Assembly: GCA_913055805.1 (NCBI GenBank)
Contig: CAJXLF010000001.1
Span: 1-64,000, forward strand
Direction: 5' to 3'
DNA: 64,000 nucleotides
Source: an uncultured Salinisphaerales bacterium
GTDB taxonomy: Bacteria; Pseudomonadota; Gammaproteobacteria; Nevskiales; CAJXLF01
Shown: one piece after another, positions 1 through 64,000 of the stretch
Layout: each line of letters starts with the position of its first letter
How positions within the stretch are numbered: position 1 is the stretch's first letter
The notes under the pieces: generated by a model
What the model was told of the DNA's origin: nothing
Seen by the model: the letters and a program-made list of their open reading frames with translations, nothing else
Databases searched by the model: none
Program-made: the position numbers and the translations under genes

Positions 1-77
1 CAGGAAGGGTTGCACGTGGGTCAAAATTCGATGCAAATATATGTCTCTAGTGGGTCAGTTTTCGGTGCAATTCAACA
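1..77. mobile_element. Terminal repeats of an IS21-type element (partial)
   Basis: Two 21-bp direct repeats at 16-36 and 50-70 match at 17 positions; both begin GTGGGTCA and end TGCAA. Multiple GTGGGTCA...TGCAA repeats just inside a terminal CA are typical of IS21-family ends, and here the last CA falls at 76-77. The rest of the element (istA/istB) would lie outside the window. The coding frame of the IS3 transposase starts directly after this end, so I infer an IS21-type element jumped into the IS3 copy. Family assignment is from recall of end structure only. Confidence 0.5.
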
Positions 78-900
78 TCAATACCCTGTACGACGCCTGT
101 GCCATTTATTGAACGTATCCACCAGCGGCTTCTATGCCTGGCAGGGTCGACCCATGAGTCAGCACCGCAGGTATGACATCAAGCTGAAGTCCCTGATCGG
201 CGAATTGCACCAGGGCCACCGGCGCTGCTATGGCGCAGCGAGGATGCATCAGACACTGCGGCAGCAAGGGCATTCCTGCAGTAAACGCCGGGTGAATCGC
301 CTGATGCGGGACATGGGGATAAAGGCCCGCACCACGGGGCTGTATGCCTGGCGGCCCGGACAACATGCGTTTTATTCCAGTGCTGGCAATCAACTCAAGG
401 CCGCTGACAAGCCCACAACTACAGGCAGTCAGTGGGCCGGTGACTTCACCTATATCAAAACGCGTAATGGCTGGCTTTATCATGCTGTGGTTCTGGATTT
501 ATACAGCCGCAAGGTCATCGGCTGGTCTTTCAGTCGACAGCGTAATGCCGAGCTGACCAAGAGTGCCCTGCGTATGGCTATCACTCGTGAGCAGCCACAA
601 TCTGGCTGTATCTTTCATTCCGACCAGGGTATCGAATATGCCGCCCATGAGTATCGGGAACTGGTCGAGTCAGCTGGCCTGACCCGCAGTATGAGCCGCA
701 AGGGCAATCCGCTGGACAATGCCGTGGTGGAATCCTTCTTCCATACCCTCAAGGCCGAGCTGATTCACCAGAAATTATTCGACAACGAGATACAGGCCAC
801 CGCCCATATCGTGGAGTACATCGAGTTTTATAATCGCCAGCGATTACACTCATCTCTTGGCTATCAATCGCCGGAAAATTATGAAAAGCTTTGTGCGTAA
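10..900 (+). CDS. IS3-family transposase OrfB, 5' end replaced
   Basis: This is the catalytic subunit of an IS3-family transposase (DDE integrase, rve fold). The HTH_21-like region lies near residues 55-110 and the retroviral-type integrase core near 140-290. The DDE triad is visible as D145 (in WAGDFTYIKT), D205 (in FHSDQG) and E241 (in NAVVESFFH), with the family's usual 35-residue D-E spacing. The first 22 or so residues are encoded by the neighbouring IS21-type end and do not look like OrfB; the family-like sequence starts at YPVRRLC. OrfA, which normally supplies DNA binding and is joined by -1 frameshifting, is absent, so the copy is probably immobile although its catalytic residues are intact. 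Confidence 0.85.
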   Translation: MHVGQNSMQIYVSSGSVFGAIQHQYPVRRLCHLLNVSTSGFYAWQGRPMSQHRRYDIKLKSLIGELHQGHRRCYGAARMHQTLRQQGHSCSKRRVNRLMRDMGIKARTTGLYAWRPGQHAFYSSAGNQLKAADKPTTTGSQWAGDFTYIKTRNGWLYHAVVLDLYSRKVIGWSFSRQRNAELTKSALRMAITREQPQSGCIFHSDQGIEYAAHEYRELVESAGLTRSMSRKGNPLDNAVVESFFHTLKAELIHQKLFDNEIQATAHIVEYIEFYNRQRLHSSLGYQSPENYEKLCA

Positions 901-927
901 TGTGTCCACTAAAGTGGTGATAGATCA
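78..927 (+). mobile_element. IS3-family element, left part missing
   Basis: The segment holds an IS3 orfB and, after its stop codon, a right end of the form GTCCACT...AGTGG...TAGATCA (901-927), which resembles an IS3-family inverted repeat. The matching left end and orfA are not present: sequence left of about 78 belongs to a different element type. The right end runs straight into half of an integron attC site (about 928-951). Confidence 0.6.
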
Positions 928-951
928 AGCCCCTTCACTCAGGCGTTATGC
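928..951 (+). other. Right half of an integron attC site (attC1)
   Basis: The sequence CTTCACTCAGGCGTTATG carries the right-hand L'/R' part of an attC site; compare CTTAACTCAGGCGTTAG in the complete site at 1558-1620. Recombination would occur between G945 and T946. The left half is missing because the IS3 right end abuts it. This marks the left border of the higBA cassette. Confidence 0.6.
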
Positions 952-956
952 GGCAT

Positions 957-991
957 TTGTTGCGTGATGCGCAACATGCTATACTCCTTGA
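957..991 (+). promoter_or_regulatory. higBA promoter and operator
   Basis: A -35 TTGTTG (957-962) and -10 TATACT (980-985) are separated by 17 bp. A perfect palindrome, TGTTGCG-TGATG-CGCAACA (958-976), covers the -35 and spacer and is the likely HigA/HigBA operator. The -10 ends only 6 bp before the higB ATG at 992, so transcription should begin at or next to the start codon, giving a leaderless message. There is no Shine-Dalgarno sequence. Confidence 0.65.
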
Positions 992-1270
992 ATGATTAAG
1001 TCGTTCCGCCATAAAGGGCTGAAGAAGTATTTCGAGACGGGTTCAAAGTCCGGAATTCAGTCAAAACATGCGAAGCGATTGAGGATGCAACTTGTCGCCC
1101 TGGATACCGCCTCGGTGATTGAAGACATGGATATCCCCGGCTTCAAGTTTCATCCGCTTAAAGGTTCAGATAAAGGCCGTTGGTCTATCTGGGTAAATGG
1201 TAATTGGCGCATTACATTTGAGTTTCGTGATGGCCATGCATACGTACTTGATTACGAGGATTATCACTGA
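992..1270 (+). CDS. higB: HigB-type toxin (RelE superfamily mRNA interferase)
   Basis: The 92-residue protein belongs to the HigB-1 branch of RelE/ParE toxins, which cut mRNA on the ribosome. Family signatures are visible: HPLKG at 54-58, RWSIWVNGNWRITF at 63-76 and the C-terminal DYEDYH. The toxin gene precedes its antitoxin, the normal order for higBA. The stop codon overlaps the higA ATG by one base, so the two are co-translated. The pair fills one integron cassette (946-1614). Its start lies directly at the predicted transcription start. Length is normal for the family. Confidence 0.92.
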   Translation: MIKSFRHKGLKKYFETGSKSGIQSKHAKRLRMQLVALDTASVIEDMDIPGFKFHPLKGSDKGRWSIWVNGNWRITFEFRDGHAYVLDYEDYH

Positions 1271-1563
1271 TGACTATGCACAATCCTCCGCATCCCGGTG
1301 AATTTATCCGGGAAGTCTATCTGGAGCCGTTTGAAATTACGGGCAGGCAGCTTTCTGCCAAGCTTGGTGTATCGCCCTCCACCCTAAATCGTGTATTAAA
1401 TGGCACTAGCGGTATTAGCTCCGAGATGGCTTTGCGCCTTTCTAAGGCGCTGGGACGCAGCCCTGAGAGTTGGCTGACAATGCAGGATAACTACGATCTT
1501 TGGCAGGCACGCAAGTCTATCAATTTGAAGGCGGTGCAGAAAATCGAGTTTCATGCCGCATAA
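1270..1563 (+). CDS. higA: HigA-type antitoxin (XRE HTH)
   Basis: This 97-residue protein is the cognate antitoxin and autorepressor. Residues about 14-70 form an XRE/Cro-type helix-turn-helix, including the typical GRQLSAKLGVSPSTLNRVLNG stretch. It begins at the ATG overlapping the higB stop; a second in-frame ATG two codons later is also possible. The TAA stop (1561-1563) falls inside the left core (GCATAAC) of the next attC site, so the reading frame ends as the recombination site begins. That is the compact arrangement expected of an integron cassette. Confidence 0.92.
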   Translation: MTMHNPPHPGEFIREVYLEPFEITGRQLSAKLGVSPSTLNRVLNGTSGISSEMALRLSKALGRSPESWLTMQDNYDLWQARKSINLKAVQKIEFHAA

Positions 1564-1620
1564 CAATTCGCTCAAGCCCGGGACGCCGAAAAGCGCCGCC
1601 ACTTAACTCAGGCGTTAGAA
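1558..1620 (+). other. Integron attC site (attC2)
   Basis: This is a 63-bp site of the classic 59-base-element form. The left core is GCATAAC (1558-1564), the right core GTTAGAA (1614-1620), with inner L boxes GCTCAAG (1570-1576) and CTTAACTC (1602-1609). The two halves pair imperfectly, as required for the folded single-strand substrate of the integron integrase. Strand exchange would be between G1614 and T1615. It closes the higBA cassette and opens the brnTA cassette. Confidence 0.85.
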
Positions 1621-1636
1621 GCCGCAGAACCATAAT

Positions 1637-1671
1637 TTGAAAATATACTCTATAGGTATATTATTTATACC
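1637..1671 (+). promoter_or_regulatory. brnTA promoter and operator
   Basis: A -35 TTGAAA (1637-1642) and a -10 TATTAT (1659-1664) are 16 bp apart. A perfect palindrome AATATAC-TCTATAG-GTATATT (1642-1662) lies between and over them, a good candidate site for the BrnA autorepressor. The -10 is 7 bp from the brnT ATG, so the message is again predicted to be leaderless. Confidence 0.6.
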
Positions 1672-1929
1672 ATGTTTGAATTTGACGAAACCAAGAGCAA
1701 GTCCAATCTTAAGAAGCATGGAATTGACTTTGTTCAGGCCCAGGCACTTTGGGAGGATGCAGAGCTCCTGGAAATCCCAGCCAAAACGCTTGATGAATCC
1801 CGCTCTTTAGTTATTGGCACTATCAAAGGCAAACACTGGTCCGCAGTTATTACTTATCGCGGGGAAAATATCCGCATCATCTCGGTACGACGCTCACGAG
1901 ATGAGGAGGTCGCTCTATATGAAAGCTAA
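1672..1929 (+). CDS. brnT: BrnT-family toxin
   Basis: The 85-residue protein matches the BrnT ribonuclease toxins (RelE-like fold). Hallmarks seen are FEFDETKSKSNLKKHGIDF near the N-terminus, the ALWED segment, and the C-terminal IRIISVRRSRDEE...Y. The ATG at 1672 follows the promoter so closely that no Shine-Dalgarno is present. The end overlaps the antitoxin start by 11 bp. The gene is the first of the second integron cassette (1615-2185). BrnTA systems are known to repress themselves and to stabilise mobile DNA; stabilising the array here is an inference. Confidence 0.92.
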   Translation: MFEFDETKSKSNLKKHGIDFVQAQALWEDAELLEIPAKTLDESRSLVIGTIKGKHWSAVITYRGENIRIISVRRSRDEEVALYES

Positions 1930-2173
1930 AGTATTTGATCGTAAATTCGATGAAGGCGAAGACATTTTGGAGGCTCTCGATTTGTCGAAGGCCAGGCGTC
2001 CCATGCAGGAGCAAAAGCGGGTTAATGTCGACTTTCCTAGCTGGATGGTTGCTCGCTTAGACAGAGAGGCTCGTCGCCTTGGTGTAAGCAGACAATCCAT
2101 CATCAAAGTCTGGCTATCCGAGCGTCTGGAAGAAACGGCTTCTAACAAGTCACTCAACAAGGACGCGCAATAA
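1919..2173 (+). CDS. brnA: BrnA-family antitoxin
   Basis: The 84-residue antitoxin has the family layout: an N-terminal toxin-wrapping segment (MKAKVFDRKFDEGEDI) and a C-terminal ribbon-helix-helix with the VNVDFPSWMVARLDREARRLGVSRQS pattern split over residues 38-62. The ATG at 1919 is chosen because it has a strong AGGAGG 9 bp upstream (1904-1909) inside brnT; an upstream in-frame start would add 35 unrelated residues. The last 10 or so residues (from SNKSLNKDAQ) are encoded by the attC site itself, so the antitoxin tail depends on which cassette follows only beyond the stop at 2171-2173. Confidence 0.92.
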   Translation: MKAKVFDRKFDEGEDILEALDLSKARRPMQEQKRVNVDFPSWMVARLDREARRLGVSRQSIIKVWLSERLEETASNKSLNKDAQ

Positions 2174-2191
2174 ATTGCTCCGGCGTTAGGC
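2140..2191 (+). other. Integron attC site (attC3)
   Basis: The right core GTTAGGC (2185-2191) is a perfect GTTRRRY. The left core is TTCTAAC (2140-2146), and the inner boxes GTCACTCAAC and GCTCCGGC flank a short hairpin that includes GCGCAATAAATTGC. It is 52 bp long, short for an attC. Exchange point G2185/T2186. The left half is also coding sequence for the BrnA C-terminus. Confidence 0.8.
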
Positions 2192-2202
2192 ACACGCAAT
2201 TT

Positions 2203-2985
2203 ATGAATCCAGGGAAACCGACATTTGCACGCTTGGAACATTTCCATGTGCACAGCGCATCACTTCTCCTTGTGCTTCTATTATGTGCTGATCTTGCCTT
2301 TATTGTGCTTCATTCAGTAAATGTTCTATCCCCTTTACTAAATAATCCACTGCTTTCGCTGCAAAAGGACAATGGCTACCCTGAGTTTTTTCAGTATATA
2401 AAGTGGTCCTGGATAATAGCTCTGCTGACATATGTTTCTATAACACGGCGGTCGTTGAACTTCAGTGCATGGGGGGTATTTTTCACATACCTGCTTTTCG
2501 ATGACGCATTGGCAATCCACGAGAAGGTGGGAGAGCGTATAGCTCGCAATCTTACAATGATTCCTCCTCTTGGATTGAGGCTTCAAGATATTGGAGAATT
2601 GGCAGTTACGGGCGTAGCTGGAGCGTTTTTATTGTCCTTTGTTTTAGTGTCTTATAGATATGGACCGAAAACATTCAGGAAAATGTCACATGATTTGTTT
2701 CCGCTAATTTTTGCCTTGGCCTTCTTCGGTGTTTTCGTCGACATGCTACATATTTCTATTCAGCCAGGCTGGAAAACAAATCAAGTGTTGACGGTTATTG
2801 AAGACGGCGGCGAAATGATTATCGCAAGCATTATCTGTTGGTATATCTTTCTGCTGTCCGTGCGAGATGAAAATGTCACTACATATCTTTTTGATTTCAT
2901 ACACTCAGTCCTAGCAAGGCGCTCACCTGCTGCTGTTCCGCTACGCTCCATAGCAGCAGGTGAACTCAGGCGTTTTCCTGAATGA
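2203..2985 (+). CDS. Multispanning membrane protein of unknown function (integron cassette)
   Basis: A 260-residue protein with about six hydrophobic segments (near residues 18-40, 68-84, 88-104, 132-152, 164-186 and 208-226). I do not recognise the family. Acidic and histidine residues sit in or beside the membrane segments: DDALAIHE (103-110), LQDIGE, FVDMLHI and VIEDGGEM, a pattern that could bind metal or carry protons; this is only a suggestion. The gene is clearly AT-richer than its surroundings, a sign of a different source. Its ATG is 17 bp after the cassette border, with no room for a promoter and no Shine-Dalgarno, so expression would rely on upstream cassettes. The C-terminal 25 or so residues are read from attC4. 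Confidence 0.75.
   Translation: MNPGKPTFARLEHFHVHSASLLLVLLLCADLAFIVLHSVNVLSPLLNNPLLSLQKDNGYPEFFQYIKWSWIIALLTYVSITRRSLNFSAWGVFFTYLLFDDALAIHEKVGERIARNLTMIPPLGLRLQDIGELAVTGVAGAFLLSFVLVSYRYGPKTFRKMSHDLFPLIFALAFFGVFVDMLHISIQPGWKTNQVLTVIEDGGEMIIASIICWYIFLLSVRDENVTTYLFDFIHSVLARRSPAAVPLRSIAAGELRRFPE
2909..2978 (+). other. Degenerate integron attC site (attC4)
   Basis: A 12-bp perfect inverted repeat, TCACCTGCTGCT (2923-2934) and AGCAGCAGGTGA (2952-2963), is flanked by decayed cores TCCTAGC (2909-2915; expected YYYAAC) and GTTTTCC (2972-2978; expected GTTRRRY), with AACTCAGGCGTT retained. The site ends the third cassette and, with no further attC seen to the right, the array. Confidence 0.7.
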
Positions 2986-3287
2986 ACAACTCCCGACTAC
3001 GGGATCTCAAAGGACTGGGTCCGAAGTCCGAGCAGTGTTTGATGGATGTGGGCATCCATACCGCCGATGATTTGAGAAACCTGGGGCCGGTGAGGGCGTA
3101 TCTTTTGATGCAGCAGGCGTCCGCCGCCAGGCCCAGCCTGAATTTTCTTTATGCGATGGTGGGTGCCCTGGAAAACAGGCACTGGACCGAGATTGCTCAA
3201 TCGGAAAGGGGGCGTCTGTTGTTGGAGCTGGAGGGCTATTCCGAATTGGAGGCATTGATACGGACCGGCGAGGCCTTTTCGGAATGA
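2982..3287 (+). CDS. TfoX C-terminal domain protein
   Basis: The 101-residue protein is a stand-alone TfoX_C domain, a helix-hairpin-helix fold found in the C-terminal half of the competence regulator TfoX/Sxy. The conserved pattern LKGLGPKSEQCLMDVGI, DDLRNLGPVRAY and LNFLYAMVGALENRHW is plain. The N-terminal TfoX domain is absent, as in many genomes. The ATG overlaps the stop of the preceding cassette ORF (ATGA) and lies 10 bp after the attC4 exchange point, so it may be translated by coupling. It overlaps the following acetyltransferase gene by 4 bp. The role of such short forms is not established. Confidence 0.85.
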   Translation: MNNSRLRDLKGLGPKSEQCLMDVGIHTADDLRNLGPVRAYLLMQQASAARPSLNFLYAMVGALENRHWTEIAQSERGRLLLELEGYSELEALIRTGEAFSE

Positions 3288-3739
3288 TTGCGGGTGATAT
3301 CAGCCAGCAAGATGTACCGGTGATTCGCGCGCATGCCGCCGGCGACTATCAAACGCTCGGGGAAATTTACCACCAGACACGCCTCAGGGCATTTCATTGG
3401 CTGCCGCCAGACTCAATCAGTATTGAGGATTTCGCACGTGATACCGAGGGCGAAAGAATCTGGGTGGCCGAGGTAAATGCTCAGGTTATCGGCTTTATTT
3501 CAGTCTGGGAGCCCGAGAATTTCATTCATCATTTATATGTGTTGCCGGCGTTTGCCGGGCGCAATGTTGGATCGCAGCTTCTCCAGACGTGTCTTGCTTA
3601 TATCGGGTATCCGGCCCGGTTGAAGTGTGTTTCGGCGAATACCCGGGCGTTACAGTTCTATCGGGCCAGGGGCTGGCAAACCCTATCCGTGGACATGGGG
3701 CCGGAAGGCGAATATCAGCTGATGCAAATCAATGCATAA
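3284..3739 (+). CDS. GNAT-family N-acetyltransferase
   Basis: A 151-residue acetyltransferase of the GNAT fold. The acetyl-CoA loop is seen as the YVLPAFAGRNVGSQLL segment (about residues 86-101), and the C-terminal NTRALQFYRARGW motif follows the usual N-x-x-A-x-x-F-Y-x-x-x-G-F pattern. The substrate is unknown. The start overlaps the TfoX_C gene (ATGA) and the end overlaps the next ORF by 8 bp, so 2982-4124 reads as one tight operon just outside the integron array. Confidence 0.85.
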   Translation: MIAGDISQQDVPVIRAHAAGDYQTLGEIYHQTRLRAFHWLPPDSISIEDFARDTEGERIWVAEVNAQVIGFISVWEPENFIHHLYVLPAFAGRNVGSQLLQTCLAYIGYPARLKCVSANTRALQFYRARGWQTLSVDMGPEGEYQLMQINA

Positions 3740-4124
3740 CTATGTGAGTCTGGCCGTGGCCGGGTTCTTTGATGCGTTCGTGGAAGCCTTCAAGACCTTC
3801 GACGGCGCTGTCATCGCTGCGCGGTATGCTTCGCCTTATACCGCGATAAAGTCGGATGGCGGACATATACACCTGGGCTCACCGGCCGAAACGGCCGGGT
3901 ACTTCCAGGAATTTCTCGATGACTATTATGCAAAGGGTTGCCGCGCCTGTGGCTACAAGTGGCTGGAGGTTGCGCCTTTGAACGAAGGCGCCTTTATGGC
4001 CACAGTAACCTGGGAGCTGTACAACAGCGCCGGTGGTGTCATCAGCTCATGGCGAGAGTCCTATCAGCTTGCATATGCGGGCGAGCGGTTGGTGGTTTTT
4101 GCCTCTATTGATCATGCTGCATGA
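3732..4124 (+). CDS. SnoaL/NTF2-like protein
   Basis: A 130-residue protein with the length and alternating pattern of NTF2-like (SnoaL or DUF4440 type) domains: an N-terminal helix FFDAFVEAFKTFDGAVIAARYASPY split by an aromatic cluster, a GHIHLGSPAETAGYFQEFLDDY helix, and a C-terminal curved sheet ending in YAGERLVVFASIDHA. Function is unknown. It is the third gene of the overlapping set that begins with TfoX_C. The assignment is by pattern only. Confidence 0.7.
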   Translation: MHNYVSLAVAGFFDAFVEAFKTFDGAVIAARYASPYTAIKSDGGHIHLGSPAETAGYFQEFLDDYYAKGCRACGYKWLEVAPLNEGAFMATVTWELYNSAGGVISSWRESYQLAYAGERLVVFASIDHAA

Positions 4125-4209
4125 CATCGAGTGAAGGGACATCCTTTGCAAGGAGTGCTTACTTGTTCCGGTCGAATATGCACATGGTTGATGGACAGGC
4201 AGCCCGCAC

Positions 4210-4680
4210 ATGCACATTGAATTCAGACGACTGACGGAAGTCACCCAATCAGATCTCATCGCCTTGATGACGCATCCGCGGGTGCGGCAGCAGATGCCGC
4301 TGTTACAGGCCGGCTTTACAGAAGAAGACTGCGAGGCCTTTGTCGCCGTCAAGGAGCGGCTGTGGTCCGAACATGGTTACGGACCCTGGGCGTTCTTTAT
4401 TGACGGCACGTTTGCCGGTTGGGGTGGATTACAACCTGAGAATGGTGAGGCGGATCTGGGGTTGGTGTTGCATCCGCATTACTGGGGCGTGGGCAAGACC
4501 CTCTATAACAAAATTATTGAGCGGGCATTTGAAGACATGGGGTTGGAGACTTTTACGGTATTGCTGCCGCCAACCCGTACGCGTATCAAGGGCCTGTTGC
4601 GCCTGGGGTTTGTGGAAGATGGTGAGCTAATGGTGGAAGGTGAGCGTTTTATGCGTTTTCGCCTGAACCGGGCAGATTAG
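4210..4680 (+). CDS. GNAT acetyltransferase, RimJ/RimL type
   Basis: A 156-residue Acetyltransf_3-type protein: N-terminal FRRLTEVTQSDLIALMTHP, then GLQPENGEADLGLVLHPHYWG and GVGKTLYNKIIERAF, which carries the acetyl-CoA pyrophosphate loop. The YWGxG motif is usual for the RimL branch, where targets range from ribosomal protein N-termini to small molecules; the target here is unknown. An 85-bp gap separates it from the upstream operon. No good Shine-Dalgarno precedes the ATG, so the start is the least certain part. Confidence 0.85.
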   Translation: MHIEFRRLTEVTQSDLIALMTHPRVRQQMPLLQAGFTEEDCEAFVAVKERLWSEHGYGPWAFFIDGTFAGWGGLQPENGEADLGLVLHPHYWGVGKTLYNKIIERAFEDMGLETFTVLLPPTRTRIKGLLRLGFVEDGELMVEGERFMRFRLNRAD

Positions 4681-4696
4681 AGGGTGGTATTCATCA

Positions 4697-4987
4697 ATGA
4701 TTCTGGAAGTGGCGATTCTGAATGTGCGGCCGGGCCAGGCGTCCGAGTTCGAGGCCGGTTTTGCCAAAGCGCAGAGGATTATTGCCTCCATGCCGGGTTA
4801 CCTGTCGCATGAACTGCGGCGTTGTCTGGAAGTGGAGAATCGTTATCTGCTGCTGGTCCGTTGGGTGTCGGTCGAGGCGCATGAGGTGGGATTCCGCCAA
4901 TCTCCCGAATATCAGGAATGGAAGCGGTTACTGCATCATTTCTATGACCCCTTTCCCGAGGTTCATCATTATGAAGCGATTGAGTAA
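4697..4987 (+). CDS. Antibiotic-biosynthesis monooxygenase (ABM) domain protein
   Basis: A 96-residue dimeric alpha-beta barrel (ABM) protein. The family pattern is visible: MILEVAILNVRPGQASEFE at the N-terminus, MPGYLSHELRRCLEVENRYLLLVRW in the middle and a C-terminal HHFYDPFPEVHHYE. Such proteins act as cofactor-free monooxygenases on quinols or polyketides, or only as sensors. A GAGGGTGG precedes the ATG. The next gene starts on the base after the stop codon, and a MarR regulator follows, so the three probably form a response to reactive aromatics or quinones; this is inferred. Confidence 0.85.
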   Translation: MILEVAILNVRPGQASEFEAGFAKAQRIIASMPGYLSHELRRCLEVENRYLLLVRWVSVEAHEVGFRQSPEYQEWKRLLHHFYDPFPEVHHYEAIE

Positions 4988-5308
4988 ATGAGTGAGGCTG
5001 CCATGTATGCCGTGATTTTTACTGCTGAAATCAAGCAGCTGGATGACGACTACAGCGCTACGGCTCAGCGTATGCGTGACCTGGCGCTAAGTGAGTTCGG
5101 ATGCCTCGACTTCACATCCGCCTGTGAGGGCGGTCAGGAGATCGCCATTTCCTACTGGCCCAGCCTGGAAGCGATTCAGGCCTGGAAACAGCACCCGGAG
5201 CACAAGGCCGCGCAGGCCAAAGGGCGGTCCGTCTGGTATGCCCGTTATGACGTGAAGGTGGTCGAAGTGCTGCGCGCCTATGCCAGCCCCGGCGAAACCG
5301 GGCAGTAA
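4988..5308 (+). CDS. ABM-superfamily protein
   Basis: A 106-residue second ABM-like protein: MYAVIFTAEIKQLDDDYSATAQRMRDLA, GCLDFTSACEGGQEIAISYWPSLEAIQAWKQHPEHKAAQAKG. The WxxHxEHxxAQ pattern is typical of the YqjZ/HmoA-like branch. It starts directly after the stop of the first ABM gene; an alternative ATG five codons in (5003) would also fit. Translational coupling is likely. Function beyond a dimeric alpha-beta barrel is not clear. Confidence 0.85.
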   Translation: MSEAAMYAVIFTAEIKQLDDDYSATAQRMRDLALSEFGCLDFTSACEGGQEIAISYWPSLEAIQAWKQHPEHKAAQAKGRSVWYARYDVKVVEVLRAYASPGETGQ

Positions 5309-5315
5309 CATTTTT

Positions 5316-5341
5316 CATATGTTTGACTAATCAAGCATATG
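5316..5341. promoter_or_regulatory. Palindromic operator upstream of marR-type gene
   Basis: CATATG (5316-5321) and CATATG (5336-5341) enclose TTGA (5323-5326) and TCAA (5331-5334). Apart from one base pair and the 4-bp centre the 26-bp site is fully symmetric. TTGA-n4-TCAA cores of this kind are typical of MarR operators. It lies 43 bp before the MarR ATG and 8 bp after the ABM operon, so autoregulation is the simplest reading. Confidence 0.6.
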
Positions 5342-5384
5342 TATTTATATTTGCGCGATCAATTATCAGTCAAGGTATTGCCCG

Positions 5385-5804
5385 ATGGCCGCCACCTCTT
5401 CGAGCGAGCTGGTTCTGCAGCTTGCACAAGTCCATACGAAGTTCCAGAAACAGCTCAGCGGTCCGTTCTCGCAGCATGGCATCAGCTTTACCGAATACCT
5501 GGTGCTGAGGGAACTGGCCAATGCCGCCAATAACAGAATGCGCCGCATTGATCTGGCCCAGGCCGTTGGCCTGAGTGCTTCCGGTGTGACCCGCTTGCTT
5601 AACCCGATGGAAAAAATTGGCCTCATTACAAAGGAAGAAGCTCCCCGTGATGCCAGGGTAAGCCTGGTGGCGTTGACCAGCGCAGGCGAGAGTGTTTTTC
5701 AGGATGCCAGCGTGACTTTCGGGCAGACAGTGGAATGGCTACTTGAGCCGATTGCGGCAAAAGAGCGAGCCGTTCTTTCGAAACTGTTTTCGATCCTGCT
5801 TTAG
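5385..5804 (+). CDS. MarR-family transcriptional regulator
   Basis: A 139-residue winged-helix regulator. Segments LRELANAANNRMRRIDLAQAVGLSASGVTRLLNPMEKIGLI form the helix-turn-helix in two parts (residues about 45-86), followed by the wing with the D-A-R signature (PRDARVSLVALT). MarR proteins usually repress themselves and neighbouring genes and let go on binding an aromatic ligand. The palindrome at 5316-5341 is the likely operator. It is convergent with the following oxygenase gene, with 4 bp between them. Confidence 0.9.
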   Translation: MAATSSSELVLQLAQVHTKFQKQLSGPFSQHGISFTEYLVLRELANAANNRMRRIDLAQAVGLSASGVTRLLNPMEKIGLITKEEAPRDARVSLVALTSAGESVFQDASVTFGQTVEWLLEPIAAKERAVLSKLFSILL

Positions 5805-5808
5805 CTGC

Positions 5809-6510
5809 TTAAGGCAGGCTTTCCCTGAGCCGCAGCCAACCTGTGAGGCTAAAGCGCTCACGGGTGGCCGGCAGCACCTCGTGTTCTATCAGGTTGCTGA
5901 GAAAAACCACCAATGTGCCGCCACGGGGCAGTACGTCCTTGTAATCATCGCTTCCGGGCATGTACATACGCAGTTGGCCGCCGTGTCCGGATTGCCAGTC
6001 GTCATTGAGATACAGCACGCAGGAAACGATGCGGTGACGGGTGTCGCGAAACTGATCCAGATGGCGATGATAGAAACTGCCGGGCGGGTAGACGGTGAGA
6101 TGAGCCTCGAAGTTGAACAGGCCCAGGTACAGGGCCTGGTTGAGCTCCAGCCGTAGCTGTTCGATACGCCGGTAATAGTCGGCCAACGCCGGACTGAGCG
6201 TGTATTCGTTCAGCCAGTGCACATAATCGCTACGAACTTCAGGGCGCAACTGAAGCTGATCGCCGACGCCTACACGGGCGTGACGAAAGGCGCCGTCTTC
6301 CCAAAGGGCGCGGGCTTCGGCAGCCAGGCTGGTCAGGGCAGCGGGTTTGATGAAGTCGGGGCATACCGCCCAGCCGGGTCCGGCGAGGCGTTCCATGATC
6401 CAGGCATGATCCTGGGGCAGTGCGTACAGCAAGGCGGTTAATGTCTCCAAAAACCGGGTGGGAACGGCTGCCCGGCGGCGTAGTTTCGGGCGGTTTTGGC
6501 GGGGACGCAA
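5809..6510 (-). CDS. 2-oxoglutarate/Fe(II) dioxygenase, prolyl 4-hydroxylase type
   Basis: A 233-residue (maximum) protein with a double-stranded beta-helix dioxygenase fold. The iron ligands can be picked out as H150 and D152 (FYHRHLDQF) and H210 (LIEHEVLP), with R217 or R219 for 2-oxoglutarate binding just after. It resembles bacterial SM-20/PHD-like prolyl hydroxylases. The reading frame begins with a TTG codon at 6510 and no clear Shine-Dalgarno; an ATG at 6396 (residue 39) lies just before the conserved domain, so the true start is uncertain. The substrate is unknown. Confidence 0.85.
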   Translation of the reverse strand: MRPRQNRPKLRRRAAVPTRFLETLTALLYALPQDHAWIMERLAGPGWAVCPDFIKPAALTSLAAEARALWEDGAFRHARVGVGDQLQLRPEVRSDYVHWLNEYTLSPALADYYRRIEQLRLELNQALYLGLFNFEAHLTVYPPGSFYHRHLDQFRDTRHRIVSCVLYLNDDWQSGHGGQLRMYMPGSDDYKDVLPRGGTLVVFLSNLIEHEVLPATRERFSLTGWLRLRESLP

Positions 6511-6592
6511 TTATTATCTTTAATGATCAGGCAGTGCTGCAGGCAAAGTCTCTATACTGCGGGTTCGTATAAAACCTGTCCGGATTGAAAAA

Positions 6593-7012
6593 GTGATTGA
6601 ATATCGCAGAGATGCCGAACTGACTCTTGAAAAATTTATTCATATTTATCAATCATCTACCCTGGGTGAGCGGCGGCCGACAGGGGATCGTGATGTGATG
6701 CGTCAGATGATGGAAAATGCCGATCTTACGGTTACGGCCTGGGATGGCGATCAACTGGTCGGCATTTCCAGAACGCTGACGGATTTCGGTTATGTGGCCT
6801 ATCTGTCGGATCTGGCGGTGGCGCAATCTCATCAACGCCTGGGTATCGGCAAGCATCTGATCGAGCAAACCCGTGCCGCGCTGGGTGAAAAATGCATGCT
6901 GGTGTTGCTGGCGGCGCCGGCTGCCAGTGAGTATTACCCGCATATCGGTTTTACCCATCATCCCAGGGCCTGGATTCTTGAAGCGGACCAGCCCTTGGGG
7001 ACAGCATCATAA
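6593..7012 (+). CDS. GNAT-family N-acetyltransferase
   Basis: A 139-residue GNAT protein with the conserved motif A: YLSDLAVAQSHQRLGIGKHLI (residues about 67-87), where Q/R-x-x-G-x-G/I binds the acetyl-CoA pyrophosphate. The YYPHIGFTHH segment matches motif B. The start codon is GTG at 6593. It is divergent from the dioxygenase gene, with about 80 bp of promoter space containing a TATACT near 6552. Substrate unknown. Confidence 0.87.
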   Translation: MIEYRRDAELTLEKFIHIYQSSTLGERRPTGDRDVMRQMMENADLTVTAWDGDQLVGISRTLTDFGYVAYLSDLAVAQSHQRLGIGKHLIEQTRAALGEKCMLVLLAAPAASEYYPHIGFTHHPRAWILEADQPLGTAS

Positions 7013-7061
7013 AACGCGGCCAGTGCCGCGAGTCTCTGAAACGGTTGCATCAGGAGGGGAT

Positions 7062-7538
7062 ATGACACCGTTACGACAACGCCCGTTCGACCTGTTTCTG
7101 GTGTTCTGGTTTTGCGTGTTTTCCGTGTCTTCGTTTATCTACGAGCAATACATCATCTTCGATGTGGACCTGGCCTCCGCCACGGATATCTTCGGCCGTT
7201 CCTGGTATTGGTATGCCAGCTCCTTTGATCCGGTGTTTCTGGATACACCGCTATGGCTGCGCATCATGTGCGGCATCGACGGCTATCTTTTCGGGGCCTG
7301 TTATCCGGCTTTTATTTACGCCTTTATCAAGGGCTGTAACTGGGTGCGGGTGCCGGCGCTGGTTTATGGCTCTGCGATTATCTATTCAACGCTGGTGTAT
7401 TTCGGCTGGGAGTTTCTGGATCCGACGAACCGTGAGGAGGCCAATCTGCTGGCCGTGTTCATCGTGAATATTCCCTACACCATAGTGCCGTTACTGTTGA
7501 TGTGGCGGGTACGCAACCCGGCCCCGTTCTCTGCTTGA
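7062..7538 (+). CDS. EXPERA-domain (TMEM97/EBP-like) membrane protein
   Basis: A 158-residue protein with four membrane spans, matching the EXPERA domain shared by eukaryotic TMEM97 (sigma-2 receptor) and sterol isomerase EBP. Characteristic residues are RPFDLFLVFWF at the first span, the acidic E-Q pair in FIYEQYIIFD, SSFDPVFL, and the FGWEF of the last span. Bacterial members are of unknown function; a lipid or sterol ligand is a reasonable guess from the fold. ATG 7062 is chosen because AGGAGGGG lies 7 bp upstream; an earlier in-frame start would add unrelated residues. Confidence 0.8.
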   Translation: MTPLRQRPFDLFLVFWFCVFSVSSFIYEQYIIFDVDLASATDIFGRSWYWYASSFDPVFLDTPLWLRIMCGIDGYLFGACYPAFIYAFIKGCNWVRVPALVYGSAIIYSTLVYFGWEFLDPTNREEANLLAVFIVNIPYTIVPLLLMWRVRNPAPFSA

Positions 7539-7595
7539 ACTGTTCGCTCGCTATACTGGTGGGGCGAGCCAAAATCCAAATTGCGAGGAGTTGTC

Positions 7596-8630
7596 ATGAC
7601 GGATAGTCCCGACATCGCCGAACTGGCGGAGGAAATGGAGACACAGACGGCGCCGTCCGGCCTGGAGAAGACTGTTGGTGAGCTGATGTCGCCTGCGCCT
7701 GCGATTCTGCCGGCCAGCAGCACGGCAGCCGAAGCGCTGGCCTTCCTGGTCAAGACCAAGGATGTCTCTGACGTTACCTATATCTATGCCACCCGGGAAG
7801 AGAAGCTGGCAGGGGTGGTGGGCATGCGAGATCTGATTCTGGCCAAGCCGTCACAGACACTCGAAGACATCATGCTGCAGCAACCCTTCGCCTTTACGCG
7901 GGACACCCGCATTGGCGAAGCGATTTCCGAGGCGCTGGGCCGTCACTATCCCATGTATCCGGTGGTGGATGATGACCAGCAGGTGATCGGAGTGGTGCGT
8001 GGCTGGAAGCTGTATGAACGCATCGCCACGGAGATGAGTGGCCAGGCCGGCGCCCAGGTGGGTGTGGCGCGCGAAGAGCAGGTCACAACCGGGGTGTTCG
8101 CCGCCTTTCGCATGCGCCATCCCTGGCTGCAGGTGAATCTGCTGACAGCTTTTGCCGCTGCCTTCGTGGTGGGTATGTTCGAAGATACGATCATGCGTGT
8201 GGTGGCGCTGGCGGCTTTTCTGCCGGTGCTGGCCGGACAGAGCGGCAACACCGGTTGTCAGGCGCTGGCCATTACCCTGCGCGGTCTGACGCTGGGCAAG
8301 TTGCGTAATTATCCGATACGCAAGTTGCTGCAAAAGGAGATATTGCTCGGTGCCCTGAATGGACTGCTGGTGGGCATTGTGGCGGGTGTGGCCATGAGTG
8401 TGTACGCCAGCATGACCGGGGCTGCGCAGCCGGTCATGCTCGGGGTAGTGATTCTGGTGGCCATGGTCGGCGCCTGTGTCGGCAGTGGCATATTCGGTGT
8501 CATGGTGCCGCTTACCCTGAAGCGTTTCGGTGCGGACCCCGCCACTGCCAGCAGCATCTTCCTGACCACTTTCACCGACATTATCGGTATGGGGTTGATG
8601 CTGTTTCTGGCGACGACGCTGATTCTGTAG
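7596..8630 (+). CDS. mgtE: MgtE-type divalent cation transporter lacking the N domain
   Basis: A 344-residue protein with a CBS pair (residues about 25-145) and the five-helix MgtE channel domain (about 180-344). The selectivity motif is present in LAGQSGNTGCQALAITLRG, and FTDIIGM carries the acidic residue at the Mg site of the last helices. Full-length MgtE is near 450 residues and starts with a superhelical MgtE_N domain, which is missing here; short versions are known in proteobacteria. ATG 7596 is preferred over TTG 7581 because GCGAGGAG sits 7 bp before it. Role: Mg2+ (or Co2+) uptake across the inner membrane, gated through the CBS pair. Confidence 0.88.
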   Translation: MTDSPDIAELAEEMETQTAPSGLEKTVGELMSPAPAILPASSTAAEALAFLVKTKDVSDVTYIYATREEKLAGVVGMRDLILAKPSQTLEDIMLQQPFAFTRDTRIGEAISEALGRHYPMYPVVDDDQQVIGVVRGWKLYERIATEMSGQAGAQVGVAREEQVTTGVFAAFRMRHPWLQVNLLTAFAAAFVVGMFEDTIMRVVALAAFLPVLAGQSGNTGCQALAITLRGLTLGKLRNYPIRKLLQKEILLGALNGLLVGIVAGVAMSVYASMTGAAQPVMLGVVILVAMVGACVGSGIFGVMVPLTLKRFGADPATASSIFLTTFTDIIGMGLMLFLATTLIL

Positions 8631-8681
8631 TGCAGCCGAAGGGTGTTTGAGTTAGCCATGACTGTGGCCAAAGAGGTGGCT

Positions 8682-9155
8682 ATGTTCACGATCAGGAAAT
8701 CACCTTGCGCAGCTGCTGTTCTGGCTTTGTTGCTCTGCCTGTCAGCAACGACCGGCATGGCCCGGGACGGGGAAGTCCATCCCTACCTGATTCTGCTGCC
8801 GGGTAATTATGCGGTTATCGGCCAGATGCCGGACGGAGGTGTCTCTTACGCCGGGACCGCGGAGATACGCGAAGCGGGCGGCAAGCTGGAACTGATCAAG
8901 ACCATTGGCGAGCAGTCTATTCATGCCACTGTGGAAATCGACAAACCATCGCCGGGTGAAGGCGAGGTGTTGCGCATACGCTGGCCTAAATACGAACAAA
9001 GCTGTCTGGTGAGTGCCGACCTGGATAATTTCGGCCGCCTCACCTGTTACTGGATGCGGGACGACCAGCTGCACAGCGCGCCCGGACTGGAGGCTTACTT
9101 CTCCACCGGCGCCTGGCCGAAGGAACCGGCGCCATTGAACGCCGCCGGGTTCTGA
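8682..9155 (+). CDS. Secreted protein of unknown function
   Basis: A 157-residue protein with a clear signal peptide: MFTIRKS, then the hydrophobic AAAVLALLLCLSATTG and a likely cut after MARA-like residues near 27-30. The mature part is mostly beta-strand by pattern and includes two cysteines that could pair (SCLVSAD and LTCYW). I do not recognise the family. ATG 8682 is chosen over upstream starts at 8643 and 8658 because it places the signal sequence first and follows AAAGAGG. It ends in the hairpin at 9141-9165. Confidence 0.7.
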   Translation: MFTIRKSPCAAAVLALLLCLSATTGMARDGEVHPYLILLPGNYAVIGQMPDGGVSYAGTAEIREAGGKLELIKTIGEQSIHATVEIDKPSPGEGEVLRIRWPKYEQSCLVSADLDNFGRLTCYWMRDDQLHSAPGLEAYFSTGAWPKEPAPLNAAGF

Positions 9156-9165
9156 GCCCGGCGGC
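9141..9165. terminator. GC-rich hairpin between convergent genes
   Basis: A perfect 9-bp stem GCCGCCGGG (9141-9149) and CCCGGCGGC (9157-9165) with a 7-base loop spans the stop codon of the secreted-protein gene and lies 13 bp from the end of the convergent DUF1302 gene. There is no T-run on either side, so it may act as a weak or Rho-assisted bidirectional terminator. Confidence 0.45.
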
Positions 9166-9178
9166 AGGTCGGCAGGAT

Positions 9179-11092
9179 CTAGAAGAAGTTGTACTTCAGC
9201 GTGACGCCGATGTTGTCACGGTCGGCCAGCGGACGGTCCAGGAAGTGGGCGTCGCCGCCGGTGAAGACGCTGTAGTTGATGCCTACCGTGAATTTCTGCA
9301 GACGCGTCATTTCCACACCCACGCCGACGCGGATGTCGTCTTCACCGAACAATGAACCAAAGCCGCCGGAGATGGCGCTACGGCCCTTGATCTGCTGCTG
9401 GTAGGAAACGGGGATGCGCAGATCCCAGCCATCAAGGATGGCCTGTTTGTCGAAGAACATCAGCAGCGCCGCGGCATAGGATTCTTCGTCGAAGGTGAGT
9501 TCGTCGAAGTACTCGCCTTCGCGCGGGCCTTCGATACTCTGCTTCGGCTCGACTTCGTCCACTTTCTGATAACCGATTTCGCTGACAATGGTGATGGCGT
9601 CAAACAGCCAGGGTGGGCGGCTGGTATAGATGCCGTTGAGCAGTACCTGGTAGGTATTGGCGCGGGTGGGGGTGGGCACCGGGCCGTTGATGCCGTTGTC
9701 CACATCCACCAGTACGTCCACACCTTCGCGGTAGAGGAATTCGCCGCCGAAGTTGATGCCGAACAGATTGGTGGAGAAGCTCAGGGCCTGCAGTTCAATG
9801 TCATCAAAGTACTTGATGTTATAGGTCACCGGCACTTTGGCGCCCAGCAGGTCAGTGGTGATGGGTGGCAGGAGGCCGGGCAGCGGATCGGCGATTTCCA
9901 GTCCGCCGTAATTGAAGACCACCGCCGGCGTGGTGCTGTGATAACGCAGATAGTAGTAGCCCAGGGTGGTGGTGTAGTTCAGGGCATATTCAATGCCCGC
10001 ACCCCACTGGCCTTTGTCGTCGGGCTTGATGTCAGGGCCGCGCTGCGGATTGAGGCCTTCCTCGGCATTCAGGGGATTGAGCCCGGTTTGCGGCAACTGC
10101 AGCAGCTGCAGTTCCGGCGGCAGCAGATCAGGAATGTCGAGCTGGTCGTTGAGCAGCAGCAGGTCGATCAGTTCCAGGATTTCCACCAGGTCGTTGGAAA
10201 TGATGTGGAACTCCGACAGCGTGTCCAGGAACAGAGGGTTCTTGATGCCATAGGCGAATTCGGCGCCGGGACCCACGATATCCGCCACCGAGAAGAACTC
10301 GCCTGTGGGGTTGAGTTCGGTTTCCTTGAATTCCAGCTTGTACTGGCCCAGCAGGGTGATCTTGTCGGTCAGGGTGAAACGGGCCGACAACTGATTCACC
10401 GGCAGCAGAATGCTCTTTACGTCTGCGCCCGGGATGGTGGCGCGGGTGGCGTCCGCCGGCGACTGCGCTAGTGCAACGCCGGAGAAGAACAGGCTCTGGC
10501 CCCAGGCGGCAATGTGCTGGCCGGCGCGAAGCTGCAGCGCCATGGTATCGCCGAAGTAGAAGGTGCCGTAGGCATAGGCGTCGAGCAGGCGGGCCCGCTG
10601 ACCGCTGAATTCCTGCGCATCCTCGGTGAAGGTATTGAAGGGTTGTTGCGAGGTGTTGATGCGATCGGGTTCAGTATGGGCGTTGTCGTTATCGCTCTGG
10701 TAAACGTCGTCGTAGAAAGCGTCGCCGCGCACCAGGAAGCCGTAATCGCCCCAGTTGAATTCGATATCGCCCAGCAGGGTGACGCGATTATTGATCACAT
10801 CGTATTTGTCGAAGTTGCGGTCGCCGTCGTCGTGGTTGTTCGATTCGGGGAACTTGAATTCTTCGGGAATCGGGACCGAGGGCCGGCCAGGCGCATTGAT
10901 GATGCCGTCGCTGGGATCTTCCAGGCGCCAGGCGGCGGAGTAGGTTCCGACCAAGGTAGTTTTGACATCCGCGCCGAGGAAGTCGAATTCCATTGCCTGC
11001 GCAGTGACGGCAAACAGCAAGCTGCCGCAGAGCGAGGCGTTCCGGGCCTGCTTCAGAATAAAAGAAGTTCTACCTGCCAATGCTGGTTGCAT
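9179..11092 (-). CDS. DUF1302 family outer-membrane protein (paralogue A)
   Basis: A 637-residue protein with a signal peptide ending AQA at 31-33 and a long beta-rich body ending in a C-terminal phenylalanine (YNFF), the usual sorting signal of outer-membrane barrels. The PGRPSVPIPEEFKFPESNN and GDRNFDKYDVINNR stretches are characteristic of DUF1302. DUF1302 genes are common beside hydrocarbon, steroid and polymer degradation genes, and a role in uptake of hydrophobic compounds is inferred, not shown. GGGAGAG precedes the ATG. It is closely similar to the gene at 12259-14175 and shares its strand, with a flavin reductase between them. Confidence 0.88.
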   Translation of the reverse strand: MQPALAGRTSFILKQARNASLCGSLLFAVTAQAMEFDFLGADVKTTLVGTYSAAWRLEDPSDGIINAPGRPSVPIPEEFKFPESNNHDDGDRNFDKYDVINNRVTLLGDIEFNWGDYGFLVRGDAFYDDVYQSDNDNAHTEPDRINTSQQPFNTFTEDAQEFSGQRARLLDAYAYGTFYFGDTMALQLRAGQHIAAWGQSLFFSGVALAQSPADATRATIPGADVKSILLPVNQLSARFTLTDKITLLGQYKLEFKETELNPTGEFFSVADIVGPGAEFAYGIKNPLFLDTLSEFHIISNDLVEILELIDLLLLNDQLDIPDLLPPELQLLQLPQTGLNPLNAEEGLNPQRGPDIKPDDKGQWGAGIEYALNYTTTLGYYYLRYHSTTPAVVFNYGGLEIADPLPGLLPPITTDLLGAKVPVTYNIKYFDDIELQALSFSTNLFGINFGGEFLYREGVDVLVDVDNGINGPVPTPTRANTYQVLLNGIYTSRPPWLFDAITIVSEIGYQKVDEVEPKQSIEGPREGEYFDELTFDEESYAAALLMFFDKQAILDGWDLRIPVSYQQQIKGRSAISGGFGSLFGEDDIRVGVGVEMTRLQKFTVGINYSVFTGGDAHFLDRPLADRDNIGVTLKYNFF

Positions 11093-11266
11093 GCGTCTCT
11101 CCCTGTCGCCAAACCCGTCGTCCGGGTTTGAGATTCATTCTTGAATCTTCAGCGTCTCTGCACCTAAGAAGGTCTGTTGTTGGTAAATAAGGTGGTTTAG
11201 GGAGTGATATTAGGTGCCCTTCGGCAAAAAAATATCACCCATTTGTACTAATTTCGCTGTGCCAGA

Positions 11267-12232
11267 TCAGTTGGGCTCGTATTCCCACATTTCGGCAGCC
11301 TCGGGGTCGAGGGTGTCGAGCAGCTTGTTGAGCAGTGATTTCAGTACCGCTCCTTCTTCGTAGCCCATGCGTTCGGTCACCGTGGACTCCACCGCCTTGG
11401 CCGAGGTGATCAGGCGAATGGCCGTGCGGCTGCCCTCATCGGTGAGATGAAATACTTCGTCTTTCTGGGATACATAGCCCCGCTTGCAGAGCGAGTCCAG
11501 CGCTTCGTGGCCGGCTTCGTCCAGAACGTCGCGCATGGCCTTGTCCATATCCTCGGCGCTCATTTCATGCTTGAGCGTGAGAGTGGAGAGTACGTAGAAC
11601 TCTTCATCGCTGAGTTCCTCGGCTTTCAGCAGTGGTTTGATGCGGCCATAGAACTTGAAGTGACTGCGGCCCAGCAGATAACCCAGAAAGTCATCGTTGA
11701 AGCTGCCGCCCAGATAAGGCCGACGCGGCTTGCCTTCGCGTTCCGTGCGGGGAGTGGCGTGGGCATATTTGCCGCCGTGAAAAACCAGCGGTGCCACGTC
11801 ACTGCGGTCGAAGGATACGACCTCGCCGACGAAGATGACATGGTCGCCGCCGTCGTATTGAAAAGCCGTCTTGCACTGGAAGCGGGCGGTGCAATCCTTC
11901 AACAGCGGCACTTCGCCAACACCGGCGTCTACGTCCAGGCCGGCGAACTTGTCTTCACCGCGCATGGCGAAACGGGTGGACAGTTCAGACTGCCCGGAAC
12001 TCAGCACATGTACAGCCCAGTGCTCGGCTTCCCGGAATACGGGCAGGCTCAGAGCGCTTTTGGCCAAGCTCCAGAGCACCAGCGGCGGGTCCAGCGAAAC
12101 CGAGTTAAAGCTGTTGACGGTCAGGCCCAGAGGTTCGCCCTTGCTGTCACGGGTGGTGATGATGGTGACGCCGGTTGCGAAGCTGCCAAGGGCCTGACGA
12201 AATGCCGTAGTGTCGAAGTTGGTCGATTCCAT
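11267..12232 (-). CDS. Flavin reductase with C-terminal MarR-like domain (C1-HpaH type)
   Basis: A 321-residue fusion. Residues about 8-165 are a flavin reductase domain (FRQALGSFATGVTIIT, GLTVNSFNSVSLDPPL, and GGDHVIFVGEV, which carry the FMN/NADH site). Residues about 190-321 look like a MarR winged helix (LSDEEFYVLSTLTLKHEMS, CKRGYVSQKDEVFHLTDEG). This layout is that of Acinetobacter C1-HpaH, whose MarR-like tail senses the aromatic substrate and controls FADH2 supply to a partner monooxygenase. The oxygenase partner is not adjacent. The gene lies 26 bp downstream of DUF1302 paralogue B on the same strand, so the two are probably cotranscribed. Confidence 0.88.
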   Translation of the reverse strand: MESTNFDTTAFRQALGSFATGVTIITTRDSKGEPLGLTVNSFNSVSLDPPLVLWSLAKSALSLPVFREAEHWAVHVLSSGQSELSTRFAMRGEDKFAGLDVDAGVGEVPLLKDCTARFQCKTAFQYDGGDHVIFVGEVVSFDRSDVAPLVFHGGKYAHATPRTEREGKPRRPYLGGSFNDDFLGYLLGRSHFKFYGRIKPLLKAEELSDEEFYVLSTLTLKHEMSAEDMDKAMRDVLDEAGHEALDSLCKRGYVSQKDEVFHLTDEGSRTAIRLITSAKAVESTVTERMGYEEGAVLKSLLNKLLDTLDPEAAEMWEYEPN

Positions 12233-12258
12233 TGTGCTCTTGAATGATCCTTGTCTAA

Positions 12259-14175
12259 TTAGAAGAACGTGTATTTCACGCTGAGGCCGACGGTGTCGCG
12301 GTCGGCCAGGGGGCGGTCGAAGAAGTCGGGTTCGCCGCCGGTAAAGCCGCTGTAGTTGATGCCCAGGGTGAGCTTGTTCAGGCGGGTGAATTCGAAGCCC
12401 ACGCCGACACGCACGTCGTCTTCGCCAAACAGGGAGCCAAAGGCGCCGTTCAGGGGTGCGCGTCCTTTCAGGGCTTTCTGGTAGGAAAGAGGGATCTTCA
12501 TATCCCAGCCGGCGAAGATGTTGCGTTTTTCCAGGAAGGACAGCAGGGCAATGGCCCAGGCTTCCTCGTCAAACGTCAGGTCGTCATAGAAGGCGCCGGC
12601 ATTGGCCCCTTCCACACTTTGCTGAGGTTCAACATCCATGATCTCAATCCAGCCGACTTCACCCACGAATACCACCGAGTCGAAGTAGAACTGCGGGCGA
12701 TAAGTGTAGATGGCGTTGAGCAGTACCTGGTTGGTGTTGGCGCGGGTCGGTGTGGGTACGGGCCCGTTCACGCCGTTGTCCACGTCTACCAGCGTATCGA
12801 TGCCTTCGCGGCGGATGATCTCACCGCCCACGTTCCAGCCGAACAGCAGGGTCGAGAAGCTCAGGGCGTAAAGGTCGACATTGTCGTAGTAAACGATGTT
12901 GTAGGTTTCGGGCACGATGATGCCGAGGTCGGCGGTGGTGATTTCAGGCAGGGCTACGCCGGGCGCGATTTCCTGTTCCGGGATCACCGTCAGTTCACCG
13001 TAGTTCAGGCGAACCGCCGGGGTCTTCTGGTGATAGCGCAGGTAGTAGGCGCCCAGGGTGGTGGTATAGGTCAGGGCGTATTCAATGCCGAAACCATATT
13101 GCTTGTCGTCATCATCCGGTTCGATATCACCTGCATAGCTGGGGCCCAGGTTCACCGGCACGTTGAGAGGGTTGGAGCCGGGGTCGGGAATGCCGAGGCT
13201 GGGCAGGAATTCGATGGGCAGGTTGGCCACCAGCTGCTGCAACTGGGCGCTGTTAAGCTGGCCGTCAAAAACCTCGTCGATGGTCATCAGCACTTCGGCC
13301 AGAGTGTTGGCATCGGTGATGTCAAAGGAGGCGAGTACCGAGGGGTCAAAGGGGTTGCGGATGCCGAAAGCGAATTCCCGGCCCGGTCCGACCACGTCTG
13401 CCGGCGAATAGAATTCGCCGACCGGATTCAGTTCGAAGGGTTTGAATTCGAACTGGTACTGCCCCAGCAGGGTGATTTTCTCGTTAAGCGTGAAGCGCAG
13501 TGAGGCCTGGTTGATCGGCAGCAGAATACTCTTCACTTCCGCACCGGGAATGGTCGCGCGGGTGGCGTCGGCCGTGGCCTGCGACAGCGCCAGGCCGTTG
13601 AAGAACAGGCTCTGGCCCCAGGCGGCGATGTGCTTGCCCACACGCAGTTGCAGACTCATGGTGTCGCCGAAATAGAAAGTGCCGTAAGCGTAGGCATCCA
13701 GCAGACGGGCGCGCGTACCGCTGAATTCGTCGGCCGCGTCGGTAAAGCTGTTGAAGGGTTCCTGCGTCGTGTTGATGCGATCCGGTGCGGTGTGGGCATT
13801 GTCATTGTTGTCGACGTAGACGTCGTCGTAGAAGACGTCGCCGCGCAGCAGTACGCCGTAGTCGCCCCAGCTGAATTCGATATCGCCGAGCAGTGAGGCG
13901 CGGTTGTTCACCAGGTCGTATTTATCGAAGTTGCGGTCGCCGTCATCGAAGTTATTCGATTCCGGGAACTTCAGTTCCTCGGCAATCGGTACTGAAGGCC
14001 GGCCCGGTGCATCGATAATGCGGTTGCTGGGGTCCTCGATACGCCAGGCTGCGGCATAGTTGCCGAGTAGCGTGTACTTGGCGTTTATACCCCAGAATTC
14101 AAATGTACCGGCGTTGGCGGTTTGTGCAGCCAATGCTGCCATAATCACCCAGAAACCCTTGTATGCTTTATTCAT
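12259..14175 (-). CDS. DUF1302 family outer-membrane protein (paralogue B)
   Basis: A 638-residue paralogue of the 9179-11092 product. Signal peptide MNKAYKGFWVIMAALAAQTANA is cut after about residue 22; the protein ends in KYTFF, a barrel-type C-terminal aromatic. Shared blocks include APGRPSVPI, KFPESNN, DDGDRNFDKYD, SLLGDIEF and VDVDNG(I/V)NGPVPTPTRAN, running the whole length, so the pair arose by duplication. GGGAGGGGAAG precedes the ATG. It is the first gene of the minus-strand set (DUF1302-B, flavin reductase, DUF1302-A). Confidence 0.88.
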   Translation of the reverse strand: MNKAYKGFWVIMAALAAQTANAGTFEFWGINAKYTLLGNYAAAWRIEDPSNRIIDAPGRPSVPIAEELKFPESNNFDDGDRNFDKYDLVNNRASLLGDIEFSWGDYGVLLRGDVFYDDVYVDNNDNAHTAPDRINTTQEPFNSFTDAADEFSGTRARLLDAYAYGTFYFGDTMSLQLRVGKHIAAWGQSLFFNGLALSQATADATRATIPGAEVKSILLPINQASLRFTLNEKITLLGQYQFEFKPFELNPVGEFYSPADVVGPGREFAFGIRNPFDPSVLASFDITDANTLAEVLMTIDEVFDGQLNSAQLQQLVANLPIEFLPSLGIPDPGSNPLNVPVNLGPSYAGDIEPDDDDKQYGFGIEYALTYTTTLGAYYLRYHQKTPAVRLNYGELTVIPEQEIAPGVALPEITTADLGIIVPETYNIVYYDNVDLYALSFSTLLFGWNVGGEIIRREGIDTLVDVDNGVNGPVPTPTRANTNQVLLNAIYTYRPQFYFDSVVFVGEVGWIEIMDVEPQQSVEGANAGAFYDDLTFDEEAWAIALLSFLEKRNIFAGWDMKIPLSYQKALKGRAPLNGAFGSLFGEDDVRVGVGFEFTRLNKLTLGINYSGFTGGEPDFFDRPLADRDTVGLSVKYTFF

Positions 14176-14531
14176 CGACTTCCCCTCCCAAAGTCAGTCT
14201 CGCACCTGTATGAAAACGTATGGCCTGCAGGTATATACGGGTAGATTTTTATATATGGCCCCGTCGCGTACACAGGTTAATATTTTCTATATACGCAATA
14301 TGCCCTAATACAGCGCACCAGAGTAGGTGCAGGGCCCTTTGGGAGCTTCATCCGAACGGAGTAAGGGGGTTCGCCGCCGAACTGGCAGACTGTGCGCCAA
14401 TTCGAAAAATAACTGAAAATACATAGAAATTCTCGCCTGACTGTATTAACTCCGATAAAGTGACCGGAGTGTAAGGCTGCGGTTGAGGCGCGATTCCCAT
14501 GCCAGCTGAAAAACAGAATTCCCAAGGGGAA
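14176..14531. other. Divergent promoter region between DUF1302-B and WS/DGAT
   Basis: The 356-bp gap separates two divergent genes. It is AT-rich from 14240 to 14300 with TATATA-like stretches that could serve the minus-strand gene. Near the plus-strand gene an ACTCCG (14449-14454) and CGGAGT (14465-14470) form a small inverted repeat. Short reading frames occur here, but none shows coding features. No repeat family seen elsewhere in the window is present. Confidence 0.4.
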
Positions 14532-16115
14532 ATGATGAAACGTTTGAGTCCGATTGACGCCTCCTTCCTGTACATGGAGTCCACGCGTACGCCAATGCAC
14601 GTGGGGTCATTGCTTATTTTCCAGTTGCCGAAAAATCCGCCGGAAGATTACTTCAAGACGCTGGTCGATATGATGCGCTCGGAGCCTTTCATGCCGTCGC
14701 CGTTCGACTGCAAGCTCGCAGACACGCGGTTCTCCAGAGTGCGCCCGGCCTGGGTCAAGGCGGAGCTGGATATGGAATACCACGTGCGTCACTCGGCCCT
14801 GCCGAGGCCCGGTGGTGAGCGTGAGCTGGGCAGTCTGGTACAGCGACTGCACTCCAATCCCATGGATCTGGACCGGCCGCTGTGGGAGGCGCACCTGATC
14901 GAGGGGCTGGAAAACAACCGCTTCGCCTTCTATTTCAAGGCGCATCACTGCGCCATTGACGGTATGGGCGCCATGAACATGGTGCGCAAGTGGCTCAAGC
15001 GTGATCCCGGGGATATGTCGGCGCCGGGCGTGATGAGCTTTGCCAAACCCACGGTCAAAGCAAGCCGCAAAACCACCGAAATGATCAAGGGCGTGTTGTC
15101 CAAGGCAACATCGTCGGCCAAGGGTCTGGGCGAACTTGGCGTCAATCTGCTGGAGTTGCGCAAGGGCGACGACAGCATGATCAAGGCTTCCCTGCATACG
15201 CCGCGCAGCCTTTTCAATGCGCCGGTTTCGCAGCAGCGGCGTCTGGGTACCCAGCTGATCAAGCTGGAGCGTTTCAAGCGTTTGTCCAGGGCTCTGGATG
15301 TGACGGTGAATGACGTTACCCTGGCGGTGGTAGGCGCCACCACCCGCCGCTATCTGCTGGAACAGGGGGCGCTGCCCGGGAAGTCGCTGACGGCCTCGGT
15401 GCCGATCGGACTGGACCGCGCTGAAGGCGAGGGCGGTAATGCCGTTGCCGGGTTCGTCTGTTCACTGCATACCGACATTGATGATCCACTGGAACGCGCC
15501 CGCAGAATTCACCATGCCACGCTGCGTGCCAAGGCCGACCTGAAAAAAATGTCACGCCCGGCGCTGGATAATCTGGCTTTGAGTGGCCTGGCGCCGCTGC
15601 TGATCGGTCAGATGACCGGCACGCTGGCCAAGATGTCGCCCATGTTCAACTTCGTGGTCTCCAATGTGGTCCTGACCAAGGAGAAGCTCTATCTCATGGG
15701 CGCCGAACTGGAGGCGATGTACCCCATCTCCTTCCTGTTCGATGGTTATGCGCTGAATGTGACTGTGATCGGCTATTCGGAAAATGTGGCGATCGGCTTT
15801 GTGGGTTGCCGTGATGCCATCCCCAAGCTGCAGTCGTTGGCGGTGTATGCCGGTGAGGCGGTTACGGAGCTGGAGAAGGCGGCTGGCCTCAAGCCCCTGC
15901 CGGTAGCCAAAGCGTCGGCCAGCAAAGCCGTGACGAAGAAAACGGTAACGAAGAAACCTGTAACGAAGAAAACCGCCGTCCGCAAAGCGCCGGCGAGCAA
16001 AGCAACGCCCAAGGCGACGGCGGGTAAACCAGCGACCAGAAAACCGGCAGGCAAGTCCGCGGTCAGGAAAACTTCAGCACCCAAACGTAAAGTAGTGGCG
16101 GTGAGAAAGAAGTAG
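14532..16115 (+). CDS. Wax ester synthase/diacylglycerol acyltransferase with basic tail
   Basis: A 527-residue WS/DGAT that joins acyl-CoA to alcohols or diacylglycerol to make storage lipid. The catalytic HHxxxDG motif is HHCAIDG (138-144); PLWEAHLIEGL and NDVTLAVVG are the other family blocks. The usual SNVPGP motif is changed to SNVVLT. The last 69 residues form a low-complexity K/A/T/R tail with KKTV, KKPV, KKTAVRKA and PAGK repeats like histone H1 or AlgP, absent from standard WS/DGAT enzymes of about 450-470 residues. ATG 14532 or 14535 follows AAGGGGA; the reading frame extends upstream without a better start. Confidence 0.92.
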   Translation: MMKRLSPIDASFLYMESTRTPMHVGSLLIFQLPKNPPEDYFKTLVDMMRSEPFMPSPFDCKLADTRFSRVRPAWVKAELDMEYHVRHSALPRPGGERELGSLVQRLHSNPMDLDRPLWEAHLIEGLENNRFAFYFKAHHCAIDGMGAMNMVRKWLKRDPGDMSAPGVMSFAKPTVKASRKTTEMIKGVLSKATSSAKGLGELGVNLLELRKGDDSMIKASLHTPRSLFNAPVSQQRRLGTQLIKLERFKRLSRALDVTVNDVTLAVVGATTRRYLLEQGALPGKSLTASVPIGLDRAEGEGGNAVAGFVCSLHTDIDDPLERARRIHHATLRAKADLKKMSRPALDNLALSGLAPLLIGQMTGTLAKMSPMFNFVVSNVVLTKEKLYLMGAELEAMYPISFLFDGYALNVTVIGYSENVAIGFVGCRDAIPKLQSLAVYAGEAVTELEKAAGLKPLPVAKASASKAVTKKTVTKKPVTKKTAVRKAPASKATPKATAGKPATRKPAGKSAVRKTSAPKRKVVAVRKK

Positions 16116-16136
16116 CTGCAAACCAAAAGCCTGGTT

Positions 16137-16156
16137 ATTCCCGCCAAAGCGGGAAT
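16137..16156. repeat. Palindromic repeat ATTCCCGC-n4-GCGGGAAT
   Basis: A perfect 8-bp stem with a CAAA loop lies between the convergent WS/DGAT and cysC genes. The same hairpin core, CATTCCCGC-n4-GCGGGAATG, occurs at 21311-21332, so it is a dispersed repeat of REP type. It may also serve as a terminator. A second inverted pair GCCTGCCG / CGGCAGGC follows in the same gap. Confidence 0.65.
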
Positions 16157-16203
16157 CTGGATTCCGCACAGGCTTTGCGGCCTGCCGTCATGACGAAATA
16201 CGG

Positions 16204-16827
16204 TTATTCCGGCAGGCAGCCGCATTGCGCCAGTTTTTTCAGCACGGCATCCACTTCCTCTTCCAGACTCAGCTGGTGACTCGGCAGCACCAGTTCGGGT
16301 GATTCCGGCGCCTCGTAAGGATCGTCGATGCCGGTGAAATTCCTGATTTCGCCGGCACGGGCCTTCTTGTACAGACCCTTGGGGTCGCGCAGTTCGGCTT
16401 CGGCCAGCGGCACGTCCACGAAGCATTCGATGAAATTCATGCCTGCGTCTTCGTGCAGCTTGCGCACGAGTTGCCGGTCGGAACGGTAGGGGCTGATGAA
16501 GCTGGACAGTACGATCAGTCCGGCGTCAACGAACAGCTTGGCGATTTCGCCGATGCGGCGGATGTTCTCGGTGCGGTCTTCTGCAGAGAAGCCCAAGTTA
16601 CGGTTGATGCCCATGCGAATGTTGTCGCCGTCCAGGCGATAGACCAGGTGGCCGCGCTTATGCAGTTCCTTTTCCACGGCGACGGCAATGGTGCTCTTGC
16701 CGGCACCGGACAGGCCGGTGAACCACACGGTGGCACCCAGCTGGCCGAGCAGGGTCTGGCGTTCCAGGCGGCTGACTTCGCCGTCGTGCCAGGTCACATT
16801 GGTGGCTTTCTGCGTCGTGTTTTCCAT
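16204..16827 (-). CDS. cysC: Adenylylsulfate (APS) kinase
   Basis: A 207-residue APS kinase that phosphorylates adenylylsulfate to PAPS. Walker [10 protein letters not shown] is at 38-46; [19 protein letters not shown] is split across the conserved D-G-D-N-x-R substrate site, and ISPYRSDR and FVDVPLAE follow. GAGGAG lies 9 bp before the ATG at 16827, which supports this start over an upstream in-frame ATG. No cysDN genes are adjacent. A PAPS-dependent sulfotransferase gene is 2 kb away, so this copy may feed sulfation instead of, or as well as, sulfate assimilation. Confidence 0.95.
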
Positions 16828-16895
16828 GTCTTTGCGCTCCTCTTGCATTCCTTCCGTGCCCGGCCGATAGTCGTCTGGACAATGCTTCAAAAAAA

Positions 16896-16919
16896 TGAGA
16901 CGATGTCTCAATTGAGACA
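16896..16919. promoter_or_regulatory. TetR-type operator between cysC and tetR gene
   Basis: TGTCTCAATTGAGACA (16904-16919) is a perfect 16-bp palindrome, preceded by a further TGAGAC half-site (16896-16901). It lies 31 bp before the TetR start codon and 77 bp before cysC, in the shared divergent promoter region, so the regulator probably controls both itself and cysC. Confidence 0.65.
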
Positions 16920-16949
16920 GAGTATCGTATTATTTTGAGGAGGCTGTCA

Positions 16950-17555
16950 ATGGCCCAATCCGCACAACCCTCGTTAAGGGAGCAGAAAAAGCAGCAGGTG
17001 CGCGAGAACATCGTGGCTGCCGCCATGGGGTTGCTCAAGAGCAAGGGGCTGGATGGTTTTTCTGCCAATGACATTGCCCTGAAGGCCGGTGTGGGGCGTG
17101 CCACGTTCTTCCGTTATTTCGAATCCAAGGAAGCCGCGCTGGTGGTGGGCTTCTACGAAGACCGTCTGCAGGCCATGGTCAAGGCGCTGGAACTGGCGCC
17201 GCCCGAACTGAGCCCCATGGACACCATCATCTGGCTGTTCCATCTGCTGGAACAGGGGCAGGGGCAGGACGAAACGCGTCTGCTGATGCAGGGCACGGTG
17301 CTGACTTCATTTCCCTCGTTGCGCGCCAAGGCCCTGGAATTCCAGATCAGTTACGAGTCGGCCATTTCCAGTGCCATTGCGCATCGTTTTAAAGAGACGC
17401 GCGAGAACGATACCCGGCCCGGTCTGCTGGCCGCTGCCGTGCTGGCGGTGGTGCGTTCGCTGGTGGACCAGTGGATTGAGCAGGGTGCTGAAGGCGATGT
17501 AAACGCCATGCTGCATGAGGCGCTGGAAGAACTGAAGGCCGGCTTCCCGGCCTGA
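16950..17555 (+). CDS. TetR-family transcriptional regulator
   Basis: A 201-residue regulator with an N-terminal helix-turn-helix: ANDIALKAGVGRATFFRYFESKEA (about 39-62) is the classic TetR recognition helix and YF motif. The C-terminal ligand domain is not specific enough to name an effector. TTGAGGAGG lies 8 bp before ATG 16950. It is divergent from cysC with a perfect palindrome between, and is followed by DUF1214, sulfotransferase and SDR genes on its own strand, which it may also control. Confidence 0.9.
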   Translation: MAQSAQPSLREQKKQQVRENIVAAAMGLLKSKGLDGFSANDIALKAGVGRATFFRYFESKEAALVVGFYEDRLQAMVKALELAPPELSPMDTIIWLFHLLEQGQGQDETRLLMQGTVLTSFPSLRAKALEFQISYESAISSAIAHRFKETRENDTRPGLLAAAVLAVVRSLVDQWIEQGAEGDVNAMLHEALEELKAGFPA

Positions 17556-17575
17556 GGGTTTCATACGTAAGGGTG

Positions 17576-18805
17576 ATGACGTCCCGTCAACAGGGGCGCA
17601 ATCTTTTGAATGCGAATGAGGAGAGAGCCATTAAGAAGCTATTGATCAAGCTCCTGGCGGGCTTCAAGAAGTTCCGGCTGTTGATGTTGAAACTGCGTGG
17701 CAGGACCGAGGCGGATGTGTCGGCGCAGCGCATCGTCACCGGCAAGGCCTGGGAGGAATACTGCGACACGCTCAAGGCCGCCGGCAGCGCGCTGGTCTTT
17801 CCAGGCGCGCCCACCGATGCCTTCAACCAGGCCGAGGGTGTGCGTTATCTCAGCCGTCTGGTGCGGGCGGGCCTGGAGGCGTTTATTGAATATGCCGATC
17901 CCAAGGCGCCGGTGCTCAAGCGCATGGTCCACGAGACTGTGAAAATGGGCTCGGACAATCCCGACAACAACTACCAGAACGCCACCATCAGCGGCCAGTA
18001 CGAGTATCGGATTTCCGGTACCCGGGGCACGGTTCACTATCTGGGTTTTGGCGTGCAGTCCGGCAGCTATGGCAAGGGTGGTGGTCTGAAAACCACAAGC
18101 TATGTCGAAGCGGCCGACCTGGAGGTAGGCGAAGACGGTCGTTTCGAGCTGATTCTGAGCTGTAACCGGCATGAAGGTAACTGGCTGGAAATGGAACCGG
18201 ACACCAGTCTGGTTATCGTGCGTCAGACGTTCATGGATCGTGATACCGAAGTGCCTGCGGATCTGTCCATTGAGCGCATTGGTGGCGATGGTCTGCCCAC
18301 CTTGCTGACGCCTCAGGCAATAGACGAAGGTCTGAACACGGCCGGCACGCTGGTGGCGGGGGCTTCCATGCTGTTCGCCAAATGGGCCCGTGACTGGCAG
18401 AAATTCCCCAACGAATTGCCGCTGTTTGATCCCGAGGTATCGGCGGCCGCCGGTGGCGATCCCAACATCACCTATTACCACGGCTACTGGCGTCTGGCGC
18501 CGGATGAGGCGTTGGTGATCGAAGCGACGCCCCCCGAATGCGAAGCCTGGAACTTCCAGCTGGACAATCACTGGCTGGAGTCGCTGGACTATCGCTACTT
18601 CAAAATCCATGTGAACAAGCACACCGCCGAGTATCGCGAGGACGGGTCAGTTCAGATCGTGGTGGCGCATAGCGATCCGGGTGTGCCGAACTGGATCAAT
18701 ACCGTGGGCCATGACTGCGGCGCCATGAGCTTCCGCTGGATTCGGGCCGACGAGCATCCACAGCCGCAGTGCCGGGTGGTGAAATTCTCGGAGATCAAGA
18801 GATGA
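17576..18805 (+). CDS. DUF1214 domain-containing protein
   Basis: A 409-residue protein. The C-terminal DUF1214 domain is marked by YYHGYWRLAPDEALVIEATPPECEAWNFQLDNHWLESLDYRY in pieces (about residues 300-345) and the final IVVAHSDPGVPNWINTVGHDCGAMSFRW segment. DUF1214 proteins occur near lipid and steroid catabolic genes and have no proven activity. The start may be GTG 17573 or ATG 17576. It lies 20 bp after the TetR gene, so likely in the same operon. No signal peptide is seen. Confidence 0.85.
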   Translation: MTSRQQGRNLLNANEERAIKKLLIKLLAGFKKFRLLMLKLRGRTEADVSAQRIVTGKAWEEYCDTLKAAGSALVFPGAPTDAFNQAEGVRYLSRLVRAGLEAFIEYADPKAPVLKRMVHETVKMGSDNPDNNYQNATISGQYEYRISGTRGTVHYLGFGVQSGSYGKGGGLKTTSYVEAADLEVGEDGRFELILSCNRHEGNWLEMEPDTSLVIVRQTFMDRDTEVPADLSIERIGGDGLPTLLTPQAIDEGLNTAGTLVAGASMLFAKWARDWQKFPNELPLFDPEVSAAAGGDPNITYYHGYWRLAPDEALVIEATPPECEAWNFQLDNHWLESLDYRYFKIHVNKHTAEYREDGSVQIVVAHSDPGVPNWINTVGHDCGAMSFRWIRADEHPQPQCRVVKFSEIKR

Positions 18806-18901
18806 AAACGACGTCTCACGCAAAGCCTGCCCCGGACACTGATTCGGGGGCGCAGAGGCGCAAAGTACTTCTGAAACACCCTCTTTCTGAGCTTCCACCG
18901 T

Positions 18902-18959
18902 CAACAGGGAAGGGAGTCTTTTCCCTCTCCCCTGGCGGGAGAGGGTCAGGGAGAGGGGG
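18902..18959 (+). repeat. Palindromic GGGAGAGGG repeat, copy 1
   Basis: CCCTCTCCC (18923-18931) and GGGAGAGGG (18937-18945) form a perfect 9-bp stem, followed by TCAGGGAGAGGGG. The leader TCAACAGGGAAGGGAGTC also matches copy 2 at 24072-24132, so the unit is about 58 bp. It lies between the DUF1214 and sulfotransferase genes. Confidence 0.8.
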
Positions 18960-18977
18960 AATGACGGATCCGCAATC

Positions 18978-20255
18978 ATGAAACGTAATCTTCAAATTCC
19001 CTTTAAACCCTACCGGCCCTTCGCCATCAGGCTGTTTAACATCCTGGGCGGGCTGTTTGCTGTGCTGGGGTTGCGCAGCAGTCTCAAGCCCGAGTCCATG
19101 CTGAAGGCGGCCCGACGTCGTACCGGACTCAGCGATTTCGGTGACGAATCCTTCATGGAAGGGCTGCAGGTGCTGGCCAGATCGCTTGACGAGGAAGCCA
19201 GCCTGCATCCCTTTGGCCGTTTCGTGGCGCGTGATCGTCTGGTGGGTTTTCTCAGTGTGCGTCTGAAAGTACAGGCACTGGTGAAACAGCATCCGGAAAT
19301 TCTGCAGGAACAGATCAAGGCGCCGCTGGTGATTGCCGGCCTGCAACGTACCGGCACCACCATGCTGCATCGTTTGCTGGCGGCGGACCCGGATACTCGC
19401 GCCATGCTGTCCTGGGAGTCGATTGATCCGACGCCCGTGGATCTGAAGCCGGGGCAGGTGGATCCGCGATTCAAGAAGGCTCAGCTTGCAGAGAAGGCGC
19501 TGAAGTATATGGCGCCGGAGTTTTTCTCCATTCACCCGGTGGAAGCGAGCGCACCGGAGGAGGACATCCTGCTGCTGGAATACAGCTTCAGCAGTGACGT
19601 GCCGGAATCCATGTACTACGTGCCCAGCTATGGTGAATGGCTCAAGCAACAGGACATGACCGGCGCCTATGAATACCTGAAATTGCTGCTGCAACTGCTG
19701 CAGTGGCAGCGTGGAGCCGAGCGCTGGGTACTGAAGACGCCGTCGCATCTGGGCAAGCTGGATGTGTTGCTCAAGGTGTTCCCTGACGCAAAGATCATCC
19801 AGACGCATCGTGATCCTTCCAAAACCACCGCTTCGTTCTCATCGATGGTGACGCACGGTTCGGGCGTGTTCAGTGACGTGGTTGATGCGCATGAACGGGG
19901 CCTGCTGTGGCTGAACAAGAACGCCGACATGTTGCGTAGCGCACAGCGGGTGCGTCAGCAGCAGCCAGCCGCTTTCATCGATGTTTATTACGCCGACCTG
20001 ATGCGTGACCCCATGACAGAAGTGCAGCGTATCTACGACTTTGCCGGTATTCCGCTGACGGATGCCGCCCGCAGGGCCATGGACGAGTCGCGCCGGGTCA
20101 ACAAGAAGGACCGTCACGGCAAGCACAAATACACCCTGGAGGAGTTCGGCCTGACGCCGGAGCTGGTGGACGAGAAGTACGCCGGCTACCGCCAGGCATT
20201 CAATATTCCTTCGGAAGATAAACAGACACAGCAGGAGACGAGGGCCGCCGCATGA
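18978..20255 (+). CDS. PAPS-dependent sulfotransferase
   Basis: A 425-residue Sulfotransf_3-type enzyme that moves sulfate from PAPS to an alcohol or amine. The 5'-phosphosulfate loop is GLQRTGTT (121-128) and the 3'-phosphate site is around THRDPSKTTASFSS (about 276-289). The N-terminal hydrophobic stretch (residues 12-32) suggests membrane association. Its 3' end overlaps the following SDR gene by 4 bp. With cysC close by, the locus holds both donor synthesis and transfer. The acceptor is unknown; a sterol or long-chain alcohol is only a guess from neighbouring genes. Confidence 0.9.
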   Translation: MKRNLQIPFKPYRPFAIRLFNILGGLFAVLGLRSSLKPESMLKAARRRTGLSDFGDESFMEGLQVLARSLDEEASLHPFGRFVARDRLVGFLSVRLKVQALVKQHPEILQEQIKAPLVIAGLQRTGTTMLHRLLAADPDTRAMLSWESIDPTPVDLKPGQVDPRFKKAQLAEKALKYMAPEFFSIHPVEASAPEEDILLLEYSFSSDVPESMYYVPSYGEWLKQQDMTGAYEYLKLLLQLLQWQRGAERWVLKTPSHLGKLDVLLKVFPDAKIIQTHRDPSKTTASFSSMVTHGSGVFSDVVDAHERGLLWLNKNADMLRSAQRVRQQQPAAFIDVYYADLMRDPMTEVQRIYDFAGIPLTDAARRAMDESRRVNKKDRHGKHKYTLEEFGLTPELVDEKYAGYRQAFNIPSEDKQTQQETRAAA

Positions 20256-21265
20256 GCAAGAGCGCAGCAGACACAAGTGACTATAACAACCCGGTATCCG
20301 CCACCCTGAACGGTGTGGCCGACCTGTTCCGCAAGAAGGAACGTATCGGCACCCTGACCGAGGACGAACGCCTGGACGGCAAGACCTGCCTGGTGACCGG
20401 CGCCAACTCCGGCCTGGGCAAGGCTACCGCCACCGAACTGGCGCGGCGTGGTGCGCATGTACTCATGGGTTGCCGCAGTGATGCGAGCGCCGCGATGAAG
20501 GAGATCAAGGCCGCCAGCGGCAGTGACGCCGTTGAGGTCGTACATCTGGATCTGGCTGATCTGGAATCGGTGAAAACCTGTTGTGCCGAACTCAAGCAGC
20601 GCGGTATTACGCTGGACCGTGTGGTGCTGAATGCCGGCGTGGTGCCCAAGAAGCCGCTGAAGACCCGGCAGGGATTCGAGATGATGTTCGGCGTGCATTT
20701 CGTCGGCAATATGCTGCTGCTGAAACAGCTGTTGGCCGACGGCACTATTCCCAACAACACCTATGCCGGAACACCCAACGGCCGCAGTGCCGACAAGCCG
20801 CGTATTGTATTCGTATCCTCCGAAACCCATCGCTCCGGCACGCCGATTGACTTCAATACGCTAGGCGATCCGGTGGAATACTCCGCCATGGGCAGTATCG
20901 CCCAGTACGGCCACAGCAAGCTGGTGATGACCGCCTGGCTGCAGGAACTGGCGCGCCGCCTGCAGTCGGACAAGGGCGTCGATGTGTCCGTGCATTGCCT
21001 GTGTCCGGGACCGATCAACTCCAATATCGCCCGCGATGCACCGGCTGCGTTCAAGCCGGTGCTCAAGGTGGTTATGGGCATCCTGTTCGCCAGCCCCGAA
21101 AAGGCCTGCGAGCCGGTGGTTTATCTAACGGCAGCCAAATCACTGGAAAACCAGACCGCGCTTTACCTGCACTTGATGACGCAGAAAAAACCGGCGGCGC
21201 AGGCGCTGGACGCGGAAGTCAGCAAACGGGTCTGGGAAGAAGGCGAGAAGTTTCTGAAACGTTGA
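20252..21265 (+). CDS. Short-chain dehydrogenase/reductase
   Basis: A 337-residue SDR. The NAD(P)-binding motif TGANSGLG is at 49-56, NAG at 127-129, the catalytic serine near 189-190 (FVSSETH) and the Y-x-x-x-K pair at Y219 and K223 (YGHSK). The layout resembles protochlorophyllide-oxidoreductase/retinol-dehydrogenase-like SDRs with an N-terminal extension. The ATG overlaps the sulfotransferase stop (ATGA), so the two are co-translated and probably act on the same compound. Confidence 0.93.
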   Translation: MSKSAADTSDYNNPVSATLNGVADLFRKKERIGTLTEDERLDGKTCLVTGANSGLGKATATELARRGAHVLMGCRSDASAAMKEIKAASGSDAVEVVHLDLADLESVKTCCAELKQRGITLDRVVLNAGVVPKKPLKTRQGFEMMFGVHFVGNMLLLKQLLADGTIPNNTYAGTPNGRSADKPRIVFVSSETHRSGTPIDFNTLGDPVEYSAMGSIAQYGHSKLVMTAWLQELARRLQSDKGVDVSVHCLCPGPINSNIARDAPAAFKPVLKVVMGILFASPEKACEPVVYLTAAKSLENQTALYLHLMTQKKPAAQALDAEVSKRVWEEGEKFLKR

Positions 21266-21267
21266 TC

Positions 21268-21498
21268 ATCCACAGATTACACGGATTACACAGATTAGGA
21301 TTTATATGGTCATTCCCGCGGAAGCGGGAATGACGGGTAGGCGAAAAAGGGGATCAGAGTAAATTTACTCCGACCCCTTTTCTTTCTTTGCACTTTTCTT
21401 TCTTTGCGTGAGAAATAACATTATCCACAGCCCGTTTCTGTTTTCTGCAGGCCGGGAATAGAAACAAGAAATCTGTGTAATCCGTGTAATCTGTGGAT
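21268..21498. repeat. Repeat unit with perfect 29-bp inverted ends
   Basis: The 29-bp segment beginning ATCCACAGATTACACGGATT (21268-21296) recurs exactly, inverted, at 21470-21498. The 231-bp unit contains a REP-type hairpin (21311-21332), a long palindrome (21345-21381) and a CTTTTCTTTCTTTGC direct repeat, but no gene. Related direct-orientation copies of the end are at 37219-37247 and 30542-30573. It fills the whole gap between two convergent genes. Confidence 0.75.
21345..21381. repeat. Palindrome of REP-associated transposase type
   Basis: AAAAGGGG-ATCAGAGTAAA and TTTACTCCGA-CCCCTTTT form a near-perfect 37-bp palindrome with one bulge and one mismatch. GGGGTC-GAGTAAA/TTTACTC-GACCCC palindromes of this kind commonly flank REP-associated tyrosine transposase genes in proteobacteria; no such gene is in this window. 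Confidence 0.6.
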
Positions 21499-21505
21499 AG
21501 ATAAA

Positions 21506-22759
21506 CTAGGCCACGACCGGCTTGCATTCCTTGTTGATGGCGCCAAGCACGCCGAACAGGCGTAACAGCCCGGGCAGGGCCATGGACTTGCCGGTGTTGA
21601 GGAAGCAGGCGGAGATGCCACGGCGCGGGTCTGCCCAGCCCAGCAGGTTGAGGAAGCCGAGGTGGCCGAAGGCGTCGCCACAGAAGGGGCCATAGAGGCC
21701 GAAGGGGTCCTGCCCCAGCATGAAGGCAGGTGAGAAACGCATGGGCAACAGGATGGTGCGATCCAGTTTGGCGCCGCTCACGGGCCGGATGGCGGCCTGC
21801 ACGCTTTGCTCTGAAAGCACGCGCCGGCCTTCCCACTGCCCGCCATTCAGCAGCATTTCATAGACACGACAGAGGTCATCGGCCGAGGCGTAGATATTGC
21901 CCGCCGGCACGATGGACGACATGAACAGCTCGCCATTGGATTCTTCCACCGCCTCTTCGAAAGGTACGGCGACGATGCGTTCCATGTACTTGTTCAGCGG
22001 CCATAGCAATGCCTGGCCAGTGGCGGCATTGATGGGCACCTGATCGCGTATTTCAGGCGCGGCGCCATAGGTCAGATACTGGCATCCCAGCGGTTCGGCC
22101 AGCCAGTCATGCAGGGCGTCCTGCAGTTCGATGTCACCGATGCGGCGAATCAGTTCACCAATAATGAAGCCGCCGGTGAGGGCGTGATAGGACTGGATGC
22201 GGCGGCCACCGTCCTGTGATTCGGCGGCGCAGATCAATTGCACGGCGCGGTCGAAGTCACGCAGGATTTCCGGATCCTTGTGTTCGGGCGGAATAAAGGG
22301 CACGCCGGCGCGATGTGTCAGCAGGTCCAGCACCGTGATGTGACCCTTGCCGCCCTGGGCGAATTCCGGAATGTACTGGCTGACGCGATCATCCAGACTG
22401 AGCTTGCCGTCATCGATCAGCTTGAAAACCAGCAGGGCGGTGACCGCCTTTGAGGCGGAAAACAGGCACTGGGGCGCATCCGGGTGCAAGGGGTGTTGAG
22501 GGCCGGGATGGCCCGGTTCGTTGCCGCGTACGCAACCGACCGCGCGCTTGATAACGATCTTGCCCTGCCGCCGGACCACCAGTGTGATGCCGGGATGCAC
22601 CGCTGTGCGATACAGCTTCTCCACCTGTTGCCAGATGCGATCGACCCCGGCCGAGGTCAATTCAACTTCAGCCGGGTTGCATTCGGCGTCGGTATCGATG
22701 GTGGTGACCGGGGCCAGGTCGTCCGCGACCTGTACGCGGCGTTTGCCGACGAACAACAT
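21506..22759 (-). CDS. Beta-lactamase-fold serine hydrolase (class C/esterase family)
   Basis: A 417-residue serine hydrolase of the penicillin-binding-protein fold. The nucleophile motif SASK is at 101-104 and the second motif is Y191-H-A in place of the Y-x-N of true beta-lactamases, as in many esterases. A GHLGFLN segment near the C-terminus (about 372-378) is in the place of the KTG box. There is no signal peptide, so it is probably cytoplasmic, acting on an ester or lactone. It is 12 bp downstream of the ferredoxin reductase gene and ends the minus-strand operon. Confidence 0.9.
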   Translation of the reverse strand: MLFVGKRRVQVADDLAPVTTIDTDAECNPAEVELTSAGVDRIWQQVEKLYRTAVHPGITLVVRRQGKIVIKRAVGCVRGNEPGHPGPQHPLHPDAPQCLFSASKAVTALLVFKLIDDGKLSLDDRVSQYIPEFAQGGKGHITVLDLLTHRAGVPFIPPEHKDPEILRDFDRAVQLICAAESQDGGRRIQSYHALTGGFIIGELIRRIGDIELQDALHDWLAEPLGCQYLTYGAAPEIRDQVPINAATGQALLWPLNKYMERIVAVPFEEAVEESNGELFMSSIVPAGNIYASADDLCRVYEMLLNGGQWEGRRVLSEQSVQAAIRPVSGAKLDRTILLPMRFSPAFMLGQDPFGLYGPFCGDAFGHLGFLNLLGWADPRRGISACFLNTGKSMALPGLLRLFGVLGAINKECKPVVA

Positions 22760-22771
22760 GACCCGGTCTCC

Positions 22772-24013
22772 TTATTCAGCAGCGGGCAAAAACGATTTCA
22801 GCTCGACGTTCTCATCGGCCAGTGCCTCCTTGTCGGGCTGCACGCGTTCGGCAATCAGCTTCTTGGACATCATGAAGTCCTTGGGCCGGCTGATGGCGTC
22901 CATGGCAATGATGGCGCCATCTTTCAGATAGAACACCGAGAAGCTTTTTTCATCGGGGTTGCCACGCACAACAGCGTCGTCATAGCCCTGCGAAATGCCG
23001 ACCATCTGCAGCTTCAGGTCGTACTGATCGGACCAGAACCAGGGCTGGGCGTCATACACAGCTTCGATGCCCATCAGGTTGTCGGCGGCGGTACGGGCCT
23101 GGTCCATGGCGTTCTGTACGGATTCCAGGCGCATGCGGCGGCCGTAGAAATGGTCATGATGGTTGGCGCAGTCGCCGGCCGCGTAGATGTCGGGGTCGGA
23201 GCTGCGGCAGTGATCGTCGATGACAATGCCGTTATCCACTTTCAGTCCGGCGGCTTCGGCCAGTTCCACATTCGGCACAATGCCAATGCCGATGACCACG
23301 AGGTCGGCTTCAATTTTAGAGCCGTCTCCGAGCACTACATGAGTGACTTCTGGGTCGCCTTCCAGGCCGGTAACGGCAGCGCCGGTACGCAGATCCACAC
23401 CGGCATCGCGATGGACCTTTTCATAAAATTCGGAAGTGTAAGGCGCGGTCACGCGAGCCAGGACCCGCTCCAGACCCTCCAGCACGGTGACTTTCATGCC
23501 GAGCTTCACAGCCACGGCTGCAGCTTCCAGGCCGATGAAGCCGCCGCCAATAATGACAATACGCTTGCCTTCACCGCAGCGTTCGCGGATGGCATCCACA
23601 TCGGCGATGTTACGCAGCATGAATACGTTCGGCCGGTCGGCGCCGTCCACCGGCAGCGGACGGGCACGGCTGCCGGTGGTGATGACCAGCTTGTCGTAGT
23701 TGAGTGTTTCGCCGCTGGACAGCGCCAGCGCCTTGTTGTCCCGGTCGATGCTGTCCACGCGCACACCGGTCATGCATTCGATGCCGGCGGCATCCAGCTT
23801 GGCTTGCTGCATGACGTAGAGGCTTTCCAGCGAGGCTTCGCCGGCGAAATAGGTCTTGGATAGCGGTGGACGTTTGTAGGGAATGTAATCCTCGTCCGCC
23901 ACGATGAGTATGCGGCCCTCGAAGCCCTTCTTGTGCAGCTCCATGCCGCAGGTGCCGCCGGCCTGTCCGGCGCCGATAATCACAACAGTCTGATCAGCAG
24001 TTAATCCAGTCAT
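22772..24013 (-). CDS. FAD-dependent ferredoxin/rubredoxin reductase
   Basis: A 413-residue NAD(P)H oxidoreductase like the reductases of Rieske oxygenase, P450 and rubredoxin systems. The FAD site GAGQAGG is at 14-20, the NAD site IIGGGFIGLEAA about 152-163, and the ATG-like DIYAAGDCAN motif near 275. The YKRPPLSK segment is diagnostic of this family. It would pass electrons from NADH to a ferredoxin for an oxygenase; neither ferredoxin nor oxygenase is next to it. It lies in an operon with hydrolases and an acyl-CoA ligase. Confidence 0.93.
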   Translation of the reverse strand: MTGLTADQTVVIIGAGQAGGTCGMELHKKGFEGRILIVADEDYIPYKRPPLSKTYFAGEASLESLYVMQQAKLDAAGIECMTGVRVDSIDRDNKALALSSGETLNYDKLVITTGSRARPLPVDGADRPNVFMLRNIADVDAIRERCGEGKRIVIIGGGFIGLEAAAVAVKLGMKVTVLEGLERVLARVTAPYTSEFYEKVHRDAGVDLRTGAAVTGLEGDPEVTHVVLGDGSKIEADLVVIGIGIVPNVELAEAAGLKVDNGIVIDDHCRSSDPDIYAAGDCANHHDHFYGRRMRLESVQNAMDQARTAADNLMGIEAVYDAQPWFWSDQYDLKLQMVGISQGYDDAVVRGNPDEKSFSVFYLKDGAIIAMDAISRPKDFMMSKKLIAERVQPDKEALADENVELKSFLPAAE

Positions 24014-24071
24014 AGTCTCTTTCTCTTATGTGAACCCCGGTTGTATTTCACTTCCTCTCTGACACTTTCCC

Positions 24072-24132
24072 TTCAACAAGGAGAGGCATGCTTTCCCCTC
24101 TCCCCTCGCGGGAGAGGGTCAGGGAGAGGGGG
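24072..24132 (+). repeat. Palindromic GGGAGAGGG repeat, copy 2
   Basis: CCCTCTCCC (24096-24104) and GGGAGAGGG (24110-24118) with a CTCGC loop, then TCAGGGAGAGGGG. The leader TTCAACAAGGAGAGGCATG matches that of copy 1. It sits in the 121-bp gap between the ferredoxin reductase and lipase genes and overlaps neither. Confidence 0.8.
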
Positions 24133-24134
24133 GC

Positions 24135-25283
24135 TTATTGTACCGCTCCGGCCGCATAGGGTTTCAGCGGGGGCTCTTCGTTGGCCAGATGCGGGTCCAG
24201 CAGGCCATTGTCGATTTCCATCGGCAGGAGTCCGGCCATATCCAGCAGGAATGTGGGCGGAAGCGTCACACCCGGCACAATCGCAGGCGCTGTGCAGAGG
24301 GTAGCCGCACCACCGGCACGCTCGATGTCTGCAGGGCCGTCATTGAGTATGGCGTCCAGGGTAAGCAAGAAGGTGGTGGTGTCGGTCAGGCCGATGGTCA
24401 CATGGTCCACGATCAGCAGCGGACAGACATCCTGCAGCAGGATATTGCTCACCCGCGGATTATCCATGCCCCAGTCCAGCGCTGCGGTCGGCACGGGCGT
24501 GACGGGCTGCACCAGCTCGTCGAACTGGGTGTAGAGGCTGGTGTAATCCACATCGCCGGGAGTTTCGTCATCGGCATTCAGCGCTTCTTCGAACTCTGAG
24601 TCCGTACCCATTTGGTAGAAGGCGGCGGGAATGCCGGTAATACCCTGCAATACGGAAAACAGCGGATTGGTCCCGCCCTGGGAAGTGCCGTGATTGGGGC
24701 CGGCCTGCAGCACGAAGTCTTCGACCAGGTCGCGTGCCGAGGGCCACCATTTCAGGGCCCAGCGTGGCATGAGCGCACCCTGGCTGTGACCGATCATGGC
24801 GACCTTGCGGCCACTTTGGGCATGCATGTAGTGAATGGCGTTGGCGACATATTCGGCGGAAATCTGCAGATCGCCAAGGCCGCGATCCGGATAGGTAACA
24901 GTGCAAACGTCAAAGCCCATGGACTCCAGTACCGGACCATAAGACCAGTCGTACTGTTCCCAACCGGCGGTAAAGGTGCCGTGCACCAGGAGCACCGGGG
25001 GTTTGTCTGTATTCTCGAAGCCGGAGCATATGATGGCGTTGTCGAGTGTGGCCTGGTCTGTTTCATAGGCCGGCTCCACAAAACTGCCCGAGTTGCTGCC
25101 GCCGCCGTTCAGGCTGCCGTTGTTGTTTCCGTCACTGCCGCAGGCGGTTAATGCCCAGGCAGCCGCGATAGTCAGCAGGATTGACCTGATGGTATATGCC
25201 CGTTCGCCCTGAGCCCGTCGAAGGGCGTAATCGTGGCTCGACGAGCTCACCACGAACGTAAAGATGGGGGTTTTCTTCCACAT
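24135..25283 (-). CDS. Lipase, probable lipoprotein
   Basis: A 382-residue alpha/beta-hydrolase. The nucleophile elbow GHSQG is at 165-169 (S167) and the oxyanion motif LVHGTF near 99-104. The N-terminus has a hydrophobic stretch ending in the lipobox LTAC (C48), then a G/N/S-rich linker, so the mature enzyme is probably anchored by lipid at the cell envelope. GAGGGGATAACC precedes the ATG, supporting start 25283. Residues about 9-28 are encoded by a dispersed palindromic repeat (25201-25258) inserted in frame ahead of the signal sequence. It follows prpE by 2 bp. Confidence 0.88.
   Translation of the reverse strand: MWKKTPIFTFVVSSSSHDYALRRAQGERAYTIRSILLTIAAAWALTACGSDGNNNGSLNGGGSNSGSFVEPAYETDQATLDNAIICSGFENTDKPPVLLVHGTFTAGWEQYDWSYGPVLESMGFDVCTVTYPDRGLGDLQISAEYVANAIHYMHAQSGRKVAMIGHSQGALMPRWALKWWPSARDLVEDFVLQAGPNHGTSQGGTNPLFSVLQGITGIPAAFYQMGTDSEFEEALNADDETPGDVDYTSLYTQFDELVQPVTPVPTAALDWGMDNPRVSNILLQDVCPLLIVDHVTIGLTDTTTFLLTLDAILNDGPADIERAGGAATLCTAPAIVPGVTLPPTFLLDMAGLLPMEIDNGLLDPHLANEEPPLKPYAAGAVQ
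25201..25258. repeat. REP-like repeat inside the lipase signal region
   Basis: CGTTCGCCCTGAGCCCGTCG at one end and the inverted GAGCTCACCACGAACG at the other, with GTCGAAGGGC between. The same family (CGTTC...CCTGAGC...GTCGAAGGGC) occurs at 33821-33915. Here it is translated in frame as lipase residues 9-28. Confidence 0.7.
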
Positions 25284-25285
25284 GG

Positions 25286-27187
25286 TTATCCCCTCGGATA
25301 GCCGAGGCTGTTCAGGCTTTCGGTGATTTCTTCAAGGATTAGCGGGTCATCAATCGTTGCCGGCACCGTGTAATCCTCGCCATTGGCAATGGAGCGCATG
25401 GTCTTGCGCAGGACTTTGCCTGATCTTGTCTTGGGCAGGCGCTTGACGATGGCCGCCAGCTTGAAGGCAGCCACGGCGCCGATTTGTTCGCGGACGAGGG
25501 CGACGAGTTCGCCCACGATGGTTTCAGGTTCACGATCGACCCCGGCCTTGAGCACTACCAGGCCGACCGGCAGTTGTCCCTTCAGTTCGTCCGCCACACC
25601 AATAACGGCGCATTCGGCCACGTCGGGATGCGAGGCCAGCACTTCTTCCATGGCGCCGGTGGACAGGCGGTGGCCGGCGACATTAATGATGTCGTCGATG
25701 CGCGACATGATGGAGACGTAACCGTCTTCATCAATGAAACCGGCGTCACCCGTCAGATAGTAGCCGGGGTAGCGGGTCAGATAGTTTTCGACGTAGCCGG
25801 CCTCGTTGTTCCACATGGTAGGCAGCGAGCCAGGCGCCAGTGGTAGCTTGATCACGAGGTTGCCGATCTGGCCGCGCGGCACTTCATTGCCGGCCTCGTC
25901 CAGCACCTGCAGGTTGAAGCCGGGTACCGGTACCGATGAAGAGCCGGGTTTGATCGGCATGGGTTCGATGCCCTGGCAGTTGGCAATGGCCGGCCAGCCG
26001 AGTTCTGTCTGCCACCAGTGATCTACCACGGGTACGCCCAGCATGTCGGCCGCCCAGTTGATGGTGTCCGGGTCCGAGCGTTCGCCGGCCAGGAACAGGG
26101 TCTTGAGGGTGGAGAGGTCGTATTTCTGCAGCAGTTCGCCGCGCGGGTCTTCCTTCTTGATGGCGCGGAAGGCGGTGGGCGCGGTGAACAGGGCTTTCAC
26201 GCCGTGATCTGCGATCACCCGCCAGAAAGCGCCGGCGTCAGGCGTGCCCACGGGTTTGCCTTCGTACATGATGGTGGTGCAGCCATGCAGCAGCGGCCCG
26301 TAAACGATATAGGAGTGACCCACCACCCAGCCGACATCCGAGGCGGCCCAGAACACATCGCCGGGCTCGATGTTGTAGACGGCTTTCATGGAGTAGGTCA
26401 TGGCGACGGCATGGCTGCCGTGGTCGCGCACCACGCCTTTCGGTTTGCCGGTAGTTCCGGAGGTATAGAGTACGTAGAGCGGGTCGGTGGCTTCCAGAGT
26501 GACGCATTCCGCCGGCTCGGCGCCGGCCATGGCCTCATTCCAGTCAAGATCACGACCCTCTATGAGTGAGGCCTGACATTCGGGGCGCTGCAGGAGGATG
26601 CAGCTGTCGACCTTGTGGCTGGCCAGTTCCAGCGCCTCATCAAGCAGAGGTTTGTATTCCACGATGCGGCCCGGCTCGATACCGCAGGAGGCGGAGACCA
26701 CCGCCCTGGGCTGGGCGTCGTCGATACGCTTGGCCAGTTCCCTGGCGGCAAAACCACCGAATACCACCGAGTGAATGGCGCCGATGCGGGCGCAGGCGAG
26801 CATGGCGATGGCGGCTTCCGGCACCATGGGCATGTAGATCACCACACGGTCGCCGCGGGTCACGCCCTGGGCGGTCAGCACGCCGGCGAACTTCGCCACT
26901 TCATCACGCAGTTCACGGTAGCTGTATTTTCGTAGCTGTCCGGTCAGCGGGCTGTCGTAGATCAGGGCTGTCTGCTCGGCGCGGCCGCTCTCGACATGGC
27001 GGTCCAGTGCATTGAAGCAGGTGTTGAACTGGCCACCGGCAAACCAGCGGTACAGGGGAGCATCACTGTCGTCCAGCACCCGGTCCCAGGTTTTGTCCCA
27101 GTGCAGCGCCTGGGCGTGTTGCGCCCAGTAACCCTGCGGGTTATCGACTGACTTCTGATATTCCGTCTGATAGTTCGATGTGCTCAT
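25286..27187 (-). CDS. prpE: Propionyl-CoA synthetase-like acyl-CoA ligase
   Basis: A 633-residue AMP-forming acyl-CoA synthetase of the Acs/PrpE group. The ATP loop YTSGTTGKPKGVVRD and the C-terminal catalytic lysine region LPKTRSGKVLRKTMRSIA are intact; the ACAS_N domain is at the N-terminus (SVDNPQGYWAQHAQALHWDK). RDHGSHAVAM and HSYIVYGPLLHG are more like PrpE than Acs. It activates propionate or a similar short acid for catabolism. It lies between an HSL-type hydrolase and a lipase in one operon, so it may activate acids they release. Confidence 0.92.
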   Translation of the reverse strand: MSTSNYQTEYQKSVDNPQGYWAQHAQALHWDKTWDRVLDDSDAPLYRWFAGGQFNTCFNALDRHVESGRAEQTALIYDSPLTGQLRKYSYRELRDEVAKFAGVLTAQGVTRGDRVVIYMPMVPEAAIAMLACARIGAIHSVVFGGFAARELAKRIDDAQPRAVVSASCGIEPGRIVEYKPLLDEALELASHKVDSCILLQRPECQASLIEGRDLDWNEAMAGAEPAECVTLEATDPLYVLYTSGTTGKPKGVVRDHGSHAVAMTYSMKAVYNIEPGDVFWAASDVGWVVGHSYIVYGPLLHGCTTIMYEGKPVGTPDAGAFWRVIADHGVKALFTAPTAFRAIKKEDPRGELLQKYDLSTLKTLFLAGERSDPDTINWAADMLGVPVVDHWWQTELGWPAIANCQGIEPMPIKPGSSSVPVPGFNLQVLDEAGNEVPRGQIGNLVIKLPLAPGSLPTMWNNEAGYVENYLTRYPGYYLTGDAGFIDEDGYVSIMSRIDDIINVAGHRLSTGAMEEVLASHPDVAECAVIGVADELKGQLPVGLVVLKAGVDREPETIVGELVALVREQIGAVAAFKLAAIVKRLPKTRSGKVLRKTMRSIANGEDYTVPATIDDPLILEEITESLNSLGYPRG

Positions 27188-27245
27188 GTCTCAACCGTTT
27201 CGCTTGTTGCCCCGGCTCCGGTGGCCGGGGTTGTGATTTGGTGAC

Positions 27246-28226
27246 TCAGGCAAGGTGTTGTCTCGCAAATCCCATCATGTCGTCGCGGGCAATACGCGCC
27301 TCCGGGAACAGGGCGGCGAACAGCGGGAAGGCATGCGGCAATACCGGCCACACATCCAGTTGTACCGGTACGCCTGCGTCCTGTGCCCGTTGGGCGCAGA
27401 ACACCGAGTCATCGCGCAGGACTTCGGTATCGCCGACGACATAGTGCATCGGCGGCATGCCGCTGTAGTCGGCATAGATCGGCGATAACTCCGGGTCGGA
27501 GGCATCCCAGTCATGGGTATAAAGGTCATCCAGATTGCCCATGCTGCCTATTGGAATGAGCGGGTCGCGGTGCGGGGCATAGGATCTGGATTGCGGCATG
27601 TGAATGCGGCCCATCTCTGTTACCGGCGAGACCAGGGCGGCGCAGGCGGGCATGGGCGCGCCTGCCTTGCGGATGCGTTGCAGCATGCCGAGGGTAAGAT
27701 TGCCGCCGGCGGAATCGCCGCCGACCATGATTTTACGTGGATCGTAGCCGGCCTCCAGCAGCCCCATATAGGCACGCTCGCAATCGTCCAGAGAATGTGG
27801 AAACTGGTTGTAGGGGCCGAGCCGGTAATCGGGCAAAAAGCCGCTGGCGCCCAGACCCTTGCACAGCAGGGCGAGCATGCGCAGGTGCGCCGGATTGGAA
27901 GCGGGAATGATGAAACCGCCGCCATGCAGCCACAGAATCACACGGCCGCTGGTATCCAGAAAGTCACCCACGGTCGGGCCGGGCACGCCGTTCACAATAC
28001 GGAAATGCTGCGTCAGTCCGGCGGTGTTCTTGCACTGCGAGCGGGCGATAAAAATATGCGCCTTGCCCAGGCGGCTTTTCTTATCGCCTTTCACGAACCA
28101 GGCCATCATGGGCTTGAGCGTCCACTTCAGGAATTTGGTAAAGAAGCGGCTGCGCAGGCTGATCTTGACGTCTTTCACCACCACCTCGGGGAAGGTGGTG
28201 ATCAGATTTGCGGGTGGTGCGGTCAT
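27246..28226 (-). CDS. Alpha/beta hydrolase, hormone-sensitive lipase family
   Basis: A 326-residue HSL-family (family IV) esterase. HGGG (101-104) forms the oxyanion hole, GDSAGG contains the nucleophile S172, and the acid and histidine lie in GDTEVLRDD and LPHAFP. ATG 28226 is preferred over an upstream in-frame ATG at 28274 because GAGGAAAACC directly precedes it. A hydrophobic N-terminal segment (residues 28-46) may dock it to the membrane. It is the first gene of the minus-strand operon running to 21506. Confidence 0.92.
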   Translation of the reverse strand: MTAPPANLITTFPEVVVKDVKISLRSRFFTKFLKWTLKPMMAWFVKGDKKSRLGKAHIFIARSQCKNTAGLTQHFRIVNGVPGPTVGDFLDTSGRVILWLHGGGFIIPASNPAHLRMLALLCKGLGASGFLPDYRLGPYNQFPHSLDDCERAYMGLLEAGYDPRKIMVGGDSAGGNLTLGMLQRIRKAGAPMPACAALVSPVTEMGRIHMPQSRSYAPHRDPLIPIGSMGNLDDLYTHDWDASDPELSPIYADYSGMPPMHYVVGDTEVLRDDSVFCAQRAQDAGVPVQLDVWPVLPHAFPLFAALFPEARIARDDMMGFARQHLA

Positions 28227-28327
28227 GGTTTTCCTCACAATAGCCGAGCAGTTTTGCGGATTAGGGTGCGGCATGCCTCATCCGTTGTGGTTAGCAGGCG
28301 CTTATGCGGGGGTTGAATAAAGCGTTT

Positions 28328-28347
28328 TAACGTCATGATGTTATAAT
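28328..28347 (+). promoter_or_regulatory. Promoter and operator of the RHH/RelE toxin-antitoxin pair
   Basis: A -10 TATAAT (28342-28347) lies 18 bp before the antitoxin ATG. It overlaps an imperfect 16-bp palindrome, TAACGTCATGATGTTA (28328-28343), with one mismatched pair, the likely site of RHH antitoxin autorepression. No convincing -35 was found. Confidence 0.55.
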
Positions 28348-28365
28348 GCTATTCGAGGTGATTCC

Positions 28366-28599
28366 ATGAGTGAAATGAGCAAGCGTTCGACGATCTATTT
28401 CGAACCCGAAATCCATCAGGCTTTGCGGTTGAAGGCGGTGTCCACCCACAGGTCCGTGTCTGATCTGGTGAATGACGCAGTGCGCCAGGCGCTGCGTGAA
28501 GACCAGGAGGACCTGGCGGCTTTTGAAAATCGTGTAGCCGAACCCACCATGAGTTACGAGGCGTTGCTGGAAGATCTCAAGGCGCATGGCAAACTTTGA
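28366..28599 (+). CDS. Ribbon-helix-helix antitoxin
   Basis: A 77-residue CopG/RelB-like antitoxin. The N-terminal beta-strand KRSTIYFEPEIHQALRLKA and following helix VSDLVNDAVRQAL form the RHH DNA-binding fold; the C-terminal part, MSYEALLEDLKAHGKL, is the toxin-binding tail common to RelB/ParD-type antitoxins. AGGTG lies 8 bp before the ATG. It overlaps the toxin gene by 14 bp. Confidence 0.9.
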   Translation: MSEMSKRSTIYFEPEIHQALRLKAVSTHRSVSDLVNDAVRQALREDQEDLAAFENRVAEPTMSYEALLEDLKAHGKL

Positions 28600-28849
28600 G
28601 ATTCGTTTCAGGAAATCTGTCGCCAAGGATTTTCGAAGCATTCCAAATACTGATGTAAAGCGTATCCTCAAGCGCATAGAGGGCTTGCGTGACAATCCGC
28701 GTCCCGTCGGTTGCGAGAAACTCTCTGCACAGGAGCGTTACCGTATTCGACAGGGTGTTTACCGCATCATTTACGAAATCCAGGATCAGGCCCTCGTTAT
28801 CGTAGTCGTCAAAATCGGTCATCGCCGCGGCGTATATCGCCAGCTTTAG
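28586..28849 (+). CDS. RelE/ParE-family toxin
   Basis: An 87-residue RelE-superfamily toxin: FEIRFRKSVAKDFRSIP at the N-terminus, GLRDNPRPVGCEKLSAQERYRIRQGVYRIIYEI in the middle (split over residues 33-65) and VKIGHRRGVYR at the end. The R-x-R-x-G-x-Y-R-I-I-Y and IGHRRxVY motifs are those of the RelE branch that cuts mRNA at the ribosome. The ATG lies within the antitoxin gene. The pair is not part of the integron; it ends 14 bp before the convergent carboxyltransferase gene. Confidence 0.92.
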   Translation: MANFEIRFRKSVAKDFRSIPNTDVKRILKRIEGLRDNPRPVGCEKLSAQERYRIRQGVYRIIYEIQDQALVIVVVKIGHRRGVYRQL

Positions 28850-28862
28850 GTGGCGGCTGAGT

Positions 28863-30470
28863 CTATAACCTGAATATCCCGTAACGCGGGTCGCCGATCG
28901 GGGTGTTCAGGGCCGCCGACAGCGAAATGCCCAGGGCGTTGCGGGTATCCACCGGGTCGAGGATGCCGTCGTCCCAGATTTCGGAGGTCGACCAGTAGGC
29001 GCTGGACTTGCGCTTGAATTCGGCCAGCACCGGCTGGCGGATGGCCTCGATATCTTCCTTCGACAATTCCTTGCCCTCGCGCTGCAACTGCCGCACCTTC
29101 ACTTCGGCCAGGGTATTGGCCGCCTGTTCGGCGCCCATCACGGAAATCTCGTGCTGTGGCCAGGTGAACAGGAAGCGCGAGTCAAAGGCGCGGCCGCTCA
29201 TGCCGTAGTTACCGGCGCCAAACGATCCGTGACACATCACGGTGAACTTGGGCACCTCGCAGCCGGTCATGGCCATGATCATCTTGGCGCCATCCTTGGT
29301 GATGCCGCGTTCCTCGTAGGCCTTGCCGACCATGAAGCCGGTGATGTTCTGCAGGAAGATGATCGGTGTGCGGTTCTGGTTGCACAGCTGGATGAAGTGC
29401 GCGCCCTTCAGCGAGGAATCGTTGAACAGCACGCCGTTGTTGGCCAGGATGCCGACTTTGTAACCCCACAGGTGCGCATAGCCGCAGACCAGCGAGGTGC
29501 CGTATTTCGGCTGGTATTCATGAAAGCGGGAGCCGTCCACCAGGCGGGCAATGACCTCGCGCATGTCGAACTGCTGTTTGATGTCGCGCGGCAGGATGCC
29601 ATACAGCTCGCTGGGGTCGTAGTAGGGGTCTTCCGGCGTCTGCCACTCGATGCGGGTTTTGTCCGGCGTCTTGAACTGCGCAACGATGTCGCGGCAGATG
29701 GCCAGTGCCTCTTCTTCGCTGGCGGCTGGATAATCGGCCGTGCCCGAGGTGGTGGTGTGCATGTCGCAGCCACCCAGTTCTTCCACGCCCACATCCTCAC
29801 CGGTGGCGGCTTTCACCAGCGGCGGGCCGGCCAGGAAGATGGCGCCGGTGCCACGCACGATCACGTTATAGTCAGACAGCCCCGGCACGTAGGCGCCGCC
29901 AGCCGTGCAATGGCCGAGTACCACCGACACCTGCTGGATGCCCATCTTCGACAGCATGCACTGGTTGCGGAAGATGCGGCCGGCGTAGTACTTGTCGGCG
30001 AATAGTTCCGCCTGCAGCGGCAGGAAGCCACCCGCCGAGTCACAGAGATGCACCACCGGCAGGCGGTTCTCGATGGCGATATCCAGTGCGCGCACGGCCT
30101 TCTTTACCGTGAGCGGATACCAGGCGCCGCCTTTCACGCTGCCGTCGCCGGCATTGATCATCACCTCGCGACCGGAAACGATGCCGATGCCGGTGACCAC
30201 GCCTGCCCCTGGCGCTTCCCCGCCGTAGGCCTCACCCGCGGCCAGACTGGAAAGTTCCAGGAACGGGGTGCCGGGATCCAGCAGGCGCTTGAGGCGTTCG
30301 CGCACTGTCATCTTGTCCTGCTTGGCCAGACGGTCGAGGTCGCGCTGCGCGCGGTCAAAGCGGGCCGCATGCTGTTTTTCTCTGAATTTTTCGGCGTTCT
30401 TCAGGTTATGCGCGTAGTTGGCCCTGAAGTCTTCGGATTGGGTGTTCAGGCTTGAGACGATTCTCTTCAT
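28863..30470 (-). CDS. Acyl-CoA carboxylase carboxyltransferase subunit (MccB/AtuC type)
   Basis: A 535-residue carboxyltransferase, the usual MccB length. GTGAIFLAGPPLVKAATGEDVG, broken here as GTGAIFLAGPP and VKAATGEDVG, and QNITGFMVGKAYEERGI are typical of the methylcrotonyl/geranyl-CoA group. It transfers carboxylate from biotin to the gamma-carbon of a branched 2-enoyl-CoA. It is the last gene of the operon TetR, biotin carboxylase, DUF559, biotin carrier, carboxyltransferase. Whether it is MCC (leucine/isovalerate) or GCC (acyclic terpenes) cannot be settled by eye; no HMG-CoA lyase is adjacent. Confidence 0.93.
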   Translation of the reverse strand: MKRIVSSLNTQSEDFRANYAHNLKNAEKFREKQHAARFDRAQRDLDRLAKQDKMTVRERLKRLLDPGTPFLELSSLAAGEAYGGEAPGAGVVTGIGIVSGREVMINAGDGSVKGGAWYPLTVKKAVRALDIAIENRLPVVHLCDSAGGFLPLQAELFADKYYAGRIFRNQCMLSKMGIQQVSVVLGHCTAGGAYVPGLSDYNVIVRGTGAIFLAGPPLVKAATGEDVGVEELGGCDMHTTTSGTADYPAASEEEALAICRDIVAQFKTPDKTRIEWQTPEDPYYDPSELYGILPRDIKQQFDMREVIARLVDGSRFHEYQPKYGTSLVCGYAHLWGYKVGILANNGVLFNDSSLKGAHFIQLCNQNRTPIIFLQNITGFMVGKAYEERGITKDGAKMIMAMTGCEVPKFTVMCHGSFGAGNYGMSGRAFDSRFLFTWPQHEISVMGAEQAANTLAEVKVRQLQREGKELSKEDIEAIRQPVLAEFKRKSSAYWSTSEIWDDGILDPVDTRNALGISLSAALNTPIGDPRYGIFRL

Positions 30471-30541
30471 GACTGCTCTCTCAGGCGTAAAGTGCCGTCA
30501 ATCCGGATAAGCGCCCTGCGTTTTCCGGAATGGGCGTTTTC

Positions 30542-30573
30542 AAATCTGTGTGTATCTGTGCGCATCTGTGGTT
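30542..30573. repeat. CTGTG-rich dispersed repeat
   Basis: AATCTGTGTGTATCTGTG followed by CGCATCTGTGG is a diverged copy of the AATCTGTGTAATCCGTG repeat that ends the unit at 21268-21498. It lies in the 111-bp gap between the biotin carrier and carboxyltransferase genes. Confidence 0.5.
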
Positions 30574-30581
30574 TCTCTTTT

Positions 30582-31097
30582 TTATTCTTCTGCTTCGGGT
30601 TCCAGCGTGATCAGCACGGCGTCCTTGTCGAAGGTCTGGCCGGGGGTGAACTGGATGCTCTGCACCACGCCATCGCGTGGCGACACAATCGTGGTTTCCA
30701 TCTTCATGCTTTCCATCACCAGCAGGGTCTGTCCGGTCTTGACGTGATCACCCTCGGCGACCGCCACCGACACGAGGCTGCCGGGCATGGTGGCCTTGAC
30801 GTTGTCGGCCGCGGCGCCGGCGCTCATCTCGGCCAGGCGTTGCAGGGCATGCTCGAAGGTCAGCTGGTAGACCTCGCCGTCGAGGTGAATGAAGACATCG
30901 TCGCCGTCCAGGGCGAGGCTGATGTGGTCCACCTCGCCATTCACGTTCAGTACCCAGTCACCTTCCTCGCCCTGGATGAGGGAGACGGGGATTTCGATGC
31001 GTTCGTCGCCCTGGTTCAGGTGCAGGCGATAGCCCTCGCGTGCGCGGGACAGGCCGATGTCGTGTTCGGCGTCGAGGAGTTTGAATCCGTGTTGCAT
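30582..31097 (-). CDS. Separate biotin carboxyl carrier domain of the acyl-CoA carboxylase
   Basis: A 171-residue protein equal to the C-terminal third of MccA/AtuF alpha subunits: a BT domain (residues about 1-90) followed by a biotinyl domain with MESMKMET, where K132 is the biotinylated lysine. In most bacteria this is joined to the biotin carboxylase. Here 506 + 171 residues equals a normal single alpha subunit. Its ATG overlaps the stop codon of the intervening DUF559 gene (TAATG), and GAGGA lies 9 bp upstream, so it can be translated by coupling. Confidence 0.92.
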   Translation of the reverse strand: MQHGFKLLDAEHDIGLSRAREGYRLHLNQGDERIEIPVSLIQGEEGDWVLNVNGEVDHISLALDGDDVFIHLDGEVYQLTFEHALQRLAEMSAGAAADNVKATMPGSLVSVAVAEGDHVKTGQTLLVMESMKMETTIVSPRDGVVQSIQFTPGQTFDKDAVLITLEPEAEE

Positions 31098-31504
31098 TAG
31101 AAAGAATCCTCGTGTTTTTCTCCCTCTCCCTCCGGGAGAGGGTTGGGGTGAGGGCTATTTCCTTCAAGATTTCGCAGAATCTCGGCTAGCACCTCTTCCG
31201 TCTGGGTCAGTACCTGGTCATTCCAGAAGCGAATGACCTTGTAACCTGCGGCTTCGAGCCGAGCCGTGCGAACTGAGTCAGCGGCGAATTGATCAGCGTG
31301 TTGTCCGCCGTCGAGTTCGACTATCAACATGGCATCAATGCAGAGAAAATCCGCGATAGCAGAACCGACAGGTAGCTGGCGGCGGAATTTGTACCCGCCA
31401 AGTTGGCGATTACGAAGATGCTTCCATAAAAGCAGTTCAGCGTCTGTTGAATTCGCTCTGAGTTCACGTGCTATGCCAGTTAAACGGTGTTTGTGGGTTT
31501 TCAT
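31097..31504 (-). CDS. DUF559 (Vsr/MTES_1575-like) nuclease
   Basis: A 135-residue DUF559 protein with the PD-(D/E)xK-type endonuclease fold related to Vsr. Family signatures: ARELRANSTDAELLLWKHLRNRQLGGYKFRRQ in two parts, IADFLC and IVELDGGQHA, with the catalytic D of ADF and E-x-D of VELDGGQH, then VIRFWNDQVL. ATG 31504 follows GGAGA; upstream in-frame codons are read from repeat DNA. The last 18 or so residues (PHPNPLPEGEGE...) are read from the left palindromic repeat. It interrupts the carboxylase alpha-subunit locus between repeats at 31122-31155 and 31522-31562. Confidence 0.88.
   Translation of the reverse strand: MKTHKHRLTGIARELRANSTDAELLLWKHLRNRQLGGYKFRRQLPVGSAIADFLCIDAMLIVELDGGQHADQFAADSVRTARLEAAGYKVIRFWNDQVLTQTEEVLAEILRNLEGNSPHPNPLPEGEGEKHEDSF
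31122..31155 (+). repeat. Palindromic GGGAGAGGG repeat, copy 3 (left flank of DUF559 gene)
   Basis: CCCTCTCCC (31122-31130) and GGGAGAGGG (31134-31142) form a hairpin, followed by TTGGGGTGAGGGC. It points toward the DUF559 gene and encodes that protein's C-terminus. It is the inverse partner of the copy at 31522-31562. Confidence 0.8.
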
Positions 31505-31521
31505 TAGAGTTCTCCATTTAC

Positions 31522-31562
31522 CCCTCATCCTAACTTTCTCCCCTGGGGGGAGAAGGGACTGG
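31522..31562 (-). repeat. Palindromic repeat, copy 4 (right flank of DUF559 gene)
   Basis: Read on the minus strand, CCCTTCTCCCCCCAGGGGAGAA is followed by AGTTAGGATGAGGGG, matching copy 3 in order (hairpin, then TTRGGRTGAGGG). Copies 3 and 4 therefore face each other as inverted repeats around the DUF559 gene. Confidence 0.75.
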
Positions 31563-31590
31563 ATAGTCCGAGCGTTCATCTGATGATCCC

Positions 31591-33111
31591 TCAGTTGTTC
31601 CAGTGGCCGATCGCAGCATGCAGATCCGGTGTGAGATCGGCGTTGTCGCGCATGGGGCGGTTGGTCAGGGCGGCGGTGGCCAGCAGTTTGTGTAACGTTG
31701 CTTCGCTGAGTTCAGGTTCGGCGGCGATATCCGGGTTGGCATCGAGGAAGCCGGTATGTACGTCACCGGCAATGAAGGCCGGGTGGTTCAGCAGCCGGCG
31801 CAGGAAGGCTGTATTGGTCTTGCAGCCGAGCAGGGCCAGATCACGCAGGGCGGCATCGGCGCGGGCACGGGCCTCCTCGCGATCCGCGCCGCGGATGACC
31901 AGCTTGGCCAGCATGGGGTCGAAGGCTGCTGTCACGGCGCCGCCTTCCACAATACCGTCATCCATGCGGATGCCTTCGCCGGTGGGCACCTTCCAGCGCA
32001 GCACCGGGCCGGTGGTCGGGGTGAAGCCGGCGGCCGCATCCTCGGCGTAGATGCGGAATTCGATGGCGTGGCCGCTGGCGGTGATGTCCTGCTGCTCGTA
32101 GCCCAGTTTCTCTCCGGCCGCGATACGTAGCTGCTCTGCCACCAGATCCTTGCCGGTGATTTCCTCGGTGACCGGATGCTCCACCTGCAGGCGTGTGTTG
32201 GTTTCCAGGAAGTAGAACTCGGCCTCGCCGCCCGACTCACCAAAGATAAATTCCACGGTGCCGGCGTTGCGGTAGCCGGCGCTGCGGGCAATACCGGCGG
32301 CGGTTTCACAGATTTCGTTGCGTAGTTTTTCGTCCAGCGCGGGCGAGGGGGTTTCCTCGACAATCTTCTGGAAGCGGCGCTGCACCGAGCATTCGCGTTC
32401 GAACAGGTGTACGACGTTGCCGTGGGCGTCGCCCAGCACCTGCACCTCGATATGGCGCGGGTTCTCGATGAATTTTTCCACGTACAGACGGCCATCGCCG
32501 AAGTAGCGCTGGCCTTCACTGCGGGCGCGTTCGATTTCAGATTCCAGTTGATCCGCTTCGCGAACCACGCGCATGCCCTTGCCGCCGCCGCCGGCCGCCG
32601 GCTTGATCAGCAGGGGCAGCGGCAGCGCCCTGGCGCGTTCCAGGAAGGTTGCCGGGTCGTCATCTTCAATGGCCGAGGGGGCGACCGGGAAGCCGGCTTT
32701 TTCAACAAAGGCGCGGGCGCGCACCTTGTCGCCCATGAGTTCGATCTGTTCCGGGGTAGGGCCGACGAAAGCAATGCCGGCGTCTGTGACGGCGCGGCAG
32801 AAGTCGGCGTTCTCGGACAGGAAGCCATAACCGGGGTGGATGGCGCCGGCGCCTACCTGTCTGGCTGCTGCCAGGATCTGCGCGGCGTCCAGGTAGGCGG
32901 CCACCGGTGTCTCGCCGGTGATTTCCACGGCCTGGTCGGCGATGGCCAGTGCCGGGGTCTTGCGGTCGGCGCTGTGGTAGACCACGGCGCCTTTCAGGCC
33001 GAGCGCCTTGATCGTGCGCAGGATGCGCGCCGCAATCTCGCCGCGGTTGGCGACCAGTACGGTGTCGAAAGGCCAGCTGCTTGTGTCGATGGTGGTCATG
33101 TGACTGCTCAT
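31591..33111 (-). CDS. Acyl-CoA carboxylase biotin carboxylase subunit (alpha N-terminal part)
   Basis: A 506-residue biotin carboxylase. VANRGEIAARIL opens the N-domain, GYGFLSENADF follows, KPAAGGGGKGMRVV is the ATP-grasp glycine loop, and EMNT-like LETNTRLQVEHPVTEEITG is the active-site block. The protein continues past the C-domain into the start of the linker (TFLRRLLNHPAFIAGDVHTGFLD) but stops at HWNN, where MccA/AtuF proteins normally run on into the BT and biotinyl domains. Its ATG overlaps the TetR stop by 1 bp. It makes carboxy-biotin for the carboxyltransferase at 28863-30470. Confidence 0.93.
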   Translation of the reverse strand: MSSHMTTIDTSSWPFDTVLVANRGEIAARILRTIKALGLKGAVVYHSADRKTPALAIADQAVEITGETPVAAYLDAAQILAAARQVGAGAIHPGYGFLSENADFCRAVTDAGIAFVGPTPEQIELMGDKVRARAFVEKAGFPVAPSAIEDDDPATFLERARALPLPLLIKPAAGGGGKGMRVVREADQLESEIERARSEGQRYFGDGRLYVEKFIENPRHIEVQVLGDAHGNVVHLFERECSVQRRFQKIVEETPSPALDEKLRNEICETAAGIARSAGYRNAGTVEFIFGESGGEAEFYFLETNTRLQVEHPVTEEITGKDLVAEQLRIAAGEKLGYEQQDITASGHAIEFRIYAEDAAAGFTPTTGPVLRWKVPTGEGIRMDDGIVEGGAVTAAFDPMLAKLVIRGADREEARARADAALRDLALLGCKTNTAFLRRLLNHPAFIAGDVHTGFLDANPDIAAEPELSEATLHKLLATAALTNRPMRDNADLTPDLHAAIGHWNN

Positions 33112-33797
33112 CAGGATGTTCCCAGTTTCTGTTCCAGCCGCTCTGCCAGTTCCGACAGGCGGCGTGTTTCCTGTTCAAAATTGCGTTGGTAGTTCTGCTC
33201 ATCGGCTTTGCCGATGCCCTGCCACAGCAGGCTGCAAACCTGGTCGGTAATGCTGTCGATCTCGAGTTCGCCATGGCCGCAGAGGTAGGGCCAGATGTAA
33301 TGCTCGATGCCGCCGAAGATCATGTCGCGCAGCAAGGTGACCGGCAGGTCATCACGCAGAGCGCCCGCGGCGATGCCGGCCTGCAGGGCTTCCACCAGCA
33401 GTTCGGTGTAGGCGCGGTTGAGTTTCTGCAGGGGTGAGCCGTGATAACCCTGTTCGGCGCGGAACTCATTGAAGGTGAGGCGGCAGAGGTCCGGGTTGTC
33501 GCGCATGGTGCGCAGATGACGCCAGATCAGCAGGCGCATGCGGGCATGGGTGTCGCGCACGCCTTCCAGGTCCTGCTCGTAGCCTTCGAACAGGCTTTCG
33601 TACCACTGCGTCAGCACAAGCAGCAGCAGCTCGCGCTTGCTCTCGAAATACTTGTAGACCGTGCCCTCGACAACACCCACGCGCGCCGCCACCTCGGCCA
33701 TGGATGTGGCCTCGTAGCCGCGTTCGCTGAACAGCTCGCGCGCCGTCTGCAGAATCTCTGCAACGCGCTGTTCTTTTGTGCCGCGTGTGCTGCTCAT
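33111..33797 (-). CDS. TetR-family regulator of the acyl-CoA carboxylase locus
   Basis: A 228-residue TetR protein; the helix-turn-helix is TSMAEVAARVGVVEGTVYKYFESK (about 31-54). It heads the operon and overlaps the biotin carboxylase start by 1 bp. Two strong palindromes with GTGAGT/ACTCAC half-sites in the divergent promoter at 34771-34887 are its likely operators. TetR control is as in the atu (acyclic terpene) system, whereas liu (leucine) operons usually use a MerR regulator; that favours an Atu-like role without proving it. Confidence 0.9.
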   Translation of the reverse strand: MSSTRGTKEQRVAEILQTARELFSERGYEATSMAEVAARVGVVEGTVYKYFESKRELLLLVLTQWYESLFEGYEQDLEGVRDTHARMRLLIWRHLRTMRDNPDLCRLTFNEFRAEQGYHGSPLQKLNRAYTELLVEALQAGIAAGALRDDLPVTLLRDMIFGGIEHYIWPYLCGHGELEIDSITDQVCSLLWQGIGKADEQNYQRNFEQETRRLSELAERLEQKLGTS

Positions 33798-33820
33798 GAC
33801 TTTCGCGGGCCTCCGGGCGT

Positions 33821-33915
33821 CCGTTCTCCCTGAGCTGGTCGAAGGGCGCTTGCGGTATGTCCAGGGGCTTCGACAGCGCCTGTCCTGAGCTTGTCGAAGG
33901 GCTCAGCCCGAACGG
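33821..33915. repeat. REP-like repeat cluster
   Basis: CGTTCTCCCTGAGCTGGTCG with GAAGGGC is followed by an inverted CTTCGACAGCGCC and a second CCTGAGCTTGTCGAAGGGC, then CTCAGCCCGAACGG. The motifs CCTGAGC-n-GTCGAAGGGC and CGAACGG match the copy at 25201-25258. It fills the gap between the TetR and crotonase genes. Confidence 0.7.
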
Positions 33916-33935
33916 TCTGCATCAGATTCGCATCC

Positions 33936-34730
33936 TCAGTTGCCGGTGAATTTCGGCGCACGCTTTTCCTGGAAAGCCGCCAGGCCCTCGGCGGCGTCCT
34001 GCGTGCTGGACATCACCGGCACCATGCTCTGGGCATATTCCAGCGCCTGCGGCAGGCTCATGTCGCGCATGGCGGCAAAAGCCTGCTTGCCCAGGCGGAT
34101 AGCGGTGGGGGATTTGTCGACGACGCGCGACAGCAACCAGTCGGTTTTTTCATCGAGCTCGGCGCGCGGCGCCAGGTAGTTGAACAGGCCCCACTCCAGG
34201 CCGTCGGCCGCGGTGAACTGCTCGCCGGTGATGCACATTTCCTGCAGCTTGCGCGGCGGCAGACTGCGGATCATGTAGGGCAGGATCATCATCGGCGTGA
34301 GGCCGATTTTTGATTCCGTGGTGCCAATGCGGATGTCGTCGGCGGCAATAGCCATGTCACAGGCACAGAGCAGGCCGAAGCCACCGGCCATGACATGCCC
34401 GTTCACCCGGGCAATGACCGGAAGGGGACAATCCAGCAGTTGCTTGAACAACTGCACGATGTAGTGTCGTGGGCGCGAAAAGTCGACATCAAAAGCGAAG
34501 CCCTTCACGCCCTTGGTCAGGTCAGCGCCGGCACAGAAGGCCTTGTCGCCCGCGCCGGTAAGCACAATGGCGCGTACTTCGCCGCTGTCGACCGCCTCCG
34601 AAATGCCCTGTGATATGCGCGCGATGACGTCCGCATTCATGGCGTTGCGGCGTTCTTCACGGTTGATGATGATCCATTGCACCGCCTGTCCGTTGTGCTG
34701 GCGGCGCTCGATCAGGACGTCTTCAGACAT
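33936..34730 (-). CDS. Enoyl-CoA hydratase/isomerase (crotonase family)
   Basis: A 264-residue crotonase. GDKAFCAGADL forms the first part of the oxyanion hole and NGHVMAGGFGLLCACDMAIAADD the second (split at about residues 104-126), with TTESKIGLTPMM in the position of the second catalytic glutamate. Likely hydrates a branched glutaconyl-CoA (LiuC/AtuE role). It is the first gene on its side of the divergent promoter holding the two TetR palindromes, and lies upstream of the TetR-carboxylase operon on the same strand. Confidence 0.9.
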   Translation of the reverse strand: MSEDVLIERRQHNGQAVQWIIINREERRNAMNADVIARISQGISEAVDSGEVRAIVLTGAGDKAFCAGADLTKGVKGFAFDVDFSRPRHYIVQLFKQLLDCPLPVIARVNGHVMAGGFGLLCACDMAIAADDIRIGTTESKIGLTPMMILPYMIRSLPPRKLQEMCITGEQFTAADGLEWGLFNYLAPRAELDEKTDWLLSRVVDKSPTAIRLGKQAFAAMRDMSLPQALEYAQSMVPVMSSTQDAAEGLAAFQEKRAPKFTGN

Positions 34731-34770
34731 GTCGTCTCCCGGTCTCGTTGACTGGTAATCTGAGATAAAG

Positions 34771-34887
34771 GTGAGTTAGACTCACTTTTTGCTTTTTACT
34801 ATCCTGCTCTCATCATTATCGAAATGCAATGCGTCATTTGGATGAGGTGTTGCAAGTTAGTAAGAGTGAAAGTGAGTTCAACTCACT
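34771..34887. promoter_or_regulatory. Two TetR-type operators in a divergent promoter
   Basis: Site 1 is GTGAGT-TAG-ACTCAC (34771-34785). Site 2 is AGTGAGTT-C-AACTCACT (34871-34887), a perfect 17-bp palindrome. They share the GTGAGTY-n-RACTCAC core and sit 86 bp apart between divergent crotonase genes starting at 34730 and 34963. The TetR protein encoded at 33111-33797 is the obvious candidate regulator. Confidence 0.75.
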
Positions 34888-34962
34888 CAAAGGCATGAGG
34901 AGCGCGGGCAGCAGGGGTGCTAACGTGCGCGCTGTACAGGGCGGGGTGCCGACGGAGACAGA

Positions 34963-35955
34963 ATGACAGACCGGCTCATGCTTTCGGTGGATGAACTCGG
35001 CGCACTGGCGCAGGCGGGGCCTGCGCCAGTGGATTATTCGCCCATGGGCAGGCGGCAGGCGTTGGTGCTGAACACAGCCAGCGATGCCGAGGCCCTGGAT
35101 CACCTGGGTGAATGGTTGCGCAGCCTGGTCTGTCCGGTGATTGGCGTAGGGCAGGCGGATGACGCATTGGCGACAGCCTGTGATGTGCTCTTTGCCAGCG
35201 AGGATGAGGCGGCAGCGCTGTTGCCGCGTATCGAAGCCAATCCGGTGGCGGCCACGGTGCTGGTGCAGGTGCTGCGTACTACCGAGGACATGCCGGTGGC
35301 GCAGGCGCTGACCGTCGAGTCGATGGCCTACGCCACCTTGCAGACGGGCCGCGAATACAGCGCCTGGTTGGCGCGCATGCGGCCGCAGCTGGAAATGAAC
35401 AGCGACAGTGGTCCGGCGGTGGTGGTCGAGCGTGATGGCGACCGCCTGCAGATGGAGCTGAACCGTCCGGGCAACCGCAACGGCATGTCGGTGGAAATGC
35501 GTGACGCGCTGAATGAGGCGCTGCAGCTGGTGCTGGTCGATGACAGCATTGAAGAAGTGCACATCAGTGGCCGTGGCAAGTGCTTTTCTACCGGCGGTGA
35601 TCTGAACGAGTTCGGTAGCGTGCCGGATGCGGCCACCGGGCACATCGTGCGCGGGCTGAGCGTGCCGGGCAGTTTGCTGGCGCGCTGCGCGCCGCGGGTG
35701 ACAGCGCATCTGCATGGTGCCTGCATTGGTTCGGGTATCGAGTTTCCGGCCTTTGCCGGCCGGGTGGTGGCGCGCAGCAGTACGCATTTTCTGCTGCCCG
35801 AAGTCGGCATGGGGCTGATTCCCGGCGCCGGCGGCTGCATCAGTATCGCGCGGCGCATGGGGCGCCAGCGCTGCGCCAGGCTGTGCCTGTCGGGCCAGAG
35901 AATCAAGGCATCGCAGGCCCTGGAATGGGGTCTGGTGGATGCCATTGAAGATTGA
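34963..35955 (+). CDS. Crotonase-family protein with N-terminal extension
   Basis: A 330-residue protein. Residues about 130-330 are a crotonase domain: RPGNRNGMSVEMRDAL, GRGKCFSTGGDLNEFG, HLHGACIGSGIEFPAFAG and LLPEVGMGLIPGAGGCISIARRMG, with the catalytic glutamate candidate in LPEVGMGL. Residues 1-130 have no motif I can name and look like a degenerate crotonase-like half (DEAAALLPRIEANPVAATVLVQVLR). Start 34963 is the first ATG after the operator region. It begins the plus-strand catabolic operon followed by the acyl-CoA dehydrogenase 38 bp downstream. Confidence 0.87.
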   Translation: MTDRLMLSVDELGALAQAGPAPVDYSPMGRRQALVLNTASDAEALDHLGEWLRSLVCPVIGVGQADDALATACDVLFASEDEAAALLPRIEANPVAATVLVQVLRTTEDMPVAQALTVESMAYATLQTGREYSAWLARMRPQLEMNSDSGPAVVVERDGDRLQMELNRPGNRNGMSVEMRDALNEALQLVLVDDSIEEVHISGRGKCFSTGGDLNEFGSVPDAATGHIVRGLSVPGSLLARCAPRVTAHLHGACIGSGIEFPAFAGRVVARSSTHFLLPEVGMGLIPGAGGCISIARRMGRQRCARLCLSGQRIKASQALEWGLVDAIED

Positions 35956-35993
35956 AACAACCTTAGCGAAACAGTTAACGAACAGGATCAGTT

Positions 35994-37187
35994 ATGTCAG
36001 AGCAACCGGGTGTGATGCAGGCTTTTACCGGCCTGTCCGATCAGGAAGCCGAAATTCTTTACCAGGCGGACCGCTTCGCCAAGGCGGAGTTGTACCCCAT
36101 CGCCCAGCGCATGGACGACGAGGAATGGTGGGATGACACGATCTTTCCGAAGATCGGCGAGACCGGCTATTTCGGCGTGACCGCGCCGGAGCAGTACGGC
36201 GGCTCCAACATGGACATCATGACCAGCGGCCTGATCCTGCAGGCCTTCTCGCGCTGGAATCATGCGCTGGGGCTGGCCTGGGTGGCGCATGAGAATCTCT
36301 GTCTGCACAACATTCTGCGCAATGCCAGCGAGGAGCAGAAAGCCAAGTACGTGCCGGGCCTGGTCAGCGGCAAGCTGATCGGTGCGCTGGGCCTGACCGA
36401 GCCGGGCGCCGGTTCCGATGCGCTGGGCTCGATGGGCACCACGGCGCGCCGCGAGGGCGACGAGTATGTGCTCAACGGCCGCAAGATCTACATCACCAAC
36501 GGTCCGGTGGCCGATGTGCTGCTGGTCTACGCCAAGACCGACAAGGACAAGGGCGCGCAGGGTATTTCCGCCTTTATCGTGGAGAAGGACGCCCCCGGTT
36601 TCTCCGTGGCGCAAAAGCTGATCAAGATGGGCTTCCGTGGCAGCCAGACCGCGGAACTGGTGTTCGACAATTGCCGCATTCCGGCCGCCAATCTGGTGGG
36701 CGAGGAAAACCGTGGCGTGAAAGTGGTCATGAGCGGCCTGGACCTGGAGCGCGCCATGATTTCGCCGATCTGCCTGGGCATTGCCGAGCGCGCCCTGCAG
36801 TTGTCCATCGACTACGCCAGCCAGCGCAAGCAGTTCGGTCAGCCGATCGGCAACTTCCAGATGATCCGCGGCAAACTGGCGGACATGTATGTGTGGGTGG
36901 AGGCCATGCGCCTGTTCACCTACCAGACGCTGCGTGCCGCAAACACGGTGGGTGAGAACGACGGCGGCCGCGGCGACATTCACAAGATCACCGCTGCTGG
37001 CGTGATGTTCGTGGCGGAAACACTGAACAAGGTGCTGAACGAAGCGGTGCAGGTGCATGGCGGCACCGGTTATATCTGGGAATCGGAAATCAACCGTCTG
37101 TATCGCTCCATCAAATTGCTGGAAATCGGCGCGGGTACCACTGAGGTGCGCAAGATCATCATCAGTGATGACTTGTTGCGGGGTTGA
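35994..37187 (+). CDS. Acyl-CoA dehydrogenase, isovaleryl-CoA dehydrogenase type
   Basis: A 397-residue flavoprotein oxidising acyl-CoA to 2-enoyl-CoA, passing electrons to ETF. The signature LTEPGAGSDALGSM and the C-terminal HGGTGYIWESEINRLYRSIKLLEIGAGTTEVRK are present. At the position where most family members have a catalytic Glu (YEGT) this protein has GAGT, and GLDLERAM supplies a glutamate at the alternative site, exactly as in isovaleryl-CoA dehydrogenase. That suits a branched-chain substrate such as isovaleryl- or citronellyl-CoA, feeding the carboxylase encoded nearby. Confidence 0.93.
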   Translation: MSEQPGVMQAFTGLSDQEAEILYQADRFAKAELYPIAQRMDDEEWWDDTIFPKIGETGYFGVTAPEQYGGSNMDIMTSGLILQAFSRWNHALGLAWVAHENLCLHNILRNASEEQKAKYVPGLVSGKLIGALGLTEPGAGSDALGSMGTTARREGDEYVLNGRKIYITNGPVADVLLVYAKTDKDKGAQGISAFIVEKDAPGFSVAQKLIKMGFRGSQTAELVFDNCRIPAANLVGEENRGVKVVMSGLDLERAMISPICLGIAERALQLSIDYASQRKQFGQPIGNFQMIRGKLADMYVWVEAMRLFTYQTLRAANTVGENDGGRGDIHKITAAGVMFVAETLNKVLNEAVQVHGGTGYIWESEINRLYRSIKLLEIGAGTTEVRKIIISDDLLRG

Positions 37188-37218
37188 GAAATTACGCACA
37201 GCCGTAAAGACGGGTGAA

Positions 37219-37271
37219 TCCACAGATTACACAGATTGCACAGATTAGTTCCCTCTCCCCTGGCGGGAGAG
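37219..37271 (+). repeat. Two dispersed repeats side by side
   Basis: TCCACAGATTACACAGATT with GCACAGATT (37219-37247) is a copy of the repeat ending the unit at 21268-21498. It is followed at once by CCCTCTCCCCTGGCGGGAGAG (37251-37271), a truncated copy 5 of the GGGAGAGGG palindrome that has lost its last bases. They occupy the gap between the dehydrogenase and SDR genes. Confidence 0.7.
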
Positions 37272-37297
37272 CCTCATCCGCGGTGAAGGCGGAAAAT

Positions 37298-38146
37298 ATG
37301 CAAGAAAGCGTCCTAAAAGAACTCGAAGCCCTCTGGGCGGAACCCACTGTCTATCGCCCCGATCTGTTCGCCGGCAAGGTGGCGCTGGTCAGCGGTGGCG
37401 GCAGCGGTATCGGTCGTGCGGTGGCCATGCTGTTTGCCCGGCTCGGTGCGAAAGTCGCCATCTGTGGCCGCACAGCGGAAAAGCTGGAAGCGGTGGCGGA
37501 ATTCGTGAACAGCCGTGGCGGAGAAATGCTGGCGGTGCCCACCGACATCCGCGAGCCGGAGCAGATTGATGCCCTTTATAAAAAGGTCGAGGAAACCTAT
37601 GGCGGTCTCGATTATCTGGTGAACAACGCGGGTGGCCAGTTTCCGGCCAACGCCATCGATTTCACGCCCAAGGGCTGGAACGCGGTCATCAACAACAACC
37701 TCAATTCCAGCTGGTACATGATGCAGCGCGCTGCCCAGGTCTGGCGTGATGCCGGGCGCGAGGGTTCAATCGTAAACGTGGTGGTCGTGACCGAGCGCGG
37801 CATGCCGGGGGTGGCGCATACCGTGGCCGCGCGGGCCGGTGTGATCGGTGCCTGCCGCACGGTGGCGGTGGAATGGGCGCCGCTGAATATCCGCGTCAAC
37901 TGTGTGGCGCCCGGCCTGACCGCGACCAAGGGGCTGGATGTCTATCCGCCCGAAGCGGTGAAGGAATTCCCCAAGGCGAATCCCATGCGGCGTCCCGGTA
38001 CGGCCATGGAAATCGCCGAAGCCTGTATCTATCTGAGTGCGCCTTCTGGTAATTTTATTACCGGCGAAGTGCTCACGGTGGACGGCGGGGGACGTCTATG
38101 GGGCGAGCTGTGGACCGCGGGCCGGCCGGAATATTACACAGACTAG
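37298..38146 (+). CDS. Short-chain dehydrogenase/reductase
   Basis: A 282-residue SDR: the cofactor motif GGGSGIG is near 34-40, NNAGG about 107-111, and the C-terminal FITGEVLTVDGGGRL is typical. At the usual Y-x-x-x-K position the sequence reads HTVAARAGVIG, so the catalytic tyrosine appears to be missing, as in 2,4-dienoyl-CoA reductase-like and some AtuB/G-type SDRs. ATG 37298 is preferred; the upstream in-frame start is repeat DNA. It closes the plus-strand catabolic set. Confidence 0.88.
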   Translation: MQESVLKELEALWAEPTVYRPDLFAGKVALVSGGGSGIGRAVAMLFARLGAKVAICGRTAEKLEAVAEFVNSRGGEMLAVPTDIREPEQIDALYKKVEETYGGLDYLVNNAGGQFPANAIDFTPKGWNAVINNNLNSSWYMMQRAAQVWRDAGREGSIVNVVVVTERGMPGVAHTVAARAGVIGACRTVAVEWAPLNIRVNCVAPGLTATKGLDVYPPEAVKEFPKANPMRRPGTAMEIAEACIYLSAPSGNFITGEVLTVDGGGRLWGELWTAGRPEYYTD

Positions 38147-38215
38147 GCGTGCTAAGCTGACTTCAGGTCAATCGGCCTGCTTTCAAAGTAGAACGCTAAT
38201 ACCGAGGAGTCAGTC

Positions 38216-38635
38216 TTGAAAAAGCTATTTTTCTTTTCGCTGGGCGTAATCGCGCTAGGCGCCAACAGCATTGTTTTTGCCCAGACAAAACTCAGTGAAG
38301 TCGGGTCTTTGTACGTGAATTACGCAGCTGACCAGGAGATTGAAGGCTGCGGTGCGCGGGTGGTTTCTTCGCTTACATCGGAAGGCCTGCATGCTGTACC
38401 CGATGAGGCCAGGGCTGACGCCACGCTCAATGTGAAGGTAAAAACGGATCGGGGCGGATTGAGACCCAACCTGGAATGGGCTGCGGTGCTGGTCGCAAGG
38501 GATGGTACCCGTCTTTTTTCTGAAAGCGGTTCAGAATCGGGGTGGTCATTGCCGATGGCTTGTGACGATGTTGCCTCGAACCTCGCCGAAGAACTTGCGG
38601 ATGCCATGAAGGAAGCGCGTCAGGCAGGTTTCTAG
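38216..38635 (+). CDS. Small secreted protein of unknown function
   Basis: A 139-residue protein with a signal peptide (MKKLFFFSLGVIALGANSIVFA, cut near 22-23). The mature part carries two cysteines (EGCGARVV and PMACDDVA) that could form a disulfide, and an alpha-beta pattern. I do not recognise the family. GAGG lies upstream of the TTG/ATG boundary at 38216; the start is read from the TTG immediately followed by AAAAAG. The next gene, also periplasmic, begins 58 bp later on the same strand. Confidence 0.65.
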   Translation: MKKLFFFSLGVIALGANSIVFAQTKLSEVGSLYVNYAADQEIEGCGARVVSSLTSEGLHAVPDEARADATLNVKVKTDRGGLRPNLEWAAVLVARDGTRLFSESGSESGWSLPMACDDVASNLAEELADAMKEARQAGF

Positions 38636-38692
38636 CATTGCAGGCGGTATTCCCCCGTGAATCCCGCATGATGCTTGCGACGGAGTAGTTCG

Positions 38693-39451
38693 ATGAGATC
38701 CATCTTTCTTGTGTTGCTCTTTCTCTCACAGACCGCGAACGCGGCGGATGACCTCGCCAGCTTCCAGGCCAACGTCAACAAGCGCCTGACCAGCAAGCCG
38801 CAGGGTTACGCCACGCCGTTCAGCGGTATCTTTTCCATCACTTCCGCCGAGGCCGCCAATGTCACTACGCCGGTGCTGATGGACACCGAGCTGACCATGG
38901 TCGCCAACAGCTATGGCGACAAATGGGTCTACATGAACAAGCAGCGATCCGATGTGGAGCGTGACAAGGTACTGGCGATCCGCAAGAAGGCTATCGAAGA
39001 TCTGCCATGGCATGCTTCGATAACGTTCCGTCATGGCGACAAGCCGGTCGGTATGGTGCTGTACTCGGCGGTCGATTGTGGCTTTTGCCGTCGCCTGGAA
39101 GCCTTTCTGGCCAAACACGAGTTCAGCTACACCGTGTTTCCTTCCAGTTTGAGTCCGCAGAATTTTTCCCTGGCCCAGGACGTCTGGTGCAACGCCAATC
39201 CCGGCCAGGCCTGGATGACGGTGATGCGCGAGGAGGGCGAGATTCCGCATGTCGCCAGTTGCCCGAGCTACCCCATTGCCGATATCCGCTACATGGGTGC
39301 GTTGTTTGTTTACGGCAACACCCCCGGCATTATCTTTGCCGACGGTACCGTGTTCATGCGTCTGCCTGAAGGGCCGGAAGAAGAGGCGCAGTTCGTCGAG
39401 GAAGTTCAGGCGAAGATCGACCAGGGCATCGTTTTCAATATTCCGCAATAA
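38693..39451 (+). CDS. Periplasmic thioredoxin-fold protein with CGFC motif
   Basis: A 252-residue protein with a signal peptide (MRSIFLVLLFLSQTANA) and a DsbC/DsbG-like thioredoxin fold. The redox motif is C129-G-F-C132 in YSAVDCGFCRRLEAFL, and YGNTPGIIFADG supplies the cis-proline loop. DsbC itself uses CGYC. The upstream 90 residues would be a dimerisation-type domain but are not clearly homologous. A further cysteine pair (VWCNAN and VASCPSY) is present. It is likely a periplasmic thiol-disulfide exchange protein; partner unknown. Confidence 0.82.
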   Translation: MRSIFLVLLFLSQTANAADDLASFQANVNKRLTSKPQGYATPFSGIFSITSAEAANVTTPVLMDTELTMVANSYGDKWVYMNKQRSDVERDKVLAIRKKAIEDLPWHASITFRHGDKPVGMVLYSAVDCGFCRRLEAFLAKHEFSYTVFPSSLSPQNFSLAQDVWCNANPGQAWMTVMREEGEIPHVASCPSYPIADIRYMGALFVYGNTPGIIFADGTVFMRLPEGPEEEAQFVEEVQAKIDQGIVFNIPQ

Positions 39452-39461
39452 GTAAAACTGC

Positions 39462-39515
39462 TTGACAGCCGTTGTGTCGGCCGTTAGATTAACAGTGTAT
39501 ATTTAACAGTGTTAA
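39462..39515 (+). promoter_or_regulatory. Promoter with TetR-type operator repeats
   Basis: TTGACA (39462-39467) and TAGATT (39485-39490) are spaced 17 bp, a near-consensus promoter. Two direct copies of TTAACAGTGT begin at 39489 and 39503, the second forming the palindrome TTAACA-G-TGTTAA (39503-39515). They overlap the -10 and start site, as expected for repression by the TetR protein encoded directly downstream. Confidence 0.7.
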
Positions 39516-39520
39516 TCATT

Positions 39521-40144
39521 ATGCCGCGTCCAGCCTTGTCCGTTGATGAAGTCGAAAGCATGCGCCAGCGCATGATCGATGCCGCGTTGCAGTTGTATAT
39601 AAAGGAAGGTTACGAGGCGGTGAGTTTTCGTCGCCTGGCCGCGGTCATGGGCATCAGTCACACGCTGCCCTACCGCTATTTCGAGAGCAAGGAAGATCTT
39701 TTCGCCCAGGTGCGGGTGGATTGTTTTCGTCGTTTTTTCGAGCTGTTACGCGAGAGCGATCCACTGGACAAGGGGCCGATACAGCGTATCTATCTGTTGT
39801 CGCGGGCCGTGATCGATTATCTGCAAAAGCGGCCGGAGGAATTCCGGCTGATGTTTGCCATGCGGCAGCCGCCGCTGGAGCGATATCCCGAATTGCTGCA
39901 TATACGTCAGCAGGCCTTTGATTATCTGGTGGGCATTGTGGAGCAGGCGCACAAGGCCGGGCTGGTGGAACGCGATCCGCGCACGGTCATGCATATTGCC
40001 TGGGCCACGACACACGGCCTGCTATCCCTGCACGCGGCCGACCAGTTGGTGCATGGCCGCAAACTCAATCAACTCACCGAACCCATGGTGGAAATCGTGC
40101 TGGGGCCGATATTCGGCAGCGAACCCGGCCTGGAGGCAACATGA
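39521..40144 (+). CDS. TetR-family regulator of desaturase
   Basis: A 207-residue TetR protein; helix-turn-helix SFRRLAAVMGISHTLPYRYFESKEDLF (about 35-61). ATG 39521 is chosen because the upstream in-frame GTG at 39509 falls within the operator palindrome. Its stop overlaps the start of the desaturase gene (40141), so regulator and enzyme are one unit. The C-terminal domain (TetR_C_WHG-like pattern ATTHGLLSLHAADQL) is often tied to fatty-acid or lipid genes. Confidence 0.9.
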   Translation: MPRPALSVDEVESMRQRMIDAALQLYIKEGYEAVSFRRLAAVMGISHTLPYRYFESKEDLFAQVRVDCFRRFFELLRESDPLDKGPIQRIYLLSRAVIDYLQKRPEEFRLMFAMRQPPLERYPELLHIRQQAFDYLVGIVEQAHKAGLVERDPRTVMHIAWATTHGLLSLHAADQLVHGRKLNQLTEPMVEIVLGPIFGSEPGLEAT

Positions 40145-41061
40145 ATCCTGCAGGTGAAATTCTCCGGCAGCAGACACCGGAGGTGCTGGCCGCTGCCAAA
40201 CGTCTGAGCCGCGCGCCGAAGATCGCCTGGCGCACCATTGGCATCCTTATCTACTGCATCGCCAGTTTTGTCGTGGTCGATACGTTGGCCGTGCTGGGCT
40301 ATCTGCCTCTATGGGCCGGTATGCTCATCAATGGCGTGACCGCCTATTACCTTTTCAGTGTGGTGCATGATGCCATTCACGGTGCCGTGTCCAGCAACGC
40401 CCGCATCAACGACTGGGTAGGGCGCATCGCACTGCTGAGTTTTCTGCCACAGGTTACGCTGGAGCTGTTTCGCTGGGGGCATATCCGCCATCACCGACTG
40501 GCCAGCGGCGCGCTGGATCCCGACCGCTGGATGCATGTCGGGCCCTGGTGGCAGCTGCCATTGCGCTGGGTGACGGTGGATTTCTATTACCTGTATTACG
40601 TGCTCAAGCACGGCGATACGAAAGCGCATCGTTATCTGAGGCAGTCGATGGTTACAGTGGCCGGCACGGTTCTGGCGGCGAGCACTATCATTGCTGCCGG
40701 TTACGGTTGGGAACTGCTGTTTCTGTGGTTCATCCCGGCGCGGATTACCAAGCTGCTGGTGGGCTTTTCATTCTTCTGGCTGCCGCATGTACCGCATGAC
40801 GTGAGCCAGGAAGAGAACTACACGCGGGCCACTACCGTGCGTCTGGGTAACGAGTGGCTGATGTCGCCGTTACTGCAGTGGCAGAATTTTCATCTGATGC
40901 ATCACATGTTTCCGTCCGCGCCGTTCTACAACAACGCGCGGTTATGGCATCTGCTGGAACCGTCTTTGCGGCGGTACGATCTGGCGATTCAGAGCGGCTG
41001 GCGTATCCACCCGGAGATTCATGTGGCGGAGAAGGACTCAGCCCTTGTAGCGCATCAGTAG
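40141..41061 (+). CDS. Fatty-acid desaturase/hydroxylase family membrane protein
   Basis: A 306-residue membrane di-iron enzyme. The three histidine boxes are H76-DAI-H80, H114-IR-HH118 and H251-LM-HH255, with an extra HVPHD at 216-220. Four to five membrane spans lie between them. The short H-x3-H first box and HVPHD resemble beta-carotene hydroxylase-like and DesB-like desaturases, so the reaction (desaturation or hydroxylation) is not certain. The ATG overlaps the TetR stop. The end overlaps the convergent SPOR gene by 24 bp. Confidence 0.88.
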   Translation: MNPAGEILRQQTPEVLAAAKRLSRAPKIAWRTIGILIYCIASFVVVDTLAVLGYLPLWAGMLINGVTAYYLFSVVHDAIHGAVSSNARINDWVGRIALLSFLPQVTLELFRWGHIRHHRLASGALDPDRWMHVGPWWQLPLRWVTVDFYYLYYVLKHGDTKAHRYLRQSMVTVAGTVLAASTIIAAGYGWELLFLWFIPARITKLLVGFSFFWLPHVPHDVSQEENYTRATTVRLGNEWLMSPLLQWQNFHLMHHMFPSAPFYNNARLWHLLEPSLRRYDLAIQSGWRIHPEIHVAEKDSALVAHQ

Positions 41062-41667
41062 CGACTCGATACCATTGTCGCGCAGCGTCTTGAGCATGCC
41101 GTTGACCTTTTCCAGGTTCTTCTCCGGCCCTACGCGCACGCGGTACCAGGTGGTGGCGCCATCGATGGTGACTTTCTCGATCTCGGACTCCACGCCCAGC
41201 ATCGCCATCTTGGCCTTGCGCTTGTCGGCGTCTTCATAGGTCTTGAAGGAGCCCGCCTGAATGATATAGCGGCCCGGTTCTTCCACCTGCTTCGGGGTCT
41301 GGGCGGCCGCCGGCTTGTTCTGCTGTGCCGGGCCTTCCTGCTGTATCACGATTTCGTAATTGGGCAGCATTTCGTAAAACGCGAAACGGCTGGGTTCCTT
41401 GGGCGGCAGGCCATTGGCGTCCCGCGCAGGTTTGTCGCTGCCCTGCTGGGCAGCTGGCGGTACGCTGTTCTCGCTGTCACCGCTCAGGGGCTTGTAGTAG
41501 ATGTACACGCCCGCAGCAATGGCCAGGCCCAGGCTGAGACCGGCGAACATGGATATCCAGCCCGGCAGACCTCCCGGTTTCTTGCTGCTGCTGCCGCGGC
41601 GGGGCTTGGCGGCGGCGCGCCTGCGTTGGGGCGCGTTGCCGCGTCGGTGTGAATAGTCGCGTGCCAT
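41038..41667 (-). CDS. SPOR-domain cell-division protein (FtsN-like)
   Basis: A 209-residue protein with a basic cytoplasmic start ([10 protein letters not shown]...KPRRGSSSKK), one membrane span near 36-58, a proline-rich periplasmic linker and a C-terminal SPOR domain (GRYIIQAGSFKTYEDADKRK to the end), which binds denuded peptidoglycan at the septum. This order, with argS immediately upstream, is the normal gammaproteobacterial context for FtsN-like proteins. ATG 41667 overlaps the argS stop codon (TAATG). An upstream in-frame start would read into argS. Confidence 0.9.
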   Translation of the reverse strand: MARDYSHRRGNAPQRRRAAAKPRRGSSSKKPGGLPGWISMFAGLSLGLAIAAGVYIYYKPLSGDSENSVPPAAQQGSDKPARDANGLPPKEPSRFAFYEMLPNYEIVIQQEGPAQQNKPAAAQTPKQVEEPGRYIIQAGSFKTYEDADKRKAKMAMLGVESEIEKVTIDGATTWYRVRVGPEKNLEKVNGMLKTLRDNGIESLLMRYKG

Positions 41668-43427
41668 TACATTCTTTCCGGGGCGCTTACGCCCAGTAGG
41701 GTCAGTCCATTGTAGATCACCTGCCGCACAGCCGAGATGAGGCACAGCCGGGCATTACGCAGGTCAGCGTCGTCCACCAGAAACTGATGAGCGTTGTAGT
41801 AGCTGTGAAAGCCGTCCGCCAGATCACGCAGGTAATGCGCCAGCGTGTGGGGGGCAGTCTGCGTTGCGGCCTGTTGCAGCAGTTCCGGGTAGCGGGTGAG
41901 CTGGGTAAGCAGCGCTTCCTCATGCGACTCGGCCAGACGCGGCAAAGCAGCTTCGCCGTTGGCCTGGTCAAAGCTGAAACCCTTTTCCTGCATCTGTTCG
42001 AACACCCGGCAGACACGGGCATGCGCATACTGGATGTAGTACACCGGATTGTCATTGCTCTGCGACTTGGCCAGTTCCAGGTCGAAATCCAGCGGTACGT
42101 CATTGGAGCGCATCACGTAGAAAAAGCGGGCCGCATCGTTACCCACTTCCTCGCGCAGTTCGCGCAGGGTGATGAATTCACCGGAACGGGTCGACATCTG
42201 CTGTTTCTCGCCGCCGCGGAACAGGCTGACAAATTGCACCAGCCGCACATCCAGTACGTCATCATGGCCTGTCAGCGCTTGCACCGCGCCGGCCACGCGT
42301 TTGATGTAGCCGTGATGGTCGGCGCCCCAGATGTCGACCAGGTGGCTATAACCCCGGTCCAGCTTGTTGACGTGATAGGCCACGTCCGAAGCGAAGTAGG
42401 TGTGTTCGCCATTGCTGCGGATCAGCACGCGGTCTTTTTCGTCACCGTAATCCGTGGACTTGAACCAGAGCGCGCCTTCTTCGGTCTTGGTGTGACCGCT
42501 GGCCTTGAGCCGTTCGATGCCGGTGTCGCGGGCATCATTGACGACCAGCGAGCGCTCCGAAAACCACTCGTCGTAGTTCACGCCGAATTCGGCCAGGTCG
42601 TCGCGGATGTCATCCAGGATACGGGTCAGGCCCTTCTGGAATACCGTTTCGTAGTCGTCAGGACCCAGCAGACGTTTGGCGCTGGCGATCAGGCCATCGA
42701 TATGGGCTTCCTTGTCGCCGCCGTCAGCTTCATCGGCGGGGACGGCCTCGAATACTTCTGAGGCATTGCGACGGAAAGCCTCGCCGTGTTCACTGATCAG
42801 TTCAGCCGCATAGTCGCCGATGTAGTCGCCCTGATAACCGTTTTTCGGAAAGCTGAATGTCTCGCCGCAGGCCTGCAGATAGCGCAACCAGACACTGGTG
42901 CCGAGGATGTCCATCTGGCGGCCGGCGTCATTGACATAGTATTCGCGATGAACGTCATGGCCGGCAGCTTCCAGAAGATTGGCCACCGTGGCGCCGAAGG
43001 CGGCGCCACGGCCATGACCGACGTGCAGCGGTCCTGTGGGATTGGCGGAAACAAATTCGACCAGGGTTTTGGGGCCGCTGCCTGTCGCGGCGCGGCCATA
43101 GGTTTCACCTTCAGCCAGGATCCTGCCGATGACAGCAGTCTGGGCATGCTTGGTGAGGTAAAAGTTAATGAAGCCGGGGCCGGCGATTTCAACTTTTTCC
43201 ACTTCCCCGGAAGCGGGCAGGGTATCCACAATGGCCTGGGCCAGGTCGCGGGGTGGTTTGCCGGCTTTCTTGGCCAGCGTCAGCGCCACGTTGCAGGCGT
43301 AGTCGCCATGTGCTGCATCACGGGTGCGTTCTATCTGTACCGCGTCCGGCAGATCTATATCAGCCAGGGGGCCGGACTGGAGTGAGTCCAGGGCCTGAAG
43401 TACGAGCTGCTGCAGTAAATCTTTCAT
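41667..43427 (-). CDS. argS: Arginyl-tRNA synthetase
   Basis: A 586-residue class I synthetase. HVGH (135-138, in [13 protein letters not shown]) is the HIGH motif and [12 protein letters not shown] matches the family's altered KMSKS loop. The N-terminal Add1 domain (first 110 residues) and the C-terminal DALR anticodon domain ([16 protein letters not shown] onward) are present. Length is normal (about 577 in E. coli). ATG 43427 is chosen over a start 12 codons upstream because MKDLLQQL matches family N-termini. Confidence 0.96.
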
Positions 43428-43525
43428 GAATACGGATTCGAGGCTGGAAACGGGGCGGGCCAAAGGCGCGCATTTTACACCAGCGGCGCCCCCGAACTGA
43501 ATGCGGGCCCGGCTTTGGGTGGTGG

Positions 43526-45724
43526 CTACAGCATATCTGCAGGATCCACATCAACCGACCAGCGCACCTTGCGTGCAAGGCGGGCTTTGCTCAGGGCCGG
43601 CACCAGCTGGTCCAGAAGTTTGTGCAAGGCGGGTCTTTGCTGTGCCTGGATGAGTAACTGGGCCCGGTAACGGCCCGCCCGGCGTTCCATCGGCGCTGGC
43701 ACTGCCTCCCAGATATCCAGGCCGTTGCTGCCGAAGCTGCGGGCGGTAGCGGCAGCCTGCTGCAGGAATTGCAGGGGGACCTGGCTGTCAGTTGCCTCGG
43801 CGCGGAGCAGGCAGAGATGGCCGAAAGGTGGATAGCCGGCGGCCTCACGTTCCGCCAGCGCCTGGCGGGCAAATGCGGCGTAACCGTCACGCAGCAGCCC
43901 CAGCAGAAGTGGATGGTCAGGATGATGTGTCTGTATGAAAACTTCCCCGGGCCGTTTGCCGCGGCCGGCGCGTCCCGCTACCTGGGTGATGAGCTGGGCC
44001 ATGCGTTCCGGCGCGCGGAAGTCGATGCCGAACAGGCCACCGTCGGCATTAAGAATCCCGACCAGGGAAATCTGGTGAAAATCATGACCCTTGGCCAGCA
44101 TCTGCGTGCCAATGAGTATGCGCGCCCTTTGGCTGCCAACGTCGTCCAGCATTTCCTGCAGGGCATTCTTGCGCCGCGTGGTATCCCGGTCGATGCGGAC
44201 CAGGCCGGTATCGGGATAGCGTTCCTTCAGAAATGCCTCGACGCGTTCCGTACCCACGCCCTGGGCCTGGAATTCCCTGCCGCCGCATTCCGGGCAGGTG
44301 GGAGGCACCGGCCGGTCGCTGCCGCAATGATGACAGCGCAAGCGGGCATGATTGCGATGATAGGTGAGCTGAATATCGCAGCGCCGGCAATCGGCCACCC
44401 AGCCACAGTCGTGACAGGTGAGCGTGGGGGCGAAACCGCGCCGGTTGAGAAACAGCATGACCTGGCCGTTTTCGGCCAGATGGCGATCCATGTGCTTGAG
44501 CAGGCTTGCCGAGAGCCCTTCGGACATGGGTTGCCGGCGCAGGTCGATGACTTCACTGTGCGGGGCCGCGGCGTTGCCGGCCCGTTCGGGCAGTCTGGCG
44601 TGTTGGTAGCGTCCGCTGCGGGCGTTATGCAGGCTTTCCAGCGACGGCGTTGCGCTGCCCAGCGTTACCGGCACATTGAGCAACTGCGCCCGGCGCACGG
44701 CGACATCCCGCGCGGAATAACGCAGGCCGTCCTGCTGTTTATAGGAAGCATCGTGCTCTTCGTCGACAATGATTGCCCCGGGCCTTGCCAGAGGCGTGAA
44801 AACGGCTGAGCGGGTACCGATAACCACTTCGGCATGACCGCGGGCGGCTCGCTGCCAGGCGTGCAGGCGTTCACCCTCGGCCAGGCCTGAGTGCAGAACT
44901 GCGGGTTCGCTGCCAAGGCGTTCGGCAAAGCGTGCAATGAGTGCCGGGGTCAGGCCGATTTCGGGCACCAGTATCAGAGTCTGGCGACCGGCTTTCGCCT
45001 GACTGCGGGCAATGGCCAGATAGACCTCGGTTTTACCGCTGCCAGTCACCCCTTCCAGCAGTCCGGGGTGGAAGCCATGTTTGTCCGGCAACAAACTGCT
45101 TATGGCGGATTGCTGTGCCGTATTCAATGCCGGGCCGGGGTGACAACTACGGGCAGGCTCGGCCCCGAGTGTTGTGGCCTTGATCCAGCCTCTGTCGCTC
45201 AAGGTTCTCAGCTGAGCCGCAGTGGTGCCGGTATCCGCCTTCAGGCTTTCCTCGCGGGTCTCGCCCCGGTCATTGAGGAAACGCAGTATGGATTGCTGGC
45301 GTATGGCCCTGGCCAGGCGTTTGTCCTCATTCAGGGCCTTGCTGCCCTCCTGCGTAATGCGCCAGCCCCGCGCCAGCTGGTTTTTCGCCGCCTGCCCCTT
45401 GCGTAGCGCGCCTGGCAGTGCCGTGGCAATCACTTCGCCGAGCGGATGGTGGTAGTAATCAGCCACCCAGTGGCAGAGTGTCAGCCAGTCCCGGGAAACA
45501 ACGGCCTTGTGGTCAAGAATCTGCTCTACCGGTTTGAGCGCGGAGGAGTCCAGATCACTGTTCCCTGGCAGATCTACCACCATGCCGGTGAGTTTGCGCC
45601 GGCCGAAAGAGACCTGCACACGCGCACCCACCTCAACGTTTTCACGGGCGGGTGCAAGGTAGTCAAAGCATTGATACAACGGCGTGGGGACAGCCACGCG
45701 CAGAATCCGATCAGTATCCGGCAT
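43526..45724 (-). CDS. priA: Primosomal protein N', replication-restart helicase
   Basis: A 732-residue PriA. An N-terminal 3'-DNA-binding domain is followed by the helicase with Walker A GVTGSGKT (225-232), DEEHD (about 316-320), and the zinc-binding insert [13 protein letters not shown] / [17 protein letters not shown]. The C-terminal domain ends the protein. It reloads DnaB at stalled forks. Two DnaA-box-like sequences lie 56-115 bp upstream of its start, in the gap before lemA. Confidence 0.97.
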
Positions 45725-46195
45725 GGGCGTACTTTAGCAGTTCCTTTGCCCAAATCCGGATAGACGATTCAGCCACAGCTTATCCACAGGTTTTTCATGG
45801 TCTCAAAATGCGTGGAACCGTGAAACCACTTGTGGATAACTATGGGGATAGCTTTTCCGGGGCAGCATTGCCCCCTGTGCAGGTTGGTTTTTTTGACACC
45901 TGTCAATATGCGGATAGTGCTTTATTTTATAAATAAATCAAAAAGTTAAAAGTGATACATAAGACGTATCTGTAATTTTCCTACATGCGAGTAAGAATTT
46001 TCTGACATCGGTGACATATGTGCATAAGTGGTGCGAAAAAATTGACGATTGGGGCCGGCTAAACCACAAGGCAGGGGTGCAGTCAAGAGCGGGAAAAGAC
46101 CCAGAAACGGCAATAACTTACAAAATTGCAAGACCTCGGGGAAATGTTTTTCAGGCAGGATTTTGCTTGCCGGAAATGGTCACTTGGGGTAGAAG
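45725..46195. other. 471-bp gap between priA and lemA with DnaA-box-like sites
   Basis: TTATCCACA (45780-45788) and the inverse TGTGGATAA (45831-45839) are perfect matches to the strong DnaA box. TTGACA-CC-TGTCAA (45893-45906) is a palindrome that could be a Crp/Fnr-type site or part of a promoter. The stretch 45905-45965 is very AT-rich. No gene of convincing quality is present. It must hold the priA promoter on the left and the lemA promoter on the right. Confidence 0.5.
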
Positions 46196-46732
46196 ATGGC
46201 GATGTCCTGGGGAATAACAATCGCTTTACTGGCCGCGCTGGTCTATCTGATCTGGCTGTACAACCGTCTGGTGCATGATAGCAATACGGTGTTGGCCGCC
46301 TGGAGTGACATTGACGTGCAGTTGAAGCGCAGGCACGACCTGATTCCGAAGCTGGTGGAAGCCGTCAGGGCCTATGCGGATTACGAGCAGGCGACTTTCA
46401 GCCGGGTCACCGAATTGCGTCGCAGCAGCGCAATGGCCAGGGCTTCCTCGCGGTCTGCAGGAGAGATTGGACAACTGGAACAACGGCTTGGTGATGCCAT
46501 GCAGGGTTTGCTGGCCATTGCCGAGGCTTATCCTGACCTCAAGACTTCCGAGCAGTTTACCGGTCTGCAAGACGAGATCTCCGAAGTTGAGCAGGCCATC
46601 CAGTATGCGCGCCGTTATTACAACGGTGCGGTCAAGGCGTATAACGTCATGGTCGAGTCCTTCCCCAGTAATCTGGTGGCCGGCGTGTTTCGTTTCCGCC
46701 CGGCCGAGTACTTCGATTGGGAACCCGCGTGA
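46196..46732 (+). CDS. lemA: LemA family protein
   Basis: A 178-residue LemA protein: one N-terminal membrane anchor (ITIALLAALVYLIWLYNRLV) and a long helical body with the family core SDIDVQLKRRHDLIPKLVEAV and YYNGAVKAYNVMVESFPSNLVA. Function remains unclear, though LemA is commonly encoded with TPM or DUF2207 proteins, as here. GTAGAAG precedes the ATG. The stop overlaps the GTG start of the next gene (GTGA). Confidence 0.95.
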   Translation: MAMSWGITIALLAALVYLIWLYNRLVHDSNTVLAAWSDIDVQLKRRHDLIPKLVEAVRAYADYEQATFSRVTELRRSSAMARASSRSAGEIGQLEQRLGDAMQGLLAIAEAYPDLKTSEQFTGLQDEISEVEQAIQYARRYYNGAVKAYNVMVESFPSNLVAGVFRFRPAEYFDWEPA

Positions 46733-48612
46733 GAAAGATTTTTCTGATCCTGTTGCTGGCCTGGCCGCTGGCGGGTCAGGCCGATGAGCGCATTCTGTCT
46801 TTCGACAGTGAAATCGTCGTGCATGCCGATGGTTCACAGACCGTAACCGAGACCATACGTGTAAGGGCCGAGGGCAAGAAGATAAAGCGCGGCATTTACC
46901 GTGATTTTCCCACCACTTATAAAGGTCATGGCCGGCAATACAAGGTCGACTTCCAGGTCGTGGAGGTGCTCAGGGATGGCGGCAAGGAGGGCTGGCATAC
47001 CCAGCGCCTTTCCAACGGTATCCGGGTTTATATGGGGCGCAAGAATGTGTTGCTTGAGCCGGGGGACTACAGCTACCGTCTGACATACATTACGGATCGT
47101 CAGTTGGGGTTCTTTGATGAGCATGACGAGTTGTACTGGAATGTCACCGGCAATGGCTGGGATTTCGCCATAGACCGGGTCAGCGCAAGCCTGTTTTTGC
47201 CGCCGGCGGTGCCACTGACGCAAGTGAGGCCGATGGGCTATACCGGCAAGCAGGGCAGCCGCGGGCAGGATTATCGCGCCGGCCGGACCGATGCGGCGAT
47301 GGTGTACGAGACGCTGCGGCCACTGGGTCCCCGCGAGGGCCTGACCATTGTGGCGAGCTGGCCGAAGGGCTTCATACGCGAGCCCGCCTGGCAGGACGAA
47401 CTGGCCTGGCGCTGGCGTGACGAGCCCGGCATTTTCATTGTCTGGGGCGGGGCGCTGTTACTGCTGTTTTATTACTGGCTTGCCTGGTTGCGGGTCGGGC
47501 GCGATCCGGCTGCGGGTGTCATCGTGCCTGAATATGAACCTCCCGAGGGTTATTCGCCGGCTGCCGTGCGCCTGATCTACCGCATGGGTTACGACAACAA
47601 GATTGCTTCTGCGGCGTTGGTGGGCCTGGCAGTAAAGGGTGCGGTTACGCTCGAAGAGAATGATTCGGTCTATACCGTGAAACCCACGGGCGAAAGCCAG
47701 GCAGCGCTGGGCGAAGACGAGGCCACCTTGCTGGCCGGTATCGGCGCTTTGGGCATGACTTTCAGCAAGAGCCGGCATGAAAGGATTCGCCAGCTGCTCA
47801 AGTCGCATCGCGAAAAGCTGGACGATATGTATCGCAAACGCTACTACTACGCGAATCGCGGCTGGGTGATTCCGGGTTGGGTCCTGTCGGTGCTGGTGCT
47901 GGCCGTGGCAGGCTGGCAGTCAATCAACAGTTATGGTCCCGAAGCCCTGTTCTTTCTGTTCATGGCGGCGTTCTGTATCGGTTTCACGAGCCCGTTCCTG
48001 GTACAGCTGTGGCGTATGCGTCACCGCTACCACCGGGGCGTCGGTGACTGGCTGCGGTTGGTCATGACCGCTACGCCGGCCTTCTTTCTTATCGGCATGC
48101 TCAATGTCAGTGATCTGGCAGGCTTTCTTGGCGTCGTGCCCTGGCAGCTGCTGGCCGGCATGATCGCGATTATTCTGATTAATCTGCTGTATCACTATCT
48201 GATCAAGGCGCCGACGTTGCGAGGGCGCCGCCTTCTGGACCGGATCGAGGGCTTCAAGCGTTATCTCACCCTGGCTGAAGGCGATGAACTGAAGCTGCGT
48301 TATGCCAGTGCCGTGACGCCCGAGAAATTCGAGGCTTGTCTGCCCTACGCCATTGCCCTGGATGTGGAGACGGAATGGGCGGACCGCTTTGCCGCTGATC
48401 TACGCGAGGCGGGCAAAGATCCTTCAAATTATCGTAGCCGCTGGTATAGCGGCTCGGATTTTCGCGGAGTACGCGGGCTCTCCAGCTCCGTGGGCAGTGC
48501 CCTGGCCAGTTCCGTGGCTTCCGCCAGTACGCCCCCGGGTTCTTCTTCTGGCGGCGGGGGTGGTGGTTTCTCCGGCGGCGGCGGCGGAGGTGGCGGCGGC
48601 GGCGGCTGGTAA
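46729..48612 (+). CDS. DUF2207 membrane protein with glycine-rich tail
   Basis: A 627-residue protein: signal peptide (MRKIFLILLLAWPLAGQA), an extracytoplasmic DUF2207 domain (ERILSFDSEIVVHADGSQTVTETI, KRGIYRDFPT), membrane spans near residues 236-256, 388-408, 412-432 and 450-495, a cytoplasmic region, and a C-terminal run of glycines with S, F and a final W. Such GGGGFSGGG tails are typical of the family. The GTG start at 46729 overlaps the lemA stop, so the two are co-translated. Function is not known; the lemA partnership suggests an envelope role. Confidence 0.9.
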   Translation: MRKIFLILLLAWPLAGQADERILSFDSEIVVHADGSQTVTETIRVRAEGKKIKRGIYRDFPTTYKGHGRQYKVDFQVVEVLRDGGKEGWHTQRLSNGIRVYMGRKNVLLEPGDYSYRLTYITDRQLGFFDEHDELYWNVTGNGWDFAIDRVSASLFLPPAVPLTQVRPMGYTGKQGSRGQDYRAGRTDAAMVYETLRPLGPREGLTIVASWPKGFIREPAWQDELAWRWRDEPGIFIVWGGALLLLFYYWLAWLRVGRDPAAGVIVPEYEPPEGYSPAAVRLIYRMGYDNKIASAALVGLAVKGAVTLEENDSVYTVKPTGESQAALGEDEATLLAGIGALGMTFSKSRHERIRQLLKSHREKLDDMYRKRYYYANRGWVIPGWVLSVLVLAVAGWQSINSYGPEALFFLFMAAFCIGFTSPFLVQLWRMRHRYHRGVGDWLRLVMTATPAFFLIGMLNVSDLAGFLGVVPWQLLAGMIAIILINLLYHYLIKAPTLRGRRLLDRIEGFKRYLTLAEGDELKLRYASAVTPEKFEACLPYAIALDVETEWADRFAADLREAGKDPSNYRSRWYSGSDFRGVRGLSSSVGSALASSVASASTPPGSSSGGGGGGFSGGGGGGGGGGGW

Positions 48613-48691
48613 GCCTGCAAGTCGGTCGCCAAACAGCTATTATCCTTTTGCATAAAGGCCTGGAAGCAAAACCCATAAAGAGGAGACCGTT

Positions 48692-49108
48692 ATGAAGAAC
48701 TTGTTTACGGTACTTTTGCTGGGTCTCGGACTGACGGGAGCCGCGCTCGCCGGAGAACTGCTGGCCAGAACCTCGGAAACCGGCATCAGGTATTACGTGG
48801 GTGGTGTGGGTATCGATCAGCGAGAGGCCCTGGCCGAGCAATTTGGTGGTTATTCACTGCGCGTGGAAGTGGCCGAAAAGGGCGGCGCCTATACGGCTGA
48901 TGTATTGATGCGGATATATGCCGCCGATGGATCCAAGCAACTCGATGTGCTGCAGAATGGGCCCATATTGGTGGCAGACCTTCCGCCGGGACAATACCGT
49001 CTGGAAGCTGAACAGTTCGGTCAGCAGCAAACGAAAAAAGTCACCGTCAAAGGCGATCGTCAGACCAGGATAACCTTCCTCTGGGCGCCGCCGGGGAACG
49101 GACTGTAA
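48692..49108 (+). CDS. Secreted protein of unknown function
   Basis: A 138-residue protein with a signal peptide (MKNLFTVLLLGLGLTGAALA) followed by beta-rich sequence. VLMRIYAADGSKQLDVLQNGPILVADLPPGQYRLEAEQFGQQQTKKVTV looks like a carboxypeptidase-regulatory-type (transthyretin-like) beta-sandwich, where DLPPGQYRL is the usual core. AGAGGAGACC lies 8 bp before the ATG. It follows the LemA-DUF2207 pair by 79 bp. Role unknown. Confidence 0.75.
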   Translation: MKNLFTVLLLGLGLTGAALAGELLARTSETGIRYYVGGVGIDQREALAEQFGGYSLRVEVAEKGGAYTADVLMRIYAADGSKQLDVLQNGPILVADLPPGQYRLEAEQFGQQQTKKVTVKGDRQTRITFLWAPPGNGL

Positions 49109-49138
49109 AAGAGACAGTGAAAATAATCAGGGAGTGAC

Positions 49139-49354
49139 ATGACGCAATCACTGGAACAGGCCCTGGGTCTCGAGCCCGGGACACTGGCATTTCTGGAATA
49201 TTTTTCTGAAGAGGAGCAGGCGCGGTTGCTGTCCTTGTTCGAGACGGCGCAGACCGGGCAGCGCCAGCGGGTGGACGAGGCGATTGAGTCAGGCCTTCAG
49301 ATTGTCCCCGGCTTTTTGCGCAAGACCCTGCGCAAGATACTGGGTAGTCGATGA
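49139..49354 (+). CDS. Small helical protein of unknown function
   Basis: A 71-residue, charged, wholly helical-looking protein (LEQALGLEPGTLAFLEYF, EEEQARLLSLFETAQTG). GGGAG lies 7 bp before the ATG. It ends 9 bp before the helical-repeat protein gene, so the two are probably translated together and may form a complex. No family recognised. Confidence 0.65.
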   Translation: MTQSLEQALGLEPGTLAFLEYFSEEEQARLLSLFETAQTGQRQRVDEAIESGLQIVPGFLRKTLRKILGSR

Positions 49355-49363
49355 GGGTTGCGC

Positions 49364-50413
49364 ATGCAGGATTTTGATACTCAGGCCGAGCTGATCAAGC
49401 TTGGGCGCTTGCTGAATGCTGCCGAGCAGGATATCGCTTTTCTGGCCGAAGCACGGGCGCAGGATTTGCGGCTGCTGCGCAAGGCCATGAGCCACAGCCT
49501 GTTTAACCAGGGCCGCAAGGTATTTCATAAAATGGCCATGGGCGCGAAGCTGCTGCCACACAAACTGCTCGTGCGGACTACGGCCATTTACGGTCCGGTG
49601 CTGTGCGCGCGCGTGGCCAGCGAAATGGATCCGGAGCGGGCGATTGCTCTGGCCGTGAGCCTGGAAACGGAGTTTCTGGCCGATGTGAGCATCGCTCTGG
49701 ACCCGGAAAGTACCCGTGACATTATCCGCGGCATTCCGGTGGAGCAGGTGATTGCGGTAGCCCACCAGCTGCTGGCCCGTGACGATCACATCACCATGGC
49801 CCGTTTTGTGGATTCATTGAGTGATGAGGTGTTGTCGCAGACCCTGGACTCTATCGATGACGATGCCGCGTTGCTGCATATCGGCTTCTTTGTTGAAGAC
49901 AAGGAGCACCTCAACAAGGCTATCGTACATGTCAGCGATGAGCGTTTGGCCGGCATGGTTCAGGTCTGTGAAGCCCAGGGGCTGTGGGCCGAAATTCTGT
50001 CTCTGATGGAGCATATGGATCAGCCGACGCGCATGCGCCTGGCCAATGTTGCCGGGCAGCAGGACGAAAAGATTCACTTATCCCTGCTCAAGGCTATCGA
50101 GGCTCAGGACATGTGGCCGCTGGTGCTGGATATGGTGGATGCCATGGACGAGCAATACCGGCCAGCCATCGCCAATCTGGCCGCCGAGCAGGATGATGCC
50201 TTGCTGATCCGCTTGTTCGAAGTGGCCAAGTCCTATGAAATGTGGCCGCTGGTGCTCAAGGTGCTGGCAGCCATGAGTGAGCAGCACCAGCAACACATGG
50301 CGCATCTGGCCCACAAAGTGGGCGAAAATCCGGAGCAGCGGCGCCTGCTGGCCAAGAAGCTGGGACTTCTCGATGCCCTGAATCCGTTTCTGGAGACCTA
50401 CGAAGAGGCCTGA
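49364..50413 (+). CDS. Helical-repeat protein with 43-residue repeats, function unknown
   Basis: A 349-residue soluble protein. Its second half has three consecutive 43-residue repeats, marked by LWAEILSLMEHM, MWPLVLDMVDAM and MWPLVLKVLAAM, each followed by (R/Q)xxxANxA and an acidic helix (QDEKIHLSLLK, QDDALLIRLFE). The first half (RGIPVEQVIAVAHQLLARDD, TMARFVDSLSDEVL) recalls the superhelical MgtE_N-type repeats. It would form a solenoid, probably for protein binding. ATG 49364 follows GAGGG by 7 bp. It sits between a tiny helical protein and a Na/Pi symporter gene. Confidence 0.75.
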   Translation: MQDFDTQAELIKLGRLLNAAEQDIAFLAEARAQDLRLLRKAMSHSLFNQGRKVFHKMAMGAKLLPHKLLVRTTAIYGPVLCARVASEMDPERAIALAVSLETEFLADVSIALDPESTRDIIRGIPVEQVIAVAHQLLARDDHITMARFVDSLSDEVLSQTLDSIDDDAALLHIGFFVEDKEHLNKAIVHVSDERLAGMVQVCEAQGLWAEILSLMEHMDQPTRMRLANVAGQQDEKIHLSLLKAIEAQDMWPLVLDMVDAMDEQYRPAIANLAAEQDDALLIRLFEVAKSYEMWPLVLKVLAAMSEQHQQHMAHLAHKVGENPEQRRLLAKKLGLLDALNPFLETYEEA

Positions 50414-50492
50414 GGGAATTCGGGGGCCTTCATGCGGACGTAACAATACGGGGGTAAGACTGGACACTCTTTATTACATGGAAGTGTCCGTC

Positions 50493-51641
50493 ATGAATGA
50501 GCAAGTACAAGCGCGCCCGGACAGTCAGTCCGCGGCTGCTAGTCCTGCCACCTGGCTTGCCATTGTTGCCCTGATCTACCTTATTCTGCTGGCCGTTGGA
50601 ATGATTGGCAGCGGGTTCAAGACAGCGACCGGCGGCCATGCCGAGCAGTTGTTCGAATTCGCCTCCAATCCGTTTCTGGCATTGATGATCGGCACCATGT
50701 GTACGGCGTTGATCCAGTCCTCCAGCACGGTGACCTCGATTATCGTGGGACTTGTCGCTGGTGGTCTGCCAGTGGCTACGGCGGTCCCCATGATCATGGG
50801 CGCCAATATTGGTACCACCATCACGAATACCCTGGTCAGCCTGGGCCATGTGCGTAACAAGGAAGAGTTCAGGCGAGCCTTTTCTGCGGCCACAGTGCAT
50901 GACTTCTTCAATCTCATCAGTGTGCTGATTTTCCTGCCGTTGGAGATCATGTTCGGATTCCTCGAGAAGGCAGGCGGCTGGTTGGCCGGCTTGATGGTGG
51001 GTGGAGACTCCATGAGCATGAAGGGTCTGAATTTCATCAAGCCGATTACCAAGCCGGTGATTGGCGCCTTCAAGGATCTGGTGGATTTCCTGCCCGGCGT
51101 GTTTCCGGGGGTGGCCATGATCATTATCGGCATCGCCATAATCTTTCTGGCCATTACCCTGATCGGGCGCTTGCTGAAAATGGTCATGGTGGGGCGTGCC
51201 AAGAAAATTCTGCATGCCAGTATCGGCCGTGGGCCGCTCAGCGGTATCGGGTCCGGCACGGTGGTCACGGTGCTGGTGCAGTCTTCCTCCACCACCACAT
51301 CGCTGATGGTGCCTCTGGTAGGCTCCGGTGTTTTCCGCACCCGCGATATCTATCCCTTCACGCTGGGCGCCAACATCGGCACCTGTATTACAGCATTGTT
51401 GGCGGCGACGGCGATCTCGGGACCAACGGCGGTCTTTGCCCTGCAGATCGCCCTGGTGCACCTGTGCTACAACGTGCTGGGTGTGGTCGTGATCTACGGC
51501 ATCCCGCTGTTACGCGAAATACCGCTGCGCATGGCTGACTGGATGGCCAATATCGCCAGCGAGCAGAAACTCTATGCCTTGAGCTATATCCTGGGTGTGT
51601 TCTTTGTCATACCCGGTGCACTCGTTTTCGTGGGGAACTAG
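50493..51641 (+). CDS. Na+/phosphate symporter family protein
   Basis: A 382-residue transporter of the NptA/SLC34 (Na/Pi cotransporter II) family. The two inverted halves each contain the signature QSSST: TALIQSSSTVTSIIVGLVAGG and VLVQSSSTTTSLMVPLVGSG, each followed by GANIGT. About eight membrane spans. It moves phosphate with sodium across the inner membrane; in bacteria some act in efflux. ATG 50493 follows GGAAGTG; ATG 50478 in frame is possible. The next small gene starts 2 bp after its stop. Confidence 0.93.
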   Translation: MNEQVQARPDSQSAAASPATWLAIVALIYLILLAVGMIGSGFKTATGGHAEQLFEFASNPFLALMIGTMCTALIQSSSTVTSIIVGLVAGGLPVATAVPMIMGANIGTTITNTLVSLGHVRNKEEFRRAFSAATVHDFFNLISVLIFLPLEIMFGFLEKAGGWLAGLMVGGDSMSMKGLNFIKPITKPVIGAFKDLVDFLPGVFPGVAMIIIGIAIIFLAITLIGRLLKMVMVGRAKKILHASIGRGPLSGIGSGTVVTVLVQSSSTTTSLMVPLVGSGVFRTRDIYPFTLGANIGTCITALLAATAISGPTAVFALQIALVHLCYNVLGVVVIYGIPLLREIPLRMADWMANIASEQKLYALSYILGVFFVIPGALVFVGN

Positions 51642-51643
51642 CA

Positions 51644-51904
51644 ATGAATATTCAGCAAGACACCCTGGACGCCAAGATCGACGAAATGCGCGAGTTGCTG
51701 GCGCAACTGGAGCGTGCGGCCGGGGCCGCGCGCGAAGACCGGCAGCACGACGAGATCGAGCGTCTGGAAGCACATCTGGAAAACGCCGAATTGTCGCTGG
51801 ACAAGCTCGGTGATTTTCGTGAGGACATTCTGGATGAATTCCATGAAGTGCTGGAGCGTTTGCGCGAGCTGCTGCAGCGATTGCTGGGGCAGCAGGCGCA
51901 TTAG
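51644..51904 (+). CDS. Small coiled-coil protein
   Basis: An 86-residue highly charged protein with heptad patterns over nearly all its length (LDAKIDEMRELLAQLERA and IERLEAHLENAELSLDKL, then FHEVLERLRELLQRLLG). It lies 2 bp after the Na/Pi symporter gene and just before a strong terminator, so it is coexpressed. PhoU-like regulators often accompany Na/Pi transporters; this is not PhoU but may play a similar regulatory part, which is inference only. Confidence 0.75.
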   Translation: MNIQQDTLDAKIDEMRELLAQLERAAGAAREDRQHDEIERLEAHLENAELSLDKLGDFREDILDEFHEVLERLRELLQRLLGQQAH

Positions 51905-51924
51905 CCGACAGTTATACCCGCCAT

Positions 51925-51958
51925 AAAAAAAGGCCGCCCATCGGGCGGCCTTTTTGCG
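51925..51958. terminator. Bidirectional intrinsic terminator
   Basis: GGCCGCCC (51932-51939) and GGGCGGCC (51943-51950) form a perfect 8-bp stem with a 3-base loop, followed by five Ts and preceded by seven As. It serves the plus-strand phosphate-transport operon and the convergent pntB gene, which ends 11 bp beyond. Confidence 0.92.
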
Positions 51959-51968
51959 TTGGCTTTCT

Positions 51969-53372
51969 TCAGCTGACGGATTTCACGCCGGCAATGAACG
52001 CCGCGCAAACCTTCTGAGCGTCCCCGTAAACCATACGGGTATTTTCACCGAAAAACAGCTCGTTCTGGATGCCGGAGAAGCCGGTACCCTGGCCACGCTT
52101 GATGACGTAAACCTGTTCGGCCTGGTCGGCGTTGAGAATCGGCATGCCGTAGATCGGGCTGGACTTGTTGGTGCGTGCGGCCGGGTTCACGACGTCGTTG
52201 GCGCCAATCACGATGGCGGCACTGGCGGTGCCGAACTCCTCGTTGATGTCTTCCAGATCGTAGATGATGTCGTAGGGCACGCCCGCTTCGGCCAGCAGCA
52301 CATTCATGTGGCCCGGCATGCGGCCGGCCACCGGGTGGATGGCGAAGGCCACTTCAATGCCACGGTTCTGCAGTAGCTGTACGAATTCCCACAGCTTGTG
52401 CTGGGCCTGGGCTACGGCCATGCCGTAGCCTGGCACGATGATGACCTTTTCCCCATAGGCCATGGAAATCGCCGCGTCTTCTGCGCCAATTTCCTTCATT
52501 TCGCCTTCAATGCCATCGCCGCCTTCCGCGTCACCCGTGCCCATGCCCGAGAACATGACATTGGCAATTGAGCGGTTCATGGCCTTGGCCATGAGCAACG
52601 TCAGCAGTGTACCGGCCGCACCCACCACCATGCCGGCGATGATCATGGCCGGGTTTTGCAGTACGTAACCTTCGAAGGATACGGCCAGGCCGGTCAGGGC
52701 GTTGTACAGGGAGATGATGACCGGCATGTCGGCGCCGCCGATCGGCAGGGTCATCATCACGCCGAACAGCAGGGCACTACCGAAGAAGGTCGCCAGCAGC
52801 AGGCCGGAGGGATGATCACTGAACATCACCATCAGGCCGGAAATCACGGCGATGCCGAGCACGACGAAGTTGGTCCAGTGGCCACCGGGGATGCGTGGTG
52901 CCTTGTTCAGACGACCATCCAGCTTGGCCCATGCAACGACTGAACCTGTCAGAGAAACGGCGCCAATGAGGCCGCCGATCACGGCCAGCGCGACGGTAAT
53001 GCCGTCATGATGGCCGCCGGTGCCCTTGGACATCTTGATCAGTTCGATCGCGGCAATGGTGCCGGCAGCGCCGCCGCCCATGCCGTTGTAGATGGCTACC
53101 ATCTGCGGCATGTCGGTCATGGCGACCGACTTGCCCCATTTCCAGGCGACCACGGTACCCAGGGCCACACCGAAGGCGATCAGTGCAATGCGCCCGATGC
53201 CGGCCTCGAGAATCTGCGGATACAGGAATGTGACCACCGTAGCCACCACCATGCCGGCGCCGGCCCAGATGATGCCGGAGCGCGCCGTCTTCGGGGACGA
53301 CATGCGCTTGAGGCCAAAGATGAACAGAAAGGCAGCGGCCAGATAGCTGATTTGAATCAAAGTACTCGTCAT
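51969..53372 (-). CDS. pntB: NAD(P) transhydrogenase subunit beta
   Basis: A 467-residue PntB: about eight N-terminal membrane helices (domain II) and a C-terminal NADP(H)-binding domain III with IVPGYGMAVAQAQH, broken by GAND and the conserved KRGQGTGFSGIQNELF. It couples the proton gradient to hydride transfer from NADH to NADP+. It overlaps none but follows pntAB by 3 bp; the three pnt genes read leftwards as one operon. Confidence 0.96.
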   Translation of the reverse strand: MTSTLIQISYLAAAFLFIFGLKRMSSPKTARSGIIWAGAGMVVATVVTFLYPQILEAGIGRIALIAFGVALGTVVAWKWGKSVAMTDMPQMVAIYNGMGGGAAGTIAAIELIKMSKGTGGHHDGITVALAVIGGLIGAVSLTGSVVAWAKLDGRLNKAPRIPGGHWTNFVVLGIAVISGLMVMFSDHPSGLLLATFFGSALLFGVMMTLPIGGADMPVIISLYNALTGLAVSFEGYVLQNPAMIIAGMVVGAAGTLLTLLMAKAMNRSIANVMFSGMGTGDAEGGDGIEGEMKEIGAEDAAISMAYGEKVIIVPGYGMAVAQAQHKLWEFVQLLQNRGIEVAFAIHPVAGRMPGHMNVLLAEAGVPYDIIYDLEDINEEFGTASAAIVIGANDVVNPAARTNKSSPIYGMPILNADQAEQVYVIKRGQGTGFSGIQNELFFGENTRMVYGDAQKVCAAFIAGVKSVS

Positions 53373-53375
53373 GGC

Positions 53376-53660
53376 TTAGTCCTTGCTGCTCTTGAACATT
53401 TCGAGCATGCGCTCGGTCACCACGTAACCGCCGGCCGCATTCACCGCGGCCATCACGGTGCCGAAGAAGCCGATGGAGATTTCCAACCAGCCGTCGGCGG
53501 TGCCCAGCGCCACCATGGCGCCCACCAGCACGATGCCGTGCACGAAGTTCGAGCCGGACATCAGCGGGGTGTGCAGAATGGCCGGGACGCGGCCGATGAT
53601 CTCGTAGCCGGTGAAGGCTGCGAGCATGAAGATATAAAGTGCTACAAAACCTGTAAGCAT
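53376..53660 (-). CDS. pntAB: NAD(P) transhydrogenase subunit alpha, membrane part
   Basis: A 94-residue protein with three membrane helices equal to the C-terminal membrane domain of one-piece PntA: LYIFMLAAFTGYEIIGRVPAILHTPLMSGSN (broken over residues 8-38) and ISGI-like HGIVLVGAM. In E. coli this is fused to the NAD domain; separate genes are usual in many other bacteria, as in Rhodospirillum. It lies 11 bp after pntAA and 3 bp before pntB. Confidence 0.95.
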   Translation of the reverse strand: MLTGFVALYIFMLAAFTGYEIIGRVPAILHTPLMSGSNFVHGIVLVGAMVALGTADGWLEISIGFFGTVMAAVNAAGGYVVTERMLEMFKSSKD

Positions 53661-53671
53661 GGTTTTCTCCC

Positions 53672-54787
53672 TTATCCTTCCACGGCCTGCTTGCTGGGCT
53701 CGTGCTTGATCTCGCCTGCATGCGTCAGCACGGCGCCGGCCACGATGTCGTCTTCCCAGTTCAGGTTGAGTTCGCCTTCATTGACGATCAGCTGCAGGAA
53801 GTTCTGCAGGTTCTTGGCATAGAGTTCACTGGCGTGCTCGGCCAGACGGCTGGGCACGTTCAATGGTGCGTCGATCAGCACATTGCCGAGATCGACGACC
53901 TCGCCCGGTTGGGACTTGGTGGTATTGCCACCGCCCTCCGCGGCCAGATCGATAATGACGCTGCCGTTCTTCATGCCGGCGATCTGTTCGTCGTCAATCA
54001 GTTTAGGTGACGGGCGGCCAGGGATGGCGGCGGTGGTGATGACGATGTCGGCCTGCTGGATGTGCTTGGTGATGACCTCGCGCACTTTGGCCTTTTCCTC
54101 ATCCGTCAGTTCACGGGCGTAACCACCTTCGCCTTCGGCCTTCACGCCGGTGTCGACGAACTTGGCGCCCAGCGACTGGACCTGCTCGGCCACCGCCGAA
54201 CGTACGTCATAGCCTTCCACCATGGCGCCCAGGCGCTTGGCCGTGGCAATCGCCTGCAGGCCAGCCACGCCGGCACCCATGACCAGCACCTTGGCCGGGC
54301 GAATGGAGCCCACCGCGGTGGTCATCATGGGCAGGATACGGGCCAGGTGGCCGGAGCCCATCAGCACGCCGTAATAACCGGCTAGTGCCGCCTGCGAGGA
54401 CAGGGCGTCCATGGCCTGGGCGCGCGTGGTGCGTGGCACCAGTTCCATGGCGAAGCAGGTGATCTTGCGGTCGCGCAGCGCCTTGACCACGTCCGGGTTG
54501 CGGTTGGCATACACGAAAGTGAACAACACCGTGCCTTCGGGCAGGGCATTGATCTCTTCAACCGTCGGCGGGCCCACGCGCAGCACAATGGCGGCGTCGC
54601 TGGCGATGCCGTCCGTCAGTGTTGCCCCTTCAAAGGCATCGTCCGGAATGCGGCTGGCAAGACCGGCGCCTTTTTCAATATGGGTTTCGATGCCCAGCTT
54701 CTCCAGCTTGGGCAACACCGCGGGGACCATCGCCACACGCTTTTCGCCGGGCGCGTTTTCCTTGGGTACAGCAATCTTGACTGCCAT
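53672..54787 (-). CDS. pntAA: NAD(P) transhydrogenase subunit alpha, NAD-binding part
   Basis: A 371-residue soluble domain I of transhydrogenase, related to alanine dehydrogenase. IAVPKENAPGEKRVAMVP opens the protein; VLVMGAGVAGLQAIATAKRLGA is the NAD Rossmann loop, given here as two halves around residues 168-189; RSAVAEQVQSLGAKFV and ITTAAIPGRPSPKLI follow. It is the first gene of the pnt operon. The first 30 bp upstream hold its Shine-Dalgarno region; the neighbouring DUF4412-like gene on the same strand ends 33 bp before it. Confidence 0.95.
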   Translation of the reverse strand: MAVKIAVPKENAPGEKRVAMVPAVLPKLEKLGIETHIEKGAGLASRIPDDAFEGATLTDGIASDAAIVLRVGPPTVEEINALPEGTVLFTFVYANRNPDVVKALRDRKITCFAMELVPRTTRAQAMDALSSQAALAGYYGVLMGSGHLARILPMMTTAVGSIRPAKVLVMGAGVAGLQAIATAKRLGAMVEGYDVRSAVAEQVQSLGAKFVDTGVKAEGEGGYARELTDEEKAKVREVITKHIQQADIVITTAAIPGRPSPKLIDDEQIAGMKNGSVIIDLAAEGGGNTTKSQPGEVVDLGNVLIDAPLNVPSRLAEHASELYAKNLQNFLQLIVNEGELNLNWEDDIVAGAVLTHAGEIKHEPSKQAVEG

Positions 54788-54820
54788 AGGTGTTTCTCGA
54801 ATGGGTGTATGGGTAAGAAT

Positions 54821-55645
54821 TCAGGGAGCCGTCGGAATGGCTTCCTCTTTGTAACCGGTAGGTAGATCAAACATGGTGTCGGCCAGTTTCTTGTGGCTGA
54901 CGTCAGCCAGTACGTGATGGCCAGTGTCATCACCGCGACTTTCGATGGCGACCCCGTTCATCTCTCCGGGGTCGGGGAATTCACGGTTGAAGAAGCTGCC
55001 GGCGGCTTTGCGCAGTTCGCTCATCAACTCAAACATTCCGGTCATTACATCGTATTCATTCTTTGAGACACCAACCGTTTTGGGGTCGGCGACACAGAGT
55101 TCAATTTCAACCGAGCCATCAGTCAGCATCTGGCCCACTTCGCATTTCTTGCCGGCAACGGTGCGGGTTTCACCGGTTTTCTTGTAGGTGGTCTTGGGCT
55201 TGCTGTCGGCCGAGGGCAGTTTGCGGCCCATGGCCTGTTCCATCATGGCGCGTTGTTCCGGCGTCATGTTCTTCATCATTTGCTGCATCTGCTGTTCGGC
55301 CGCGCTGACCATGCCGCCCATCATCGCCGCACGTTCGCGATTGATGCGAGTGTAGGATTTGCGGCCCGGATCAACCGCGAACAGGGTGTCGATGCTGCCG
55401 TCGTAGAGCATCCACATGCCGCCAGCTTCGTTCATGCGCAGCTTGGGCGGCTTGATGTTGATCTCGAAGGCCTGTGTAGTATTGCCTTTTGCCGATTCGC
55501 TCGTGGTTTCCTTGTAGCTCAGGGTGACGTCTGCGAAAGAGGTGCTCGCCGCGCCCAGTAACAGGGCGGCCAGCAGGCCGTTCCGTACCCGGTGCCGGGA
55601 GCGGTGTGAGGCACAGTTGTCTGGGGATGGATCCCGTAATTGCAT
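54821..55645 (-). CDS. Periplasmic protein, DUF4412-like
   Basis: A 274-residue protein with an unusually long basic N-terminus before a signal sequence (NGLLAALLLGAASTSFA, cut near residue 39). The mature part has a beta-rich domain with KLRMNEAGGMWMLYDGSIDTLFAVDPGRKSYTRI in segments, a methionine/glutamine-rich helix (AAEQQMQQMMKNMTPEQRAMM), and VAGKKCEV / EIELCVAD. This is the layout of DUF4412 proteins. Start 55645 overlaps the possible start of the divergent exonuclease gene. Function unknown. Confidence 0.75.
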   Translation of the reverse strand: MQLRDPSPDNCASHRSRHRVRNGLLAALLLGAASTSFADVTLSYKETTSESAKGNTTQAFEINIKPPKLRMNEAGGMWMLYDGSIDTLFAVDPGRKSYTRINRERAAMMGGMVSAAEQQMQQMMKNMTPEQRAMMEQAMGRKLPSADSKPKTTYKKTGETRTVAGKKCEVGQMLTDGSVEIELCVADPKTVGVSKNEYDVMTGMFELMSELRKAAGSFFNREFPDPGEMNGVAIESRGDDTGHHVLADVSHKKLADTMFDLPTGYKEEAIPTAP

Positions 55646-55655
55646 GGTTCTAAAG

Positions 55656-56570
55656 ATGCCCAAGCCAGAAAATCAAAACGCGCAAGATAACGCAGTCTAT
55701 CTGATTGATGCCAGTGTTTACATATTCCGGGGGTATTTTGCGCTACCGTCTTCCATTACCGACGAGCAGGACCGGCCGGTCAATGCGGTGCATGGTTTTA
55801 CCGATTTTCTCTGCGGTTTTCTGGCCGGCACGCAGCCACGACAACTGGCTGTGGCTTTCGATGAAAGCCTGACAAGTTCTTTCCGCAACGAGCTGTATCC
55901 GGACTACAAGGCCAACCGCGACCCGGCGCCCGAGGACCTTAAGTACCAGTTCCAGGTTTGCCGGGCCATGGTCGAGGCGCTGGGGCTGGTGGGTCTGGCC
56001 AGTGATCGCTATGAGGCGGACGACATTATCGCGACGCTGGCAACTCGCGCCCAGGCGCAGGGAAAGCCAGTGGTAATCCTGAGCCGGGACAAGGATCTGG
56101 CGCAGCTGCTGCAACCGGCCGACCGCTTATGGGACTACGCCGGCGATGTGTGGATGGATGCCGAGGCAGTGGCCGCCAAGTTTGGCGTGGGTCCGGCGCA
56201 GATGCTGGATTACCAGGCGCTGGTCGGCGACGCGGTCGACAACATCCCCGGTATTCGCGGTATCGGGCCGAAAGCGGCCGCCGCGCTGCTGGCGCACTTT
56301 GGTGACCTGGACAGGCTTTATGAACGGTTGGATGAAGTGCCGGGGCTCACCTTGCGTGGCGCGAAACGTCTGCATCTCCTGTTGGGCGAGGGCCGCGACA
56401 TGGCCTACCTTTCGCGCGAACTCTGCCGCATGGTGACCGATGCGGAGTTGCCACCGGCGGCGGCCAACCTGGTAATGAAACCGTTTGCCGCGGCGAAAAT
56501 CGAGGCCTTCTGCGATGAGTGGGCCCTGGGCGGGCGCCTGCGCGGCCGTTTACTTTCCCTGGTTGAATAG
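55656..56570 (+). CDS. Stand-alone 5'-3' exonuclease (flap endonuclease, PolI N-domain type)
   Basis: A 304-residue protein of the FEN/5'-3' exonuclease family. YLIDASVYIFRGYFALP, AFDESLTSSFRNELYPDYKANRD, ADDIIATLA, SRDKDLAQLL and the helix-three-turn GIRGIGPKAAAALL carry the metal ligands and the H3TH DNA-binding motif. The polymerase part of PolI is absent. It resembles ExoIX/Xni or the E. coli PolI nuclease domain. Start may be ATG 55656 or, 12 bp earlier, 55644, which would overlap the divergent gene. It likely processes flaps or RNA primers. Confidence 0.88.
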   Translation: MPKPENQNAQDNAVYLIDASVYIFRGYFALPSSITDEQDRPVNAVHGFTDFLCGFLAGTQPRQLAVAFDESLTSSFRNELYPDYKANRDPAPEDLKYQFQVCRAMVEALGLVGLASDRYEADDIIATLATRAQAQGKPVVILSRDKDLAQLLQPADRLWDYAGDVWMDAEAVAAKFGVGPAQMLDYQALVGDAVDNIPGIRGIGPKAAAALLAHFGDLDRLYERLDEVPGLTLRGAKRLHLLLGEGRDMAYLSRELCRMVTDAELPPAAANLVMKPFAAAKIEAFCDEWALGGRLRGRLLSLVE

Positions 56571-57368
56571 TCCCTTGCGAAACGGGTATAGAAGCTGGGG
56601 AATAAAGCCTTCCGGCATGGGTTCGCTGATGCCAAACCGCTGCGGCCGAGCTCCTTTGGGCAGATAGAAGGTGCCGAACAGAATATCCCAGAGTGGCAGG
56701 CCGCCGGCGAAATTCCGGTCCCGGCCTTCTTCCTGGGACGTGTGGTGCCAGCGGTGAAAGCGGGGGCTGGCGATAACGTATCGCAGGGGGCCGAAATCCC
56801 AGTCCAGATTGGCATGCAGTAGAACGGCATAGGCGCCAGTGAAGGGTGCCAGCAGCAGGAAAGCCAGCGGGCTTATGCCCATCAGCATCAGTGGTGTGAC
56901 GCAGACCAGTTGCACGGCAAGTTCATTCAGAGGATGGAAGCGTGTGGCGCTGAGCCAGTCGAGCTCCGTGGAACTGTGGTGTACAGCGTGAATATTCCAG
57001 AAAGCCGGGGTGTGGAACAGGCGGTGCTGCCAGTAACTGCAGAAATCATAGACCACGTAAACGATCGCGGCTTGCCAGCCCAAGTGCAGTTCGCCCAGCG
57101 GTCCGAATCCGTACCAGTACTGGCTTAACGGGATACCGGCCATGAGGAAGAAGGGCACCACGATGGCGAGGATCACAACCCAGGGCGCCAGGATGCGCTG
57201 CACGAACACTTGAACGAAATACCAGACCACGTCGGCGCCGAAACCGGGCCGAAACACGGCCTGTGCACGGATCGAGGGCCACAGGCGTTCAAGCAGGATG
57301 CAGCCCAGCGGCAGCAGGATGAAGCCGAACAGCAGGCCGAACAGGGGGTTCATTTCATAGTTGATCAT
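56550..57368 (-). CDS. Sterol desaturase/fatty-acid hydroxylase family protein
   Basis: A 272-residue membrane di-iron protein with four or five spans. Histidine boxes: H115-RLF-H119, H127-AV-HH131, a middle H149 region (RFHPLNE) and H205-RW-HH209. This pattern fits the ERG3/C4-methyl sterol oxidase-like superfamily; bacterial substrates include hopanoids, fatty acids and sterols, and none can be named here. Its 3' end overlaps the convergent exonuclease gene by 21 bp. Its ATG overlaps the stop of the preceding membrane-protein gene. Confidence 0.9.
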   Translation of the reverse strand: MINYEMNPLFGLLFGFILLPLGCILLERLWPSIRAQAVFRPGFGADVVWYFVQVFVQRILAPWVVILAIVVPFFLMAGIPLSQYWYGFGPLGELHLGWQAAIVYVVYDFCSYWQHRLFHTPAFWNIHAVHHSSTELDWLSATRFHPLNELAVQLVCVTPLMLMGISPLAFLLLAPFTGAYAVLLHANLDWDFGPLRYVIASPRFHRWHHTSQEEGRDRNFAGGLPLWDILFGTFYLPKGARPQRFGISEPMPEGFIPQLLYPFRKGLFNQGK

Positions 57369-57781
57369 GCCGGCTCGCCCCGTGATGGATGGCTGCTGAC
57401 AATGCTGCCTACGAGCAGGCCGGCTACGGCTGCTTCAAACAGGTATTCGGCCAACCAGCCTGCCGCCAGCGTGGTGGTGATGGGCATCACGGCATAACTG
57501 CCGATCCCGGCGGCCAGTCCCCCGCCCAGGCCGGTAATCAGGCCATAGGCAAGTCCGACAGCCAGGCTCTTGGGCTGGATCAGCCAGGCGTAGACACTGA
57601 CAAAGCAGATGGCGGCAACCAGCGTAACCAGGTAGAGAAGCCCCAGCTTCATGTCATCCGGTGATCGCCACAGTTCTGCCGAGTCCTGGTAGGACGACGC
57701 CAGCAGCACGCCATGTACAAGGAAATCGAGCACTATCCAGGTGATGAAAACGGCTATGACAGCCAAGCTGGCCTGCTTCAT
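57365..57781 (-). CDS. Four-span membrane protein of unknown function
   Basis: A 138-residue integral membrane protein (spans near 5-25, 48-66, 72-96 and 105-128) with a glycine-rich third helix (GLITGLGGGLAAGIGSYA). Not recognised. It overlaps the sterol-desaturase family gene by 4 bp (ATGA) and lies upstream of it, so both are one operon. The TetR-type palindrome at 57797-57820 is 16 bp from its start codon and should control it. Confidence 0.75.
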   Translation of the reverse strand: MKQASLAVIAVFITWIVLDFLVHGVLLASSYQDSAELWRSPDDMKLGLLYLVTLVAAICFVSVYAWLIQPKSLAVGLAYGLITGLGGGLAAGIGSYAVMPITTTLAAGWLAEYLFEAAVAGLLVGSIVSSHPSRGEPA

Positions 57782-57796
57782 GACTACGCTCCTTCA

Positions 57797-57820
57797 GAAT
57801 ATGAGCAATTACTCATATTC
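57797..57820. promoter_or_regulatory. TetR-type operator in divergent promoter
   Basis: GAATATGAG (57797-57805) and CTCATATTC (57812-57820) form a perfect 9-bp inverted repeat around CAATTA. It lies between the membrane-protein/hydroxylase operon (start 57781) and the TetR gene (start 57864), a standard position for a divergent TetR operator. Confidence 0.75.
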
Positions 57821-57863
57821 ATGATAGGATAACCGACATAGACTTTCTACTCGCATTCATGAC

Positions 57864-58493
57864 ATGTCCGAGCAACCTGCGCTGAAACCCCGTAAAACCC
57901 CGCGTCACGCGCGGTCACGGGCCACCGTGGAGGCCATACTGGAGGCTGCTGCTCACTTGTTGCAGGCAAAGGGTTATGCGCGCCTGACCACCAATCACGT
58001 GGCCGAGGCCGCCGGAGTGAGTATCGGTTCGCTCTACCAGTATTTTCCCAACAAGGAATCCATCTGCCACGCCCTGGCTGAACAGCACTTCGAGGAATTC
58101 ACCCGGCGCTACCTTGAATCCCTGGACAGCGTGGCGGGGCAGCCACTGGAGGCGCAGGTCAGGGCGCTGGTGCGTGTCGGGGTTGAAATCGTAAGGGACA
58201 ATGCCGCCTTCTCCGGCAATCTCTATCCGGAGCTGGGCAGTTTCGGCGGGCTTGATCCGGTGCGGGCATCCAGGCAGAAAATTATCGAGGTGCTGAAGGG
58301 CGCCATCGAGGCACTGCCGGATTCATTGCGGCCAGCCGATCCGGAAATCACCGCTTATATAGTGACGGTCTCTTGCGGCCAGCTGATCGGTGAGGCAGCG
58401 ATCCATCGACCGGCCTGGCTCAATGACCCGGAATTCGAGAATCAGATCTGTCAGCTTGTGCTGGGCTACTACAATCGCCTGGGCTGGACCTGA
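57864..58493 (+). CDS. TetR-family regulator
   Basis: A 209-residue TetR protein; the helix-turn-helix LTTNHVAEAAGVSIGSLYQYFPNKESI (about 41-67) is of the AcrR class with the YQYF motif. It is divergent from the membrane protein/hydroxylase operon, with one strong palindrome between them. The start at ATG 57864 gives the usual basic leader (KPRKTPRHARSRATVEAIL). Effector unknown. Confidence 0.9.
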   Translation: MSEQPALKPRKTPRHARSRATVEAILEAAAHLLQAKGYARLTTNHVAEAAGVSIGSLYQYFPNKESICHALAEQHFEEFTRRYLESLDSVAGQPLEAQVRALVRVGVEIVRDNAAFSGNLYPELGSFGGLDPVRASRQKIIEVLKGAIEALPDSLRPADPEITAYIVTVSCGQLIGEAAIHRPAWLNDPEFENQICQLVLGYYNRLGWT

Positions 58494-58537
58494 CCGAAAC
58501 AGTACAATACGCGGTCCGTTTCGACTGATGTCTAGCC

Positions 58538-59377
58538 ATGCAAGCTGCCGAGCGCCGAGTCCGTACCTCGGTCAACACCAATAAATTACGCAAGCGCCTG
58601 CGCCGCCAGGTGGGGCAGGCGATTGGCGACTACAACATGATCGAGGAAGGCGATCGCATCATGGTCTGTCTGTCCGGCGGCAAGGATTCCTATGCCATGC
58701 TGGACATCCTGCTGTCGCTGAAGAAGGCGGCGCCGGTCAACTTCGAGCTGCTGGCCGTGAACATGGACCAGAAGCAGCCGGGCTTTCCCGAACATGTGCT
58801 GCCCGAGTACCTGGGATCACTTGGTGTTCCGTATCACATCATCGAGAAGGATACCTACAGCACGGTGACGCGGGTCATTCCCGAGGGCAAGACCATGTGC
58901 AGCCTGTGTTCGCGTCTGCGCCGCGGCACGCTATACGGTTTTGCCAAGGAGCATGGCTACAACAAGATGGCGCTGGGGCATCATCGCGACGACATCGTCG
59001 AGACCCTGTTTTTGAATATGTTCCATGGTGGCCGCCTGGCAGCCATGCCGCCCAAGCTGCTCAATGACGAAGGCGACGTGACGGTGATCCGGCCGCTGGC
59101 TTATTGCAAGGAAACCGACCTGGCGCGCTATGCCGAGGTGATGGACTTCCCCATCATTCCCTGCAATCTCTGCGGCTCGCAGGACAATCTGCAACGCCAG
59201 AACATCAAGGCCATGCTGGCCGACTGGGAGCGCCAGCAGCCGGGGCGCACCGAAACCATATTCCGGTCCCTGACCAATATCGCGCCCTCACAACTGGCGG
59301 ATCGCTCGCTGTTTGATTTTGCTGGTCTGGGCAGCAAGGGTGCTGGCGGGGCGAACTGGTTGCGATCGGAAGATTAG
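58538..59377 (+). CDS. ttcA: tRNA 2-thiocytidine biosynthesis protein
   Basis: A 279-residue TtcA, which thiolates cytidine 32 of some tRNAs using ATP and a [4Fe-4S] cluster. The PP-loop SGGKDS is at 46-51; cluster cysteines are C121 and C124 ([11 protein letters not shown]) and C209 or C212 (PCNLCGSQ). [14 protein letters not shown] is the conserved helix after the PP-loop domain. Length is normal (about 300). It stands alone, 44 bp after the TetR gene. Confidence 0.96.
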
Positions 59378-59378
59378 T

Positions 59379-59518
59379 TCACGCAAAGCTCGCAAAGGCG
59401 CAAAGCTATCAAGGAAGCTATTCCGGCATCCACATTTTGCAGGTGGTTGATAGGACGTTATTTCCGGAATGACGGGTTCCAAATTTATCTGCAGATATTC
59501 ATTGGCGCCTTTGCGTGA
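59379..59518. repeat. Repeat unit with 10-bp inverted ends
   Basis: TCACGCAAAG (59379-59388) and CTTTGCGTGA (59509-59518) are exact inverted ends of a 140-bp unit that fills the gap between ttcA and the M48 gene; GCAAAGGCGCAAAG and GGCGCC extend the similarity. A related GCGCAGAGGCGCAAAG lies at 18849-18864. An inner ATTCCGG / TTCCGGAAT pair is also present. No gene. Confidence 0.6.
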
Positions 59519-59523
59519 GTCGT

Positions 59524-60324
59524 TTATTCCAGAGGCGGCCAGGGCAGGGTGGCTTGCTGTGCGTAACCACGCTGCCCAATATGTGCCTGGATCGTGCTGA
59601 TGCGTTTGCGCGACAGGGGATGCGATGTGGCCCAGGCCAGACCTGGGATATCCTTTTCCAGCAGGCGTTCGAAGAAGGCGGTTGAGCCGCCGACGTGACC
59701 ATAGGCCTTGTTCAGTAATTGCAGGCCGTAGATGTCCGCCGCCGTTTCCTGACCGCGACTGTAACTGAGCTGCGCCAGGTTGAGTGTGCTGCCCAGGACC
59801 CGTCCGATGGTGTCGTCGCCGAACATCAGGGCGGACAACGAGGCAATGACCAGGCCGCGCCCCAGGCCTCGCAGATGATCGCGGTGGGCGAAATGCCCCA
59901 GTTCATGCGCCAGCACCATGGCCACTTCGTTTTCCGATTCGGCCTGACTGAGCAGGGCGCGCATGATCACGATGCCGCCGCCGGGCAGGGCAAAGGCGTT
60001 GATGTCATTGCCGGGCGCTACCGCCAGTTCAAAGTCATAACCCATGTCATCAGCGTGGTCGAGCAAACGCTCGAGCACATCTTCAGTGGGGTCGAGAAAG
60101 GGATCATCCGGATCGGTTTCCATGGGGAAGCGCAGCTCCGCTAGATGATCGGCCTCGAAATCGGCCGGCAGGTGGTCCACCGTCAGATCCACCGCCAGGC
60201 CGAGCAGGAAATACAGCCCGAGCAGGATGGCCAGCGCGCCGCCCAGCAGGGTTGCCAGGTCGAGCAGGGGATGCCTCTTGGAGACGTTGACGTTTTCCTT
60301 GGGTAGCTTGGGAACGTAGCTCAT
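59524..60324 (-). CDS. M48-family metalloprotease
   Basis: A 266-residue membrane-anchored zinc protease. A single hydrophobic span (residues 22-46) anchors it, and HELGH at 140-144 is the zinc motif; the third ligand is probably the glutamate in GQETAADIYGL. M48 proteases cut misfolded envelope proteins. ATG 60324 follows AAGGA; an upstream in-frame start would read into the YbjQ gene. It is the last of three genes separated by 10 bp each (two YbjQ proteins, then protease). Confidence 0.92.
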   Translation of the reverse strand: MSYVPKLPKENVNVSKRHPLLDLATLLGGALAILLGLYFLLGLAVDLTVDHLPADFEADHLAELRFPMETDPDDPFLDPTEDVLERLLDHADDMGYDFELAVAPGNDINAFALPGGGIVIMRALLSQAESENEVAMVLAHELGHFAHRDHLRGLGRGLVIASLSALMFGDDTIGRVLGSTLNLAQLSYSRGQETAADIYGLQLLNKAYGHVGGSTAFFERLLEKDIPGLAWATSHPLSRKRISTIQAHIGQRGYAQQATLPWPPLE

Positions 60325-60334
60325 TGGTCCTTGA

Positions 60335-60781
60335 TTATTTTTTCCGTACCGCAGTTCCGTAGGCGCAGACCTCGAGGCAGGCGACGCCGCGTCTGGCCAG
60401 ATGCTGGGAGCCGACGGCTGAGGTTTCCACCCGCACATGCAGAAACATATCTGCCTGGGGGTAAGACTCCTTCATGCGCAGTACCGCTTCCCGACGGGCG
60501 CGATCAATGAGAGTTTCATAAGCGCCCACACGACCGCCAAACAGGTTGCGCAGGCCAGCCAGGAAGCGCTTGAAGTAGTCGACCGAAATCACCACGGTGC
60601 CTATGGCCAGTCCCAGAGTTTCGTATTGCCCGGTCGGAATGACTTCCGAGGGGACCGTAGCCTGATGGATGAGTTCGTGTTCACGTTTCTGGATGCTCTG
60701 GTAATGCCGCCGTTCGATGAAGCTGCCGACCAGATAACCCGCTACCAGCAGGGTCAGAAAGACGATCAGGTCGATATTCAT
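60335..60781 (-). CDS. YbjQ/UPF0145 family protein with membrane anchor
   Basis: A 148-residue protein: one N-terminal membrane span (IDLIVFLTLLVAGYLVGSF) followed by a YbjQ-type domain (VISVDYFKRFLAGLRNLFGGRVGAYETLIDRARREAVLRM split near residues 63-102; YGTAV at the end). UPF0145 proteins form pentameric beta rings and were once called heavy-metal-binding; function is unknown. The second copy in the operon lacks the anchor, so the two may form a mixed membrane-tied ring. Confidence 0.88.
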   Translation of the reverse strand: MNIDLIVFLTLLVAGYLVGSFIERRHYQSIQKREHELIHQATVPSEVIPTGQYETLGLAIGTVVISVDYFKRFLAGLRNLFGGRVGAYETLIDRARREAVLRMKESYPQADMFLHVRVETSAVGSQHLARRGVACLEVCAYGTAVRKK

Positions 60782-60791
60782 TCGCTGATCT

Positions 60792-61109
60792 TCACTCGTT
60801 GATCTTCACGGCGGTGCCGTAGGCAAAGAGCTCGGCCGCGCCCGGTGCAACGGCCGAGGTGGCGTAGCGTACATTCAGAATGGCATTGGCACCCAGTTGT
60901 TCGGCCTCGGCCACCATGCGGGCGGTGGCTTCTTCGCGCGATTCCTGCAGCAGCTCGGTGTAACCCTTCAGCTCGCCGCCAAAGAGATTTTTGAAGCCGG
61001 CCATGATGTCGCGGCCAAGATGTTTGGCGCGGATGGTGCTGCCGCTGACCATGCCGTAGTGTTCGGTGATGCGTTTGCCGGGCACGATCTGCAGGGTGGT
61101 AAGTAGCAT
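60792..61109 (-). CDS. YbjQ/UPF0145 family protein
   Basis: A 105-residue soluble YbjQ protein of normal length. LLTTLQIVPGKRITEHYGMVSGSTIRAKH, GGELKGYTELLQESREEA and ANAILNVRYATSAVAPGAAELFAYGTAV are the conserved blocks (pieces of residues 3-100). First gene of the operon YbjQ, anchored YbjQ, M48 protease. GGAGAA lies before the ATG. Confidence 0.92.
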   Translation of the reverse strand: MLLTTLQIVPGKRITEHYGMVSGSTIRAKHLGRDIMAGFKNLFGGELKGYTELLQESREEATARMVAEAEQLGANAILNVRYATSAVAPGAAELFAYGTAVKINE

Positions 61110-61139
61110 TTGTTGTTCTCCTGGGTGTCAGTAAGGGGT

Positions 61140-63326
61140 TCAGAATACGCCATTGTTTCGCAGGGTACGTACCAGCAAACGCCGGGTGATGCGATCCTGC
61201 AGGTTACTCGCAGTGTCCAGTTGCAGACGTTGCAGATAGGGTGCGGCCGCGTCCGGTGGTGTGCCCGCCTTCAGGGCTTCCCACGTAAGGCGGAGTTTGC
61301 CATGCGCATCGGCATAGGCCTTCAGACCCTTGAGCGCCTTGCCCAGCGCCAGTTCCTCATCGGTGAAATCCGTGCCAAACGGGAAGGCGCTGAACAGGCC
61401 GCGGTTGCGGAAAGCGCTTAAAACCTGTTCCAGCCGTTCGGGCAAATTTTGCCGGTAGGCTTCGGGGATTTCGTATTCAGCCTCGACCTTGCCGGCGCGT
61501 TTGGCGACTTGTAGCAGTTCCGGCTGAAAACGTGAGTCGGCGACGTTCAGCATGGCCTTGAACACCTCGTTGTCCGTTTTCGAGCGAAGATCGGCAATCC
61601 CGTATTCGGTGATGACGATGTCACGCAGATGCCGGGGTATGGTGCAGTGGCCGTAGTTGAAGACGATGTTGGAACTGACGCCTTCACTACTTTCCCTGGT
61701 CGCCCGAACCATGAGCACGGAGCGTCCGCGCGGTAGCTGATGGGCCATGGCGACGAAATTGTATTGACCGCCAACACCGGAGAGGACGCGACCGTCTTCC
61801 AGGCCATCCGAGGCCACGGCGCCATTCAGCGTGGCCATAAGCCCGGTATTGATGAAGCGGGCGTCATGCCGTTGGGCTTTGTAGAGACGGGGGTTGTGAT
61901 CCAGTTGATTGACCTTGTAGACGCCGGTCATGCAGATGCTGTTGCGTTCAGTGTCATTCAGATCGCGCAGGGCCTGATAGAAGTCATTGGGTCCCAGGAA
62001 AAAGCCGCCGTGCAGGACGATGCCATTACGCAGGGCCTTACCCAGGCATTGCGTGCCAAGTACGTGCCGTGATTCGGGGTCGGCTACATTGGCGATAACC
62101 CGCGTGCCATCGGGCGCGATGATGTAACCGTCGTCGTATCGGGTGGCGTCATTGAAAAAGCCATGATGCTGCAGGGTGTTGAAATCACGGGTGCGAATCA
62201 CTCGCACACCTAGAGAGACCAGACCGTCAAGTACGCCGGCGTCCAGGTTTTCAGGGTTACAGCGTTCTTCGTTTATGAGTTGTTGCAGGGCCCAGAAGTC
62301 GTACACGCGGCGTTTCAGGATGCCGTCCTTGAGCAGGTGCAGGAAGCCGTCAACGAACATTTCAGTGGCGCCGTACAGGCCCTGCTCGAATCCCCCTGTG
62401 CCGCCGATGTCGTCGATCAGTGCCGCAGCCTTGGCGCTGATGCCGGTCGCTTCGAGTGCCTGCAGATAGCTGCTGTTATCGCTGTGGCGCAACTGCAGGG
62501 CATTGACGATGGCATCGCCCAGCGCACCGATGCCGATTTGCAGGGTGCCGCCATCGGGAATCAGGGCGCTGGCCTGCAGGCCGATCAGATAATCGGCGGT
62601 GCCGACCGCCATTTTGGGAGTGCCGAACAGGCGGGTGTTGAAGTCCGGGTTATCCAGAATCAGGTCAAAATCTTCCGGGTCGGCTTCGGCGTCGTGGGGC
62701 ATCCAGGGCAGCTGTTGATTGACCTGGGCGACAACACAGACCCGGCGTTCGCCTGCAGCCTCGGCAGCGCGCAGCATATCCACCAGCTCCGGGCCGGTAT
62801 CCGGATTACTCGACAGACTCAGGCGGGTACGGCCGTTGATGTCACGTTTGCAGACGGTCTGAGCCGCTACATTGCAGCCCTGCGCAAAGACATCGCGCGC
62901 CGCATGGCTGTAGTTGGAGCTGATGTAATGGTGCTGGGCGTGGTTGTTGGCCAGCATGGCGCCGGGTTTGAAGAAGAATTCGCAAACCTCGACGTTGGGC
63001 GGCAGGCGCCTGGCGCGCAGGTCCAGCATGTAATCCAGGTCGGGGCAGTCGCCGAATACGCGTTCCACGAAGGGATCGAGAAAGGCTTTTTCCAGTGCGC
63101 TGCTACCGACCGGTTTCTCAAGGGAGAGGGCGGTCAGAATGCGCAGATGCAGGCGGGGGTCGGCCTTGACCCGGGCATAGAGGGCGTTAATCAACTGAAT
63201 GGGCTTGCCCAGTCCCAGCGGCATGCCGAACACGATATTCGGACCGACCTGTTCGATGATGGCGTCAACGCAGGCTTCCACATCCTCAATGAAACAGCCG
63301 GGGTTTTTCATGAGTGCTTTCATCAT
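61140..63326 (-). CDS. Acetyl-CoA hydrolase/CoA-transferase family protein
   Basis: A 728-residue protein whose core matches acetyl-CoA hydrolase/transferase (the 4-hydroxybutyrate CoA-transferase/Ach1 class): GGTLQIGIGALGDA, then GVGGQYNFVAMAHQL and the VITEYGIADLRSK block, whose glutamate would form the CoA thioester. The family is normally 430-550 residues; here about 100 extra residues lie between the domains (NEERCNPENLDAGVLDGLV to TYKVNQL-like region) and about 100 at the C-terminus. Start may be 63326 or 63323 (MMKALMKN). Role: moving CoA between short acids, or hydrolysing acetyl-CoA. Confidence 0.88.
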   Translation of the reverse strand: MMKALMKNPGCFIEDVEACVDAIIEQVGPNIVFGMPLGLGKPIQLINALYARVKADPRLHLRILTALSLEKPVGSSALEKAFLDPFVERVFGDCPDLDYMLDLRARRLPPNVEVCEFFFKPGAMLANNHAQHHYISSNYSHAARDVFAQGCNVAAQTVCKRDINGRTRLSLSSNPDTGPELVDMLRAAEAAGERRVCVVAQVNQQLPWMPHDAEADPEDFDLILDNPDFNTRLFGTPKMAVGTADYLIGLQASALIPDGGTLQIGIGALGDAIVNALQLRHSDNSSYLQALEATGISAKAAALIDDIGGTGGFEQGLYGATEMFVDGFLHLLKDGILKRRVYDFWALQQLINEERCNPENLDAGVLDGLVSLGVRVIRTRDFNTLQHHGFFNDATRYDDGYIIAPDGTRVIANVADPESRHVLGTQCLGKALRNGIVLHGGFFLGPNDFYQALRDLNDTERNSICMTGVYKVNQLDHNPRLYKAQRHDARFINTGLMATLNGAVASDGLEDGRVLSGVGGQYNFVAMAHQLPRGRSVLMVRATRESSEGVSSNIVFNYGHCTIPRHLRDIVITEYGIADLRSKTDNEVFKAMLNVADSRFQPELLQVAKRAGKVEAEYEIPEAYRQNLPERLEQVLSAFRNRGLFSAFPFGTDFTDEELALGKALKGLKAYADAHGKLRLTWEALKAGTPPDAAAPYLQRLQLDTASNLQDRITRRLLVRTLRNNGVF

Positions 63327-63501
63327 AATCAAAGGGCTCTGCCGGCATGTTAGCTTCCGCTTCACAAAGCTGCCATCTGCAGGCTCTAGGCTATTCGGGT
63401 TAGGCAGACTGGCCGACGCAGGCTAAACTGTCATGACAGACCCGTAGAGCGGGCATTGATATTGCTTCAGGGCGGCAGGCCTGATGGACCAGAGAGGGAA
63501 C

Positions 63502-64000
63502 ATGAAACACGCACGCTTCGCCGACAAATACGAATTGTCGGATAACTTCAGTTGGGTACAGTCCATACCCTTTATTCTTATCCACCTTTCCCTGATCGGT
63601 ATTTTCTGGACCGGATTTACCACGGAAGCCGTAGTGATCTGCGTCACGCTGTATGCGGTACGCGTGTTTGCCCTGACCGGCGGTTATCACCGCTATTTTT
63701 CACACCGCAGTTACAAGACCAGTCGCTTCTTCCAGTTCATACTGGCGCTGCTGGGTTCGACGGCTCTGCAGCGTAGTGCAGTGTGGTGGGCAGCCAAGCA
63801 CCGCGAGCATCATCGTTTTTCCGATATGCCCAATGATGCGCATTCTCCCCGTCAGTACGGTTTTCTGGACTCGCATATGGGTTGGGTGTATCGCGAAGCC
63901 CGCTGGCATGCGGATCTGGATGGCGTCAGTGACCTCACCAAGTACCCTGAGCTGATGTGGCTGCACAAATATCACTATGTGCCGGGCCTGGTGGTGGCTT
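63502..64000 (+). CDS. Acyl-CoA (delta-9-type) desaturase, 3' end beyond window
   Basis: The first 166 residues of a membrane desaturase, read from ATG 63502 with AGAGAGGG 7 bp upstream. The histidine boxes GGYHRYFSHRSYKT (H-x4-H) and KHREHHRFSD (H-x-x-H-H) are those of stearoyl-CoA-type delta-9 desaturases. The third box and the last membrane spans lie outside the window. It introduces a double bond into acyl-CoA for membrane lipids, with electrons from a ferredoxin or cytochrome partner. Confidence 0.92.
   Translation, partial: MKHARFADKYELSDNFSWVQSIPFILIHLSLIGIFWTGFTTEAVVICVTLYAVRVFALTGGYHRYFSHRSYKTSRFFQFILALLGSTALQRSAVWWAAKHREHHRFSDMPNDAHSPRQYGFLDSHMGWVYREARWHADLDGVSDLTKYPELMWLHKYHYVPGLVVA

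Follow-up and report, generated by a model that had tools for sequence, protein, structure and literature searches.

A recurrent polycationic C-terminal tail on proteobacterial WS/DGAT enzymes, possibly an electrostatic tether

The window (the whole 64,000-nucleotide stretch of DNA that was analyzed) contains an uninterrupted forward-strand open reading frame (ORF) of 538 codons (14499 to 16115) that encodes a wax ester synthase/diacylglycerol acyltransferase (WS/DGAT). The enzyme core (14499..15902, +; residues 1 to 468) is supported by Pfam (PF03007, E 3e-72; PF06974, E 5e-29), TIGR02946, an AF2 model, and PDB entry 6chj. The TIGR02946 profile scored 439 bits against a cutoff of 310, with residues 16 to 462 matching the family over its full length. 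Most of the core was modeled with a pLDDT of >80, and Foldseek searches with the AF2 model retrieved the WS/DGATs of Marinobacter (6chj; E 1e-41, target TM 0.87) and Acinetobacter (7nxg; TM 0.87). The catalytic HHxxxDG motif reads HHCAIDG (14943..14963, +; residues 149 to 155), and H149, H150, D154, and G155 showed no variation in a 34-sequence alignment. Judged by these features, the protein is an intact WS/DGAT and is probably active. Its true start codon is probably the ATG at 14535 rather than 14499, since AAGGGG precedes ATGATG there. Disorder is predicted for the first 10 residues of the frame (region 14499 to 14537).

The first-pass annotation of this DNA had pointed to an altered SNVPGP motif, and the motif indeed reads SNVVLT (15660..15677, +; residues 388 to 393), but this is not special to the window protein. 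Variants of the form SNV[V/L/I/K]xx or SNLVxS occur all through a clade of some 50 orthologues. Because the closest homologues (45 to 61% identity) likewise carry SNVV or similar in place of SNVPGP, the alteration marks a whole subfamily. Named relatives within the source order belong to Nevskiaceae, Algiphilaceae, and others (Solimonas, Sinimarinibacterium, Stenotrophobium, and Oceanococcus). Divergently oriented upstream genes for a DUF1302 protein (12259..14175, −) and a flavin reductase-like protein (11267..12232, −), identified with Pfam and by tblastn on relatives' loci, are kept beside SNVV-type WS/DGAT genes within the order. This conserved neighborhood supports the orthology of the SNVV-type enzymes and suggests a shared pathway. 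Two DUF1302 genes and one flavin reductase gene are present in the window (9179 to 14175), and the comparison extended to 22 loci of relatives. Eight actinobacterial SNVV-type WS/DGATs (from Nocardioides, Gordonia, and others) are nested inside the gammaproteobacterial clade, which possibly reflects horizontal transfer. Downstream, the convergent neighbor encodes APS kinase (cysC; 16204..16839, −; PF01583, E 8e-70). TetR, DUF1214, and sulfotransferase-like genes adjoin it, and the region from 16204 to 20255 is a possible sulfation cluster.

The core is followed by a polycationic, disordered C-terminal tail (15903..16112, +; residues 469 to 538) of 70 residues with a net charge of +24 (K19 A15 V9 T9 P6 S5 R5 G2). 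The phmmer alignment to 6chj stops at residue 464, right at the onset of the tail, and residues 473 to 538 are modeled without secondary structure at a pLDDT of <50 (about 40). The charge of the last 70 residues ranks first among 303 ORFs (mean, −0.4; SD, 4.6), a background comprising ORFs of ≥200 residues in the window and the following 400 kb of the same contig (464 kb in all), in which greedy ORF calling may have left a few spurious entries. The first-pass view that the enzyme bears a basic tail resembling those of histone H1 and AlgP holds, and the tail is real and predicted to be disordered. The length first given for it, 69 residues, needs adjustment, as that span begins at K471 and equals 68 residues plus the stop codon.

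A 15-bp tandem repeat within the tail (15933..15973, +; TRF, 2.7 copies, 88% match) encodes VTKK[T/P] three times and is a plausible route by which the tail grew. Of the repeat structure first proposed (KKxVxKK/RKPAGK), RKPAGK, with the only KPAGK, is present as a single copy, and "repeats" was thus an overstatement for that motif. Neither exact KPAA repeats nor PAKKA motifs occur in the tail. Profile scores were 17.3 bits for the histone H1-like HC2 family (PF07382; cutoff, 40) and 16 bits for hist_H1_lk_Burk (NF038053; cutoff, 80). When the whole genome was searched with HC2, the tail was the second-best match (31.2 bits, E 3.8e-7), below the curated cutoff. A genome-wide search for the pattern KKx[A/V]KK proved too loose, with two matches compared to five in the reversed control.

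Artifactual or composite origins of the tail were also considered. A frameshift or two-gene fusion is ruled out because the other two forward frames of the tail region contain stops, independent genomes carry in-frame tails, and the next gene is the convergent cysC. Fusion to an AlgP gene, which had been raised at the outset, is likewise ruled out: no AlgP gene lies downstream at the window locus, where cysC occupies the opposite strand. Derivation from the genome's own KKPAA-repeat phasin (see below) is not supported, as the repeat differs and the 45% alignment identity between the two tails is scarcely above that expected of two K/A/P-rich sequences.

A search for tailed homologues found basic tails on many proteobacterial WS/DGATs. 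The initial claim that normal members lack such tails is therefore wrong: proteobacterial WS/DGATs, those of Marinobacter among them, commonly bear basic tails that range from short to long. We aligned 135 distinct WS/DGATs and defined the extension as the residues following the conserved TELE. Extensions of ≥15 residues beyond the core were present in 81 of the 135, and within this phylogenetically non-independent set 71 had a net charge of ≥+4, 33 of ≥+8, and none of ≤−4. As a background, 30/303 C termini (last 30 residues) from the source genome had a net charge of ≥+4. A matched control was formed by 478 ORFs that neighbor the WS/DGAT genes at these loci; a net charge of ≥+6 in the last 20 residues was found in 4% of them, versus 39% of WS/DGATs. 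With a 40-residue window, the excess over neighboring ORFs was weak (P = 0.1 at ≥+6). Since the majority of family tails span only 10 to 30 residues, lengthening the window reduces the excess. The tail was considered as a trait confined to the SNVV subfamily, and this was rejected, since SNVPGP enzymes are also tailed.

On the WS/DGAT tree, the strongly basic class required at least 26 changes by a quick method, and well-supported branches force 18 of these; thus, tails have been gained or lost many times. The nearest sisters of the window protein, Oceanococcus and an actinobacterial clade, have the tail nearly or wholly absent, and WS/DGATs can therefore work without it. Among 21 Marinobacter-type orthologues, median identity was 85% in the core and 35% in the tail, with tail lengths of 15 to 61 residues and a net charge that was always +4 to +12. 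Pooled tails consist of A, K, R, P, T, S, and G, and residues of hydrophobic or aromatic character are nearly absent. In these alignments, tail sequence and length evolve fast while charge persists.

Wider sampling across the class and phylum, with the tail-less core as the query, retrieved H1-like tails of 50 to 99 residues (+10 to +29) from distant gammaproteobacteria and from other classes of the phylum, although the bias was weaker (20/32 extensions basic, 4 acidic). Basic ends were found on none of the 32 actinobacterial WS/DGATs in seven genomes, a set for which the tail start was placed slightly further upstream than elsewhere. Across the sequences compared, the window tail lies at the extreme of a trait that recurs among proteobacterial WS/DGATs, and it is not the only tail of its kind. 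Basic tails on WS/DGATs are unreported in the open-access literature searched, and this trait is apparently undescribed so far.

Basic low-complexity tails are common among bacteria, and the source genome holds several. Of its nine WS/DGATs, five have a basic end. These nine paralogues are found in a 3.4-Mb genome, and two of them are adjacent and very divergent (C1:273322-276080). PhaM and PhaF are known to tie PHB granules to the nucleoid, and a Phasin_2 protein of the PhaF/AlgP kind, with a KKPAA-repeat tail of ∼210 residues (contig C6:85331-86263), is a likely granule-nucleoid tether in this genome. A FadE-type acyl-CoA dehydrogenase (C1:209443-212115, −) bears an H1-like KPAAKK tail, which occurs in 7/30 homologues of the order (counting the source genome's own); the other ends are short and mostly acidic. 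A DEAD-box helicase and further ORFs of the source genome likewise end in basic tails. The FadE and phasin tails indicate that K/A/P-rich tails extend beyond WS/DGATs and that a granule tether of the classical type is available in this genome.

We tentatively favor, at somewhat less than even confidence, a role as an electrostatic tether. The C terminus, extended into a disordered polycationic tail, would hold the peripheral enzyme and its nascent lipid droplet at an anionic surface. Across the family, the likeliest surface would be anionic phospholipid of the inner membrane or of the droplet monolayer, while the longest tails, including that of the window protein, would bind DNA as well. A phospholipid anchor fits best because short tails are numerous in the family and long ones scarce. 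Charge-based binding, whether to DNA or to anionic lipid, is plausible by analogy, since MLDS (DNA), HBHA (phospholipid), PhaF, and AlgP use similar tails, and a tail as long as that of the window protein would very likely bind DNA in vitro. Consistent with a tether are the basic charge of 71 of the 81 extensions, the excess over neighboring ORFs in the last 20 residues, the charge retained at 35% tail identity, the composition of the pooled tails, the many gains or losses on the tree, the phosphoinositide-binding tail of HBHA, the five basic-ended paralogues, the recurrence in distant Gammaproteobacteria and other classes, and the tail on FadE, another lipid enzyme of the genome. Counting against it are the tail-less nearest sisters, the weaker bias in wider sampling, the weak 40-residue excess, and the fact that the tail offers neither an amphipathic helix nor hydrophobic residues with which to insert into a membrane. 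In HBHA, moreover, charge alone is insufficient for lipid binding, and lysine methylation is required (PMC6176652).

The closest competitor, which we consider unlikely, is a nucleoid tether built into the synthase itself. Nonspecific DNA binding by the tail would attach neutral-lipid droplets to the nucleoid, so that they are positioned and partitioned with it, as PhaM and PhaF do for PHB granules, AlgP for polyP granules, and MLDS for Rhodococcus droplets. The H1-like composition and disorder of the tail and its rank as the genome's second-best HC2 match (31 bits, E 3.8e-7) suit this role, as does the binding of DNA by the similar K-rich tails of MLDS (PMC5504291), PhaF (PMC5658603), and AlgP (PMC9239181); however, the HC2 match is under the curated cutoff, and most family tails are short enough to be closer to polybasic patches. 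WS/DGATs of actinobacteria, where MLDS/HBHA/TadA are known as proteins in their own right, lack tails, and this also points this way, but it constitutes one phylogenetic contrast in seven genomes. The Phasin_2 protein already present, with its far longer tail, fits a nucleoid-linking job better than the WS/DGAT tail does.

Improbable in our assessment is that the tail has no selected function and is a low-complexity extension that slippage at repeats has lengthened and that the protein tolerates, being disordered and soluble. The internal 15-bp repeat, the fast shifts in length with repeated losses, and the sporadic tails on FadE homologues, the helicase, and other ORFs would all be expected of such growth. 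Neutral extensions should be less one-sidedly basic than those observed, and their charge should not persist at 35% identity; ends of actinobacterial WS/DGATs, furthermore, are never basic. The one-sided charge thus argues against neutral growth, without naming the binding partner. Least probable is another use: the tail might bind polyphosphate, RNA, or acyl-CoA, serve as a site of lysine modification, or keep a sticky enzyme soluble. A polycation will bind polyanions of any kind, AlgP localizes to polyP granules (PMC9239181), and both FadE and WS/DGAT use acyl-CoA, but no conserved modification motif was seen in the tail.

Tethers are known for PHB and polyP granules and for the droplets of Rhodococcus; a synthase carrying its own tether would bear on how proteobacterial lipid droplets are positioned and inherited. 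The recurrence of basic tails on related enzymes suggests a possible means of attaching lipid-making enzymes, or the droplets themselves, to an anionic partner, for instance membrane lipid or DNA. A more general proposal is that the neutral-lipid synthase of Proteobacteria also serves to position or tether the droplet, by means of polycationic tails that evolved repeatedly, where actinobacteria use separate MLDS/HBHA/TadA proteins; we hold this to be rather doubtful. WS/DGATs are biotechnological enzymes, and tails could be lost unnoticed from constructs, as the 6chj chain ends where the tails begin.

Among known systems, the histone H1-like families HC2 and hist_H1_lk_Burk resemble the tail in composition, with profile scores far under their curated cutoffs. 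The nearest enzymatic parallel is found in the Marinobacter WS/DGATs (orthologues from 37 loci; crystal structure 6chj from M. aquaeolei VT8), which share the fold, the HHxxxDG motif, and basic K/R/A/P tails (15 to 61 residues) with the window protein, but retain SNVPGP and usually have shorter tails. The 6chj chain ends at ELELNAGL, at which point the tail of the window protein begins. With its SNVVLT, the window protein falls outside the canonical SNVPGP-type subgroup. Like the window WS/DGAT, the actinobacterial MLDS, TadA, and HBHA place a lysine/alanine/proline-rich C-terminal tail on a lipid droplet system protein; they are, however, non-enzymes with a coiled-coil N-terminal domain and PAKKA motifs. 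Through its lysine-rich C terminus, MLDS binds DNA and connects the droplets of Rhodococcus with it (PMC5504291). The corresponding region of HBHA, a relative of MLDS, binds phosphoinositides and is required for lipid inclusions; HBHA-related proteins have been reported from actinobacteria only (PMC6176652). PhaF, PhaM, and AlgP carry a disordered, H1-like basic tail on a storage-granule protein, a character shared by the window tail, but they join it to a phasin or helical N-terminal domain without catalysis rather than to an acyltransferase. Where AlgP and PhaF have KPAA tandem repeats, the window tail has three VTKK[T/P] units and one KPAGK. PhaF and AlgP set the position of PHA and polyP granules, respectively (PMC5658603, PMC13052382, PMC9239181).

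Follow-up and report, generated by a model that had tools for sequence, protein, structure and literature searches.

P71 and SOL, encoded side by side, are an unnamed pair that is widely kept in one bacterial order. In 74 of 80 loci overall, SOL is immediately preceded by a P71-like gene, in keeping with the earlier note on this DNA, which had placed the 71-aa protein with the solenoid, and it is near certain that the two constitute one conserved module. Within the window (the whole stretch of 64,000 nucleotides analyzed), the pair belongs to a run of four ORFs that consists of two unrelated modules, P71 plus SOL and a Na/Pi symporter plus CC86. The features are as follows.

49139-49354, plus strand: P71, 71 aa, small helical partner (ORF list)
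49364-50413, plus strand: SOL, predicted cytosolic-type alpha-solenoid, from its likely ATG start (ORF list, start conservation, and structure model)
49358-50413, plus strand: longer ORF version of SOL, 351 aa, from the possible TTG start at 49358 (ORF list)
49382-49600, plus strand: SOL residues 9-81, P71-like N-terminal segment (hhalign and HMM test)
49511-49855, plus strand: SOL residues 52-166, MgtE_N/FliG-middle-like domain (VIA and PF03448)
49982-50368, plus strand: three 43-residue [LM]W repeats of SOL (motif spacing; helices in the model)
50478-51641, plus strand: Na/Pi symporter (PF02690), 387 aa, separate module (Pfam)
51644-51904, plus strand: CC86, 86-aa coiled-coil protein accompanying the symporter (similar small ORF beside close symporters)
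51925-51955, no strand: bidirectional terminator between CC86 and convergent minus-strand genes (read by eye)

All four ORFs lie on the plus strand and end at a terminator, as originally described. The terminator, GGCCGCCC-ATC-GGGCGGCC with A and T runs, is visible by eye and is common to the convergent minus-strand genes; it is absent from the output of a simple terminator scan. Upstream of P71-SOL, LemA-family and DUF2207 genes overlap each other at 46196-48612.

Pairing and distribution of P71 and SOL

Wide DNA was fetched for 60 loci, of which 59 are SOL loci from other genomes and one is the remote paralogue of the host (L096). These represent part of the order-wide SOL matches, and one locus added from a genome-collection scan (L036) brought the number to 61. 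Of the initial set of 62 loci, which includes the window, 61 have a P71-like gene immediately before SOL; L096 does not, and its alignment with SOL begins only near residue 60. The overall set of 80 adds L193, L194, L195, L196-L206, and L162-L165 to these 62. P71 is present at L163 (outside the order), at L193 (genome G516), and at L196-L206. Of the six loci lacking P71, three encode a SOL without the N-terminal segment (L096/L207, L194, and L195) and three are cut at a contig end, where an upstream P71 cannot be judged (L162, L164, and L165). As read by eye, the P71-less, N-terminally shorter SOL paralogue at L207:872-3337 (contig C8 of G000) sits directly behind an HDOD-like gene.

The P71 and SOL genes overlap by 4 bases in 29/60 loci and by 1 base in 8/60 (together, 37/60), a gene arrangement that suggests coupled translation. 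In the window, ATG 49364 is the most likely start of SOL, better than TTG 49358, because its methionine is nearly invariant across 52 SOL relatives. Inspection by eye places a GAGGG 6 bases 5' of this ATG and finds the P71 stop codon overlapping the likely SOL ribosome site.

SOL relatives occur in 63 of the 85 genomes of the order and are missing from the other 22. Eight of 369 genomes in a class sample match SOL, seven of them at an E value of ≤1e-10. A phylum sample likewise yielded 8 matching genomes (8/398), with only G000 and G516 matching over the full length; G622 and G692 have partial matches and contain neither P71 nor a wax ester synthase/DGAT (WS/DGAT), and the four further matches have E values of about 1e-4 to 6e-4. 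The genome-collection scan with the single SOL protein retrieved only one relative, from an Alcanivoracaceae MAG (33%). By tblastn, SOL matched none of 72,556 plasmid records and none of 50,697 phage records, and neither PHROG nor PADLOC (anti-phage defense models) matched P71 or SOL; a plasmid- or phage-borne toxin-antitoxin pair was rejected on these results. Among the papers listed by literature searches, none was recognizable as a description of the P71-SOL pair.

Fold of SOL and its P71-like cap

SOL is predicted to be a soluble alpha-solenoid composed of an N-terminal cap, an armadillo domain of the MgtE_N/FliG-middle type, and a variable number of 43-residue repeats. The structure model is all helical (pLDDT 92.1, pTM 0.87). 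The three 43-residue repeats reported earlier were recovered, with the motifs LWAEIL, MWPLVL, and MWPLVL starting at residues 209, 252, and 295, a spacing of exactly 43. The number of C-terminal repeats varies: the window SOL has 3, and an 845-aa relative (L059:6706-9240, minus strand) has 13, with 12 at exact 43-aa spacing. These counts are taken from listed motif positions; a regular expression undercounts (1 for the window SOL).

In VIA, the top matches of SOL residues 52-166 included FliG MC (3ajc; Z 12.1 over 100 residues) and MgtE N (2yvy; Z 11.6, rmsd 3.1, 113 residues aligned), with a second MgtE N structure (8gps) at Z 10.5; lower rows contained PUF and importin (Z ≤ 9.7, rmsd mostly 5-8), and among helical repeat proteins, Z values below about 13 can be widespread. 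Despite this caveat, an MgtE_N-like fold is favored because PF03448 provides independent support, matching 35/52 SOL relatives at an E value of ≤0.01. On the window SOL, this match covers residues 83-170 and stays below the gathering cutoff (E = 6e-4; 20.7 versus 25.9 bits), which the paralogue L096 exceeds (32.6 bits). The resemblance of the solenoid's first half to MgtE_N, remarked on in the earlier note, thus holds. Apart from this weak hit, Pfam gave only one chance match on SOL (0.08) and no PF01769. Sequence profile searches of the PDB led from SOL mainly to designed repeat proteins and from P71 to nothing better than an E value of 0.019. By hydropathy, SOL is borderline (27/62 above 1.6), a result that the buried helices of a solenoid can give.

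Residues 52-166 would share their fold, with a weak sequence match, with the cytosolic gate of MgtE Mg2+ channels. In contrast to MgtE, SOL has no Pfam CBS or membrane domain, carries the extra 43-aa repeats and the P71 partner, and is not encoded near MgtE. The armadillo-like fold is equally common to SOL and the FliG middle domain, and FliG MC being the best structural match could place SOL in a motor or ring assembly, acting in the manner of FliG or MotE through this domain. We regard such a role as highly improbable: MgtE N scores equally well in VIA, no FliG Pfam domain was found in SOL at an E value of ≤1, and no flagellar family is among the 25 listed neighbor families. It is also improbable that SOL is a PUF-like, sequence-specific nucleic acid-binding repeat protein with P71 as its co-regulator. 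Modular repeats of variable number would suit this function, and PUF domains do occur among the Foldseek/VIA rows (Z 9.7, rmsd 7.3), but these scores lie in the range common for helical repeats, and Foldseek against the PDB returned nothing for SOL at an E value of ≤0.001.

When P71 and SOL were aligned jointly, all 44 P71 rows landed on the SOL N terminus, which prompted a test of similarity between P71 and the SOL cap. The P71 HMM matched the first 110 aa of SOL in 47/62 sequences at an E value of <0.01 (3e-7 for the strongest match), the rest of SOL in 2/62 at the same threshold, and none of 1,240 shuffled SOL N termini. P71 and the N-terminal ∼80 residues of SOL likely share descent, which we do not consider proven because the hhalign match (SOL residues 9-81) has an E value of 1.6e-4 but a probability of only 51%, and BLASTP of the window P71 against the window SOL found nothing. 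P71 resembles the cap and is absent where SOL lacks that segment, which suggests that the SOL N-terminal segment is the partner of P71 and that the two interact. A physical P71-SOL complex is likely.

In a fused P71-SOL model (pLDDT 87.6, pTM 0.81), P71 residues 1-45 were predicted well and the conserved P71 tail poorly (pLDDT below 60). The C terminus of P71 is cationic and hydrophobic (VPGFLRKTLRKIL), with a mean net charge of +3.3 across 57 sequences, and hydropathy found no transmembrane-like stretch in P71 (0/61 above 1.6). Pfam gave nothing significant on P71; HTH_68 was below its cutoff, matched only 1/51 relatives, and was taken as a chance hit.

The Na/Pi symporter and CC86

The symporter matches PF02690 with an E value of 1.1e-34 (119.8 bits versus a cutoff of 29.1). 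A symporter match was found at 0/61 other SOL loci, and 53 of the 63 SOL-bearing genomes have none at all. Across the order, 10/85 genomes match the symporter, five of them closely (the host, G000, and G060, G062, G064, and G065). In the four genomes other than the host, the close symporter lies either some 100 kb from SOL or on a separate contig, and in three of these four a CC86-like ORF comes after it. Because the symporter sits away from SOL elsewhere and is followed by a CC86-like ORF, the two are, judging by gene order, a two-gene module of their own that lies downstream of SOL here by local accident. CC86 could act in the cytosol to regulate the symporter.

These distributions bear on the proposal of the earlier note that the solenoid serves the symporter or the short MgtE of the window as a separate module for gating or scaffolding. 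The adjacency of the genes on one strand and the MgtE_N-like fold of SOL speak for it, and the MgtE of the window does lack MgtE_N, as had been observed: its ORF (7581-8630) is membrane-only, with PF01769 at 8220-8606 and no match to PF03448. However, a survey of neighborhoods, which that note had suggested, finds the homologues of the solenoid away from the phosphate transporter. The lack of symporters at other SOL loci, the separate location of the close symporter in four genomes, the tendency of CC86 to travel with the symporter, and the many SOL genomes without a symporter match all count against a shared module, which was ruled out on neighborhood and to which we assign very little probability. 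The short MgtE is 41 kb from SOL, and two full MgtE proteins are encoded elsewhere in the host genome. For the description of the solenoid as "tied to" the symporter, adjacency in the window is the sole support. On this evidence, P71-SOL is not part of a magnesium or phosphate transporter.

Gene neighborhoods and candidate role

Neighbor counts were based on a second gene caller, Pfam, and tblastn. The Pfam comparison covered the nearest 2+2 genes of 37/60 SOL loci (145 genes) and of 37/55 control loci (148 genes), the controls being random loci of the same genomes; a family missing from the control top 25 occurs there at most once. By this measure, DUF1302 (9 genes), acyl-CoA dehydrogenase (7), LolA-like (7), DUF1329 (6), and SDR (6) each compared with at most 1 in the controls, and MMPL with 2 (6 versus 2); ACBP accounted for 3 neighbors at SOL loci. 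Gene-level enrichment is modest, with P values (control taken as 1) of 0.009 for DUF1302 and 0.03 to 0.13 for the other families tested, among them DUF1329 (0.057) and MMPL (0.13). Counted by locus, tblastn with queries drawn from SOL loci, and thus biased toward them, retrieved DUF1302 at 24/59 SOL versus 4/55 control loci, DUF1329 at 19/59 versus 2/55, ACAD at 22/59 versus 5/55, acyl-CoA ligase at 11/59 versus 1/55, and DUF445 at 10/59 (in 6 genera) versus 0/55. SDR (0/59 versus 0/55) and enoyl-CoA hydratase (3/59 versus 1/55) showed no enrichment by locus.

Export clusters of DUF1302, DUF1329, YCF48-like, and MMPL proteins (AmeABCD; PP_0765, PP_0766, PP_2018, and PP_2019) are thus a frequent neighbor of P71-SOL. 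AmeA/AmeB (DUF1302/DUF1329) act with an RND pump in monoterpene tolerance by efflux (PMC6394551), and PP_0765/PP_0766 are required for growth on Tween20 and were proposed to form a substrate transport system (PMC10866462). A P71-SOL-like pair goes unmentioned in the available text of these two papers. P71-SOL also occurs without them. DUF1302 is dispensable as a companion, being absent from 7 of the 8 SOL genomes of genus g21, and in the window no lipid gene is directly beside SOL.

We propose that P71-SOL is a two-protein scaffold for lipid/acyl-CoA or hydrophobic-substrate metabolism, a role for and against which the case is evenly poised; the chances of a lipid role as such are about even. 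P71 would bind the N-terminal segment of SOL, serving as a pseudo-dimer partner or an additional cap, its cationic hydrophobic tail would face a membrane or lipid surface, and the solenoid would hold client enzymes or transport parts, most likely from acyl-CoA, fatty acid, or other hydrophobic-substrate metabolism. A more detailed version, which we advance as speculative, has the pair scaffold neutral-lipid bodies or acyl-CoA/hydrophobic-substrate enzyme assemblies; P71 would be an escaped copy of the cap that serves as the lipid-surface anchor and sets assembly, and repeat number would tune the clients. Few organizing proteins are known for hydrophobic-substrate handling in lipid-storing and hydrocarbon-using bacteria. 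P71-SOL is a defined, easily deleted candidate, kept in three quarters of the order's genomes and in multiple copies in some, which joins a solenoid of adjustable length to a partner probably related to its own N-terminal cap. It may also present an MgtE_N-type domain at work away from magnesium channels.

A narrower alternative is that P71-SOL coats or organizes wax ester/triacylglycerol inclusions as a lipid droplet scaffold, with a putative localization to the inclusions. The cationic hydrophobic P71 tail is compatible with this function, as is co-occurrence with WS/DGAT, which was found in 6/7 SOL genomes of the class sample (E ≤ 1e-10) versus 22/369 overall (P = 1.5e-7) and, outside the order, in 3/4 SOL genomes (P = 4e-4; by genus, 2/3, P = 0.007), a test weakened by related genomes and common lifestyle. 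G516 has both SOL and WS/DGAT. Nevertheless, we consider an inclusion scaffold unlikely: a common lifestyle accounts equally well for the co-occurrence, G292 has SOL without WS/DGAT, and 20 of the 22 SOL-less genomes of the order have WS/DGAT, which at 83/85 genomes is near-universal there and so uninformative within the order. No SOL locus (0/60) has WS/DGAT as a neighbor, and it was rejected as an operon partner on that count.

The window itself encodes a wax ester synthase/DGAT at 14499-16115 (PF03007, E = 3e-72). Because the genome contains nine WS/DGAT matches, the host probably stores neutral lipid.
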